Source: Apostichopus japonicus (lineage: Eukaryota > Echinodermata > Holothuroidea > Aspidochirotida > Stichopodidae). Taken from it: a DNA stretch of 64,000 nt. The stretch spans positions 16,775,001 through 16,839,000 of the forward strand of contig NC_092566.1 in NCBI RefSeq assembly GCF_037975245.1. Reading direction: 5' to 3'. Position 1 is the stretch's first letter; every line of letters begins with the position of its first letter. This document shows, piece by piece, positions 1 to 64,000 of the stretch. The notes beneath the pieces are model-generated. The model was not told the DNA's origin and searched no databases. It saw nothing but the letters and a program-made list of their open reading frames with translations. A program made the position numbers and the translations under genes.

Positions 1-190
1 ATGTGCACTGTTGACTATTTAGTATAATACTGTAGCTGAAAGGGTGCTTCGACAAGAAGTTGATCCAATTTAGTTCTATGATACAATAGAAAATAATAAG
101 GCATTTGCATTTTGAAATGGGTATCACATCGAGTAGTATACGTGAACTTATTATCGTGTTTGTATAGCATCCAGTACATGTGGTTATAAT

Positions 191-556
191 CAGTGGCGTA
201 GGAAGGAACTTTTGAGTGGGGGGGGGGGTTGAAGACTGATGGCCGGCCTGGGGGAGAGGTCTAAGGGGAGGGGGTGTCCCCCTCGCCTTTGGATTTTTTT
301 TTGCATTTCCAGGTGGCCTCAGATGCAATTTGGTGCAATATAGCACACTTCAACACCCACTCCATTTTGTAAACTTAATTTTGTATTTTCACCTGGCCTT
401 AGATGCAATTTGGTGCTCCAAATGAGATTTTTTTCTCATTTGGAAATAAAAAAGGGGTTTCTGACTTGCGAAGCGGGCGGAATGACTTCCGCCTCTCCAC
501 ATTTTTCACTGGGGGGGGGGCTGGCGCCCCCCAGCCCCCCGGTTCCTACGCCCTTG
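191..556 (+). mobile_element. hAT-type MITE with 8-bp target duplication
   Basis: Begins CAGTGGCGTAGGAA and ends TTCCTACGCCCTTG, an inverted terminal repeat pair. Flanked on both sides by GTTATAAT (183-190 and 557-564), an exact 8-bp target duplication as expected for hAT. Interior holds G-runs and no coding capacity. A relative lies at 11475-11835. Confidence 0.85.
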
Positions 557-1080
557 GTTATAATTACATGCCAATCTTCAGTTTTAGCTTCAACTTGCAA
601 TGTTACCCTTCAAAATATCTTCTTGCAGTCTTTGTGGTTGACTGCCGAAAGACTCGGACGAGATGGAAAGATGGGGTTGCAAATATCACCACGAGTTTCA
701 ATATAAATTTATTTACATCAACTTATAAAGTAATCTAAAACAAAGCAAAATATTGTCACCAAGATACATGTGTAGAAGCATAACATATCATTGAATATGG
801 TCCACAGTAGCATTATCAGTAGCATACGTGTGTAAAAGATTGCAGAACTGAATTATGTCGCTCAGTTGACCAGTAACAAGTAAATCGGGAACTTTGTTAA
901 TTAAATAAAGGATCCGATACAATACTAATTTACTTTCAATGTTAGGGCAAATCTGAGAGAATGGTAGGACAATTTTTGTGTAGCCATACTCTTAATGAGC
1001 ACATTGTGATACATTCAAATGATCCAATCGTAGAGTTTGTTTTAGCCGAAGTTCAGTATATTCAATAACATAAAAAAAAC

Positions 1081-4000
1081 TTACTTGGAGGATTGTGTAA
1101 TGAATCGATGAACGGGATGTTGCTGGAAACCATTAAATGTAGTTGCTAAGGCGGAGGAGTACGAGCCTTGATCTGAGGGAGAAGTCGTATGGAATTTCCT
1201 GAGTTAGCTATTTGGTACGTTCAAACGTTGATGGAACATAATAGAATATGTATGAAATGTATTTCATTTACCAACCACGTGTCTCAAACATGTTTGTCAA
1301 GTCAATGGCAAACGAAATTAGCGACTATATATGTTCAACATTTGATAAAATAAGAGTACATAGTCGCTTTAAGTTGTGGTACATATTTATTATGTTGGAA
1401 TGTGAATTTGTTACAACTCAAAGTGTAGGACTATGATGTTACACACGGGACTTAATTAGACTCATTCAAAGTCCGACGGGCACAAATGCACAAATCCGGA
1501 AAGTGGATTTGAAGTTAGACTGGCTCTATAGTTATTGACCGTGTTGTATAAAGGGATCCATTACCTGTGAAAAATAACCAGTCACCAACGTTCATTTCCG
1601 GAAGTTTACAGTTCTGAACAACGACGTCATTTCCTGCACAAGACTGCCCCCAGATCCTGCACGTATGACTCGGAACGTTTGCATAGATTTGTGCAACGGG
1701 CTGATGATCGAAACAGAAGGAGAAGAAGAAGATAAGATAAACCATTTGATGGAGGCTGCACGACTTCTTATTTGTGTCCTTGGGCAAGGCTCTTTATCTC
1801 CATTGCCTCTCTTCATCCAGGTGTATAAACGGGGACACGTGAGATAAAACTGTCAGTTGGGGGTGCTGTTTAGCTGCTGCCATGTTCAGGGGGCCTGATT
1901 TTTTTCCTAGGACGAATAAGGGTGTCAGGTTTTTCGGGAATTTACAAATTCGTTTGAAATCAGAGTTAGGGTTTAGAAAGTGGGTTAGGGATCCAGTTTC
2001 TTTGAAAATGAAGGATTGTCGTTCATAATCTGGGGTCAAAAATAGGAAAAAAAGATTTAGAACATGTTTTTTGAAAAAGCGTCACATGTTTGGAATCCAG
2101 GGATTTGATTGGCCGATGCCCACGTTTGTCCTGGGGAAAAAAATACGTGTGCAGGGGCGTAGCGAGGAATTTGCCAAGGGAGGGTCGAATTTTGTAGGCA
2201 AACTATCTAAGCGTAGCGCCACCATGCGTTGGCACGAAGCGTACAAGAAAATTTGGCCGAAAATGCCTCCTTGATCGCTGGAAATGGCACTTCCCAGGCC
2301 TTGTAAGTTGCATCTAAGCATTTTTTATTTTGAAATTACTAGCGATATCATAAAAAGAAATATGCTCAAGGAGAGGTCGGGAGGCGATCGACCCCTTCGC
2401 CGCCCCCCCCCCCCCTTGGCTACGCGCCTGGCCATGTGGAGGGATTGTCTCTATGTTTGAGAGGTTATTGTTGACCGGGGTAATATTGTGATTGTTAGGC
2501 GCTTCTGACGATACTTGTGTCATAGGGGCGCGGTATAATTGTACATTATTATGATTATTATTTTTTTATATACTATAATATTTACAGATAAAACATACCT
2601 TTGAAACAATATTTAATCTCCCACATCGTTCTTCTACGTCACACAAATCTTCTTCCCTTGTTTTGTCAAAAGTAGTTAGCAACCAAATTGATGAATCTTT
2701 TGTTGTTACTTACCTTCACTACGGGCGTTACGTCTGGTACAAGGGCATATTTCAGGAATGAAGTGAATATCCCGTCGTTGATAAAATAGTCAAACCCCAT
2801 TCCACTTTCGTTTGACATCGGGTCCCCTTTGGACGGTTTGCGACGCTTGCCAATAATGTTAGCGACCAACACGGTAGATGGCATAGCGAATTGTAAACCT
2901 GGTTCAGCTATAACTTGGAACGTTCCGTCATTACCGAACTCGTTATCTATGCTCATACTAATGATATTGACTACCTAGATAAGATAAAAATAGAAACAAA
3001 TCATATTTCATTTACTACTGAAATCTTAAATTAAAAGAATATCGCATTTCCCGATAAAGGTTAGGTTTTAAAGGCAGTGGCGGCTCTGGAGAGGAGGGGG
3101 TGATAGGCGCACGGGGGATGTCCCCCAGCCATTATGATTGCTCTCGCCCTCCCACTTGACTGTGTGATAGCAAACTTAAGTTCCTTTGTACCAACATAAA
3201 TTTACTCATGTTGTGCAGTCACTTTCACATTTTTTCGCCTCAAACTTGCCGTCCACACCCCTCTCCACCCCTTTGGAAATTCTGTTTTTTATAAATAGAT
3301 CTCCATACCTCATTAAAGTCCAATGTTGAGTAATTGACAGTTGTTTTCGCTGGGAAACCTCCACCAATATCAAGTATTTCAAAATCAAATCCCAGAGCTC
3401 TTCCTTCCGAGAAAATGTTTTTAGCTGCTTCTATTGCACGTGCGTAGACTTCAGCTGAGTCCGCCGTTGCACCAAGAGATCCAACATGGAAACTAAGTGC
3501 ATAAAAAGAACATTTTATTGCCAAATTGCTTGATCGTTAATACCTTGCTTAATATCTGGTATTGTTTTGTTCCATATCAAGAACTGTTCCTTGAACAAAA
3601 TCAAATACTGCAGAGGATTTGCGGTATACGTAAATAATTCACAGAAGATTTCGGCACTTTGTGGTGAATCCCTCGATATAACATTTAAATCTCCCACCAT
3701 ATACACAGCCTGCAGTTTCAAAGTTTGTTCCCCAGCTTTGTAGCCTACGAAATGGTTCCTGCTAATTCCAGATTTCATTAACTATACAGATAACTTATTT
3801 TATAGAAAATTTAATATTTGAAGATGATTGCTTACCTGACACCTACAACCTTTAAGTCTAAATTCTTTGCTAATGTCAGAAGGTGAGAAGTCTCGTTGCG
3901 TGGACAACCAAATTTGTCTGCCATTGGACCTGTTATACTATCTGTTAAACCTTTGGTACATAAACGAAGTAGAAGCCTACAGATAAAAAGAAAAAGAAAA

Positions 4001-7000
4001 AAAGGAAACGCTCGCTATTTCTGTGATATCACCAAATGAACACCAAGTTTACGATATCCGAGTTTCACCTACACCCCCCCCCCCCACCACCACAACCCAA
4101 ACCGGCTAGACAAGCTGCAATAAGTAAATCATACAGTACCTTGTCAATTATTCTGCAACTATTACATGTGCTTAACATATTTTCTTCGTTCCCGTCCAAT
4201 GTTAGGGCACCATGAGGTATGCAATGCTTTGCTATTTTTTTTCTGCAATACGATAGTAATAGACTACTTAACACATTGCAGCTGAACTTTTTTTTCTGCA
4301 ATACGATAGTCAATGGACTACTTAACACATTCAAACAGCTGAACTTCGGCTGTCGTTTAATGGAGTTTTGGTATTTTTCGAGACAAAGGGGAAAACAGAG
4401 ATAGGAGATTCAAGGAGTAGAAAGGGACTATTATATCTATAGTTTCCGTTGGAAACGTTTACAGTTATTGTATTTTTTAATGTTATTTCCTGTTTATTAT
4501 GTTATATATAGACAGTGTCTTTACCGTACTACAAAAAAAAAAAAAATTATAATATGGTGACGGGTCTTTTATTTTCTTCACCAAAATGTTTTCTTTCCAT
4601 ACCTCATATTTGGTGCAATTTTCTTAATTTTGTAAAGTTCATTCTCGTCGTCAAAAACCGTCATCTCAACCCCAACTGCGGCGGCGTATTTTAGATGTGA
4701 TGTCTGCTTATGGGGTTGAGCGTACACTATCCTTGAAGGTTGAACGTTCAGGTTTAGTATTGTCTGAATTTCGTGCTGTAGGATGAAGACATGATCTTTG
4801 TTAAGAGAAGTCACACAACATAGAGAATAAGTATAAGTAAACCCAGCCGAGAAGCCAAGGGGGGGGGGCGACCGCCCCCCCCCTTGAGCATATTTTTTAA
4901 ATTGATTATTTATATCGTTAGAAATTTCAAAATAATAAAAGGTGAGATGCAACTTACAAGGCCTGGGAAGTGCCATTTCCAGCGATCTTGGAGGCAATTT
5001 CTGCCAAAATTTTATTATATGCTTCGCGCCAACTCATGGTGGCGCTACGCTTAGTTAGTTTCGCCCCTCCCTTGGCAAATAATCACTACGCTCCTGCGTA
5101 AACCAAACAACTTGATCCAACAGCTCCCCTTACACCGATATTTTAACGTATAGGCTACCCTGCGAGTTATGACGGTGTTACATTTGAGATATCACAATTA
5201 AGTCTCTTCGTTCTTTCGATCTGGTGAAGTCGATACCATGCACACATTAGCTGGGTGGTGAGCTCTCAATACTGTTTGCTGTGTAGAGGAAAACAGGGGT
5301 GTATGCAGCCAAGGCGAGGGTGTGGCGCTGTGATCATTGAAGTCGATTCCACCCCCTATGCCCCCCTCCCCACAGGCACGGAAATGGTGCATTCTGCGGC
5401 ATATTTAGGCTATAACTTAGGTCAATATATAATAAGGTCTACAAGCAAGGTACGTTATATGCTAGTAACAGAAACTACTTTGAAAGTTAACTTTGTGATT
5501 AAAAGGAGGGGTGGGGGGGGGTGGGTGGAGTAGGCTACGTGTACCCGGCCTCATCCTCACCACTGGATTTTTACCTGGAACACTGTAGGTAATACTATAG
5601 GCATACACATGATCTAGACAAAATGCGTAGAAGCTAAGAAGACAAAATACTGCTTCCGTTCTTATAGACACATGGCAGGCGCGGCGGAACGGGAAAATTA
5701 TTGGGGGGCTAATGTGTGGAGACTATCTAAGCGGAGCGCCATCATCGGTTGGCGCGGAGCGTACAAGAAAATTTGGGGGTTTTCAAACCCCCAGATGGCC
5801 GGAAACGGCACTTCCCGAGTGTTTTATGCTGCGAATACCTAGCCATAAAATATGGGTCTCAAGCCTGCAATTTCTCAGATTGCACGTAAAAGTCTGTAAA
5901 AAGATTTTAATTTGTATATTCGATGGTGTTTTAAGAGAGTAGCTATTACTCGTAGTGTACTCGTAAAGACGTTTTTGAGTGTAGTAAGGGCAGTGGCGGA
6001 GCTAGGGGTATTGGTCAGGGGGGCAAGAATGGTCTGTAGGTGCGCTTTCGACACTATCTAAGCGGAGCGCCACCACAGGTTGGCGCGGAGCGTACAGAAA
6101 ATTTTGGGGTAAAGATACTCCCTAGATTGCAGGAAATGACCCTTTCCGGGCCTTACTAATTTGCAGATAAACGGAGAATAAATAGGTGTCGTCGCCATTT
6201 TGTCGGAAATTTACACCAACAAAATATGACAAATGTCAATAGGTATATGAGAGAGCAATAAAATAGTAAATAATCGCGAATAAGTAAAAAGTAGTGAAAA
6301 GCTGAAAAGGGCGCCAGCAGTCCATTTGAGACCGTCAGGGGGGGGGGCATCCGCCCCCTGACTGTATATATGGACGCTCCGCCACTAAGTAAGGTGGTGT
6401 TGGAGAACTGGCTGAAATGAGGCAAGTCATTGGCCTAAGACGAAGTTGTGTTACGCTTATCGGTACTCACACTCACTGCTTCCACTTTTCACGGGGCGTG
6501 AAGACGCGGTCGGGGTGACAATGTGGTCTATAGCCAGGGGACGGGCCGAGGGTCCCCCAGCAATTACTAAAATTATTACACCTATATAGTATACGTGTGC
6601 ATCGGACAGATCGACAAGTATGCATTGAAAAATGTGCAGATGCACGTTTCGGAGCCTTGGTAAATATTGGGGGGGGGGCTTATCATGCATTTGCCCCCTC
6701 AACTTTTTCATTGGGGGGGGGGGGCTGAGCCCTCCAAGCCCCCCCGGTTCCGCCGCCACTGACACATGGAGTTTGAAAATGTTGAACACATTAATGAAAT
6801 TTCCAGACCAAAATGTAGTTTTGGATTCATCGTTTTCAGTAAAATTTCGCTTATTTTATAACAACCGAAATGTGCCATCTATTAATACCGGGATAACGAC
6901 GGGACCTGCCGTCGTTTAAAAATGGAAAACTTGGTCATATAGCCTAGGCCTATAGGCTATTCGTAAAGTTTCTGAATCTGCTAAAATCATTATGATCATT

Positions 7001-8528
7001 GTATTTTGATAGTATCATGTGCACGTCTATCCAAGGGCGGCGGAAGCACTTTTAATCTGAGGAGGGGGGGCACCGACATCAAAGGGCACTTTGCAGAAAT
7101 TCGATTGGACTGATGCAGCCTTATATTTAGTACCCTTTATAACTTGTATTATCTCATTTGCGTATATCACTCCATCAACGCCCCCCCCCCCCCCCAAGGA
7201 AAATATGCATACTAGCACTGCAATATCCAATGTGCAAATTGGGAAACAAGGAACAAGTTTTGTTTTGAGACAAAATGAGGTGAAATCATGCTAGTTGCTA
7301 ATGTAGGAATCTTCCGAATTAGAGTTTATTTCTTGTCAATATCTTAACAAATTTTTTCCATTCGAAATAGCTTTGAGTGGTGACCCACAGAACTTCATTA
7401 AAAGTCAGGGGCGTAGCCAGGATTTGCAAAGTTGTATGCACGACTATCTGAGCGGAGCGCCACCATCAGTTGGCGCGGAGCGTACAAGAAAATTTTGGTT
7501 TTACAAACCCCTCAGATGGCTGGAAACGGCCCTTCCCGAGTGTTCATTCTGGTTGTCTGGCCTCTTGCTAACTTGAGACACCTAAATTTTTATGTAGAAA
7601 AAGGGCACATTTTTAACCTGAGGAAAAGTAGGGGGGCACGTGCCCCCTGTGCCCCCCCGGTTCCGCCGCCCTTGCGTCTATCTGTTTATAGTAATTTTGC
7701 TGAGTCATGAGAACGCAATAAAGAACATTATCTAGCCTTCTTGCATAGGCCTACTATGCAAACACATAATGTTGTGACAAGATATTGTTGAACAGGCTGT
7801 TCAACTTACCAAGCTAGCACAATCGAAACCAAAGTTCATTTTGGCAAATATTTGAAGAAGTACAGGATCTGGGTTTGCCTTGACTGCATAGTACGGATAG
7901 ACTTTAGGTAACAGCCGTTTCCATTGATCCACCATTTTGACTTGATATCCCATGTCCATCACGTAAAAAGCATCGTCGGAATTCTGCGATTAAAGACAGG
8001 AAATAAAATTAACAGAGTAAGTTACGAAAGGTTTTGATTTTTTCTTCTTTGTTTACTTAATAAAGCTCAGAACCATGAACTGCATTAGGCTCATGTAATT
8101 CAACCAGCCTTATCAAAGTTTATTCCATACTGAGGTATTCCAAAGCCCACTGAGTGTGGATTTAATGGACTGAGTTAAAAAATATCATTCGGGATTCAAC
8201 GGCCCCAGGAACACTTTCCCTCTTTTATATAGGCCTAGTTCTTGATTTGCCTTTTGTTGCTTCCATAAAGGTTCATGTAGGCCTATACCTAAATCAGTTG
8301 GCAGAATTTGGAAAGTGAAACATTTTACTCAACGATGTTTGAACATTCAGCCCCCCCCCCCCCACCTTTAAAATCCTGTGAAATTTAGTATCTAGCCTAT
8401 ACCGGTTAGTTCCCTGGCATGACCATGATATAGTCGCTTACCTGGTACAGAGATCTTTCGGTTATCATTCTTCGTATGACATCAATAACCTCCTCTGTAT
8501 CTTGACAAACAGTAATAGAATTCTCCAT
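1081..8528 (-). CDS. ODC1-like: Ornithine decarboxylase-like / antizyme-inhibitor-like protein, 8 exons, 415 aa
   Basis: Fold-type III PLP-dependent decarboxylase family. Exons in transcript order: 8528-8442, 7983-7810, 4775-4603, 3976-3836, 3492-3309, 2974-2714, 1700-1565, 1172-1081; total 1248 nt including the stop. Visible landmarks: YAVKAN with the PLP lysine (K64), FDCAS (D83), LLLR (R149), FHVGS (H194), DIGGGFP (233-239), AEPG (276-279), IWGQSCAG (C361), VGDW and FNGF near the C-terminus. Three residues important in ODC look replaced (mammalian numbering from memory): R277 by L280, D332 by V332, D361 by A362. The fold and PLP lysine are kept, but the substrate site resembles antizyme inhibitors, so an antizyme-binding regulator or a decarboxylase with changed specificity is possible. 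The open frame after VGDWLFFT stops early; a donor at 1564 joined to the acceptor before 1172 restores the family C-terminus. Gene model sound; catalytic status unknown. Confidence 0.88.
1765..1850 (+). repeat. SINE body fragment in an intron of the ODC-like gene
   Basis: Shares CCTTGGGCAAGG, TTTATCTCCATTGCCTCTC and CAGGTGTATAAA with the full SINE at 37841-38060. The tRNA-like head is missing. Confidence 0.65.
2152..2430 (+). mobile_element. hAT-like MITE (CAGGGGCGTAGC family)
   Basis: Starts CAGGGGCGTAGCGAGG and ends GGCTACGCGCCTG. Contains the shared core GCGTAGCGCCACC...GAAGCGTACAAGAAAATTT and a long C-run near the right end. Flanking octamers match at about five of eight positions. Confidence 0.7.
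4840..5096 (-). mobile_element. hAT-like MITE (CAGGGGCGTAGC family), reverse orientation
   Basis: Reverse-complement relative of 2152-2430, ending CACTACGCTCCTG at the right; the left end (GCCGAGAAGCCAAGG) is degraded. Lies in intron 2 of the ODC-like gene. Confidence 0.65.
5674..5835 (+). mobile_element. Partial hAT-like element (CAGGCGCGGCGGAAC end)
   Basis: Starts CAGGCGCGGCGGAACGGG and contains the core ACTATCTAAGCGGAGCGCC followed by GTACAAGAAAATTT. No matching right end found nearby. Confidence 0.5.
5991..6387 (+). mobile_element. hAT-type MITE (CAGTGGCGGAGC family)
   Basis: Starts CAGTGGCGGAGC and ends GCTCCGCCACTA. Flanked by AGTAAGGG (5983-5990) and AGTAAGGT (6388-6395), a 7/8 match to an 8-bp target duplication. 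A near-copy lies at 9814-10198. Confidence 0.82.
6640..6765. mobile_element. Right-end fragment of a hAT-like MITE
   Basis: G-runs followed by CCCCCCCGGTTCCGCCGCCACTG, the typical right end of this repeat group. I could not pair it with one clear left end. Confidence 0.45.
7032..7674 (+). mobile_element. hAT-type element with perfect 14-bp TIRs and 8-bp target duplication, containing a nested element
   Basis: Left CAAGGGCGGCGGAA and right TTCCGCCGCCCTTG are perfect inverted repeats. Flanked by CGTCTATC at 7024-7031 and 7675-7682, an exact duplication. A second hAT-like start, CAGGGGCGTAGCCAGG, appears inside at about 7408, followed by the shared core. Located in intron 2 of the ODC-like gene. 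Confidence 0.85.
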
Positions 8529-9127
8529 TCTTCACGAGATTTACCTGATCTTCAAATTCCGATCTCCCGGTAATTCAAGACAGCTCACACTGTCGCACAT
8601 ATGCAACTTTATTTGTGTACCGATAACCATGCAGACATGTGTACACATAGCGTGCGTTATAACCAAATACAAAGCAGGTAGGCCTATATACAAGCGAGAA
8701 GAATATGCCATCAAATTAAAGGTCAGAATCTGATGCCAAAGTTCACTTCGTGTCTGTGCAGCGACATCAACTTCGCCGAATGATGTATAAGTGCAATTAT
8801 ATACAGTTCTCTGGAAATAACATATATTGATGGGTTAAACAAATTGATATTTTTTTTAGTGCGGTGAGCGCAGTAGGCCTATATTGGGTCATAAATGCCG
8901 GGGTTTTTAATTTATTGTAACGAAGTACATCATAGAGCATTATCAACTATGTATAATTGACTTTCTACTAACTTGTATTTAAATAAACTATAAGACGCAC
9001 CTCATCATCAGGTTTTCTATACTAAATGTTGAAACATTTAATTTTAGCCTTTAATTTTCTTGTTTCAGCAGTGTTTCATAATATAGGACGATTTGCTCCT
9101 CATTTTTTCTTTTTATATGACAAGTAT
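8529..9127. other. Upstream flank of the ODC-like gene, no gene seen
   Basis: AT-rich single-copy-looking DNA upstream of the start codon. No TATA box or open frame stood out; the promoter is presumably here. Confidence 0.4.
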
Positions 9128-9290
9128 CAGGCGCGTATCCAGAATTTTCAAACCCGGGGGGCGCGAATTACTATCTAAGAGGAGCGCCACCATCGGTTGG
9201 CGCGCAGCGTACAAGAAAATTTCTTATTTTGATACCCCCCAGATCACCGGAAACGGCACTTCTCGGGCTTGAAATGACCAACCAGATGTA
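9128..9290 (+). mobile_element. Partial hAT-like element (CAGGCGCGTATCC end)
   Basis: Starts CAGGCGCGTATCCAGAATTT and includes the core CTATCTAAGAGGAGCGCC and GCGTACAAGAAAATTT. A matching right end (TGGATACGCACCTG) occurs only at 11301-11314. Confidence 0.5.
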
Positions 9291-9813
9291 CACTTTTTGC
9301 CTGAGAACCAAGTATTTCCTAATAGTTTTTTTTCATTCATAACCTTTTTGAAGATTGTCAACCCGGCACACATCATGTTCGACCTGATCGCATCTCCTGT
9401 GGGTCTTTGCTTTTGTAGGTGATTCTACGTCGCGGCCCACAATACCCGTCAGCCCCACTTTTCAAGGTTTTAAGCCCCATATTTGTTCAGAATTTGAAAA
9501 TTCACATTTCTCGTGAATAAACTCACTTGAAAACATACCCATAATGTTGTACAAAATTTCATCTATGGACAACCAATATAGAAAAACTTCCTTGAACCCC
9601 TAACAGACCGGTCAAAATTGCACGAGTAGAGGGAAGTGTGATGCAGAATGTTGGTCAGATATTTTCTAAAATTCAGACACAGTTAATTTATTGGTGTAGA
9701 AATATTAAAACCTCTTATAACGGCTATTATAAAACTTGGTTGAAGGATATGAAAAAATAGCAGATATTTCCTTCAAACGAACACTATACACATAGGCGTA
9801 GGAGGCGCGGCGG

Positions 9814-10198
9814 AAGTGGCGGAGCTAGGGGTATTGGTCAGGAGGGGCGAGAATGGTCTGTAGGGGCGCTTTCAACACTATCTAAGCGGAGCGCCACCAC
9901 TGGTTGGCGCGTAGCGTACAGAAAATTTTTGAGTAAAGATACTCCCTAGATCGCCGGAAATGACCCTTTCCGGGCCTGGCTAATTTGCAGATAAACGAAG
10001 AATAAATAGGTGTCATCTCCAAATTACACCAACAAAATGTGACAAATGTCAATAAGTAGATGAGAGCGCAATAAAAAAGTCAATAATCTAGAATAAGTAA
10101 AAAGTGGTAAAGAGCTGAAAAACGCGCCAGCAGTCCACTTGAGTCCGTCAGGGGGGAGGGGGGCATGCGCCCCTGACCGTATGGACGCTCCGCCACTG
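9814..10198 (+). mobile_element. hAT-type MITE with exact 8-bp target duplication, nested in another element end
   Basis: Near-copy of 5991-6387, starting AAGTGGCGGAGC and ending GCTCCGCCACTG. Flanked by CGCGGCGG at 9806-9813 and 10199-10206. The target belongs to a GC-rich end (TAGGCGTAGGAGGCGCGGCGG-like) of an older element. Confidence 0.85.
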
Positions 10199-10523
10199 CG
10201 CGGCGGGGGTGCAGCCCCTAATTCGCCATTACTAATGTAAAAGAGAGTTTTGACATAATTGGATCTGCTTTTTATACATCTACATGAGACATGTCGTTGT
10301 TTACATTAGCATCCCGCGGTATACTGCGCAATTTGAACGGACCGTACGGTACATGATGGCATGCGATGTAATAACCGATGCTTGCTTATATGATATCGAC
10401 ATTAACACGTTTTTGGTTATTTTTTCAGGCAAGTCGGACAGTTTTGAGGCTTTTCATCCTGGAACGCCATTTTCATGCTCACTGATATGATGTGATATCT
10501 GCTGTTTGCGTTTCAAATTCGAA

Positions 10524-10860
10524 CAGGCGCGTAGCGAGGAATTTGCCAAGGGAGCCTGGGCGAAGCCTGTATGCAAATTATCTCAGCGTAGCGCCATCAT
10601 AGGTTGGCGCGAAGCGTACAAGAAAATTTTGGCCGAAAATGCCTCCCAGATCGCTGGAAATGGCACTACCCAGGACCATTTGTTAGCGCGAAGCGTACAA
10701 GCAAATTTTGGCCGAAAATGTCTCCCAGATCGCTGGAAATGACACTTCCCAGGCCTTGTAAGTTGCATCTAAGCACTTTCTATTTTGAAATTACTTAGCG
10801 ATATCATTTAAAACAATGCTGAATGGGGGGGGGGGGGGCGGGCGGTCGCCCCCATCCCAA
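10524..10860 (+). mobile_element. hAT-like MITE with an internally duplicated segment, right end lost
   Basis: Starts CAGGCGCGTAGCGAGG. The stretch with GCGCGAAGCGTACAAG and GCCGAAAATG occurs twice (about 10610-10670 and 10685-10745). The usual GGCTACGCGCCTG end is absent. Confidence 0.6.
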
Positions 10861-11096
10861 AAATCGTCATGTTCCCCGACGACACGGTCGAGTTTGAGAC
10901 CAGCCACAGTTGGTTTCATAGCACAATTCTACACACGCGTTATGATAGACCATATATAGTATATATATAGATCATTAGTGAGAGAGGAAAATGGAAACGT
11001 CAAAAAATGGAGTTGTCGGTGTAAGGGGTAGGGTGAGTCACACTTTTACGAAATCATTGATCCGTCACTGGCTACCCTTCAGCGCTGTAATGATGT

Positions 11097-11270
11097 CACT
11101 GTTCCTCTTTCTCTTCCCGGTGTCTTCGCGTTTTTCTTTTACTCCCTCCTTTTCTCCTTTTTCTCTTTCTTCTTTTTCTTTTCTTTTCTCTTCCTTCCTC
11201 TCCTCCTCTTCTTTTTCCCCCTCTTTTTTCCTTTTTTCTTCTCTTTTTTTTCTCTCCTCTTTTTCTTACC
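11097..11270 (+). repeat. Pyrimidine-rich tract, about 170 nt
   Basis: Almost pure C/T with few interruptions on the plus strand. Open frames here encode only S/F/P-rich or K/R/E-rich low complexity and are not credible genes. Confidence 0.75.
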
Positions 11271-11474
11271 CGGGGGGCGCGCGCCCCCAACGCCCCCCCC
11301 TGGATACGCACCTGAGTATAGTCGTTTAACCACTTTTGTAATGGAAAAATAATCTAAAAAGATTTTGTTGTTGAGAAATTAAGAAAACGATGTGACTAGT
11401 CTCCATGTTGCAGTTTGATTCCTCAAATAAAGGTCACATGTTCCACTGCCCTTCGCAATGTGTACGTGGCCCTC

Positions 11475-11835
11475 CAGTGGCGTAGGAAGGTACTTTTGAG
11501 TGGGGGGGGGGCTGAAGACTGATGGCCGGCCTGGGGCTGGGGTTTAAGGGGAGGGGGTGTCCCCCTCCCCTTTGGAATTTTTTTGCATTTCCAGGTGGCC
11601 TCAGATGCAATTTGGTGCAATATAGCACACTTCAACTCCCACTCCATTTTGTAAAGAATTTTGCATTTTCACCTGGCCTTAAATGCAATTTGGTGCTCCA
11701 AATGAGATTTTTTTCTCATTTGGAAATGAAAAAGGGGTTTTCTGACTTGCGGAGCGGGGGGCGGAATGATACTTCCGCCCCCATATTTTTCACTGGGGGG
11801 CTGGCGCCCCCAGCCCCCCGGTTCCTACGCCCTTG
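11475..11835 (+). mobile_element. hAT-type MITE, second copy of the 191-556 family
   Basis: Near-identical along its length to 191-556, with the same CAGTGGCGTAGGAAGG start and GTTCCTACGCCCTTG end. Flanking 8-mers do not match cleanly, so the target duplication has decayed or one end has shifted. Confidence 0.8.
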
Positions 11836-12599
11836 GTTGCTCTCTCCTATAAGCCATTAGCATTTCGCATGTAAGACCCATAAACTAATGGCCTATGGCT
11901 ACTTGTGGATGACTTCCTCTAAACGACCCGTTTATTACAAGAAACAACTGTTAATTAAACTGATGCTTTTCCTTGTAGCAGCTTTTTATTGGGGAGGGGG
12001 GGGGTGGGTGGGGGCTGGGGTCTAAATCAACAGCTCCAGTTTACGCAAAGATATATACTGAGTACCAAACATACTTTCAGATTGTTATCTTATTATCACA
12101 AAAGGCATTTGAAGTGAACCCGTATAACATCAAAGATAGGAGTATTGTAAAATACTCATTACCAATTACTTGCACCTATTTTATAGTACTGAGAGTGAAA
12201 AACAAAACTACTTCCCTTATTCACAAAGAGTATTGGTACAAACCTCCTGAATGAATCTAGTATGTCAAGATGAAGCATTTTAAAAGTCAACAAACACTCA
12301 ACTTGCAACAAAAGATGACTCTCTATAAACGATTTATTTATTTATTTCTCTATTGGCTTCCAAGTATATGCATTACAGAACATAGTATCGTAACTCTAGA
12401 CTTCACTCGCAATTCATTTAAGCAAACCACTAACCAGAATGCAAAAATGCATTGTGGTTTCCATGATGTAACATGAGTAGTTTTCTTCATGAATCTGCCA
12501 TAATGTAAAGTGATGGTGTACAACATACTTGATCTAAGTAATACAGTGAAAAGCAGTGTGATGTGACAAACAATAAATTCACAATGACACAGGCTGTCC

Positions 12600-13290
12600 T
12601 GAAATGACCATGGGCCTCAACAACAGGCTTCTTGTACCAAATATGATAGGTACATCAACGTACTTAAAATGACATCTGTCCTTGTTGAAATATTGTGTAA
12701 AACATGGTTTGACCCCTGGTGAACTCAAACGACCATTGACAACATTAGGCTTCTTGTACTCAATGTGATAAAATTATATACCAAATATGAGATCTGTCCA
12801 AGCTTCCCTTGCAATATTATGTTTAGTAAGGTATGTTATTGTAGAGAGACAGGTAAGAGGGGAGTGAGGTAACTGTTTCAGCATATATTTACTTCAACTG
12901 ACCTTTGACCTCCACCAGAAGCAATAATAGGCTCCTTAAATTTCATAAGGTATCATCTACATACCAAATATGAGATCTGTCTAAGGTTCCCTTCTTGCAA
13001 TATCATGTTTACAAGGCTTTCACGATTTGAAATGTTTTCCCCAAATGACCTATAACCTCCACCTAAAACAATGAGATTCTTGTACTCAATGTTTTACTTC
13101 TACACACCAAATATGAGGTCTGCCCAAGCTTCCCTTCTTGAGATATAGTGTTTACAAGGTTTTCACAATTTGACCCCTGGTGACCCCATTCACAGAAATA
13201 AATAGGCTTCTTGTACTCAATGTGGTACTTCTACACACCAAATATGAAATTAATCCGACCTTCCCAACTCGTGATATCGTGTGTCACAAA
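12600..13290. repeat. Imperfect tandem repeat, roughly 130-180 bp period, about five units
   Basis: CCAAATATGA recurs at about 12639, 12781, 12964, 13107 and 13238, with neighbouring GGCTTCTTGTACTCAATGTG, CAAGCTTCCCTT and TTGACCCCTGGTGA. No coding capacity. Confidence 0.7.
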
Positions 13291-13499
13291 TGCACACACA
13301 CGCACACATAAGCCGTCATGAATGCAAAGATTACGATTATCATCGAAACCAAGAATCGCTTACACTTTATAGAAAGTACTGAAGATGTCAAATGTCTCTT
13401 AACTTTTAAATGCCATCAGTGAAAGCCTGAATGAAAGAATTCCTCGAGAAGAGAGCTTTTCGTTTGTTTGCATCTTTGGTTTGCATGTAATATCAGTAC

Positions 13500-13796
13500 T
13501 CTTCTTTATAATATTTGCTTTTTATATAGCGCTTTATACCAGCGATAAGTCTCGAAGTGCTTTACAGACGTTATATTACCCCTGGTCAATGATAAACTGT
13601 CCCTCCAGTCGGCTGCAGTTATATACTGCGCCCAATGACAAGTTACCTCACAGGTACCGATTTAACCCCTGGGTGGAGAGAGGCAATTGAGATAAAGCAT
13701 CTTGCCCATGGACACAACATAATGAACTAGGCAGGAATCGAACCAGCAATCCTTCGATCACAAGTCCGACGCCTTAGCCAATTGGCCACCACGCTT
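13500..13796 (-). repeat. tRNA-derived SINE
   Basis: On the minus strand the head reads GTGGCCAATTGGCTAAGGCG and later GGTTCGATTCCTGCC, resembling tRNA A and B boxes. The tail ends GCGCTATATAAAAAGC. It is not a functional tRNA gene, since the head continues into a long body and lacks a proper acceptor stem. Confidence 0.72.
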
Positions 13797-14064
13797 TATG
13801 ACGAAATAATAGCTAAAATGTTTACAACAGTAAATGCCCCTAAAATAAGAATCCTTGATACTTTTAAATTAAATTAAATGGAATGAAATGTCATTTGGCA
13901 AGAAGAGAACTATAATGGTTTCAGCAAAGTTACTTGAATCGACTTTTTGAATAAAAGGTCCTACAGTATGATGTGAATACATTTTGAAATCTTAAATATA
14001 CATGTTTGCAGGTTTGTGGGTAAATACTGGAAAGAATCGATTCAGTTGTTTCTTTTTTTCATCA

Positions 14065-17000
14065 TCAATTTAAGAGCACTTTTCCTTCTAGAACTATTTT
14101 TGCTGTTCCTGATAAATCAACTCGTCCGTCATCTCTCATCTTGATCTCCAGATTCCCACCTCGTGCTGAGCATTGTCGAGCTGTAATTATGAACGTAAAA
14201 CGCAAAAAAAAATAGAAATAAATAAATAAATATAAAGGGGGTTGTAGGATAAAAACCGACAATACAACATATTCTTGAATAAATTTGACAACACCTACTA
14301 AATAGTGGTATTAATTATGAAATGAAAACTTTTCAATTTTGCAATTAATATATGATCAAAAATTCAAAAGAAGTCTGTCAATTCAGTGTAACATGAAAGT
14401 AATTTAAGCAATGTTTACTGGTAATGGCGAGAAGTACCGTGCCATAACTGTATGATTCTAGTTTGCAGGACCACACAGTCAGAGTGACTATAAATAAATG
14501 CATAAGAAACTTAAACTAATCAGAATCAAAAAAGTCTTAAACGTTCTGTATGCTAGTAAGATATCATGCCTCATCTGTTTCCATGTACAACTCACAGCTT
14601 CCCAAGTTTCAAACTGCCGACTATTAAATGACATTTGATAAACATGATGTCACTTAAAAATAATAAATAAAAGGCAAAAGACAGTCTTTCACATTTTCAG
14701 TTATACAATTTTTCATAATTATTTTTTTTTGTTGTGTGCAAATTACCACAATTGTCGCTAAAATGTTAGCATTTAATAATAGTGGGCTGAAGCAGCAATT
14801 CCTGTGTATTGAGGAATTGCATGCCAGAGATACTTTGGAAACATTTTCTATCAATGTTCATGATAGTTTGTAACACTATCGTTAGGATATTCCAGACACT
14901 TTCACAAACATTACCACAATATGTATGACTACATGCATGATTACCGAGGTGATTAGTACAAGAGAATTTTTTGTACAGCTTAAGGAAAGCATCCAAATGT
15001 CACAATAATTGATATTTATTTGATATTAATATTCAATGTGCATGCCACAATTTGGTCCATAAATGGCTTTGTCAAAATAGATTTCGGTTTATTCACTGCC
15101 GAAGATGTTACTTCAAAGAATACATCGTTGATGGAATATCGGTTTATTTTTTCTATAAATAAAATCTGCTAGAGTGTTAAACAGTTACCATCCTTTACTC
15201 ACCATACATTTCCTTCTTTCCTAAAACGTTAGACCAGTAAGGTGACAATACTGTGTGTGCTGCACCTATATATCACACAGAAAAAAGAAAATGTTATAAT
15301 TTGGGGGTACGGCAGAAATCTAGCAACATGTCATTGTGCAGATGCATAAAAATGAATGCAACACTTTATCAGCAAACTTAGTGGAGCTACTCTATGTAAT
15401 TGCAGTAAAAAGCTCAGAAGAAATGAAACAAGAAAAAATTAATTTCAAGAAGAGAAAAAATTGTATTGTCATGGTTATTTGACAATATATAAATGTCGTT
15501 TTGAAGACATATTTTTTTTTAAGTTATTTTACGTAATATTACCTTTTCATACTATCTTGTTTGCTATAAACTCTTATTGTGCTTTTAAAACCTCCTATTG
15601 TTTTTTGTTTTTTTAAATAACCACGTATTGTATTTTAATAACCTCTTATTGTTTATAACTTTTTTGTGTTGGTATTTAAGGATTATTTTATTAGGTTATC
15701 ATTTGATTTCACTGTATTTATCTCCTTTTTATAGGTTTTTGTGAAGCGCTTTGATACTTTTTAGGCTTTTATTTGCCTAGGTGTGTAAATTAAAGAACCC
15801 CTATCATACAACTACCACAACAACAATCTCTTTTACTACCCGTTGCAATATTAGACCACGAAGACAGTTCCGGAATGTGAACTACTTTAATAAAAAAGCG
15901 AAGAATTGGAATCCCTTGTGATTTGTCAGCTGAGCAGATCACATGTTTAAGAAAGCACAAAGGCCCACAAAAGAACATTTACGACAATGTCACCGAAACT
16001 CTACAGGTATAAGGCAAATGATTTAAGTAGTCAACAAAGTCACGAACTAAAGTCCTGTATGACTTAACACTATTTGCAATTACACTCAGCTGGTTTAAGA
16101 TATGGCCCTAATTGTTTGCAAAATAGTATGGTCTTCCACTTGAATGTCATAAACTTAAAGGCATGATTATTCAAACTTCAACATGTGTATACTTAAAGGG
16201 TGTGAAGACTCACGCACAAAGAAATGTCACATGCCGGTAATCTGACCTAGTTTTGAATAATGAGGTGTAACAGAAGTGTTAGACACCACCATCGATCCCA
16301 GAAAGTACACACACAGCTTGCTACCGTCGGTAATTGGAACACTAGTGTACAGTCAGTACATACAGCTGCGATCAATACCCACAGCACAGTGCACAAACGA
16401 TACAGCGATGGACATCTCAGGTCCAGCTAAAGATAACAAGGTATCACGTTTCATTACTGTCTGCATTTTGTAGTGACACAAAAAAAAATTTACTTGCAAG
16501 CAACCGAAAGTTAACTTTTTCAGATGGCGGCACGCGGTTTGGGCGAGTCTTCAATGCCTTTAATGAGACTTGTATAATACCTGTGACTGGATCTTCATCG
16601 ATACCATTCCATGGAGCAAAGTATCTAGAGATGAAATCGTAAACTCGGCCATCTTCATCGACTGCTCCATTCTCTTGGCTTCCTCTCAGAGTGATGATCA
16701 CACCCATGACCTCACCTGTCTTGTAAGCAGCCATCATCGCTGCTGGATTAGGTGACATCTTCTCCAATTCCTCTCTGTCGAATTAGATTTGAAAAAACAA
16801 AAAACAAATGAAGTCTTGTTAATGAATGCTGCTCAGTTAAAATTCCAGCATATGTCTTAAAGGGAGTGAGACTCGCGCACAAAGAAACGTCTGATGCCGG
16901 TAATCTCACCTAGTTTCAATGAGGTGTAACAGAAGTGTTAGACACCACCATCGATACCAGAAAATACACACACAGCTTGCTACTGTCAGTAATTAGACAC

Positions 17001-18344
17001 TAGTGTACAGTCAATACATGCAGCAACAGTCAAAACCCACAACACAGTGTACATAGCAGAGATGGACATCTCAGTTCTACATAAAAGAAAACAAGGTATC
17101 ATGTTTCATTACTGTCTGCATTTTGTAGCGACAAGAAGAAAACTTCACTTGCAAGTAACGGAAAGTTAACTTTTTTTCAGAGGGCGGCACGCAGTTTGGG
17201 GCGAGTCTTCAATGCCTTTAAATATTACAATAGTGATTTTTGAAATTGACCTAAACTGTCATAAATCATAGCTTTCGAAATGAAAAGGGGAACAAAATGT
17301 GACTAGTATTCGGGCCCTGATACATATCTCTGAGACTTACAGATTGCAGAGGATGGACCCCAGAATCGACTCTTTCAAACCTGAAAATTGTTAAGTATCT
17401 CTGTTGTGACTTCCAGGCTGTTGTCACACCTTTTACGAAGTTTCAAAATTTGCACTCAGCAAATGAGTTAGGCATAATCATTCCTGAATCAGTGAAATTA
17501 ATTTCAGTCATTGACAACATGATTTAGTAAATAATTCCTTTGAGATCTGTTCTGAATTACCCAAAAGCTTCACTTCATACATGAAATTCTATATCCTATA
17601 TATTTATACCTTTAGAAATGAAAATTGTTCACAAACAGATGCAAAATATTTTCCACAAGTTTCTTCAGTAATCAGATCAAGTCACCAAAAGATGATCACT
17701 TTAACAGGATCTGATTGTAAAGTGCAAACCATGAGAAAATATGGAAATGGAAAATGTGACAAGTCCTCCATTTATGGTTTTCCAGTGGAAGAGCAATGAG
17801 AAAATCATTGTCTCTTATTAATCTTTAAAATCTAAAATCGTAACCATCAAACAATGCAATGATTTAGCCATATCAAATAAGGCCATGTATGAGTTCTTCT
17901 TAAAAATACATGTGCATGAGAAAGCTATGTTTATAATATGATCCAACCCTCCAAAATAAAGGGTACCTTGTACACGAATCTGGTACTCGGAGAAGAAGCT
18001 CCTTGTTTGCACCGGGTGTGTACTGTACATCAAAGGGTGAGGCAGAGTCCAGAGTAATCTGATCAGTAACAGAGAGAAAAAAGTACAGGGTTACATAAAT
18101 ATTCTTCAAAGAAGTATGAGGAGGTACCTGTGGACGGACGGGTGCAAGAGGACGACCAGTTTTCTTGTCGAAAGTGAATATAACGTTTCTGCCAGCTTGG
18201 AATGATAATCTCCTAGTGTTATCTGAAAAAAACACAATTTTTATTTTTTTAATTTATTTCCAGTATAAATATAAATATTTTTATAAACAGTACATCAAAG
18301 GTGAGTACGTAAAGAGAAAATATTATTTTAAAATGTAAGTGTAC

Positions 18345-18376
<32 letters not shown>

Positions 18377-21300
18377 TACAAAACGTACAAGTGCAGCTGT
18401 CTACAATAAATTATCCCAGATTACCATTTTGTAAATAAATAGCAGCACGAAAAATAAAGCTATTTCTATACACATTAATTCTGAATTTTGGTGTTATTGC
18501 TTTGTTTCAATACACAGCAATTCATTTTGAACACAGTATGAGAGATGCCAAATTAAGGTTTGCCATTAGCCTAAAAAAGGTTTGCAAATTCTGAACAATG
18601 AAAATCTCTCCACTTGGCAATGTTAGAAGAACCTCTAATATAGCCAACATACACAGGAACAGTAAATATAGATTTTGCACAAATTGGAGCTTACATGAAT
18701 GTAACTTGGAAACAAACACACACTGCACAATGTGTACGACAGGCAGATGGAATGTTTTCCACAAATGATCATATTTCCTTAACATGCAAATATTTACACA
18801 TAAAAAAAAAATTGCAACTCACCTCAATTAATTTATCCACACCTTTGGGAACCTGCAAAAATGATAAAATATACAAAAAAAATGATAACGAAAGGATAAA
18901 ATAAGAGACAATAATGGTTCATAAAGTAACACTTTCCTCAATTGTAAATCACTGGTCTGTGATTGATGATTCTTCAGTTAAAACAAAATTCTACATATTG
19001 TAACTCTAAATTTTGAAATGTTGTCAATTTATTTTAATATAAAGTAAATATGAAGAAGCTGGTCCTATGATGTGATGAGAAAGAAGTTTCAATTTTCAAG
19101 TGCTAGTTAAGATCCAATTCCAAAGATCTGAGATCCCCAAAATATTATGCTGGAAACAATATTGTTTTATGTTTTAGGTCAAGAAACAGCCTTCAAACTA
19201 AGGTCTAAACTGAAGCAATTTTGTTGCAATGTGGATCGTCTAAATAAAGCTGTGTGATAATAAATTGATAAATATTTTTTATTGACCACAATGCAAACAC
19301 GGTCAATGATACTGTTGAGAATGTCAAAACCTGAAACTAGACAGCATAACAACTTTAGGATTATTTTCCTTAATTTACTACTCTCAATGTTCATGACCCA
19401 CCTTATCGCTGGGAGGATTCTGAGGTAAGGATATCGTGATTCGGTCTGCCGACCTTTTCGCAACAAGGTCACCACTCTTTGTCTTGAAAGTGAGTGCATC
19501 TGATTGATTTCCTGTGAAATAAATATTAATATACAGTAGTACAAAAGGAGGCAAAAAGGTAATCACATTAAAGTATTTTATTACATACTGCACCTGAGCT
19601 AAATTCCCTGTCCGAGTGATGACAGGTTACCTTCAATAACATTATTACGATTATATAAACTTGATAAGAGTAAAGAATGATTTTGTTGTTGTTTATCATT
19701 TAATAATTACATAATGATATATCAGGCCTTCTTCTGTTGGTTTATATCGCCATTTCACAATAATTCAACATACTGTCTTCAAGTCTGAGGCTCAACAGGT
19801 GTCCTTTGTTACTTTCTTCCGTTATTTACAAAGAGGTAAATCTGGCTAGCTCTTAATATGCAATGCATAAGCTTCTGAGAACACAAATAATAACAAATAA
19901 ATATTAATAAATATGTAATTTATATAGCGCCCAATCACACAAAGTATCAAAGTGCTTCACAAAACAAAATAATAACCTTATAAAAATAATCCTAAAATAC
20001 CAACACAAAAAGAGTAGAAAACAATAAGAGGTTATTAAAATACAATAGGAGGTTATATAAAAACAAAACAATAGGAGGTTATAAAAGTACAATAAGAAGT
20101 TATAACAAACAAGATCATATTATTAAAGCAGTTTTCGTTCCACATAGAAGTCTAACATTAAGCAAAGTGTGTCGTATTAATATAGGTTATCACATATCAT
20201 AATTGTCTTTTATAAATTGGTTACAATATAGTAAACAACAGTTATATTTTCTGACAACTTACCTGAGCAGAAAAATAAAACAGCAGCTGAGGCGACTGTA
20301 GCATGCCCACAAAGTTTGACTTCATTCTTAGGGGTGAACCAACGCAACTCAAAATTGGAGGCTATTGAAGAAAATGATTGGCAAGTCTTATGGTGAAGAA
20401 AATAGTAGTACTGTACCCCATTACTGAAAATATTTATTGTTTAATAGTGAGTTTTGTAATAACGGAAGTTGACTTTACATGTCCTTGCATAGTAAAAGAA
20501 ATTTTTGAACACTCAATATCAGGCAGTACAGCTTACATACTGTACATGTACACATTTTAAACCAAAATTTTACATACCAAGATTTAGTACTTACATTTCT
20601 CAAAAGAATCACCAGGTTGCAATATTCTGACAAATGCAGTCTCAGACAAATTCATCTCCATTGCAAGTTTCTGCTTGGTGTCATCGCTGAGATCCTACAA
20701 GAAAGTACCAAAATAATATAAAACTGTTAGCAAACTGCTTATCCACTAGAGAGCCTGTGTAATAGAATGTATAAAAGTAAGTTGGCCTGACCCCTAGCAG
20801 GATCTTCTTCAAAGGCTAAATGACAAGTAACAGTAACAGAAGGGACAAAAACACGCACAGAATACAGACAGGTTAACGAGCATGGTGAACACAAAGAGAT
20901 AGATGTAAGGGGATTAGTAGACAAGGGATGGAGAGAAGAAAGAAAGAAACAAGCAGGGGAAGAGGAGAGGTAGGAGATAAACAATGGAGGGACAAAGGGA
21001 GGATTAAGGAAAGGGGGTAGGGAAAGACAGGGGCACAGTGCCTACATAATATGACCCATGATTACAAGTATAAAACTGCTGAAGCTTGCAAATGCTCTAG
21101 CCTGTGGCCTAAGTCATGCCTTATTGATATAAATATGTTATTTGCATTATATGTTTGTGCAATTCTGATATTGCATTTTAAAAGGTCTCTATCGACCTTG
21201 TTGATTATTGAGTTCAGGTCTGTGTATCTTGTAACTTGGGAAATCCAGAAGGAATCTCAACTTTTTTAACCAAGTTACAAGTTACAATACCAAGTTGAAA

Positions 21301-22211
21301 CCCAAGTTACATACATTGTTATCCCTGCAAAACAAACATTGCCCTATTAAATGTACAAAACTGTTTGGCATTCCCTATCAGATGATCTTTAATCTATAAG
21401 CTCACTTACACTTTTCTAAAAACACTAAGACCCTTCTAAACATCTATTGATATCTGTATTATATTTTCATGGACCTGTTTCAGGCAAAAGTTTGAACATA
21501 TGTTGGCTGTGGTTGGAATTAGAGGTTTTGTGTGGGTTGGTGGGTTTTAGCTGAGTGTTATGGGTGTGGAAAGGTGGGAAAGTCGTGGCAGGGGTCGGGA
21601 GGTTTGTGTGGGGTCAGGGCTTTCATTTGTTCTCTTCTTTTTTGCTTGTTTCTTGTTTAGAGATATTTATGAATATTTTCATTGTTACGTATAGTGAGCC
21701 ATATTTGTTTTTTTAGTGCACTTCCTTTTGCAACTTTATATTTTTGTTACTAAATAGCCTTCTGTATACATGTACTTTGTAATCACTTGAATGGTGTGAT
21801 GAAATAAATTAATGAAATGAAGTTACTGTAGGCCTACTACACAATATGAAGTATCAAATTCAAAACGAAATATGCATTGTACCTATCTTTAGCATTTTTT
21901 CTTAATGATACTTTTACCTACAATTACAAAAATATGATAGAAACGTTCACGATTTAAACTAAGACTACAATTACAAAAGCATACGAAGCCCACAGAGTTA
22001 ACTCTAGGCTAGATATATGTACGTGATATGAATCTGGCCTAGGCCTAGGTGTGAATTGTGGGACTGCCATTTGGGGCCGAAATTATTTTTAATCTAAAAA
22101 TAAATATTTTACCCCATTTTGTATAAGACACACTGCTGCTGGATTTCCTGTAAACGGCTTACTAGCAAATGCATCAACAGTGAATATTGGCAAGCTTTTC
22201 TCGCTTGCCAT
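14065..22211 (-). CDS. PBLD: Phenazine biosynthesis-like domain protein (PhzF family), 9 coding exons plus one alternative, about 300 aa
   Basis: PhzF/PBLD isomerase-fold protein; the exact substrate in animals is unsettled. Exons in transcript order: 22211-22113, 20694-20595, 20361-20263, 19511-19402, 18852-18823 (only 30 nt, VPKGVDKLIE), then either 18222-18128 or 18058-17967, then 16774-16581, 15265-15203, 14180-14065. The sum is 903 nt with the second alternative (300 aa) or 906 nt with the first (301 aa); human PBLD is about 288 aa. Motifs: FTVDAFASKPFTGNPAAVC at the N-terminus, NLSETAFV with the family acidic residue E51, LCGHATVASA, RYFAPW, EDPVTG near 237-242, SPYW, and C-terminal LEGK. 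The start methionine lies 13 residues before DAF, as expected. Introns carry two TTAA-flanked MITEs around exon 16581-16774 and SINE-like sequences in opposite orientation. Divergently arranged with the esterase at 24837. Confidence 0.93.
15490..15785. repeat. SINE-tail-like repeat, arm 1 of an intronic inverted pair
   Basis: Contains repeated CTCTTATTGT / CCTCCTATTGTTTT units and GTGAAGCGCTTTGATACTTT. It is the reverse complement of 19895-20115. Both lie in PBLD introns. Confidence 0.7.
16193..16563 (+). mobile_element. TTAA-flanked (piggyBac-like) MITE, copy 1
   Basis: TTAA then AGGGTGTGAAGACTC at the left; GGGCGAGTCTTCAATGCCT then TTAA at the right, an inverted repeat. It ends only 17 bp from the splice donor of PBLD exon 16581-16774. 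TTAA target duplication is the hallmark of piggyBac-type insertions; autonomous partner not seen. Confidence 0.82.
16857..17221 (+). mobile_element. TTAA-flanked (piggyBac-like) MITE, copy 2
   Basis: Same element and orientation as copy 1, about 80 bp upstream (in transcript sense) of the same PBLD exon, TTAA at both ends (16857-16860, 17218-17221). Confidence 0.82.
17967..18058 (-). other. PBLD: PBLD alternative exon 6b (candidate mutually exclusive exon)
   Basis: A 92-nt exon with acceptor TACTGATCAG and donor ACAAG/GTACCC, starting ITLDSASPF and ending NKELLLRVPDSCTR. Entry phase 0 and exit phase 2. It lies only 69 nt downstream of 6a. Both exons begin with ITL and both donors are GTACC, consistent with an old tandem exon duplication. 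Confidence 0.8.
18128..18222 (-). other. PBLD: PBLD alternative exon 6a (candidate mutually exclusive exon)
   Basis: A 95-nt exon with a TTTTTTTCAG acceptor and a CACAG/GTACCT donor. Read in phase 0 it begins ITLGDYHSK and ends RKLVVLLHPSVHR, which aligns to the same stretch of PBLD as exon 6b. It enters in phase 0 and leaves in phase 2, exactly like 6b, so either can replace the other. In another frame this stretch is also open (from DNTRRLSF), but that frame does not join the neighbouring exons. Confidence 0.75.
18345..18380. repeat. Poly(A) run followed by (TA)n microsatellite
   Basis: About 18 A then about 10 TA units in a PBLD intron. Confidence 0.9.
19895..20115. repeat. SINE-tail-like repeat, arm 2 of an intronic inverted pair
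   Basis: AATTTATATAGCGCCCAATC, then CAAAGTGCTTCAC and several ACAATAGGAGGTTAT units; reverse complement of 15490-15785. Confidence 0.7.
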
Positions 22212-23849
22212 CTCTGTGTTCTGATTGCTTCAAGTGATTGTGCAGATACTTCAACGTGCGCTATACTTCGTCTTGTTGGACCAGATTGGATCGAAGCTAG
22301 CGAACCATCAAAAAGTCTACAAAATAACGTTCCTGCAAGGAGGAAAAGGAGATGTAGTATAGCTTCAAAGTATAGTTGCAATTGATTTGTAAGATCATAA
22401 TATTTGATTAAATAATCAGAAAAACATCTTTTAAAACTTGATAGGGTCCTTGATGAAGACTTGAGTGTCCCTCCTGATCCTTCCCCCCCCCCCCCCCTAT
22501 TAAACTAAGCTTGGCTATTAGTGAAAATCGAGTTACCGAGTGATCGAGTCTCCCAAGTTAAACACCTGGGAGAAGGAGAATATGGCAAAAACCGCATGTT
22601 TGAACTGTTCGCATGCAGGCACAGTACTTTTTATTCCACGTTTACCTGCTGTATATATTTCCGGACCCTCTAAGTGACCCCAGGCCCTTGGTGATAAGGT
22701 ATGTCAATGCCAAATTTATTGCCATTGTGAAATTAAGGTTCAGTTGGTAATATGCTTCCGTATTGTAAACTAGCTTCAAGTCGGTATATTTATGTCACTC
22801 GACTGAAACAAAGATCTGACCGAAAAGCAGCGTTGATAAATTGCTTCAATCATTTTTTCTGCTAGTTCCATTTCTTTGCAAAATCGACCAGGCTATCTTA
22901 GCTTGATTATTGCGCAATCGAAGTAAACACTTCAAAACTTTCTAGGAGCTACGTAAGGCCCTCTTAGGACGTTGGATGGATGTCGCTGTTATGAACGTGC
23001 TGAATTATAATTGATTACCAAGAAATCATTGTCATTTGCCATATTCAAAGTGGTTCCCCTTGGCCGTTGGTGCGCCGTAGCACAGGCTTAGTAAATAGTG
23101 AGTGGGAGGTTCTAATCTAAGCCCTAGGCTAAGCTCTGTAACTAGTTGTAAGTTAACTAAGTCTAACTAATTGCATGTAGGCCTAGTGCTTACGCTTTTA
23201 ATAGCCCCATTGACTTACGCAGTAACACACTACAGTAGATCACAAAAGTAATGTGGTCTCTTAGTTTAGATAGAAGTTCTCACTTGCTAAACGCTATCCA
23301 TCACTAGAAAGCTGACAAGTTGGCCATTCATCTATTGACATATCCTGGTCGCATATAGTCTACTCTAAGGTTAAGGTCCAGTGTCCAAAATAGATATTCA
23401 TCATATTTTTTTTAGCCATCATTTATTGTCAAACTTTTGCCATAATAACAAACTTATATAAAAACATATCTATGACACTAAATAACTGTTTGATTACAAA
23501 TACTCAATATTCAAAGAGCATAGCACAATTACTAAAAGTGTCTCTTAGGGGATTGTATGATAGAGGTCCTCGATGTTTACCATGATCTAAATGTTTCTCA
23601 ACTTGTAACAGAAATTTAATTTATACAAAAATTCGTTAACGTTGGGAATGCTCAAATTTACTTACTTCTGGAATATATAGTATTTGATATGAAAAATTAA
23701 AAAATTCAACGGATGCTTCAATAATAGTTGATAGCCGAAAAAAATATCAGACTTGGAAAAAATATAAATTGTCTATTAATTAAAAAGATGAACGTTGCTC
23801 AACATCTAAAACAAAATCAGAAATAATTTTTACACTTGCAAAAAAATGT
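22212..23849. other. Region upstream of PBLD, no gene seen
   Basis: Single-copy-looking DNA with a C-run near 22485. It should hold the PBLD promoter; I see no clear core promoter motif. Confidence 0.4.
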
Positions 23850-24155
23850 TCAAAAGTCTGCAGACTCCTCCTTTAGGCCACAGAAAGTACATCGTGAATT
23901 GTCAATTAAACCCATCAAACTCAGAAGATGATTTGTCCCAAGTATACGATGAAGACAACGAAATTGAACGTATTGTAATTTAATCTCCCTTAACGACTTG
24001 AAAGGAATTTGATAGATAACACGCCAATGTAGAGAGCTATAATCGAAATTTACATTCCACTTAACAATACACTTTGGAATAGTTACGTGTCCCTGAATTA
24101 GTTGCTTATAATGGAAACAACATGCTACTAAGATTGAGAAAAGCCCAACCATACA
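23825..24155 (-). pseudogene. Non-LTR retrotransposon (L1/Tx1-like) reverse transcriptase C-terminal remnant
   Basis: The minus strand encodes HWRVIYQIPFKSLREIKLQ, then YVQFRCLHRILGTN and CTFCGLKEES, the conserved tail after the RT domain of L1/Tx1-type elements. A frameshift near 23852 is needed to reach the following EHFF-like motif. Fragment only. Confidence 0.65.
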
Positions 24156-24399
24156 ACAATGCAGTAGCTTAGTAACAAACTAACAGTAGGCCTTACGGAC
24201 ATTTGGCTATTTGAGTCACAACTTACAGTACAGATCAATGTAGTGTCGTTAAACATTTGATGAACATTATTTATACTGTATGCCATTTAGGTTTAATAAC
24301 TTGTAATATAGGTGTACAGGGATAAGACTGGATAACATTAATATCAATCCCACACATCTACCAAGACAATTAAGTACTATGCTGCTGCTGCTGCTGTTT

Positions 24400-24720
24400 T
24401 GCCATAGTCCTCATAGAACCGTCGGCATTCTCTTGTTTGCCTTTGCTCTTGCCACGGCCATTCCTCCATCTGTCCACTTCTTGATGTTATCGATCCATCC
24501 TGTTTTCCTACGTCCTGGCCTGGCCTTCCCTTCTACTTCTCCTTCTACTGTCATCTGAATTAGGCTATCTGATCGGCGCTTCCAATGTCCATACATGGAC
24601 AGCTTCCTCTTCCTTAACTGGACAAGTACTATACATATGCAAAACTCTTTGATTTTGAAGAGAAAGGCCTGACCTTTTAACTCTTTTTCTTTTATACCAG
24701 AATCCACAATTTTTGTATCG
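24400..24720 (-). pseudogene. Non-LTR retrotransposon C-terminal remnant (RTE-like tail)
   Basis: The minus strand encodes RKRKLSMYGHWKRRSDSLIQ, then VEGKARPGRRKTGWIDNIKK and W, the common LxxFGHxxRR...GxRxxGRxxxxWxDxI tail of invertebrate retroposons. A CTG-rich simple repeat sits just beyond at 24380-24395. Confidence 0.65.
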
Positions 24721-24836
24721 CACTCTTGTATTAAATATGTACCATATGATTAATGCTGAGCATCAAGATCCTCAATTTTTATCCAAAATTTCTTACTTAT
24801 CATTTCAGATTTGATGAAGTGCGCGATGTAAGAAAA

Positions 24837-27800
24837 ATGACCGGTTTGAAGAGTACAGGTGTAGCAGTTGGTAAAGTTGTTTTAGTGGCAATTGGTGTGC
24901 TGTATGGTGTAGCAATTTTAATCAACTCCTTACATGGTTGGCCACAAAGTGACCCAGATCAGAGTAGATTTTGCAAGCAGTTAAGACCGTCAAGAGTTCT
25001 GAGTCTAAACTACACCCTGTGGGATCAGTGTTCCATGTTGAAATGGGTCCCCCTCTTTATCCGGGCAAAATGGCTTCATGATAATGCTGACCCTTCTTTA
25101 AAGGTGAGAATAAGATGAGTTTTACAGGCAAAATGTAATATTTATTAAAGAAGACAAAAGGAAGAGTGTTGTAATTTAATTTTAATGAATGCTGACCCTT
25201 AAAGGCATTGAAGACTTGCCCCAAACCCTGTGCGGCCATCTGTAAAAGTTAACTTTCTGTTGCTTGCAAGTAACGTTTTGTTCGTGTCGCTACAAAATGC
25301 AGACAGTAATGAAACGTGATACCTTAATTGTTATCTTTAGCTGGACCTGACATGTCCATCGTTGTATCGTTTGTAAACTGTGCTGTGGGTATGGACCGCA
25401 GCTGTATGTACTGACTGTACACTAGTGTCTAATTACCAACGGTAGCAAGCCGTGTGTGTATTTTCTGGGATCGAAGGTGGTGTTAAACACTTCTGTTACA
25501 CCTCTTCGGAACTAGGTCAAATTACCGGCATTAGACGTTTTTTTTGCGCGAGTCTTCACACCCTTTAACAGATTCAGATTTTAAATAGGACTTAACCAAA
25601 CAACATGAAATATATTTACTGTATATATATATATATTGCTACATTTTATACTGTACAAAGTTTAAACTTGAGAAATGTCACATAGTCACAAAACTCAAAT
25701 TAAAAGGTTGTAAAAGGCGCAGCTGAGTTGAATGGAACAAATTACATCTTTCAACAAATTTTAATGCAATGAAGAGTTGCTATGTTGGCTTTCATAAGAT
25801 GTGGAATTAGAATTAATTATTTATTTCTCTCATTCACATCTATTTACCCATGTATTACCCATGTAATATAATATTATTCTTCTGTTATTTTCCTGTAGAA
25901 TATTCCATTTGGAGAGAATGGCTTGACAATGGATATCTGGCTTCCTAAGAGCAAAGATCACCCACAGCAGATGCCTGTAGTGTTTTTCATCCATGGCGGT
26001 GGTTGGGGATCGGGTTCTAAGGAGATATATGCAAAGTTAGGTCAAGAACTAGCTAACAACCTAACATCCACTGTAGTAATTCCAGATTATCGTATATATC
26101 CCAAGGTAATTGGATTTTTTTTTTTTAAATTTTAACTGCAGTATCAGTAACTGTAAATGTCTGTTTTGGTTTGATATTGTCTGTGCATTCTGAGTACATG
26201 TAATTATTGCAGTACAGTTTTAATTTGTATTAAATTCACTTGATTTTTGTTAATGTTTTTTTTTTCAACTGTAGTATCAGTTACTGTAAATGTCTGTTAT
26301 GGTTTGATATTGTCTGTGCATTCTGAGCATATGTAATTATTGCACTACCGTTTTAATTTGAATTTAAATTCACTTCATGATTTTTGTTGTTGCTTTTTTT
26401 CAACTGTAGTATCAGTAACTGTAAATGTCTGTTTTGGTTTGATATTGTCTGTGCATTAATCTGAGTATATGTAATTATTGCACTACAATTTTAATTAGTA
26501 TTTAAATTCACTTGATTTTTGTTAATGCTTTTTTTCAACTGTAGTATCAGTAGTATATACTGTAAATGTCTGTTTTGGTTTGATGTTGTCTGTGATTTCT
26601 GAACTACTGCACTACAGTTTAAATATGTACCTATAAATACACTTGCTTTTTTTTCTTTTTTTTTCAGGGAACTATGCAAGATATGGTAACCGATATTTCT
26701 GATGCACTTCTTGAGTTTCGGAAGTTAAGCAATACCTCACACTTTTCTGGCGATACTAGTAAAGTAATTCTCATGGGACATTCTGCTGGGGCCCATCTTA
26801 GTGCCTTAGCAGCGATCCATCTTGCTGCTAAAGACTGTAATTCACCACAACAAGAACCTGTATTCTTGAAGAATAGTGACGGTAACGATCAAGATACAGA
26901 ACAAGACCAGATCAGATATCACAAATCAGGAGAGGAAAATATTGTCACTGATCCGAAAGGAAACGTTGACTCTGAAGAATGTGAGGGAGAAAAGTGCACG
27001 AGTAACACGGGGCATCATGCTCGAGAAACGGAAGAACACCTAGTCCCTAACTCCGAGCGAGAGGAAAATCCTGCCGAGACGATGGTTGACTTAGTTCTGT
27101 ATGTCAAGGGTGTCATTGGAATAAGTGGTGTGTACCACCTCATGGATTATTACCATCACGAGTCAACGAGAGGAATGGAAGACATCTCACTGATGTGGAG
27201 AGCGGCGGAGGGATTGCAGAACTTTGAGAAATATTCACCAGTTTCTATCGTTCCGAGTCTAAATGACAGTCAGATCAAAAGGTTTGTTCAATTTGATTTT
27301 GCATTTTAATAAATCTTATTTGGTAACATTTGCTTTTTAAGTTCAATATGTTAGGTACGTAGACATCCTGTGAAGGTGTTTTTTCTCAACCCATTAAAGG
27401 GTGTGAAGACTCGCGCAAAAAGAAACATCTAATGCCGGTAATCTGACTTAGTTTTGAATGAGGTGTAACAGAAGTGTTAGACACCACCATCGATCCCAGG
27501 AAATACACACACATCTTGCTACCGTCGGTAATTAAACACTAGTGTACAGTCAGTACATATAGCTGCGGTCAATACCCACAGCACAGTGTGCAAATGATAC
27601 AGCGATGGACATCTCAGGTCCAGCTAAAGATAACAAGGTATCATGTTTCATTTTGTAGCGACACGAACAAAACGTCACTAGTAAGCAACGGAAAGTTAAC
27701 TTTTTCAGATGGCCGCACGCGGTTTGGGCGAGTCTTCAATGCCTTTTAAGTTCATATCATAACATGCCAATAATATTTGAAGTATTTAAATGCACAGAAA

Positions 27801-28745
27801 AATGGTCACAAAAGTACTTATATCCAACTAATTTCAGCTTCAAATTAATTCGAAATTAATGGGCAGACAATTTTTTTGAGAAAATATTGCTCATGCTTGC
27901 ATTTGGAATTTTTTGGCCAATTTCTGGATATAGACACAACCTCTGCAATATCTTTAAGATTAATCATTGAAAATACAAGCCCGTAAAATGAAGCTATTTG
28001 AGAATCCAGACAATTATCATATTTTCTTTTTTGAGGTAGGGTCTAAAATCTTTTTCGTAAGGTCTAATTTTGATAGTACAGAAGACAAGAGTTGATTATC
28101 ATACAATGTTCAATGTTACAAGACCAGTAACTGATCTGAGTCAAGTGAGAAGTATTTATCAATTTGTCTGTCACTTGGCAAACTGTCATTGAACATATCT
28201 ATAAATCTTGTAATTCTGAAAAAGAGTTTGTGACGTACTTTAATAGTCAGCAAATTGATGGCAATAAAATTGAAGGAATTTGAATTACAATCGATATCTT
28301 TATCAAACATCACATATATCCAATGATAACATTGAAACTTGATATAATTCTACTGCTGTTTTGTGAGGTCATCACAGTGCAACAGATTGTATCCACTTAA
28401 AAATTAGCATTTTCTGCATGGTCCTTTGCAATTTCAACACTCCAAGCTGTTCAGGAATCAAGATTTCTGAATTGTCTGACATCTTTGCTTGGTTTTTACC
28501 CTAGAATCCCACCACACATGCTAATCCATGGTATGAAGGACACTATGGCACCCTTTTCATCTGCTTCCAAATTTGCGGAAACATTGTCAGGAGTAGGAGT
28601 ACCTGTCACCTTCAAACTGCTTCCCGAGGGTGGTCATTTAGACCTGGCCGTGGGTATGATGGAACCAGATCGAAAATGGTACAGTGAAATGATGAGTATG
28701 GTGATGGAAGGAGCAATGTCTTTCTTAAAGGATGGCAATACTTGA
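24837..28745 (+). CDS. Membrane-anchored alpha/beta-hydrolase esterase (isoprenylcysteine methylesterase-like), 4 exons, 442 aa
   Basis: Exons 24837-25103, 25899-26105, 26668-27281 and 28505-28745 total 1329 nt. An N-terminal hydrophobic segment at about residues 11-32 suggests a signal anchor. Catalytic features of the HSL/carboxylesterase-type fold: oxyanion motif HGGGW (121-125), nucleophile elbow GHSAG (S197), acid in GMKD (D375) and histidine in EGGH (H407). Between the nucleophile helix and the next core strand (VKGVIGISGVYHLMDYY) there is an acidic, polar, low-complexity insert of about 80 residues with many E, D, N and S, probably a disordered loop. The family includes plant-type isoprenylcysteine methylesterases; the substrate here cannot be read from sequence. 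The start was chosen as the first ATG after a CATTTCAG acceptor (24801-24808), implying a 5' UTR exon upstream; an in-frame ATG at 24753 would lie in the presumed intron. A TTAA-flanked MITE sits in introns 1 and 3. Confidence 0.87.
25199..25568 (-). mobile_element. TTAA-flanked (piggyBac-like) MITE, copy 3, reverse orientation
   Basis: Reverse-complement copy in intron 1 of the esterase, with TTAA at 25199-25202 and 25565-25568. Confidence 0.82.
26130..26640 (+). repeat. Tandem repeat in esterase intron 3-proximal intron (about 125-130 bp, four units)
   Basis: CAACTGTAGTATCAGTAACT, then TGTCTGTTTTGGTTTGATAT and TAATTATTGCACTAC recur four times between exons 26105 and 26668, each followed by a T-rich stretch. 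Confidence 0.85.
27394..27749 (+). mobile_element. TTAA-flanked (piggyBac-like) MITE, copy 4
   Basis: In intron 3 of the esterase. TTAA at 27394-27397 and 27746-27749; one extra T precedes the right TTAA. Confidence 0.8.
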
Positions 28746-28833
28746 GTAATCTTAGTAATAGGAGAATATAAAGTATATATATTGTTATTGAACTTATATT
28801 TATTATTTGATTTTTTTTAGCCTTGAAGGTAAG

Positions 28834-28839
28834 AATAAA
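28834..28839 (+). terminator. Likely polyadenylation signal AATAAA of the esterase gene
   Basis: A canonical AATAAA lies about 90 bp after the esterase stop codon, inside GTAAGAATAAACAATG. Position is plausible; no transcript evidence is available. Confidence 0.45.
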
Positions 28840-31270
28840 CAATGACCAGAAAAAGACAGGAACAATTGTTTAAACAATTCATTAAGGTCTCGCAGTGTGT
28901 GTTTTCCAAATTTAAACTTTCGTCCTTTACAGCTTACTGCCCTAATAGCTCAGTAAAAATAACACCATTCTATGCAATTATCATATTAATATTCATTATT
29001 TTTATTGAGTTATCTGTCGTTAAACATTTTGAGCTGAATAAAATTTGCCAGATTTTTTAATGAGTCCGTAGATTCTACGAACTTCATTCAAAATTTGAAA
29101 GCCTCACCCAACATATCATGCGACATTCAAATCTCTGTTTTTTTTACGACCATTAGGCCTATCTTACTTTCTCTTTTGAGGCTAGCCTATGTTTAGGTAG
29201 GTCTCTTGGATAGTATCTTTCTTTTGGTCTTACCGACATAGCTTGCAAAATTGTGATATTTCCTTCCATTGCAATGAATAACAGGTGTTTTCAAACGATT
29301 CCTCGGTGGAATTGGGTATACAAAAAGTGGACGATACGAGTATATGTATAGGTTACATTTGTGTAATGAGCATGCTGATATGGGCAGTCGCAGTGATTTT
29401 GCAGTAAATCGTTTGAGCCATGAGGACGACAGAAAATAAATTTCCCTTCGATTGCGATGTCCAGCTTTTCTCCATTTAACCCACATGGTCAGAGTGCAGT
29501 TATATTGTTCTGTCGTGTTGGTTTTTAGGTTCTAACTTCAATTGGAATTATCACTTTTTAGCATTCAAATTGTAGATTTTGTAGTCAATCTGTTTTATCG
29601 CTTCACCAGTACTTTTAATAGTTTTTTTATCTCATATTCCTGTATATTTCTGTAGATGGTATGTATTTATTTACTGTTTTTTCTATTTAATGTTTTATGG
29701 CATTATATTTTCTAGATTGTCTGTAAAGCGCACAGATGCATTGTGCGTAGTGCGCTATATAAGATTTTATTTACATTACATTACATTTAGAATAAGTAAC
29801 ATTGAATCTGCTCAGGAAGTTTGTTTTCTGAAATTCTTCAGCAAACAGGTATTGAGACTTTAACCACTGTTATGTGACCATTACTTAATTCATAAAATGG
29901 CTCTCTATAACCTTAAAGGTGCTTTACCTTGTATATATAGATGGTGTACTGTAGATGTAGCAAATTCTCATCATACAAACTGACACTGAAGAAGCAATTT
30001 CAGACCCACGTTTCTCAGAACCATGTTTCTCAGAACCAGTGCAAAATGGTTATGTTGAAAGTATATAGGCAACAGCATCAAAGAGCATTAAAGAAATAAT
30101 TCCCTTGAAATGAATCAGTCTGCTTAAAATGAATACATATACACTATTGACAACAATATTTCTAAAAATTATATCTGTTTACCTTTACCTAGAATGTATG
30201 TCTACTTAGGGTTTATTTAGTAACAACAGCGTGTAACATCTACTAGTAGACCATATCAAGGTGTATTCTAATAAAATTTTAAATGCCAAAACAATTTCTC
30301 ATTTCATTTATTGTTGGTTCAGTGGCATACCCCAAGGGAGGGTGCATGCTCCCTTATATCCCCATTTCCATTCGGTCGTGGAGTAATGTCCAATCAAGAG
30401 ATTTTTTCTATTTCATGGTGGAAGAATTGGACAAATTTCATAAAGGTTCATTCCCTACTTTAATCAGTCTGGGGAGGGGGTAAGGGGAACTCCTATTTTC
30501 TACTGGTTGATAATGACGGTAGAAAACAAAAAATGTGATAAACACATCAGCTGAGAGGTACAATATTTTTTTATTTTTCAATATTCGTCCATTGATTAAG
30601 TTATTATTTAATTAATAAGTCCATGCAGGTACACTTTGATTAAAAGTATCACCAAAGATGTTTCAAATGGAATTGATTCTGCTGCAAGAATTGATGTAAA
30701 ATGTTGGCTTATTTGAACGTCAAAATTATAAAGTTAATAAAGGAGCACCATTTACCCAATACATAACTTTATTCAAATTTTTCATTTTTTGATAAGACTG
30801 CCAAACTTTGGTGAGAAATGCCTAGCATCCTAATACCTATTGCGTAAATTTCAAATCACAACAAATGATTCTTTCACAGTTTATGAGAATCATTAATCAA
30901 ATGTAGAAGCCTGATGGAGCTTGAAGATGACATATCCTGAGTCTAAATCATGCAAGCAGGAAGTACCAGATTGGTCTTTACCTATTCTTTCATTTTAGTT
31001 GACCTTACCATTCAATATTTTCAACTGATGATTCATGCAAATGAAGAAATGTTTTCAAAAATAGTCTGACATTCATCTTGTTTACAGTACTTGGATCATA
31101 CTGTATATCCAAAATCAGCTGTTTCACAATTCTGGAATACAAATTTGCAAAATATTTTAATCACAATTGATCAAGGATTACAAATATGTAGGAAAAACAT
31201 GAAAAGAAGTAATGGGAGGATGCAAATTTATATCCCTCTGGATATGAAGTCAAATACTGTATTTATTTTT
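28840..31270. other. Gap between esterase and the orphan exon, no gene assigned
   Basis: AT-rich. Contains a SINE-like tail near 29720-29795 (GCGCTATATAAGATTTTATT) and a hAT-like end near 30312 (CAGTGGCATACCCCAAGG). I looked for partner exons of the orphan exon on the plus strand and found none I trust. Confidence 0.4.
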
Positions 31271-31274
31271 ATTT

Positions 31275-31520
31275 TTTTTTACTTAGGGTGTAGGGCCAGG
31301 CATTTACAAGCTTTAGAACAGCTTTGTGGTTTGTTTTTGTTTTTTGCTCAGGGTGCACGTCCAGGCATTTACAATATTTGAACAGCTTTACAAGTAGGTT
31401 TTTTTGGCTCAAGGTGCACGTCCAGGCATTGCAAATTTTCGTAACAGCTTTGTGGGTTATTGTTTTTGTTGCTTAGGGTGCACGGCCGGGTGTTTACAAT
31501 TCTCATAACAGCTTTGTGTT
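31275..31520 (+). repeat. Four tandem copies (62-65 bp) of an intron-exon junction
   Basis: Pyrimidine tract, AG, then GGTGCACGTCCAGGCATTTA-like sequence and AACAGCTTTGTG recur with AG (or AAG) ending at 31286, 31351, 31413 and 31476. The fourth copy is the functional-looking acceptor and exon start. Copies 1 and 2 keep TAG or CAG but run into stops after 9 codons; copy 3 has AAG and lacks one G. Confidence 0.8.
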
Positions 31521-31653
31521 CAGTTCTCTTGTCCACTCCTATGAAGAGCACATCTTCTTTGATGTTCCTAACGATCGATCCATCGTTCGACTCAATAAGA
31601 ATGCCTTGTCATACATGCGTGAAGAAGACAGTTTCTTCGATACTGTTTACTAA
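31477..31653 (+). CDS. Orphan 3'-terminal coding exon of an unrecognised gene, 58 codons plus stop
   Basis: Follows a TTTTTGTTGCTTAG acceptor and reads GARPGVYNSHNSFVF, then HSYEEHIFFDVPNDRSIV, then LNKNALSYMREED, ending FFDTVY and TAA. The composition and lack of stops look like real, globular protein, and the mirror strand offers nothing comparable. I do not recognise the family and found no convincing partner exons between 28.8 and 31.3 kb. It could be the last exon of a gene whose other exons are small or distant, or an exon left after gene decay. It ends 93 bp before the METAP1 stop on the opposite strand, so the 3' UTRs probably overlap. The acceptor and exon start are tandemly repeated just upstream (31275-31476). 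Confidence 0.55.
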   Translation, partial: GARPGVYNSHNSFVFSSLVHSYEEHIFFDVPNDRSIVRLNKNALSYMREEDSFFDTVY

Positions 31654-31746
31654 ATGTTGCCATGGTTGCGTCATCGAGACCTCCCATCGGAAAAATCTCT
31701 CACGATCTGGCACAAAGGGACGGAACGAGTCTTCCTCGTTGTAAGA

Positions 31747-34700
31747 TCATGCCTGCTGCCCTCCTTTTCCTTCTAGTTTCTGCAGCTGGTCTAAGAAGTG
31801 TGGTCTGCCATCTTTGTCTCTACGTGCGGTAAGAATTTCACAGCCGGTCTCGGTTACGACTATAGTGTGCTCAAACTGTGCGGAACGTTTCCCGTCTATG
31901 GTGACGGCCGTCCAATCGTCGGGCCAGAGATTATCTTGCCATTTACCTGTGTTTCGAGGGAAGGGATATCTTCTTTCAATTCTAACGATTGACTGGTATC
32001 ATAATAATCATAGATAAATTTTTTTTCTGTATCACAATAGCATACATGCAGCATGACGTTACAACCCCAATTGCAACCCTCAGATTGTTATACCTTGCGC
32101 GTGTGTGATTTTTTATGCTAAGAAGAAAACGTGAAGACAATTATCCTTCTGAAGAAGGTATGAATATTGATACAAGTTGTTGCAGCAGCGAGAGGATTTT
32201 TGGAAGCTGAGTATTGAAGTTCACTTCCTATGTGCTCGCTTGGTTCAACAAGGAGAATACACAATGATCCCCCCACCACAATGATTATTTGGTTGCAGTG
32301 GTCTTTTCAGGGAATTCAAACCAAGCATTCCGGAAGCATTTGTTAATTTCGATGTCACTAAATAAATAACTTCAACATAATTTTAGTACCAGCTACGTTT
32401 AAAACCTCTCGAGAAAAAGCTTTGACCTCCAACTGTAAATCGTTAATCCGACAAGGTTCTTGTATTTCACTTGGTAAACTTGATTATACCACCTGCTACT
32501 ACTGCAGTAACATCTATCAAAGTGCAAAGTTCATCTTACAAGGGTAGATAAACTTACACCAATTACCACTGAAACTAGATCAAAGTCCACTCACCCATGT
32601 TAATCATTGGTTCTATCGTAAACGCATGGCCGGCTTTCATAACTCCTATTGCTTTATTTTCTGAAAGAAGTAATAGAATAAAAGCCGTCATGGAACAAAG
32701 TACGAAACACTACCGTGGTAAACGCAAATGCTACATTTCTTTTAATCTCAAGTACCTGACTGAGACTTACTTTGACCAACCAAGGCAATCTCTTTTCACA
32801 TAAATGTCACTTTTTTGAAGTATTTCCTTCACCATGAATTTCAGAAAAGTAAAAAGCATGAACCGAAAAAACTTGATTGCAAATAAAATATTGACAGGGT
32901 TCTGGAATCACCACTACTGCAATCAATTATCTGAATTTAGTTTTGTCTTGAAATGACTAAATTGATATTAAAACAACTGTTGCCTGTTTTTGTTTTCTGT
33001 TGAACGGGCATGCAGGTTGTACAGGTTAAGAGTAAAACGGTTCTATAAAACCCTCACTTTATGTCGAATCTTTAAATTAAAATCTGTCTCTATAAGACTG
33101 CTGCTGAGCTTATGACACAACTGGTCCGACATCATTACAAATAATATGTAGAACCAGCAGGAGGACAGCCTGTCATTATAGAGCTACTTAACAGTAAGTA
33201 ACATATTATATAACACATATATAGCTACTTAAGATTAACATTATATAACATATTGTATATAGCTAATAAACATTATATAACATACTATATAACATATAAT
33301 ATATAACTACTTAACATTATATAACATATTACATATAGCTACTTAAAATTATATAACATATTATATATAGCTACGTTACATTACATATAACATTATATAT
33401 AGCTACTTAACATTATAAAACATATAATATATAGCTAATTAACATTATATAACATATTATATATACCTACTTAACGTCATATAACATATAGCTACTTAAC
33501 ATTATATATCACATTATATAGCTACTTAACATTATATCACATATTATATATAGATAGATAGATAACATTTATAAAGCCCAGCTTCTATTAGCCACAACAA
33601 CACAGACTTGCACAGATGGGTTAGAACACAAACAAAATATATATAGCTACTTAAATTATTTAACATATGATATAACATTATATATAGCTACATAACATTA
33701 TATAACATATTATATATAGCTACTTAACATCATATAACATTTTATATAAAATATTAAATATATCTACTTAACATAATATAACTACTGTCCAAACAAATAA
33801 AGTCTGATTCAAACTATTAAGTGCAAGGTTCATACTTTGTCAACATTTATCCTGCTAGTCACTCATCTCATCATCAAAACGTCCTACGACAAAGACGAAC
33901 CCTTCGATCCCATAAGAGACAACTTAGGCCATCATCAGAATAGGGATTTAAAGTAGAATGCATAGTCATATTTTCATGACTCTAAGGTAGAGTTTGAAAC
34001 TTACTTGAATAGTGCGGAATACTAGGAGTAGTGTGGAAGAGTCTGTGAATGCCATGGCCGCAGTATGTCCGGACCACGGAGAAACCATGTGCCTGGACGT
34101 GCTTCTGAATCGCATTACCCACCTCTCTGTACCGTACACCTGGTTTGACTGAAAAAAAGGGCAGTTAGAAGTGTGTTTAATACAATTTATAAATCAAACT
34201 TAACATGGAAGTCTTTGTAGCCACAGTAACTACTATGGCAGAAATATTTTGAGGGGGTGGGGGGAGGGGGGGAACATTGCAGTCCTCTTCTTCCGCAGAA
34301 ACTCTATACGGATGTAGCAATTACTTTGTTAGGGACCACGGTACTAACCAAAACAAGAAAGTGCAGTGACTGTCTCAAAATGGCTAGTTGCTTTCGCCAG
34401 ACACACTTCTTTTCTTTAATGTCAGTTTGCCCACACCTTCTATGCTCACCTCCCCTCCCCCACTTCATTCTTATTATCACCACCCATATCCCTGATCATG
34501 TATTGCACCCAACTTAATTCCTTGATTTCATTGGAATCTGCTTCTGATGGAATGAACATTGTTAAACTGCATTTCAAACTACGACACAGTGTGCTGTTTG
34601 TACCAATGCATGTTATCAACTAGTTTCTACCCCTGGTTTCAATATTTTTTATGCAAAACAACATTTTTTACCTCATGCAGCTTGATTGTAAATTGTTTTA

Positions 34701-37700
34701 CCATCTTTCAAAAAACATAAAGCTTTGAGTAATGATTGTCGGCTAAAAATTCTGACAAAGGTTGACTAAAATAATACTCATAGTCAAACGACTGAAAGCC
34801 CACATACTCTAAAACAGAGAGTTACTCAAACCACCTTAAGTACTGTACTATAGGCTCATCTTAGACAGAATTACTTTCTCTGTAAAAACCTGTCATGTTT
34901 TTATATTTCAAGCTTTGACCAGCCAGTGAACCATCTTCACAAAAAGTGCTTAATCATGGCAATGAAATGAATGAACATATCAAATGGGATTCCCAAACTA
35001 ACTTCTTACCCATGTTGATGGCTTCCTTCAAACATTCGTAAGTCGCCTGAACCAGCTCTTTACTCTTGTCGTCCACTTTACCCACAAAGAAGGTCTCATT
35101 AAGATCACCATGGTAACCATTGTAGTATACAGTTATGTCGACTGGTAAAATTGAAAAAAAAAACAGAAAAATGAAGCTTTAATTCGGCATTGAACGTATG
35201 AAAGTACACTAGATATATACTGACCAAAATAAGACTCGATGTTTGAAAAGAAAATCTACTCAACGACTTCACCAAACAAGAAGTAAGCTGTTCCTTTCCA
35301 CAAAGATGAAAATGGTACATAACTGAATAATTATCAAACTAGCACTGTTAGGGAGAGAGAGAGTGAGGTGGTTGCGACTAGAGTGGTTGGTGGTTGCGAC
35401 TAGAGTGGTTGGTGCTTTATTTGCCGAGGAACAAGAGTGAGAGAGCTGCCTATTACATCAGCTGCGAGATCTATCGTCATTGGTTCTACTATATGAACAT
35501 GATGGGCCTCGTGATGAAAATGTGTGACAAAATTCAGTTTAAGTCCCAATGATTTGTCCATAATTACCCATATGATAGGGTGATATGATAGTGCTGATAG
35601 TAGGCTGATAATACATGAAATTGACTGGGGCATCGTGATGAAAATGTGCTACAAAATTAAGTCCCACTGATTTGTCCATATTTACACATATGATAGGGTG
35701 ATATGATAGTAGGCTGATATATGAACATGTGAGGGGCATCGTGATGCGAATGTGCTACAAAATTAAGTCCCATTGATTTGTCCATAATTACCCATATGAT
35801 AGGGCGGTATGATAAAAGCTTTATAGAGAGTTTAGATTCACAGTGACTACGTATGATTGCGCAGTCAAAAATCATTGGAAGAAACATCTTTAGACAGACT
35901 ACTTACTGTAGAAACAAGCCTTCATAACTACATGCTTTAGTTTATAGTGATGAACTATTCAAATATTTAGTCCTGTGTGCAATTCTATATGAACACAGCT
36001 GCATTATAATCGCTGTGGGAACATTCCTGTTGTCGGCTTAATAGTACTTTCATTATATTACCTTTCTTGCTGAACAAATATATATATATATATATATACA
36101 TATACTATGATAGTGAGCGAGTCTACGCTAGGAAACTGTTGACATGCATCAGAAATATGCCTATATGACGACGTGCTGATAACATCACAATATTAGTATA
36201 AGCTATATGTTATACCGGTCAATCAATAGTACAATGTTACATGAGTATACATACATATGACTCGGTGTGGACAGTATGTCAATGATTGTGTGGGTCTCAA
36301 GGTTATTCCTACCGTTAACGATGTCTCCTTCTACTAGTTTCCTCTTGTCTGGTATACCGTGACATATGACTTCATTGACTGACCTGTGAACATTAATAGA
36401 TGATATACAAATTAACAAAAATAACAAATTAAATTATGGAAATTAACATAATTTACACAACAAAACAAAGGAAAAAGAAGAAGACGCTTTTAAGGGATGA
36501 TTGAACTTATAATGATTTTGACTTTCAAAAGTGTTGAAGAAACTTCAAAACCAGGCACTATAAATCCAGCATATATTTCTTTACAAATTTTCTATTTGTG
36601 CAGAAATGACCCTTTTTAATAAAACTGCAATGGCTTATTGATAAAAGTGGCTGGATTTAGTCTAGCACACAAATCCACTGGTTCAGCTATTTTCAGTTTA
36701 ATTTGTTCATCATGAATTAAATATTGTTTAGGAGAACTGTTGTTGGATCACTTGGATGTCAGCCATCGGTACATTATTCTTGTGTATATCAAGTTTGAAT
36801 TCTTGTTTATATCGAGTTTAACAGAAAACTTTTGTTGCACTTGTTAATAAATTTTGGACAATTTTATTAAACAAATAACAACAAGTCCAGACAGAGGAGG
36901 TGATCTCACTATCTTTTTAGCATTAAAGGAGCACTCCAGACATTAGCCTATATTTTAATGGTTAACTTTATAATTTTAAGGCATTCTGAAATACCAACAT
37001 CAACACTGTCTGGCTAAAGTCATTCTTTATTGTTTAAAGACAAAGGTTGTCACTGAATCTCAAGATCACAAAAACTGCCCACCCTGCCACTTTTGAATAC
37101 ACAGCTTTTCTAGAGCAACAGTCTTTGCTATTATGTGTACTGTCAGGTATGGCCAAGCAAATTCCAAGTAATGGTGCCAAGATCTGGTTGAAGCATAGAG
37201 AATTCATATATTGTGTTGGAATTAAATTTACACAACATCATAGGCAGCACATGCTATTTTTAAAATTCATAAATGCTTATGAATGTCTTGGGAAGTCTTA
37301 CCATCTGAACAATAGTTCGCCAGGCTTTTAGAATGATTTTTTTATGTTCGAACAGACTGCAACCTTGTTTGTCATTTTATGAAGGCGACATCCACTTACG
37401 TGCAACAGGATTTGGGAAACCCTCTGTAGTTGAGGGGCGAAGGATAGCATTTCCTCTCTATGCATGCCTGGTGGACGGCTTCATCTATCTCATCCGTGGT
37501 GATGCCTGGTTTGATCATTGATGCAGCAACATCTAAAACTTCCCTACCATACTGAAAGAGGTAAAAAAAAGGTCCTATAAATGAACTTCAAATCATATAC
37601 CGTAAGACAGCATAAAAACCCCAAAAATGACATATTCCATTGATAAAGTGCACTTAATTTGTCAGTGCACCTAGACACCGTAAAAAAAGGAATTAGGCAG

Positions 37701-40700
37701 GATTATCAGACATCAGGAATACTGACAAATCTAATTTGATACCTAGAAACAACAAGACTGCTATGGAGAATCAATGTCAGAATCAAGGCTGTTGCAATGA
37801 TTTCTTGTAAAAGAATCCAATCGGCTGTCAATTAACTGTGAGGGCGTTGTGGTGTGGTTAAGGCAGTGGACTTGTGATCCAAGGATTACAGGTTTGAGCC
37901 CTGGTCAGATCATTGCATAGTGTCCTTGGGCAAGGCGCTTTATCTCCATTGCCTCTCTTCACCCAGGTGTATAAATGAGGACTTGCGAGGTAACTTGTAA
38001 ATATAGCGCCTGTTTGTGGCTGCACCCCATGGGAAGTCCCCAAAAAAGTAATATGATGTACCTTTGAAGGATATCATCTTTTGTACGGTTGAGGATGATA
38101 CATTTGAGATTAAAGATGACAGAGAGGGGTAAATTTAAAAAATTCCTCTCTTTATACTCTAGAAAGTGTTAACATGAAGCAAACAGGATTCCATGGTTTG
38201 GATGTGATTTAGCCAAACACCCAGCTATTTTTTGAAATATTTGTATTAAGACAATAGGTGATGCTGTCATTAGTACACCGAGATGCAGTGCTAAAGGTAT
38301 CCTCCTTCATAACGAAACGAAAAGCAGCAGACCGAGCCATCATCATTTAGATTCTCCCAACTATTGATTCTTGCTGTCTGGGGGGATATGCAATTCAAAA
38401 GGGGCATCAGATTGTCAATCTGTGACCTGGTAGTGCCAAAAGGAGGTAGCAACTACGGTATATATCTTTGCTTCTCCTTTCATACTTTCAAGGCTAGTGA
38501 AAGATATGGTGACAAGGAGTACCCATGCAAGCACCAGTTCACATTAAAAACTTCTGACTAATGTTACTATATTTAGTATTTTCAAAACCCATCACCACTG
38601 CAGGATACAAACTTTGTAAAAAAACAAAGGATACCACAATTAAAATGTTAATAGTTATGTCATATTTAGACCCGTCCAATCGTGAATCGTGATGGGACAT
38701 TGAAATGGTGATACTGCAACCTCTCAAATGGAAATGCGATTTTTTTCTCCGCTGGTCTGTGAAGTTGCGGATCACAAGTAAATCTAACACAACAGATTAG
38801 ATTTTTAACTGAAATAAAAACTTACCTTACAAGCTGTCCTGAGACCCTCAAGTTCATCTTTACTGAGAATTTTGATTTGAGTGCTTCCTCTTATGTCCAT
38901 TTCACTTGCGGGATATCCTGTCAGAAGGGAAACAGGAAAGTCGATGGTTACAAAAATCTACTAACTCTTCAAACAATATACCCTACATAAGAGACTTGAA
39001 AGTTCAACGTAAATATCCACTTACGATCCCTCTGTGCAACGTTAAAGCAGACATGAAATGCATTGTAACAGGCCAGGCTCTTTTTTTATTCCTAAATTTT
39101 TTGCAAAAGCCTTTAATTGTCAACTGATACATCCAAGCTAACTTTTGTCTTTAACTCCATTAGGCAGGCTAGTCCTTTTAGCAGCTCTACAGTACCTACT
39201 ATATAAATTGTCATTTTTCAAACTGCTGACTGACTGTCAGTGCCATAGAGCCTTAACTGTGAAGTGACTTTACCATATATACTGTTCAAAACTCTCACAA
39301 GCCACACCTTGGCTAAGACCTTGTCACACTTTCTTTGTTGATTACTTACAGTACGGTATGGAAAGTCAAAAACCAGCTTTAAACGTATAAAGTATGATGC
39401 CAAATTACTCTACAAGACTAGTGTATACTTTCACCACATAAAAGGGAACCGATATCTCCCGAGGACAAAAGCATGTACACAGTATGAGGTGGAAACACCA
39501 AAAACATTTTGAAGCTCACCTTCTGGGTGATCGGCATAATCTGGTTTCTCAATACCTTCTGGAACAGTTCTTGTTGGACTCTGTGAAAGGCAGAATATTT
39601 AACATGCACAGTTAATATATCACATTGTGCTACTGTACAGGGCAGCATTGACCCATAATAGGTTGAAAGCATAAGTACAGTACGTCAAATCTGAATTTTC
39701 TGAGACTTTTCCTTTTTAAAATCTACGTATTCATGAGCTTTTTTCACCCAGAAAGGTTTATTCGAGTACCTAGACTGATATTCTCCTGCGATCAGTACAG
39801 TAAATGAATGAATGAAGGATAACACTCAAACACTGTCATGTCAGACAGTCAGAGGCTGCATTACTGTATGTTTGGACAGAACCATTACATGTAATAACAA
39901 TTCTCTTTGTACTTTTCAGCTATTTCCACAAAAGTAGCCATTGGAGTTTGATTATTTTTTAATCCACATTGGGTAAAAAATAAGTGACATAGGCCTATTG
40001 AACTTTTTTAGTGGAGATAATTGTTTGCAAATACTGCAGAGAGCCCAGGGTAAATATTGGATCACGTTTTGTGTATGCGTAGTTGAAACTCCAAAGTTCA
40101 AACAAGCCCATGTACCGTACAGTACATGCAGTAGTGAACTGTGTGGAACTTAGCTAGAGATGTGCAAACTGTAGTGGTACAGGGATTTTTGAAGAAGTGG
40201 TTAAATATTGGAATTGCACTGCAAGGTCAAGAAACTACAACAGAGTTGGCGAGTAGGGAAGTACAAGGGTGTATACAGGGGCTGGGGGTAAAAAATAGGT
40301 TGAAAGGGTAGGTCAGGCAAGAAGAGGGGTGGGCCACCCCTGTAAGGCACTGGGCCATCTGCGCTATATATTCTGTTGAACATTCACAAAGTATAGGCAG
40401 TGATATGATCGCATCTTTACAACTTAGCTAGTTAAGAAGGTCGTGCAATAAACGCAATTGGTGTTGGATTGGGATGCAATTTTTTTATGGGACCAAGCTC
40501 TTTGGGGACTTGCCTCCCTGGGATGCAACCTTTTTTTCTCCAGCAACATTACTAGACATACAAGCTTGTCTCTCATCAGACTGTCTCTATCATTAAACTG
40601 AAGAAGAAATGGACATTAAGGAGATCACCTTTAGGGATGAACCGGATATCCGGTCCAGCCGGACTATCCGATTATTCAATTCCGGTTCTGGTCGGATATT

Positions 40701-41912
40701 TTTCAAAACCTGGCCGAATCTTTTTCAAAATCTGGCCTGAGTTATTACTTAAAAAGGTGTTGGTATTAACTTAAATCAATATAAACTATTTCCAAAATTA
40801 ATAAAAACGTTTAAAGTAAGGAAAATTAGGTTTAACATGTTGAATTTAATTTTCTGAATGGTCTGACCCACTAAATGGGTCTTAATCTCACCTTCTTTAT
40901 AATATGCGTATACCTCACCTAACATTTACTCCTTGTTTCATACTTTTACTTCTTATTAATGATTTTTTGTGTAATGAAAAAATCCGGTTCCGGCCAGATT
41001 TTATCCGGCCGGATTTCATGTACTATCCGGCAAAATCCGGTTCCGGCCGGATCCAAAAATTTGGATCCGGTGCATCCCTTATCACCTTTAAATGAGGTCT
41101 TAACGGTCCCGAGAAGAAGTATCCTGGCCAGGTCTGTGCTGCTTCATTTTGTTCCTGTAGGATGTTTTTCATGCGTTCCTTCTTGTGAACCTGTTTGTGT
41201 TGCTTCCAACTGCCTTTGAAGCAATCCTTTTATGAAGTAAAATGAAAAATAAATTTCTGACACTGAAAGTAAAACATCTAATTTGCACTGTAACAAACAC
41301 TTGGCCTACCATAATGGCCTTAACCTACCTACAGTACTGTACGGCCGCTGTCATTGATAATATATATATAATAGTGTGGATTAAGGTAACTAGCCAAACA
41401 AGAAATAATAACAGAATATGTCTTAATTTGGCCATGGCTACTGTACTGTAGCCTTTGTAGGCCTTGCCTACACTGCTACAGTAACTTTAGTATATATTTT
41501 CAAAATGAAGCATGATTTTAGGCTCTATAGGCAACTAAGGTCTGGTGTGTTACCTTACTAATAATACTATTTATAAAAAATATTACTGTAGCTTACTAGC
41601 TACTAGTACCAGCCTCGTTTGGTAGACATAGGATATACTGTCGCAGCAGTTTAATCATTAACAACAGCAAATGTCGACTAAGGTTACACTTTACACTACA
41701 GTAGCCTTGGCCTACATGGATAGGCTTAGCAATAAGGAGCTATACTTAGGCTATGCAGTATGCATATCATCATCTTATGCTACCTCTTTACTTACCTGTT
41801 CACAGAAAAAGGAGCCCTCTATACCCAACTTTATGCAGGTGGGACATTGTAACTTTGCTTCTTTCGTACAGTTTACAGTTTCACATACACGCGCGATAGC
41901 TGAAGAAGACAT
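31747..41912 (-). CDS. METAP1: Methionine aminopeptidase 1, 10 exons, 391 aa
   Basis: Removes the initiator methionine from nascent proteins in the cytosol. Exons in transcript order: 41912-41796, 41226-41086, 39580-39520, 38917-38826, 37551-37400, 36383-36313, 35141-35010, 34148-34005, 32660-32595, 31946-31747; total 1176 nt. Human METAP1 is 386 aa. The N-terminus has the MYND-like zinc region (C10, C15, C23, C26, C37, C41, then HKQVH), used for ribosome association in this family. The catalytic pita-bread domain carries all five metal ligands: D213 and D224 (VDITVY...GYHGD), H287 (CGHGIH), E320 (FTIEPM) and E351 (SAQFEHT). Conserved blocks [15 protein letters not shown] and EGDIVNVDITVY are intact. 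The exon 2 donor (GTGATA, ending at 41085) is formed at the edge of a transposable-element insertion. Introns hold an AT-rich tandem array, a minisatellite of about 120 bp and a SINE. Confidence 0.96.
33180..33790. repeat. AT-rich tandem array of about 33-bp units in METAP1 intron 9-proximal intron
   Basis: Units such as TATAGCTACTTAACATTATA with TAACATATTATA recur roughly 15 times between exons 32660 and 34005, interrupted by about 90 bp of unrelated sequence at 33555-33645. Confidence 0.85.
35340..35815. repeat. Minisatellite of about 120 bp, three to four units, in METAP1
   Basis: GGGCATCGTGATGAAAATGT, then AAGTCCCATTGATTTGTCCA and CATATGATAGGGTGATATGA recur between exons 35141 and 36313. 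The overlapping minus-strand open frames with this sequence are by-products of the repeat. Confidence 0.85.
37841..38060 (+). repeat. tRNA-derived SINE in a METAP1 intron
   Basis: Head GTGGTGTGGTTAAGGCAGTG, then GACTTGTGATCC and GGTTTGAGCCCTGG resembles tRNA A and B boxes; body has CCTTGGGCAAGGCG and CTCCATTGCCTCTC, shared with the fragment at 1765-1850. Confidence 0.75.
40632..41080. mobile_element. hAT-like element at the METAP1 exon 2 splice donor
   Basis: Starts TAGGGATGAACCGGATAT and ends GGATCCGGTGCATCCCTT, with many CCGGAT-type inverted motifs near both ends. ATCACCTTTA stands at 40624-40633 and 41081-41090, consistent with an 8-bp target duplication (exact edges ambiguous by 2 bp). 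The right-hand copy overlaps the last bases of METAP1 exon 2 and its GT donor. Confidence 0.8.
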
Positions 41913-43803
41913 TTTTATAAAAGGACTGTTTCACGGGTCACGCAGGAATTGCAAAACAAACGAATGTGACTTACAGGCTATCTAGTTATGGAACGCCGAA
42001 ATCATCCCATCAGATGTAATATGTGGATAATTATGTCTAAAGTGTAGATTGAGAAGTTTAAGTGGATTGATCAGGATATCATAGTAGTTAATTAATGAAA
42101 TAAGTTAATGTGGATATTTAAGGAAGTGCAAGGGGTTATTTAGGGAAAATGAAGTGAATATTAAAGGAATTTAATGTGGAAATTTGATAGTGCTCATTTA
42201 AATTTATGTGGATATTTATGGTAGTTAATGCTGAAGTGGATGTTAAGGGAATTACCTGGATACAATAGGTAAGGAAGTTGAAGTGGATGTTGACATTAAC
42301 TTATGTGGATATGGAATATCGTAGAATTATAACATGGATATGTAAGAATCTTCAAGTGCATATTTTTAAAAGTTATCAAACTTGTCCCTCCAGCTATGAC
42401 TTCTATAACAATCACATGTCTAACTATAGTTAGTAAATGCATTTTGGTGGCGGTAAAATACAGTGAAACATGAGTGACTATTATTTGGCATTCTAGCAGA
42501 TTTGGGCAATAGAACTGATGAATTTTTTAGTCCTCAAAATTATCACTGCCAAGGTACCTAGCCAAATTGCCATTTGAAATTGGGCAGCTAGGATTCAGTG
42601 GCAGATCAAGAATTTCTCAGAAAGGGGGACTTGGAGATAAGAGACCTGGCGTTAACATTACTATTAAAACAGTGTTACCATTATTTGACTTTCTATCCTA
42701 TTTTGGGGCAAACTGCTGCCATGAAAGACTCTCCATATGAATACAGTACTGTACAGTAGGTACTGGAGCATTTGCCGGTGGGGTCAGAGATGTTCCTTTC
42801 ATTAAGTCGGTTGAAAGAACAAGACTGATGCATATATTAATCATAATGTCACAGCTGACAGCTTTATTGCATTTGACAATTGGCTGATGGCATGTTTGGT
42901 AATAAATTCTCTGTAAAAACATAGCGATGTATAAAATGACCCTTTCCTCAACTTATCATCATCACTTTTGGAAAAATGTATATAAGATTTTCTTAATTTT
43001 ACAAAACCAAAGTATTACATAAACAAAATCAAACATAATTGCAAGTTGTCCAAAAGATGGGCCAGTTCCACATTTTTGCTTTCAAAAGACACAAAGCAGT
43101 TACCAGAGGTGACAAGTTGAAAAAGTTACAAATTCACCAAAAGTGGTTCATTATGGGCAAATGGCATGAATACTTAATGTTATTGGCAGAGATGAACGCA
43201 GAGACGTGATTTGTAGCCACAAAACGACTAGTTGACTGAACTTTGTAGCGTTAAAAGAAGTACAAAACGACTCCAGAAGAGATTAAATAGTCAAACACAC
43301 AACTGTAGTTTACTTCAAAATCAATAAAAGTGTTTATTTAATCAATGCTTCTTATCGGGAGGTTTTCAGTGTTGGAAACATGCAGATCGAAAAAACATGA
43401 CAAAATATCAATATGATATTTCGCAATTGTACAGTAGCAAGTAAACAAAATTTCTCCTTATAGGTTAGAGGACTTGCTTACACTTGTATATATATACGAG
43501 TTAAACAGTTAAACAAAGTAGGTACATAAAAGATAACAAGAAAAACAGTCCAGGCAAAAGTGGACTTTACCAACAAATGTTAGTGGTCACAAAATTTCAG
43601 ATGAAATGATATAGAGTACGTTAATGAATAAGTGGAATCTACTTCAGCTGGAAGGCAATTATTTCATGATGCCAAGCAGCCACTAATGAATGGCTTGTAA
43701 ATTATGATTCATATCGGATGGCTCTCCAATTTACAGTTTCAACTCATTACAGCAAGAACAACTAGTCCAAATGGCATTTCTAAAAGTTGTACTGGATGAT
43801 TCC
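41913..43803. other. Region between METAP1 and GST-A, no gene seen
   Basis: Directly upstream of METAP1 (42060-42360) a degenerate AGTGGATATT / AAGGAATT-type motif recurs irregularly. The rest is AT-rich, with the 3' flank of GST-A at its right edge. Confidence 0.4.
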
Positions 43804-46800
43804 TCAGAACTTTGAAAATGGTCTTATTTTTATCCATTCTTTGATCTGTGAAACCTCTGCAATTCTTCTAGCATGGTCTCCTAGTCTTGGAAAACTGTCC
43901 TCTGCTTTGATGTTATGCAGTGTAGGTAAATAATCGTGGATATAATTCATAGCATGAATGTCTGCCAAGGAAATCTGATGAAAAAAATGAAAATGTGCAT
44001 TTTGTTTAATTTTACTGCAAGACACCCATTGTTAAAAATAAAATTCACTGAACAACATAGTCCATTTGTTTTCTTCTCACTCAATTATTCCATCAATATC
44101 TTATAAAATCCCTTATTTTTATCTTTAGCTAATAAATTACTTCACACCCCTCTGCCCCACCCCCCTTCCTTCCTTTTCTCCATACTTATCCCTTACCTCC
44201 ACCCCCTCCTCTCCTCTTCATCACACTTCCTATTTATTTTATCGTTACTTCTTTATATTAATAATTAATTACATTTTTTCCCCCATTATTAGCATGAAAG
44301 ACTAAGGCAACTCAAAAATTGTGCAAATTTATGCTAAATATTAACATTCTTTCCAATTATTCCACCTCTGGTCTGTCAACTAACAAACTATTGAGTTGTT
44401 TGACCAACCATGCCATGAGGTGGTATACAAGCCAGTCCCATCCTTTCCCAAATTCCACATCTTTTCCAACCTTTAAACAATTTTAAATGTACCTTGTCAC
44501 CCACAAGAAATCCTCTGCCTTCACTGTTTTCTTCCAGTAGTTGGTCCAGTCTTGCTAAAGCTTTTGGAATTAATTTCCCCTCATGGTGTTTTTGCAATTT
44601 ATTCTAAAATGGAAAAAGAAAAACGGTCTTAGTCGCACCAAAAGTGCCTCATACAATACACCATCGCCCATGGTACCTTCTCAACAAGTCAAAAAGTCAT
44701 CAAGGGTTCTGTTTTGCATTTTTTTGTCTGCTTGGACTTGGATTCTTGTAGCTCTTTCTTTATTTTTGGTAATTCATAAACCCGTAGTGAAATCTATCTA
44801 CCAATTAAAGAAACTTTGGCATTTGTTACTGATGAATGAAAATTTGAATCCCTACCTCTGATATGCAAAAGTTGCTGAAACTGCTTGTAAATGAGACTGT
44901 AATTGATAACAACCACAACATCTACAACAATACTGTACCAATCAAAAATACTGATTTGTTGAGAATATATTATCTCCAGGCAATAGTGAGGAATATCAAT
45001 ATTTATTTTCATGTATCTCTAAATTTTCCTATATACATGGATTCTTACCCTAACATCCAAATCTCTTATCATCCACCAGATATCCAGATCATGAAGACAA
45101 TCACCTATTGTTTCTACCACAGCATCAATCCTGCTAGCTTCCCAGTTATTACATCCATAGAAGCCTGGAATAAAAAAGAGAAGAAATTTCAGTCAATCTC
45201 ACGTGGATTAGTTAAATGGATTCATGGATATGCAAATTAGTCATGATATCAAAACAATAATACAGTAGGTGACATTTGCAGAATACACAGTAGATTATCC
45301 CTCAAAGAGAGTGAAATTATTGATAAGGGAGGATTAACCAGAGCTGTTGCCAAGGGAATATATATCGAACCAGAGGCATTCAGAGGCATATCCAGGATAT
45401 TTCAATTGGTGGGCAAGTGGGGAAGTGAGGGGGGGGAGGGACGGGGCTGGTGTTACATGATATCAAGTTACCGTCTCAGGCAAAGGAGCCTTATTTTGTA
45501 TATTAGATTTTGTTCATATTAGACATGTAATGCTGCTATGTATTATGCATAATCTATAAAACACTTTTGTAACACAGTATTTTTGTTTCATTTCTTTTAG
45601 ACAGAAAGTGATAGATTTTGCAAAAAGAATAAAAATATTAGATGAAGCTGATGGATGGAGGTGGGGGGGGGGGAGGTGCCTTTTGTGCCCCCAACTTGAA
45701 TTAGCAATGGGCATTAGAAAGCAGAAAAACCTGCCATCTGAGATATTCAGCTTCAAACCCATGATTGACTTTGACTATTAGTTGGCATAAGTTTCACAAT
45801 TTTAGCCATTTGTTTAAAAATGCAGGGGATTTGAAATGTATATACTTCTTAAAATCAATCACTTGCATTTTCCTTGAATTAATACAATTTGGCAAATAAT
45901 AAGATTCCATATATATTTTATTTGTAGCACACAGTGTTTGTATGTAATGAACAGTTTCCCAAATTACACTGATGTCTGACATTGTAGTATTCTTATGATG
46001 AATGTTTAAACAATTTTGTGTGAAGATTGTTTTTTCATACCTTCTGTTGTACTGTTGTACTGTGGTGTTCCTGTTGCATTCTTAAGTGTGTATCCCTCTT
46101 GTTTCCCAGCATATCTCTACAAATCCCAGTGTACATATCCCTGCACATCCCTCTGTATCCATGTTGCATGCTTCACATCCCTACAATTATCTGTGTACAT
46201 ATCCCTGTTGCATCCCTGGACATCTCTGTATATCCCTGTTGCATCTCTGTATATCCTTTCATTACACCCACCTAGTTCTCTTGCTATGTACCTGTTGATA
46301 GCCCCGCTCTGTGGGAGCTTCTTTCCATTGACCTCTAGAACAGGAAGGATACCTTGAGGTGCCACTGCAAGGAAGGAAGAGTAACAGCTTTTAATTAATC
46401 AGGAATAATCATAATAAATCATAAAGTCAATAGGGACAATGGGTCCATTTTAAGGAGAAACACTTGAGCCAACAACCATGTGAAATAGGCTTACAGACTT
46501 TTGGTTTCATAAGAAGGTGTATTATACCTAGTACTAGTAACTTCTACTACTAGGACACAGTTGGAAGTTGGTGGTATGCCTAGTCTTGAAGTTTGCCATC
46601 AAATGACTGAAGTTTCAAATGAGCTACTATTTGACTGCAAGTTCTGTAACTAGTTGACTGGCAAAGGCAACAAAGGTAGCCTAACTGAGGCTTTTACCAA
46701 TGTAGGCCTACACTCTTGATAATAAATAGGCCTAAGGCCAATATATTGTAGTTAGGCCATAGAAATTGAAGTAGGCCTAGTTCAATTTCTATGAGTTAGG

Positions 46801-46993
46801 CCTAGCCTAAGGTAGAATACCTACTGTGTTTAAATTCTGCCCAACGTTTCTGGTCAATTCTGAAATCTTCGAATTCAACTCCTGCAAGTTTAAACATCAT
46901 TCTGGAGGTTTCTGCACGACCTTTCAAATTAAAGTAGATTAATCTATAGATAGGGCCGGTGGAAGAGCTCGAAATGAGCCGCAAAGAATGCAT
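43804..46993 (-). CDS. Sigma-class glutathione S-transferase (GST-A), divergent copy, 219 aa
   Basis: Exons in transcript order: 46993-46825, 46364-46272, 45164-45049, 44603-44493, 43974-43804; 660 nt. Thioredoxin-like N-domain: IYRLIYFNLKGRAE with the catalytic-type tyrosine in IYF, LPVLEVNGKKL, and the glutathione-binding QSGAINRYIAREL. All-helical C-domain: FYGCNNWEA, KALARLDQLLEENSEGRGFLVGDK, ISLADIHAMNYI. The first ATG gives about 13 extra residues (MHSLRLISSSSTG) before the usual start. Intron phases (1, 1, 0, 0) match GST-B, C and D, so all four are paralogs. It is the most diverged member and the only one keeping the usual RGRAE motif. Function in conjugation or prostaglandin D synthesis is inferred from the family. 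Confidence 0.92.
46758..46793. repeat. Palindrome with perfect 13-bp stem in GST-A intron 1
   Basis: CATAGAAATTGAA, a 10-bp spacer (GTAGGCCTAG), then TTCAATTTCTATG. The same 11-bp stem core recurs upstream of GST-D. Confidence 0.85.
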
Positions 46994-48184
46994 TTTGCGA
47001 GATTTAATGTGTCGCTTATCTAATTTATACAGGAATCATGTAATGAAGGGTGCATGTAGCCTCAACAATTACTATAATGGTTTGCGCGTCAAGTTTATTG
47101 AGTTAGTCCAATTGGATATGTTCGCTCTAGATCAATAGTAAAATAGAAGATCAACCACAAAGTGACTAGGCCTATATAAAATATTTGAATATTTTGACAC
47201 CAGAATTGCAGTTTAGTTACTGAGCACCAAAGCCAACATGTCAGGCAAAAGGCCTACATCAGATTGTATTAGTATTTGCTAAATTATATGTTACATATAA
47301 TAGTGCCTTTCAATTTCCTGGCAAAATCAAAAGAATAGTTTAACGAAAAATTAATTTTGTCTCGTAAAATAGAAAATTAATGTAGGCTACAGGTTAGAAA
47401 AAAGATTAGAAAAAGAAAAGGTTAGAGAAAGGTTAGAAAAGCGTTTCATTGCATTTCAATAACCGTTTGCAAGGTATTTTCATGGTTAGTCGAATCACCA
47501 CGTAGAAAAACTTGTGATATGTATGATGGTCAGATACAATTTGTTTTTATTGTTCTTTATAATTAGAGTTGGTACGCCTGGTTCTAACTTACGCTACAGA
47601 GATTTTACGGCTTATATGCAATATGCTGCCATTACATATGTATGGTACCATGAAAACATGTACATCCCAGACTTAATATATTGAAAACTGGATTCGAAGT
47701 CTGAACGGGGGGGGGGGGGGGGGGGGAGGTTGGCTTAAGTTTTGGATCGGTTTTTTGACATCATACCAGACTTGTTTCCAGTTCACTTTTGATCAATAAG
47801 TCGAAACCTGAATATAGGCGTGACAATAGATTTAGTATCATTTTTATTGCTAACTAAACAAGCATTATACAACAAATTGTGATTTAAGTTGAATATAATT
47901 TGCACTGAGGGGAACTTTTTTTCTTTAAACAGTTATATAAACAATGATATTGGTACACAACATGCCTCAAACTAATAATAATTTTATTACCATGAAGGAG
48001 AGTTCCTGACATAGAAGATAACGGCATTTTTTTAAATCTTTCTAACAGACTTGATTTTGAAGAACGTGGCAAAATTGTGTACACAAGCAGTTCGCCTTTG
48101 AGTTTTCGGCACAGTCACTGAAGTTAATGAAGGTGGTTGTACACCTACTTGTTCTAAATGGTTTAACAGTAGGTTTGAAAATAT
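46994..48184. other. Region between GST-A and the duplicated block, no gene seen
   Basis: Includes short GGTTAGAAAA repeats near 47395-47445 and a poly(G) run of over 20 at about 47707. The GST-A promoter should lie at its left edge. Confidence 0.4.
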
Positions 48185-49114
48185 GCAAAGTTTATGTAAA
48201 ATTCTATTTTTCTTTGATTCAACAAGCAGTCAATATAACTCTAAAGTGGATACCAAATTACCCTTGTAATAATGAAACCCCAAATTTCAGTTCAATCTAT
48301 TCTTCTCAGAACTCGGCAACAAAGCAACAATAAAGAATACCAGACCAAATGACGGAATAACTTGAACCCAACCACAGTTTGCGTGTGACAAGTTCATTAT
48401 TAGAGAGTCAGCGTCAGCAAAACTGTGTTGTGGGCTCTCAATACTGTACAAAATCTGCATAATCACATTGCACGAGAAATCGCAGGTTGATGCCCTGTAA
48501 AGGAAAATCTGTTGGCACGTTTGTTTTCATCACGTAAGCTGTGAAAATACTCCAGAAAACGTATTTTTAGTTGGTTTAATCGTTTGGTGCGAGACTCCTC
48601 TCAAACAAAAACTATCTCGCCAAGGTCATTAAAAGGCTGTGTATAGTATAGGCCTACAGCTTCTGATGCCAAATTTTCATTTTAGCACTTGCGTCCAAGA
48701 AGGACCAGAAAATGCTTCACAAAGCTTTCTAACTGGTTTAGTCTTCTGGACCCATGCCGGGCCATAGTTGCCAATAAACTCATCAGGCGCTTTAACGGTG
48801 GACTTCACGCCACTTGCATGCAAACATGTAAATGCGTTGCGTGACTAAACTGGCGACACGTTTGGCACACTGAATATTGTTCTCATCTTACTAGGCTGAC
48901 TCCTGACACATCCCGGCCTTCGAGCCCCAATCTCAAACCGGTATTGGCCGCACTGCTAACGCAACATACTTTCGATTGATTCAGTGATTTTGATGATTTT
49001 AATGAGAAAACTAATTTAAGCGTAGTAATAAAAGCGACACAAACTAGGCCTTGCGAAGGAAAACACTGTGACTGCGTTATACAAGCTTGTAAATGATATT
49101 TCAATTCAAGCTTT

Positions 49115-52100
49115 CTAGTATGGTGTGTCCGGGCGTGTTTCAAGCCAGTCCTTAACTTGAGGGATTTTCTTCATCCTTTCCATATGAGCTGCTAGTTTCG
49201 GGAAATCCTTCGGGTCATAGTTGGATGGATAATGGGTACGAACCGTTACATCAATAAAGGCGAATACATAAAAATCCGCCATTGAAATCTGCGAGAAAAT
49301 AAACCAAATGGGGGAGACAAGAATATGTTTAGAAAATGTTGCACAAGAAATGAAAAAGTCCAAAATTTTATCGACATTAAAGATCCACCTTTATTCTTAC
49401 ATTTTAAGTCTTTTTTCTTTCTGAAGGGAGAAGGGTGAAGGGAGGTGGAGGGGTGGGGAGGGGGAGGGGTAAGAGAAGGGATGCAATCAAATATGGATGA
49501 AAGGTGCATCGGAAACGGTTCCCAGATCTGTCGAGGGTGTTTACAAAGGAGCTATCAGCAAATATAACGAAATTCATGTCACAACTTACTGTTTGACTTT
49601 TATTCCCAAACAGAATATGTTTTCATTTCTGTGCAAATATTATTCATGAGGTCAAGTTTAAGTCTGTACCTTTTCTCCTACAAAGAAGTTGTTTCCGTCG
49701 TTGTTTTCTTTCAGCAAAGTTTCCAGAATTCCATATATTTTTGGTATTTTCTCCTCAACGTATCTTTTCTTCAAGGTGGCCTGGAAAGAATTAAACAAAT
49801 TGTTACGGTAACACTGTTATGGATTCGTTTAATAATCCTATAATCAGATGAGATTGTCAGCGTTCAATATTCCTTGCATTAAACAGAGGCGTGCAGGAAC
49901 CCCGTTTGGGAATGGCAGGTGGGGGGTATCTCACTCTTTCTCGTATAGTTAAAAAAGAGCACAGAATATATCTTTTTGTGCTTGAAAATCGATGAAACGG
50001 AAGAAAATCATCTGAAATCATCAGCAGACAACTTCACCCCAGACTGGACGTCAGCCCCCTGGCGGCTCCTGCACCTTCGTAAATAACAGTGAACTCTCCC
50101 CCCCCCCCGCCCCCCCCCCAACCTCTCCATCTCAATCAGGAAGTCCGTCTTTCGCCTCTAGTATATATACATCCATAGTACGATCCTCTATAAGGAATGC
50201 TGCATTTTATTCCATTTTCAGAGCTTTGTTCGCTTAAATTATACAGAGGGAGGGGTATTTGTACACCACGCCCACACCCGTCATCATCCTTGAGAGTAAA
50301 ACAAGAAAAATCGAAAATACTGCGACTTCCCCGGCTATGGCCCCTGTACCTATGGCGGCTCTAACACCTTGGCCAATAACAGGTTAATGTTCGCTCTTCT
50401 TTTCTCCATTCCCCCACAATCCCCCCCCCCCCCACAACCCCATCGGAAATATCCCGTCCCACGCCTCTGGTATACATTTAACGAAAGATAGACTGTAATA
50501 ATTGCTGATTCCCGTTTTAACTGACCTTGACCTCGTCACTGTCGTGCGGTTGCCAAAGTCGATCGATATCATGTTCATAATCAACGATATTTTCGCAAAT
50601 GGAGTCGATACGAGTTGATTCCCAGTTGTTGCTGCCATAAAATCCTTCGAAATATAATAAGAAACATCGAAATAATGCGACAATAAAACGTTGAGAGTGT
50701 TGTGATAAAAAGTAAAGTTTGCTATGAAATGACAAACTATTTACGTATAACATCCCGCAAAACGTGAAAATATTGCAAATATTTCCGACATCAAACATCA
50801 AACTTTCGAGAATTATGTAATTTTGATATCAGGAGAGAAAGAAACGTCAACACGTCATTATTTACTGACAAAGAGCAAGGTTGACCCAACAACCGTCTCT
50901 CTGTCCTTTCCCAATAGATAACAATCTATGGGATACCCCCTTATTCCGGCCTCTCCCCACCCCAAACCCCACCCCCCCCCCCAGAAGTGATGTCCCTGAT
51001 GTATCCCTTGCATAGTCTATTCTAATTATACTTCTTCAAATGAGGTAAACAATACCTTACCGGTGGCACATAATTCTGTAAACAGTTTCCAAAACTGACC
51101 AAAAAGTTGTATGCGGAAATGCAGAATTGCTTGCCGACTAGGAATTGTTATGATAATTTGTCAGTAAAAGTATGAAGCGGTTACTGTGGCGATCTTACCT
51201 GCTTCTCGCGCAATGTATCGACAGATTGCGAGTGATTGTATAATCCTTTTACCATTCACTTCAAGAACCGGTACCATTCCATGCAGAATAGCTGAAAAGA
51301 AGCATATAAAAGTTTCATTCATACTGAAATATTTCGGCTCGGATGGTTCCTGGGACTTGCTTGGGATAACATTGACAAATGACTACGAAGGCCAGTGGAA
51401 ATTTGAGTGAATTACAACATTAATGTTACACTAATGATTTAGGAATGCCGCAATTATGAGTTTGGATAACGATCAGTCCCGGGGACGGATTTACCGTCGG
51501 ACCAGATGGGCTCGGGCCCATGCATGGCCTCCGATCTATCTATACACGGGGACCACCAACATTAGAAGGCCAATAAATGCAAAAGAAAAAACGGGATACG
51601 GGAGCAAATTGTGGCCTATTAAACAGAGTATCATTAAATAAAAGATTCTTCTCTTCCCTCATCATATTACTTTTCAATTTCTGGACGAGCGTCACCCACC
51701 CCCCCCCCCCCACACACACACAAAAGAGAAATTCGTCCTTGCATCTGGGTGCCACAAGGTTGTGTCAAATAAGCACTTTTGTTTTGGTTTTATTTGGGGA
51801 TGAAAAGGGGGGCGGGAGGTACCACCCTCTTTCTAGATCCGCGCTTCGTTACCGTAGTCGCATTTGTCTACCAGTATTGAATGTACGCATATAGCTTCCA
51901 GTCTGGCAACGAACCCAATACATTGCGCTACTGACCCCCCCCCCCCACCGCAACAACCCCACCCCTCCCACCTCTCATCTTAACTGTATGAGCTGTAGGC
52001 CTACTAAATAAAGTATATACTTACTCTTTTGGAATTCCGGCCACTGTTCTTCCGATATTCTAAAGTCTTCAAATTCAATGCCAGCAGTTTTAAACATCAG

Positions 52101-52157
52101 TCTTGGGCATTCGCCACGACTCATCATGTCGAAATATATTAGTTTGTAGGTTGCCAT
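49115..52157 (-). CDS. Sigma-class glutathione S-transferase (GST-B), 209 aa
   Basis: Exons in transcript order: 52157-52025, 51291-51199, 50644-50526, 49780-49670, 49288-49115; 630 nt. Starts MATYKLIYFDMMSRGECPRL; the tyrosine of IYF is the expected catalytic residue (Y8). VPVLEVNGKRIIQSLAIC and RYIAREAG form the glutathione site. C-domain: GSNNWESTRIDSI, KENNDGNNFFVGEK, ISMADFYVFAFIDVTV, ending RPDTPY. The region usually RGRAE reads SRGEC here. It differs from GST-C at six residues by my count. An in-frame ATG 12 codons upstream exists but MATYK matches the paralogs. Intron 3 holds a hAT-like element also present in GST-C. Confidence 0.94.
49884..50469 (+). mobile_element. hAT-like element in GST-B intron 3
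   Basis: Starts CAGAGGCGTG and ends CACGCCTCTG, a perfect 10-bp inverted pair, with the usual C/G runs inside. No clear target duplication. Confidence 0.65.
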
Positions 52158-53933
52158 GCTCTTTAAGACTATAATATATGTAATTTTCAACTTTCCAAGT
52201 CAGTCTCAATGCGCTGTGGAATTAATAGCGTCGAGTGCGGGCTCCTTGAGTGCAGTGCATGCATTCAGACGGTGAGCTAGCTTATGTGTAACGGTAAACA
52301 GTATAAAGTACCAACAGATAAGATTGTTTTCCCTTTTTCTTATCTTTTTTTCAGGCGACACATAGATTGTGCTTATTCATCGTGACGTCTCTATACTATC
52401 TGCAGCGAGCTGAGATGAATTGCACGTTCAAGTTTCTGCAAACCACTTACTCACGTGAGGGAACATATAGGACACTTCACGGTCCACATAAATCTTCCGT
52501 AGACTACTGATTGAGTTCGTGCACGTGATGTAAATCATCTAACCGAGCGTTCCCTGGTAGCCGACTGTGATAAATGAACTCGTATATACATGAACTTACA
52601 TTGGGTTTTCACCAAGCGACATTCATTTTGAACCTGAACATTAGAAAACTGTTAAAATTACACCGTGTAGGGACGCCTCCAATAATACTTCTAGGAGGCT
52701 TCAATTCCCCAGAAAAAAATCATGTGGATCAGCTCCCACCCCCCCCTTCCTCAGTGACACACATTACAACCAATTCCCAGTAAATGTAAAGTACACACAT
52801 ACGTAACATCTCTATTTACATTACAACCTAAACACAGTCGAAAACGTCTTCAACACTGTTTTAAAACTAAAGATACAGCAGCACCATTTTGCAGCTATAG
52901 GTACCCTCTAGTTTAGCACATTCCCCCATACCCTTCTCCTTAGGACCTACATCTTATTCCCGCCCCCCCCCCCCCCAAAAAAAGGGGCAAAAAAAAAGGC
53001 AAAGTTGATGTAAAATTATATTTTTCTTTGATTCAACAAACAGTCAATATTACTCTAAAGTGGATACCAAATTATCCTTGTAATAATGAAACCCAAAATT
53101 CCAGTTGTATATACTCTTCTCAGAACTCGGCAACAATTAAAGCAACAATAAATAAAACCTGAACATATAACGGAATAACTTGAACCCAACCACAGTTTGC
53201 GTGGTGACAAGTTCATTATCAGAGCGTCAGTGACGCAAAACTGTGTTGTGGGCTCTCAATTATAGAAAGTCTGTATAATCATATTGCACGAGAAATTGCA
53301 GGTGCATGCCATGTAAAGGAAAATCTGTTGGCACGTTTGTTTTCATCACGTAGGTTGTGAAACAAATACTCCAAAAAACGTATTTTAGTTGATTTTAATC
53401 GTTCGGTGCGAGACTCCTCGCAAACAAGCAAAATATCGCCAAGGTCATAAAAAAGGCTTTGTATGGTGTACAGCTGCTGATGCAAATTTTTATTTTAGCA
53501 ATTGCGTCCAAGAAGGACCAGAAAATGCTTCACAAAGCTTTCCAATGGTTTGGTCTAATGGACCCCTGTCGACCCATATAGTTGCAAATGAACTCATCAG
53601 GCGCTTTAACGGTGGACTTCACGCCACATGAATGCAAACATGTAATGGGCGTTGCGTGACTAAACTGGCGACACGTTTGGCATACTGAATATTCAGTGTT
53701 CTCCTGTTACTAAGGCTGACTCCTGCCGCATCCCGGCCTTCGAGCCCCAATTTCAAACCGGTATTGGCCGCCCTGCTAACGCAACTTGCTTTCGAATGAT
53801 TTAATGAGTTTGATGATTTTAATGTGAAAACTAATTTAAGCGTAGTAATAAAAGCGACACAAACTAGGCCTTGCGAAGGAAAACACTGTGACTGCTTTAT
53901 ACATGCTACTTAATGTCATTTCAATTCAACTTT

Positions 53934-56861
53934 CTAGTATGGTGTGTCCGGGCGTGTTTCCAGCCAGTCCTTAACTTGAGGAATTTTCTTCATCCTTTCC
54001 ATATGAGCTGCTAGTTTCGGGAAATCCTTCGGGTCATAATTGGATGGATAATGGGTACGAACCGTTCCATCAATAAAGGCGAATACATAGAAATCCGCCA
54101 TTGAAATCTGCGGGAACATAAACAAAATGGGGGAGACAAGAATGGTTATAAAATGTTGTTAAAAGAAATGAAAAAGTCCAAAATTTTATCGACATTAAAG
54201 ATCCACCTTTATTCTTACATTTTAAGTCTTTTTTTTCTGGAATAGAGAAGGGAGGTGTTGGGAAGGGCGGGGGTGAGATAAGGGTGGATGCAATTAAACA
54301 TGGAAGAAAGGTGCATCGGAAACGGTTCCTAGATCTGTCAAGGGTGTTGTCAAAGACACTTTAAGCCAATATAACAAAATTCATGTCATAACTTATGGTT
54401 TGACTTTCATTCCCACACATAATATGTTTTCATTTCTGTGCAAATATTATTCATGAGGTAAATTTTAAGTCTGTACCTTTTCTCCTACAAAGAAGTTGTT
54501 TCCGTCGTTGTTTTCTTTCAGCAAAGTTTCCAGAATTCCATATATTTTTGGTATTTTCTCCTCAACGTATCTTTTCTTCAAGGTCGCCTGGAAAGAATTA
54601 AACATATTTTTGTTACTGTAACACTGTTATGGATTCGTTTAATAATCCTATAATCAGATGAGATTGTCAGCGTTTAATATTCCTTGCATTAAACAGAGGT
54701 GTGCAGGAACCGTTGGGAATGGCAGGTTGGGGGGGGGGGGGGTATCCCACTCTTTCTCGTATACTAAAAAGAGCACAGAATATATCTTTTTGTGCTTGGA
54801 ATTCGATAAAACGGAAGAAAATTATCTTAAATCATCAGCAGACAACTTCGCCCAGACTGGACGTCTGCCCCATTGCGGCACCTTCTTAAACAGTGTACCC
54901 CCACCCCTATCCATCTCAATCAGGAATCCCGTCTTTCGCCTCTGGTATAATACATCCATATTACGATCCTCTAAGGAATGCTGCATTTTATTCCATTTTC
55001 AGAGCTTTATACGCTTAAATTATACAGAGGGAGGGGTATTCGTATACTACGCCCCCACCAGGCCCTCATCCTCCTTGAGAGTAAAACAAGATAAAACCGA
55101 AAAGACTGCGACTTCCCTGGCTTAGGCCCCTATGCCCATGTCGGCTCTAACACCTTGGCCATGCAATAACATGTTACATGCTCACTCTACTAGTCCCCCC
55201 CCCCACCCTTCAACCACATCGGAAATATCCCGTCCTACACGTCTGGTATACATTTAACGTATGATAGACTGTAAGAATGGTTAATTCCCGTTTAAATTAC
55301 CTTGATCTCGTCGCTGTCGTGCGGTTGCCAAAGTCGATCGACATCATGTTCATAATCAACGATATTTTCGCAAATGGAGTCGATACGAGTTGATTCCCAG
55401 TTGTTACTGCCATAAAATCCTTCGAAATATAATAAGAACAACGAAAGTGCGACAATAAAACGTTGAGAGTTTTGTGATAAAACGTGGAAATTGAAAGTTT
55501 AAAAAGTTTGCGATGAAATGACAAAACATTCAGATATAACATCCCAATTTCCGCAAAACGTGAAAATGTTGCAAGTATATGTCCGACATGAAACATCAAA
55601 CTCTCGAGAATTATGTAATTTTAATATCTGGAGAGAAAGAAACGTCAACACGTCATTATTTACTGACAAAGAGCAAGGTTGACCCAACAATCGTCCCTCT
55701 GGTAGCCTTTCCCAATAGATAATACTGTATGGGGTACCCCCCTTATCTCCCAACCCCCCCCCACCCCAGAAGTGATGTCCCTGATGCATCCCTTGCATAT
55801 AGTCTATTCTAATTATATTTCTCCCAATGCGGCAAACAATACCTTACGGGTATTGTTGTATCCAGAAATGTAGACTTACTGCAAAGATTGTAATGATAAT
55901 TTTGTCAGTTAAAGTATGAAGCGGTTACTGTGGCGATCTTACCTGCTTCTCGCGCAATGTATCGACAGATTGCGAGTGATTGTATAATCCTTTTACCATT
56001 CACTTCAAGAACCGGTACCATGCCATGCAGAATAGCTGAAAAGAAGCATATAGAAGGTTCATTCATACTGAAATACTTCGACTCTGATGGTCCCTGGGAC
56101 TTGTTGACAGATGAATACAAAGTCCAGTAGAATTTGAGTGAATAACAATATTAATGTTACACTAATGATTTTAGGAATGCCGCAATCATGATTTTGGATA
56201 ACGTTCAGGCCCGGGCACGGACATACCGTCGGAACATATGGGCTCGGGCCCATGCATGGCCTCCGATCAATCTATACACGGGGACCAACAACATTAGAAG
56301 GCAAATAAATGCAAAAGAAAAACGGGATACGGGAGCAAATTGTGACCTATTAAACAGAGTATCATTAAATAAAAGATTCTTCTCTTCCCTCATCATATTA
56401 CTTTTCAATTTCTGGACGAGCGTCACCCACCCCCCCCCCCCCCACACACACAAAAGAGAAATTCGTCCTTGCATCTGGGTGCCACAAGGTTGTGTCAATA
56501 ACCACTTTTGTTTTGTTTGGGGGTGAAAAGGGGGGGGTACCACCCCTCTTTCTGGATCTGCGCTTGGTCACCGTAGTAGCATTTATCTACCAGTATTGAA
56601 TGTACACATATAGCTTCCAGTCTGGCAACGAACCCAATACATTGCGCTACTGACCCCCCCCCCCCCCCTTACCGCACAAAACCCACCCTCCCTGTATGAA
56701 CTATAGTAAAAAAAAAGTACATACTTACTCTTTTGGAATTCTGGCCACTGTTCTTCCGATATTCTAAAGTCTTCAAATTCAATTCCAGCAGTTTTAAACA
56801 TCAGTCTTGGGCATTCGCCACGACTCAACGCGTCTAAATATATTAGTTTGTAGGTTGCCAT
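53934..56861 (-). CDS. Sigma-class glutathione S-transferase (GST-C), near-identical duplicate of GST-B, 209 aa
   Basis: Exons in transcript order: 56861-56729, 56035-55943, 55419-55301, 54587-54477, 54107-53934; 630 nt with every exon the same length as in GST-B. Differences from GST-B that I count: F9L, M11A, M12L, one I/V and one V/I exchange in exon 3, and V to G in exon 5 (FIDGTV). F9 directly follows the catalytic-type tyrosine, so F9L may touch the active site. Splice sites are intact. The duplicated block extends well upstream of the ATG, so it probably has its own promoter copy. Confidence 0.94.
54694..55245 (+). mobile_element. hAT-like element in GST-C intron 3, duplicate of 49884-50469
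   Basis: Same element at the same place in the duplicated gene, with both ends slightly mutated (CAGAGGTGTG, ACACGTCTG), so the insertion predates the duplication. Confidence 0.65.
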
Positions 56862-57649
56862 GCTCTCTCTTCACGACAAATATATGTAATTTGCAAACTT
56901 TCCGAGTCAGTCTCAATGCGCTGTGGAATTAATAGCGTTGAGTGCTGGCTACTTGAGTGTGCAGTGCATGCATTCAGACAGTGAGCTAGCTTATGTGCAA
57001 CGGTAAACAGTATAAAGTACCAACAGATAAGATTGTTTTTTTCTTATCTCTTTCAGGCGACACATAGATTGTGCTTATTCATTGTGACGTCTCTATACTA
57101 TCTGCAGCGAGCTGAGGTGACTTGTACGTTCAAGTTTCTACAAATTACTTATTCACCCGGCGGGAACAGCCTATAAGACATAAATATTCCGTAGACTACT
57201 GATTGGATTCGTGCACGTGATATAAATCATCTAACCCCGCGCTTTCTGGTGGATTCCTATTGCCGACTGTGATAAAGGAACGCTTGTGTGAACGTACATA
57301 TTTGGTTTTCACCAAGCGACATCCATTTTGAGCCTGAACATTAGAAACTGTTGTAAGGTACACTGTAGGGGCGCAAGAATACTTCTAGGAGGCTTCAATT
57401 CCCCAGAATTAAATCGCGGGCATCATCCCCACCCCCCTTCCCCAATGACACACATTACAACCAATTCCCAGTAAATGTAAAGTACGCACATACGTAGCAT
57501 CTCTATTTACATTACAGTCGAAAACTTCTTCAACACTGTTTTAAAAAATAAATATACAGCATCACCATTTTGCAGCTAGGCACCCTCTATTTAAGCACAT
57601 CTTCTATACCCTTCTCCTCAGAACATACACCTTATCACTCCTACATGGG

Positions 57650-58640
57650 GGGGGGGGTGGGCTTGGCCCTGATAAGATTCTACTTTTCACGCGTTAATGA
57701 AGCAATGGGGCAATTTAAAAGTAGTGGTCCTTTCTTTGCCACAAGTAAACGGAAATGCAGATTATAAAGAGCAGAGATACATTCTGTGCAAGTAATTCCA
57801 GAAAGGGTCTTTGTTGAAAGCAAATTCTCAGGTAAACAGTTAATCATCATCACTCATATTCTTTGTGTATCAAGCTAAATATTAATTTCAAATGTTTGCA
57901 TATATTACAATGACTTTGACAAACTAAATGCTATGCTATTAGAAATACTTTTATATCTGATTAAGAATTTTAAGTTCACTGATCAATAATCATGATATGC
58001 ACACACAAAAACAACACGGTTGTTTGTATGAATGTAATGTGACAAACCTAATATTGATTCAACCTGTGGTTGTTGAGATATCATGTTTGCAAGCTGTTTT
58101 GACAGTTTTCCAGAAAATCCCACTCATCATGAATATTAATGAGGTAAAAATTGCACTTGCAAAGAAATGTATATGTAGTTACATGATCATGCGAAGTATA
58201 AAGTAAATCGGACCTAGGGTTGAAAAGATATTGACATTTTCAGAATTTTACGTTTTAAAGCCCCGCCCACTCATTAATATGCATGCAAAAATGCCATACA
58301 TTAACTTTGCAATACAATGAACGTCGGACATTGGAATTTCCAGGGGTTCACTTCTTTGTCGGACTATTATCAGGAACAAATAGAAAGTAAGAACGTCCAG
58401 TAGCAAATAAAGTTAATAAAGAAACAAACGAATCACATTCCGAATACAAAGTTTTTATTGTTAATATTTCCGAACGTAACACAAATTATACTTTAAGTTA
58501 CGATTTCAGATAAGATTAACGAGGAAAGACAGAGCATATGGTGACCCGTAAAATGATAAACAGAATATGTCAACAACGGTTCAATACTTTTCTATAAAAA
58601 AAGTCTCAAATGTGGTGAGTCTCATGATATAAAATGAGTT
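57650..58640. other. Region between GST-C upstream flank and GST-D, no gene seen
   Basis: Holds GTTGAGATATCATGTTTGCA and similar phrases (57980-58320) that recall the dispersed repeat at 12600-13290. No coding potential. Confidence 0.4.
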
Positions 58641-58643
58641 ATA

Positions 58644-58923
58644 CAGGCGTGTAGCCAAGGGCGGGGGGGGGGGGGGAAGCCGCCCCCTTGAGCATAAAAT
58701 TTTTTATTTTAATGTTTTTATGATATCGCTATAGTATTTTCAAAAATAGAAAATGCTAAGATGCAACTTGCAAGGCCTGGGAAGTGCCATTTCCAGCGAT
58801 CTGGGAGGCATTTTCAGCCAAAATTTTATTGTACGCTTCGCGCCAACTCACGGTGGCGCTACGCTTAGATAGTTTGCGATACAGTTTCGCCCCTCCCTTG
58901 GCAAATTCCTGGCTACGCGCCTG
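58644..58923 (-). mobile_element. hAT-type MITE (CAGGGGCGTAGC family) downstream of GST-D
   Basis: Starts CAGGCGTGTAGCCAAGG and ends GGCTACGCGCCTG. Flanked by GAGTTATA and GAGTTAAA, a 7/8 match to an 8-bp target duplication. Core motif present in reverse. Confidence 0.82.
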
Positions 58924-59216
58924 GAGTTAAACAATCTCAATTCGCATCAATGTCGTTCGTTCTTCATTTAAGAAAGAACTTAAGAAACAAAACCGCATGC
59001 TATAACCTTGAACTTTTCAGAAGTCACAAAATATTGAAAAAAAAAAAATCTTACTTTAAATTTCGGGTTTCGTGTATCTCAAAACTTTAAGGTGAAAGGA
59101 AAATACCCCCTCCCTTCAACCCCCCCCCACCCCAATATCTTCGGTGTACAGAAAACTCAAGGAGATGAGAAATAATACAACACATTAATTCACTATATGA
59201 TACTGTATGTACCTCT

Positions 59217-62200
59217 CTAGAAAGCGGTATTCGGTCGTTTTTCAAGCCAGGCCTTAATTTGTGGGATATCTTTCATTCTTTTCACATGAGATGCTAGTTT
59301 CGGGAAGTCCTTTGGATCATAGTCCGAAGGGAAATGTGTTCGAAGTGTCACATCGATAAACACAAAAACATGGAAATCTGCCAGTGAAATCTGTTAACAG
59401 AAGAAGAGAAAATAGAATTTCGATTTTATTGGAAAGCGCTTTACAAATAGCACATATTATTATTATTATTTTTATTATTATTATTATTATTTTAATTATT
59501 ATTATTTCTATTATTATTATTATTATTTTTATTATAAGTTGATTGTAAGCATTGAAAGCAAACATGACCATTATAAGAATTATTCAATCGTCCTGAAGGA
59601 AAGTACGTTTCTTTACAGAAACTAAATAATCACACTTGGAGAAACGCTGATTAGGACGGTCGATTAAATGGGCGAGGTATAAAACTTGAAGTATATGCAG
59701 TCACTTTGGTTCTACACGGCACACGCAGGTAATTACAGGCAAATGCATTGATATTGGGACCAAAATAACCATGTGATATAATTTTTACGTAACGAGCTCG
59801 AATGAGAAATTTGTGAGCAGCATTGTATGGGTGCTTGTAAGTATATACCTTATCTCCAACAAAGAACGCGTTTCCGTCCTTGTTTTCCTTCAACATGGTT
59901 TCGAGGATACCGTACACTTTCGGTATCTTCTTTTCGATGTACCTCTTCTTCACAGTAGCCTGCCAAGAAAAACGAGACGACCTTAAAGTAAGTGAAGACT
60001 CGCGCACAAAGAAACCTCTGATGCCGGTAATCCGACATGATTCCGGTAATCCGACCTAGTTTCGAATGAGGTGTAACAGAATTGTTAGACACCACCATCG
60101 ATCGCAGAAAATACACACACAGCTTGCTACCGTCGGTAATTAGACACTAGTGTACAGTCAATACATACAGCTACGGTCAATACCCCACAACATAGTGTAC
60201 ATAGCAGCGATAGACAACTCAGGTCTAGATAAAAGATAACAAGGTTTCACGTTTCATTACTGGCTGCATTTTGTAGCGACAAGAAGAAAACTTCACTTGC
60301 AAGCAACGGAAAGTTAAAAAAAAAAATTCAGAGGGTGGCACGCGGTTTGGGGCGAGTCTTTAATGCCTTTAATTTAAAGATCTGCTATATTGGCTCCAAT
60401 TATAGCACGCTATAGCTGGGAAAGTTTTCATTTTTTAATTATGCAATCGACCTGCCACGATCGTAAATCGACCTCAGAAATTTACAATTTGCCTGCATAG
60501 CTTCTTCACACCATTAGGCTATTTTGTGTAAACATTGTGTGGATTATGTTCATGTCTACAGTGTAGTTAATCATGTAGCATTCACACAAAGTCCCTTGTA
60601 GAAGAAAAATATGTGGCAGTCGTTGCAGACTCATTGGTAAAAAGAGGTCATTTTACGACCAAGGCAGCCGGGTCGATTACGTAATCTTAATAAACTTTGC
60701 CATGATAGTGTGCTATATAGTTGGGGTCTATACAGCAGACCTGGCGTATATAGGAAGCTATGGAAACGACAGGATACACCGCAAAGACATGGTAATTATT
60801 TATGTACTTCAATCGTTTTGTAATATGTTATGTTCAAGCCGTCACCCCTCCCACCACACCGGAAATATACGCAGTTGCACTCCTGACCATTAGATATGTA
60901 TGGTTTGCTATCAATCCAAAGATCTAAAAGTAATCTATCTTCACCTCAGCCATGTAAAACTGGAACAGGGGTTATGTACTGTGGTTAGAATAAACTGATA
61001 CATATATGATTCTAAAAGTATAAATAATGAAATAATTAAGGTGAACTTACCTTGGTCTCGTCGGTTTCGTCAGGCCGCCAGAGCCTATCAACATCATGTT
61101 CGTAGTCAACAATCGTTTCGCAAATAGAGTCGATACGAGCCGACTCCCAATTGCTACTGCCATAAAATCCTGCCCGAAAGAAACATGGTAAAAAATGAGA
61201 TGAAACTTCTAGAATAACCTGAATAATGGCGAAATTTTACTGAAAACCCCAATCTCTAAGGTTGATACGTGTTTTTTGTGATTTGAAGTCTCATTGAACA
61301 AAATGGTCCTGAATGTCCACAGTGCATAATTTCAACCGATGCAAAGCTCGGTTGCTGTTACATCATTTTGTGATTACAATCAGCCCGAACGAGAGAGAGA
61401 GAGAGAGGGGGGGGGGGTGGAGAGGGGGGGTCAGGGGAGATCCTGAGTGCATCATTTATACTATCGTCACGAATTTCAACCGATGCGAAGCTCCTGTTGT
61501 TGTTATATCATTTTGTGATTATATAATCAGCTTGAATGAGAGACACGGGGGGGGGGGGGGTATCAGGGGGTGTGAATCAGCATTTGGGTCTCCTTTACAG
61601 AAAATGAACTTAGAAATAAATAAAAAGGCCAAATAAATAGGCCAAATAAGTGAAACAGTTGAAGCAAATGTGGCGTGATGATGTCATACTTAGACTTGAT
61701 CAAGTCTCCAGCCTTGTGTGTTAAGGAACATTATATTTGTGATATCTCCTAAATGGAATCATATTTTTTCTTTCTGGGATAGTTGTTTGGGATAGTTCTA
61801 CGTGACAGTTATCTCTATCACATATAGACATCTCATGACGGTTGGATATTTGTCACCTTTAACGTCACCTGAACAAAATATAACGTTTGGTGGTGAGCAG
61901 AAGTTAAAGGCAGTCAGTATAGGCCCCAATTATAGCATGCTCTAATTGCTAGAAGTTTTCAAAAAATACATTCCTGGAGGTCTTTACTCTCCAAATTGTT
62001 CTCAGACATTGTTAAGGAACACACAATATGGCTGAATGTCCCAGTGAGGAATATTTCCTGGAAGGTTGTAATTAAAACAGTTTAAGAATTTTGACCCAAA
62101 GGAGACCATATTTAAATATCTAGCATATTTGGTGACAATACAGTATACCTTTTAAGGCTTCACCGCCTTACCAGCTTCCCTTGCGATGTATCGGCAGATG

Positions 62201-63664
62201 GCTAGTGTTTGGATTAATCTTTTACCGTTCACCTCAAGAATTGGTACCATGCCGTGCAGGATAGCTTGGGGAAGAAATATGGTAGAAACGAACACAGAAT
62301 TAAGTTTACTACTCAATATGACAAATACTTATGGCCATTATTAACCAGCTTCTTCAGTAAGAGAGACAAAAGTATATTTTCATACAATGTGTTGCCCGCG
62401 GCATATTCCATTCACATTTCCTTTTTAACTTTTAAATGTCCCTAATTTTAAGTTCACTTCATAGTTTGTCAGTTAAAATATGATTTTTATTTGTAGTTAC
62501 CGAGATGGCGTTTTATTCCCCCTCCCCTCCAAACCCCACCCCTCGTAACCTAGTTTGACTGGATAAACATTCAACTGTCCCCTCGCGAGTATGTTTAAGG
62601 TCAGGTTATACTATCAAATGCGGATATTCCTACATGATATTGTAGCCCAAACATCCCACCACCTCCACCCAACCCCCCCCCCCCTCCCGATTCAAAAGGC
62701 GAAAGTACAGTGTATTATATATAACTACAAAAGCATATGTTTATTAATTCATAAATAGGCATTCCTATGCGTCCTACATTCAAAAACCCGAAACGAAAGA
62801 CAACTTGCAACGTCGGTAAGATTCACTGACGAAGAAGTAGGTATAATGACCTTGCATGACTAAACAGGGGCCTGGTGAACCCGACGATGCACGGTCCATA
62901 AAGCGGGCAAGCAAGGGTACTACACGTCCCCGAACCATCTCCTATCCCCACTCCAGCCCCCTTCCCCGCCCCACGTTTAATTGATCAAAATCTCCCTTTC
63001 ATAAGTAACAAAACGCCCGTCTTGTTCATGACAGTATAGCCCTCGAAGCGAACATGACCCTCGATCTACACTCACCAGGATTCATTCCTTTTCCACCCTC
63101 TCACCTTGTATGACGTATATTATCATATGTTATTTATCATTCCCCAACAACCTTCTTACTTAACCTTCACAGATTCATGTGTTTATGTTTTGCAAGGTCG
63201 AAGTTGACATTTTCATGGTGCTAATCTTGGTAAGTCCCAGCCACTATAGGCTATGTCAATGCTTTCAAAGCTTTCGTTGGTTTCATATACTTAGGCCTAA
63301 CCTGTACATTTACAAGTTTATCGAGGTTGCGTCGAGTAGGCTATAAATACTTTACACTACTATCAACGTGACATGTAATATGTCATATATTCGAATACTT
63401 AATTTGAAAGCATATATATATATATATCGTTTTAATAATATACTATTACCCCAGGTACGTACGCACGTGTGACTGCAATGCATAACACACTTTATCGGGA
63501 TTTTAGCAATGCTAAATCTATCCACACTTACTCTTCTTGAATTCTGGCCAATTCTCATCCGGTATTCGGTAATCTTCAAATTCTATTCCAGCTACCTTAA
63601 ACATGAGTCTTGGACCCTCGCCGCGGCCCATGGCATTAAAGTATATTAATTTGTAGCTTGCCAT
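59217..63664 (-). CDS. Sigma-class glutathione S-transferase (GST-D), 209 aa
   Basis: Exons in transcript order: 63664-63532, 62264-62172, 61169-61051, 59959-59849, 59390-59217; 630 nt. Starts MASYKLIYFNAMGRGEGPRL. Exon 2 gives ILHGMVPILEVNGKRLIQTL and RYIAREAG; exon 3 GSSNWESARIDSICETIV; exon 4 KENKDGNAFFVGDK; exon 5 ISLADFHVFVFIDVTLRTHF, ending RPNTAF and TAG. Intron positions and phases equal those of GST-B and C, but it is clearly more diverged. Intron 3 contains a TTAA-flanked MITE just upstream of exon 4. A short palindrome lies about 100 bp upstream of the ATG. Confidence 0.94.
59455..59540. repeat. (ATT)n-type microsatellite in GST-D intron 4
   Basis: ATTATTATT units interrupted by TTT and TTC. 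Confidence 0.9.
59983..60372 (+). mobile_element. TTAA-flanked (piggyBac-like) MITE, copy 5
   Basis: In intron 3 of GST-D, starting 24 bp upstream (transcript sense) of exon 4. TTAA at both ends. Slightly longer than other copies because of a short internal duplication near 60030-60060 (CGGTAATCCGAC twice). Confidence 0.8.
61325..61570 (+). repeat. Tandem duplication of about 140 bp with GA- and G-runs in GST-D intron 2
   Basis: AATTTCAACCGATGC, AAGCTC, TCATTTTGTGATTA, CAGC, GAATGAGAGA and a poly(G) run occur twice. Confidence 0.8.
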
Positions 63665-63765
63665 ATTCGAAGCTTGTAATAACCGTGTTGCTGAATAGCT
63701 AGCAACGGACCAATACACTGTGCAGGATATACACTGTATATGTACAACGAATTGACGTACACCAA

Positions 63766-63791
63766 TAGAAATTGAACTACTTCAATTTCTA
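63766..63791. repeat. Palindrome with perfect 11-bp stem upstream of GST-D
   Basis: TAGAAATTGAA, CTAC, TTCAATTTCTA, about 100 bp upstream of the GST-D start codon. Stem sequence identical to that in GST-A intron 1. Confidence 0.85.
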
Positions 63792-64000
63792 CGAGTACAC
63801 CTCATATACATAGACAGGTATGGAAATCCCTTTGATGATTGTGCAACGTAACGTGCAATTCTAAATCACCGCGTGTTTACAAAGGTCAAGTTATGAAATA
63901 CATTCACATTGCTAGATTGTAGTATTGAGGCTGTAGGTGTGATATTATATATGATTAAACTAGTGGTTATAGGGTGTCCGCATATAATGCGGGAGGCCCG

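Follow-up and report, generated by a model that had tools for sequence, protein, structure and literature searches.

According to the available sections of its published description, WebScipio recognizes tandem mutually exclusive exons as neighbors that differ by at most 20 amino acids in length, have compatible splice sites, lie in the same frame, and contain no stop, with a default similarity threshold of at least 15% of the self-score in relative BLOSUM62 terms (PMC3228551). An RNA-seq survey, in its available text, instead relies on junction reads from each exon that bridge the other, with reads joining the two exons admitted only if the joined product is frame-shifting. The same survey treats a donor-to-branch-point distance of less than 50 nt as potential steric interference, which applies to 9% of human clusters and is not required (PMC5740500). 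For exons 4a and 4b of OGDH, the intron that separates them, whose branch point sits close to the upstream donor, is said to enforce the choice between them (PMC7969005), and for the duplicated exons Ab and 3 of U2AF1, one member of the pair is described as having the less favorable splice signals (PMC5224494).

The locus considered here lies in the window, the 64,000-nucleotide stretch of DNA that was analyzed (C6:16775001-16839000, from a genome searched over 671.6 Mb in 35 contigs). A PBLD gene of the PhzF family runs along the minus strand from 22211 to 14065 and has nine exons when either exon A or exon B is used.

22113-22211, minus strand: PBLD e1, with the start codon at 22211, placed by translation and splice borders
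20595-20694, minus strand: PBLD e2, carrying the NLSETAF motif
20263-20361, minus strand: PBLD e3, 99 nt, carrying the LCGHAT motif; the paralogue exon is equal in length
19402-19511, minus strand: PBLD e4, 110 nt; the paralogue exon is equal in length
18823-18852, minus strand: PBLD e5, 30 nt, phase 0 at exit
18128-18222, minus strand: exon A, candidate alternative exon, 95 nt, phase 0 to 2
18059-18127, minus strand: A-B intron, 69 nt
17967-18058, minus strand: exon B, canonical PBLD exon, 92 nt, phase 0 to 2
16581-16774, minus strand: PBLD e7, phase 2 at entry, carrying the EDPVTG motif; site of the stops produced by A+B and by skipping of both
15203-15265, minus strand: PBLD e8, a PBLD exon
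14065-14180, minus strand: PBLD e9, including the stop codon

The full-length product matches Pfam PF02567 at 200.9 bits with A and 194.5 bits with B (curated cut-off, 27). SETAF, CGHAT, and EDPVTG, which we take to be the PhzF active-site motifs, all fall within exons common to both predicted isoforms (e2, e3, and e7). On the plus strand, the neighboring gene at 24837-28742 contains alpha/beta-hydrolase exons, and two of the three pieces scanned match the Pfam families BD-FAE, Abhydrolase_3, and Peptidase_S9. A minus-strand fragment at 23850-24179, perhaps a retroelement remnant, has a weak likeness to a reverse transcriptase zinc-binding region (PF13966, 19 bits; cut-off, 27.5).

An earlier note on this DNA had proposed A and B as alternative exons, and its description of their anatomy was verified throughout: the coordinates, the lengths of 95, 92, and 69 nt, the AG/GT borders, the open frames, the ITL with which both begin, the terminal R, and the phases shared by both (0 at entry, 2 at exit). 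In both exons, the terminal R is completed across the junction to 16774, and the slot that either can occupy lies between e5, which exits in phase 0, and e7, which is entered in phase 2. The predicted protein is 301 amino acids long with A alone and 300 with B alone. As the note had also claimed, including both exons breaks the frame, with a stop after 221 codons inside e7; skipping both gives a stop after 154 codons, again inside e7, and retaining the 69-nt intron between A and B gives one after 184 codons. The stops of the joined and skipped forms lie more than 200 nt upstream of the last junction, and premature stops so placed normally trigger nonsense-mediated decay. All 15 further introns or pieces of introns tabulated for this gene and its paralogue measure at least 233 nt, compared with 69 nt between A and B; one of the 15, a piece of 1,465 nt, spans the small fifth exon of the paralogue.

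The pair resembles those predicted by WebScipio in length (95 versus 92 nt), in phase (0 to 2), in its GT-AG borders, and in its open frames, but differs from them in similarity. The relative similarity of A and B is 2.6% of the self-score of B, or 5.6% when the R of the split codon is included, as opposed to the 15% default, so with default settings A would escape prediction by WebScipio (PMC3228551, as available). The earlier note had held that A and B align to the same PBLD segment and show the classic mutually exclusive architecture; the shared slot, the frame incompatibility, and the short intron hold, but the mutual alignment is weak, and the expected homology falls below the published cut-off.

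The frame shift on joining, described as common but not required in the available text of the RNA-seq survey (PMC5740500), is present here, with A+B stopping after 221 codons. Within the 69-nt intron, two motif matches are candidate branch points, TAAC at 37 nt and TTTAT at 32 nt from the donor of A; if either serves as the branch point, its distance would fall under the 50-nt steric limit of that survey. The TAAC candidate lies 32 nt from the acceptor of B. Like OGDH exons 4a and 4b, the PBLD exons belong to a metabolic-enzyme gene and have a putative branch point close to the upstream donor; unlike OGDH, whose mechanism has been studied (PMC7969005, available text), the PBLD pair has a branch point and an exclusivity that are predicted and a very low similarity between its members. 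The resemblance to U2AF1 lies in one exon having the weaker signals, here B, although U2AF1 represents another gene family with studied exon usage (PMC5224494, available text), whereas that of the PBLD pair is predicted.

The earlier note had known of no such description for PBLD, and we likewise found none in the open-licence papers searched, within the text available for each source. There, pbld1 is named among differentially spliced genes in a reef fish (PMC8933327), PBLD is named among the hypoxia splicing targets of another study (PMC5481333), and two further sources mention PBLD in ways unrelated to such an exon pair (PMC10483729, PMC7479143). The available part of a further source mentions neither exon, isoform, nor splicing (PMC4808015). 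On this comparison, the PBLD pair may be a further example of an already familiar type of splicing.

Which of the two exons is canonical is indicated by a second PBLD gene, the one other found in the genome, which lies 7.9 Mb away on the same contig (C6:8893285-8902170). Its counterparts of exons 3, 4, B, 7, and 8 are equal in length to those of the present gene (99, 110, 92, 194, and 63 nt). Exon B matches the 92-nt exon of the paralogue with 45% identity over 31 residues (E = 3e-8, tblastn against the paralogue locus); for exon A, the same search gave no convincing match, and none of the 42 phase-fitting candidates in the paralogue introns beside B is A-like, the best having a negative score. 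The paralogue thus shares several exon lengths and a B-like exon with this gene but, unlike it, has no A-like exon among these candidates. Because of this, B is the canonical PBLD exon and A the extra one.

Open stretches with fitting phases are numerous in the window, where both strands contain 711 pseudo-exons (AG..GT stretches of 80 to 110 nt that are phase-fitting and stop-free), from which about 4 would be expected by simple arithmetic in an intron of 764 nt. As a bare pseudo-exon, A is not more than chance. As a PhzF-like stretch, A exceeds chance moderately. After removal of the 6 pseudo-exons that overlap the A/B region, none of the 705 remaining decoys reached the score of A against the paralogue exon (8, equaled or bettered by 32 of 5,000 shuffles of A), and 5 reached its score against B (6, reached by 46 of 5,000 shuffles). 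With length-matched decoys free of PBLD-exon overlaps, the corresponding counts were 0/379 for the paralogue exon and 3/379 for B, and of 114 candidates from the introns on either side of B, A scored best.

When segments were placed in a fixed context as truncated chimeras and scored with Pfam, A reached 38.5 bits, the paralogue exon 38.2, and B 32.0, compared with 29.9 bits with no segment. The chimera decoys comprised 24 intronic stretches and 24 shuffles, of which 40 (23 and 17, respectively) were scanned as an alignment and 8 separately. Among the 40, none reached the E value of A or even 1e-8, and 4 reached B; the remaining 8 scored 26.7 to 34.8 bits, with 2 above B and none at the level of A. 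None of the 48 decoys thus reached A; since 6 of them reached the real exon B, the test is a blunt one. A profile of prokaryotic PhzF proteins (21 homologues from 23 loci, L003 and L016 having no usable open frame) failed to separate either exon from the decoys: A ranked 70th of 711, with 208 of 2,000 shuffles equal or better, and B ranked 194th, with 554 of 2,000. Because even the canonical B is not separable, this profile has little power and was set aside.

A further comparison used a provisional mammalian PBLD segment, chosen after A had been seen, which we take as a lead only. Against it, A scored 26, B 29, and the paralogue exon 29, levels reached by 4, 5, and 0 of 20,000 shuffles, respectively. 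Among the 711 pseudo-exons, B ranked first and A second, with a top score of 11 among those related to neither. Alignment of the flanks of the provisional segment with this gene gives 54% and 53%, from which the sequence appears to come from a real PBLD. The strongest single test thus uses a provisional sequence.

Exon A lacks the features common to B and the paralogue exon (DVQ..PGAN), yet it is about as close as they are to the provisional vertebrate segment, suggesting that the A/B duplication probably took place before the two PBLD genes diverged and that the second gene then lost A. This dating depends on the provisional segment and is the least secure step of our reading. If the frame, the two phases, the splice sites, and the family resemblance have held for so long, selection would be needed to keep them.

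The codon and splice-site evidence is mixed. A codon-bias frame test trained on 958 codons favored the true frame in 18 of 20 known exons, and it gave the proposed frame of A a score of -0.7 versus +1.7 for another frame of A. Trained on the two PBLD genes alone, the test ranked 501 of 531 open intron windows below the proposed frame, which again scored less than the other frame of A. Splice sites were scored with small matrices derived from known sites (14 acceptors and 14 donors), each of which was left out in turn. The acceptor of A (6.2) is above 3 of the 14 known acceptors, and its donor (3.3) is just below the lowest known donor (3.6), or above 1 of 14 with another pseudocount. Neither site of exon B reaches any of its 14 known counterparts (acceptor, -6.4; donor, -0.6), so that A outscores B at both ends. 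Sites at least as strong as both of those of A border 12 to 20 other pseudo-exons in the introns of this gene; among the 705 phase-fitting open decoys there are 4, one of which is e4 in the wrong frame.

At the DNA level, the first 12 bases of A share 7 with B (11/705 decoys equal or better), the last 8 exon bases match at 2 (479/705 as good), and the first intron bases after A match those after B weakly better (91/705 as good). Both donors read GTACC[CT], as do 22 of 3,691 GT sites in a post hoc count. The donor of B, GTACCCTTT at 17967, is one mismatch from the U12-type consensus, and 12 of 3,690 same-strand GT sites come that close; a U12-type switch was rejected, the paralogue donor having 5 mismatches and no U12 branch site before e7 being seen by eye. 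Folding of the exon pair as RNA gave no structure signal (z = 1.17).

Several other elements lie in the PBLD introns. Element X (17341-17380, minus strand, 40 nt, AG/GT borders) was rejected as a further exon because it breaks the frame with A alone or B alone; in combination with both, it restores an open frame to the normal stop (345 amino acids, with B in the wrong frame), which is probably a coincidence. A dispersed repeat of about 358 bp occurs at 16206-16563, 16869-17221, 25199-25555 (inverted), 27407-27746, and 60040-60372; the four copies other than the query are 85 to 88% identical to it, and two copies lie within PBLD introns. The A+T-rich stretches at 15549-15760 and 19941-20120, also in PBLD introns, are inverted copies of each other and 77 to 87% complementary. 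Neither DNA nor peptide searches revealed a second copy of A in the genome among the best candidates scored, and an origin of A from a repeat was rejected on this ground.

Exon A could be a chance pseudo-exon, an open, phase-fitting stretch between good-looking AG and GT borders in the intron ahead of B, with B as the sole real exon and A never included in the message. The abundance of phase-fitting open pseudo-exons, about 4 being expected in an intron of this size, speaks for this reading, as do the 12 to 20 pairs of equally strong splice sites in this gene, the absence of a codon signature for the proposed frame, the low similarity to B, and the lack of a counterpart among the candidates in the paralogue. 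Its difficulty is the PhzF likeness, which was reached by 0/48 Pfam chimera decoys and, against the paralogue exon, by 0/705 pseudo-exons; the scores against the provisional segment, as a lead, point the same way. We regard a chance origin as unlikely. A somewhat smaller probability attaches to A being a true duplicate of the PBLD exon that has no protein-making role, either a fading relic or a poison exon that lowers PBLD output through nonsense-mediated decay when joined to B. The early stop of A+B in e7 is what such an exon would produce, the codon signature does not favor the frame of A, no A was found in the paralogue, and the splice sites of A beat those of B, so that its inclusion by default is possible. 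But a poison exon needs neither an open frame nor matching entry and exit phases, and the 69-nt intron speaks against the joining of A to B.

The better-scoring second frame of A raises another possibility, that A is read as NTRRLSFQ..., entered in phase 1 and left in phase 0, and joins B as additional upstream sequence, reached for instance from a shortened e5 or a different promoter. Besides its slightly better codon score (+1.7 versus -0.7), this frame runs stop-free into B, within a 117-codon open stretch (17900-18253, minus strand) that passes through the 69-nt intron into the coding frame of B. Stop-free stretches of at least 100 amino acids are, however, common (38 in the window), and the peptide matches nothing in the PDB at E = 1 and nothing in Pfam with an E value below 0.16. 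This alternative was rejected because neither upstream model exon (e4 or e5) exits in phase 1 with a standard donor and because the Pfam score of one isoform of this type is 188.5 bits, versus 194.5 without the added piece; we consider it very improbable.

Our preference, held with modest confidence, is that A and B are an old mutually exclusive exon pair of PBLD, and A is likely, on this view, to be used as an expressed alternative. A fuller scenario is offered tentatively, as one that may well fail in some part: a duplication predating the split of the two genes would have been kept as a mutually exclusive pair, its products being two PBLD enzymes distinct from each other in about 31 residues away from the active-site motifs, and the weak canonical exon would have to be actively chosen. 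Under the mutually exclusive reading, A and B would be two versions of one PBLD exon, one per message, that compete for splicing. The 69-nt intron, with its putative branch point about 37 nt from the donor of A, may be too cramped for efficient joining of A to B, and any messages that contain both exons or neither would be removed by nonsense-mediated decay. Because its splice sites score above those of B, A may be the default choice, whereas B, whose sites score lower than all 14 known acceptors and all 14 known donors, may depend on assistance in a particular tissue or state. The isoforms would differ in a stretch outside the PhzF active-site motifs, which both keep.

PBLD is widespread and has an enzyme fold; its substrate in animals is, to our knowledge, unsettled. 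If the pair is real, two naturally selected versions of one stretch would mark a part of PBLD that matters, and the A/B pair would give a clean handle for testing the protein. It would also mean that old exon pairs can drop below the similarity cut-off of a published predictor, such that surveys may miss pairs of this kind.
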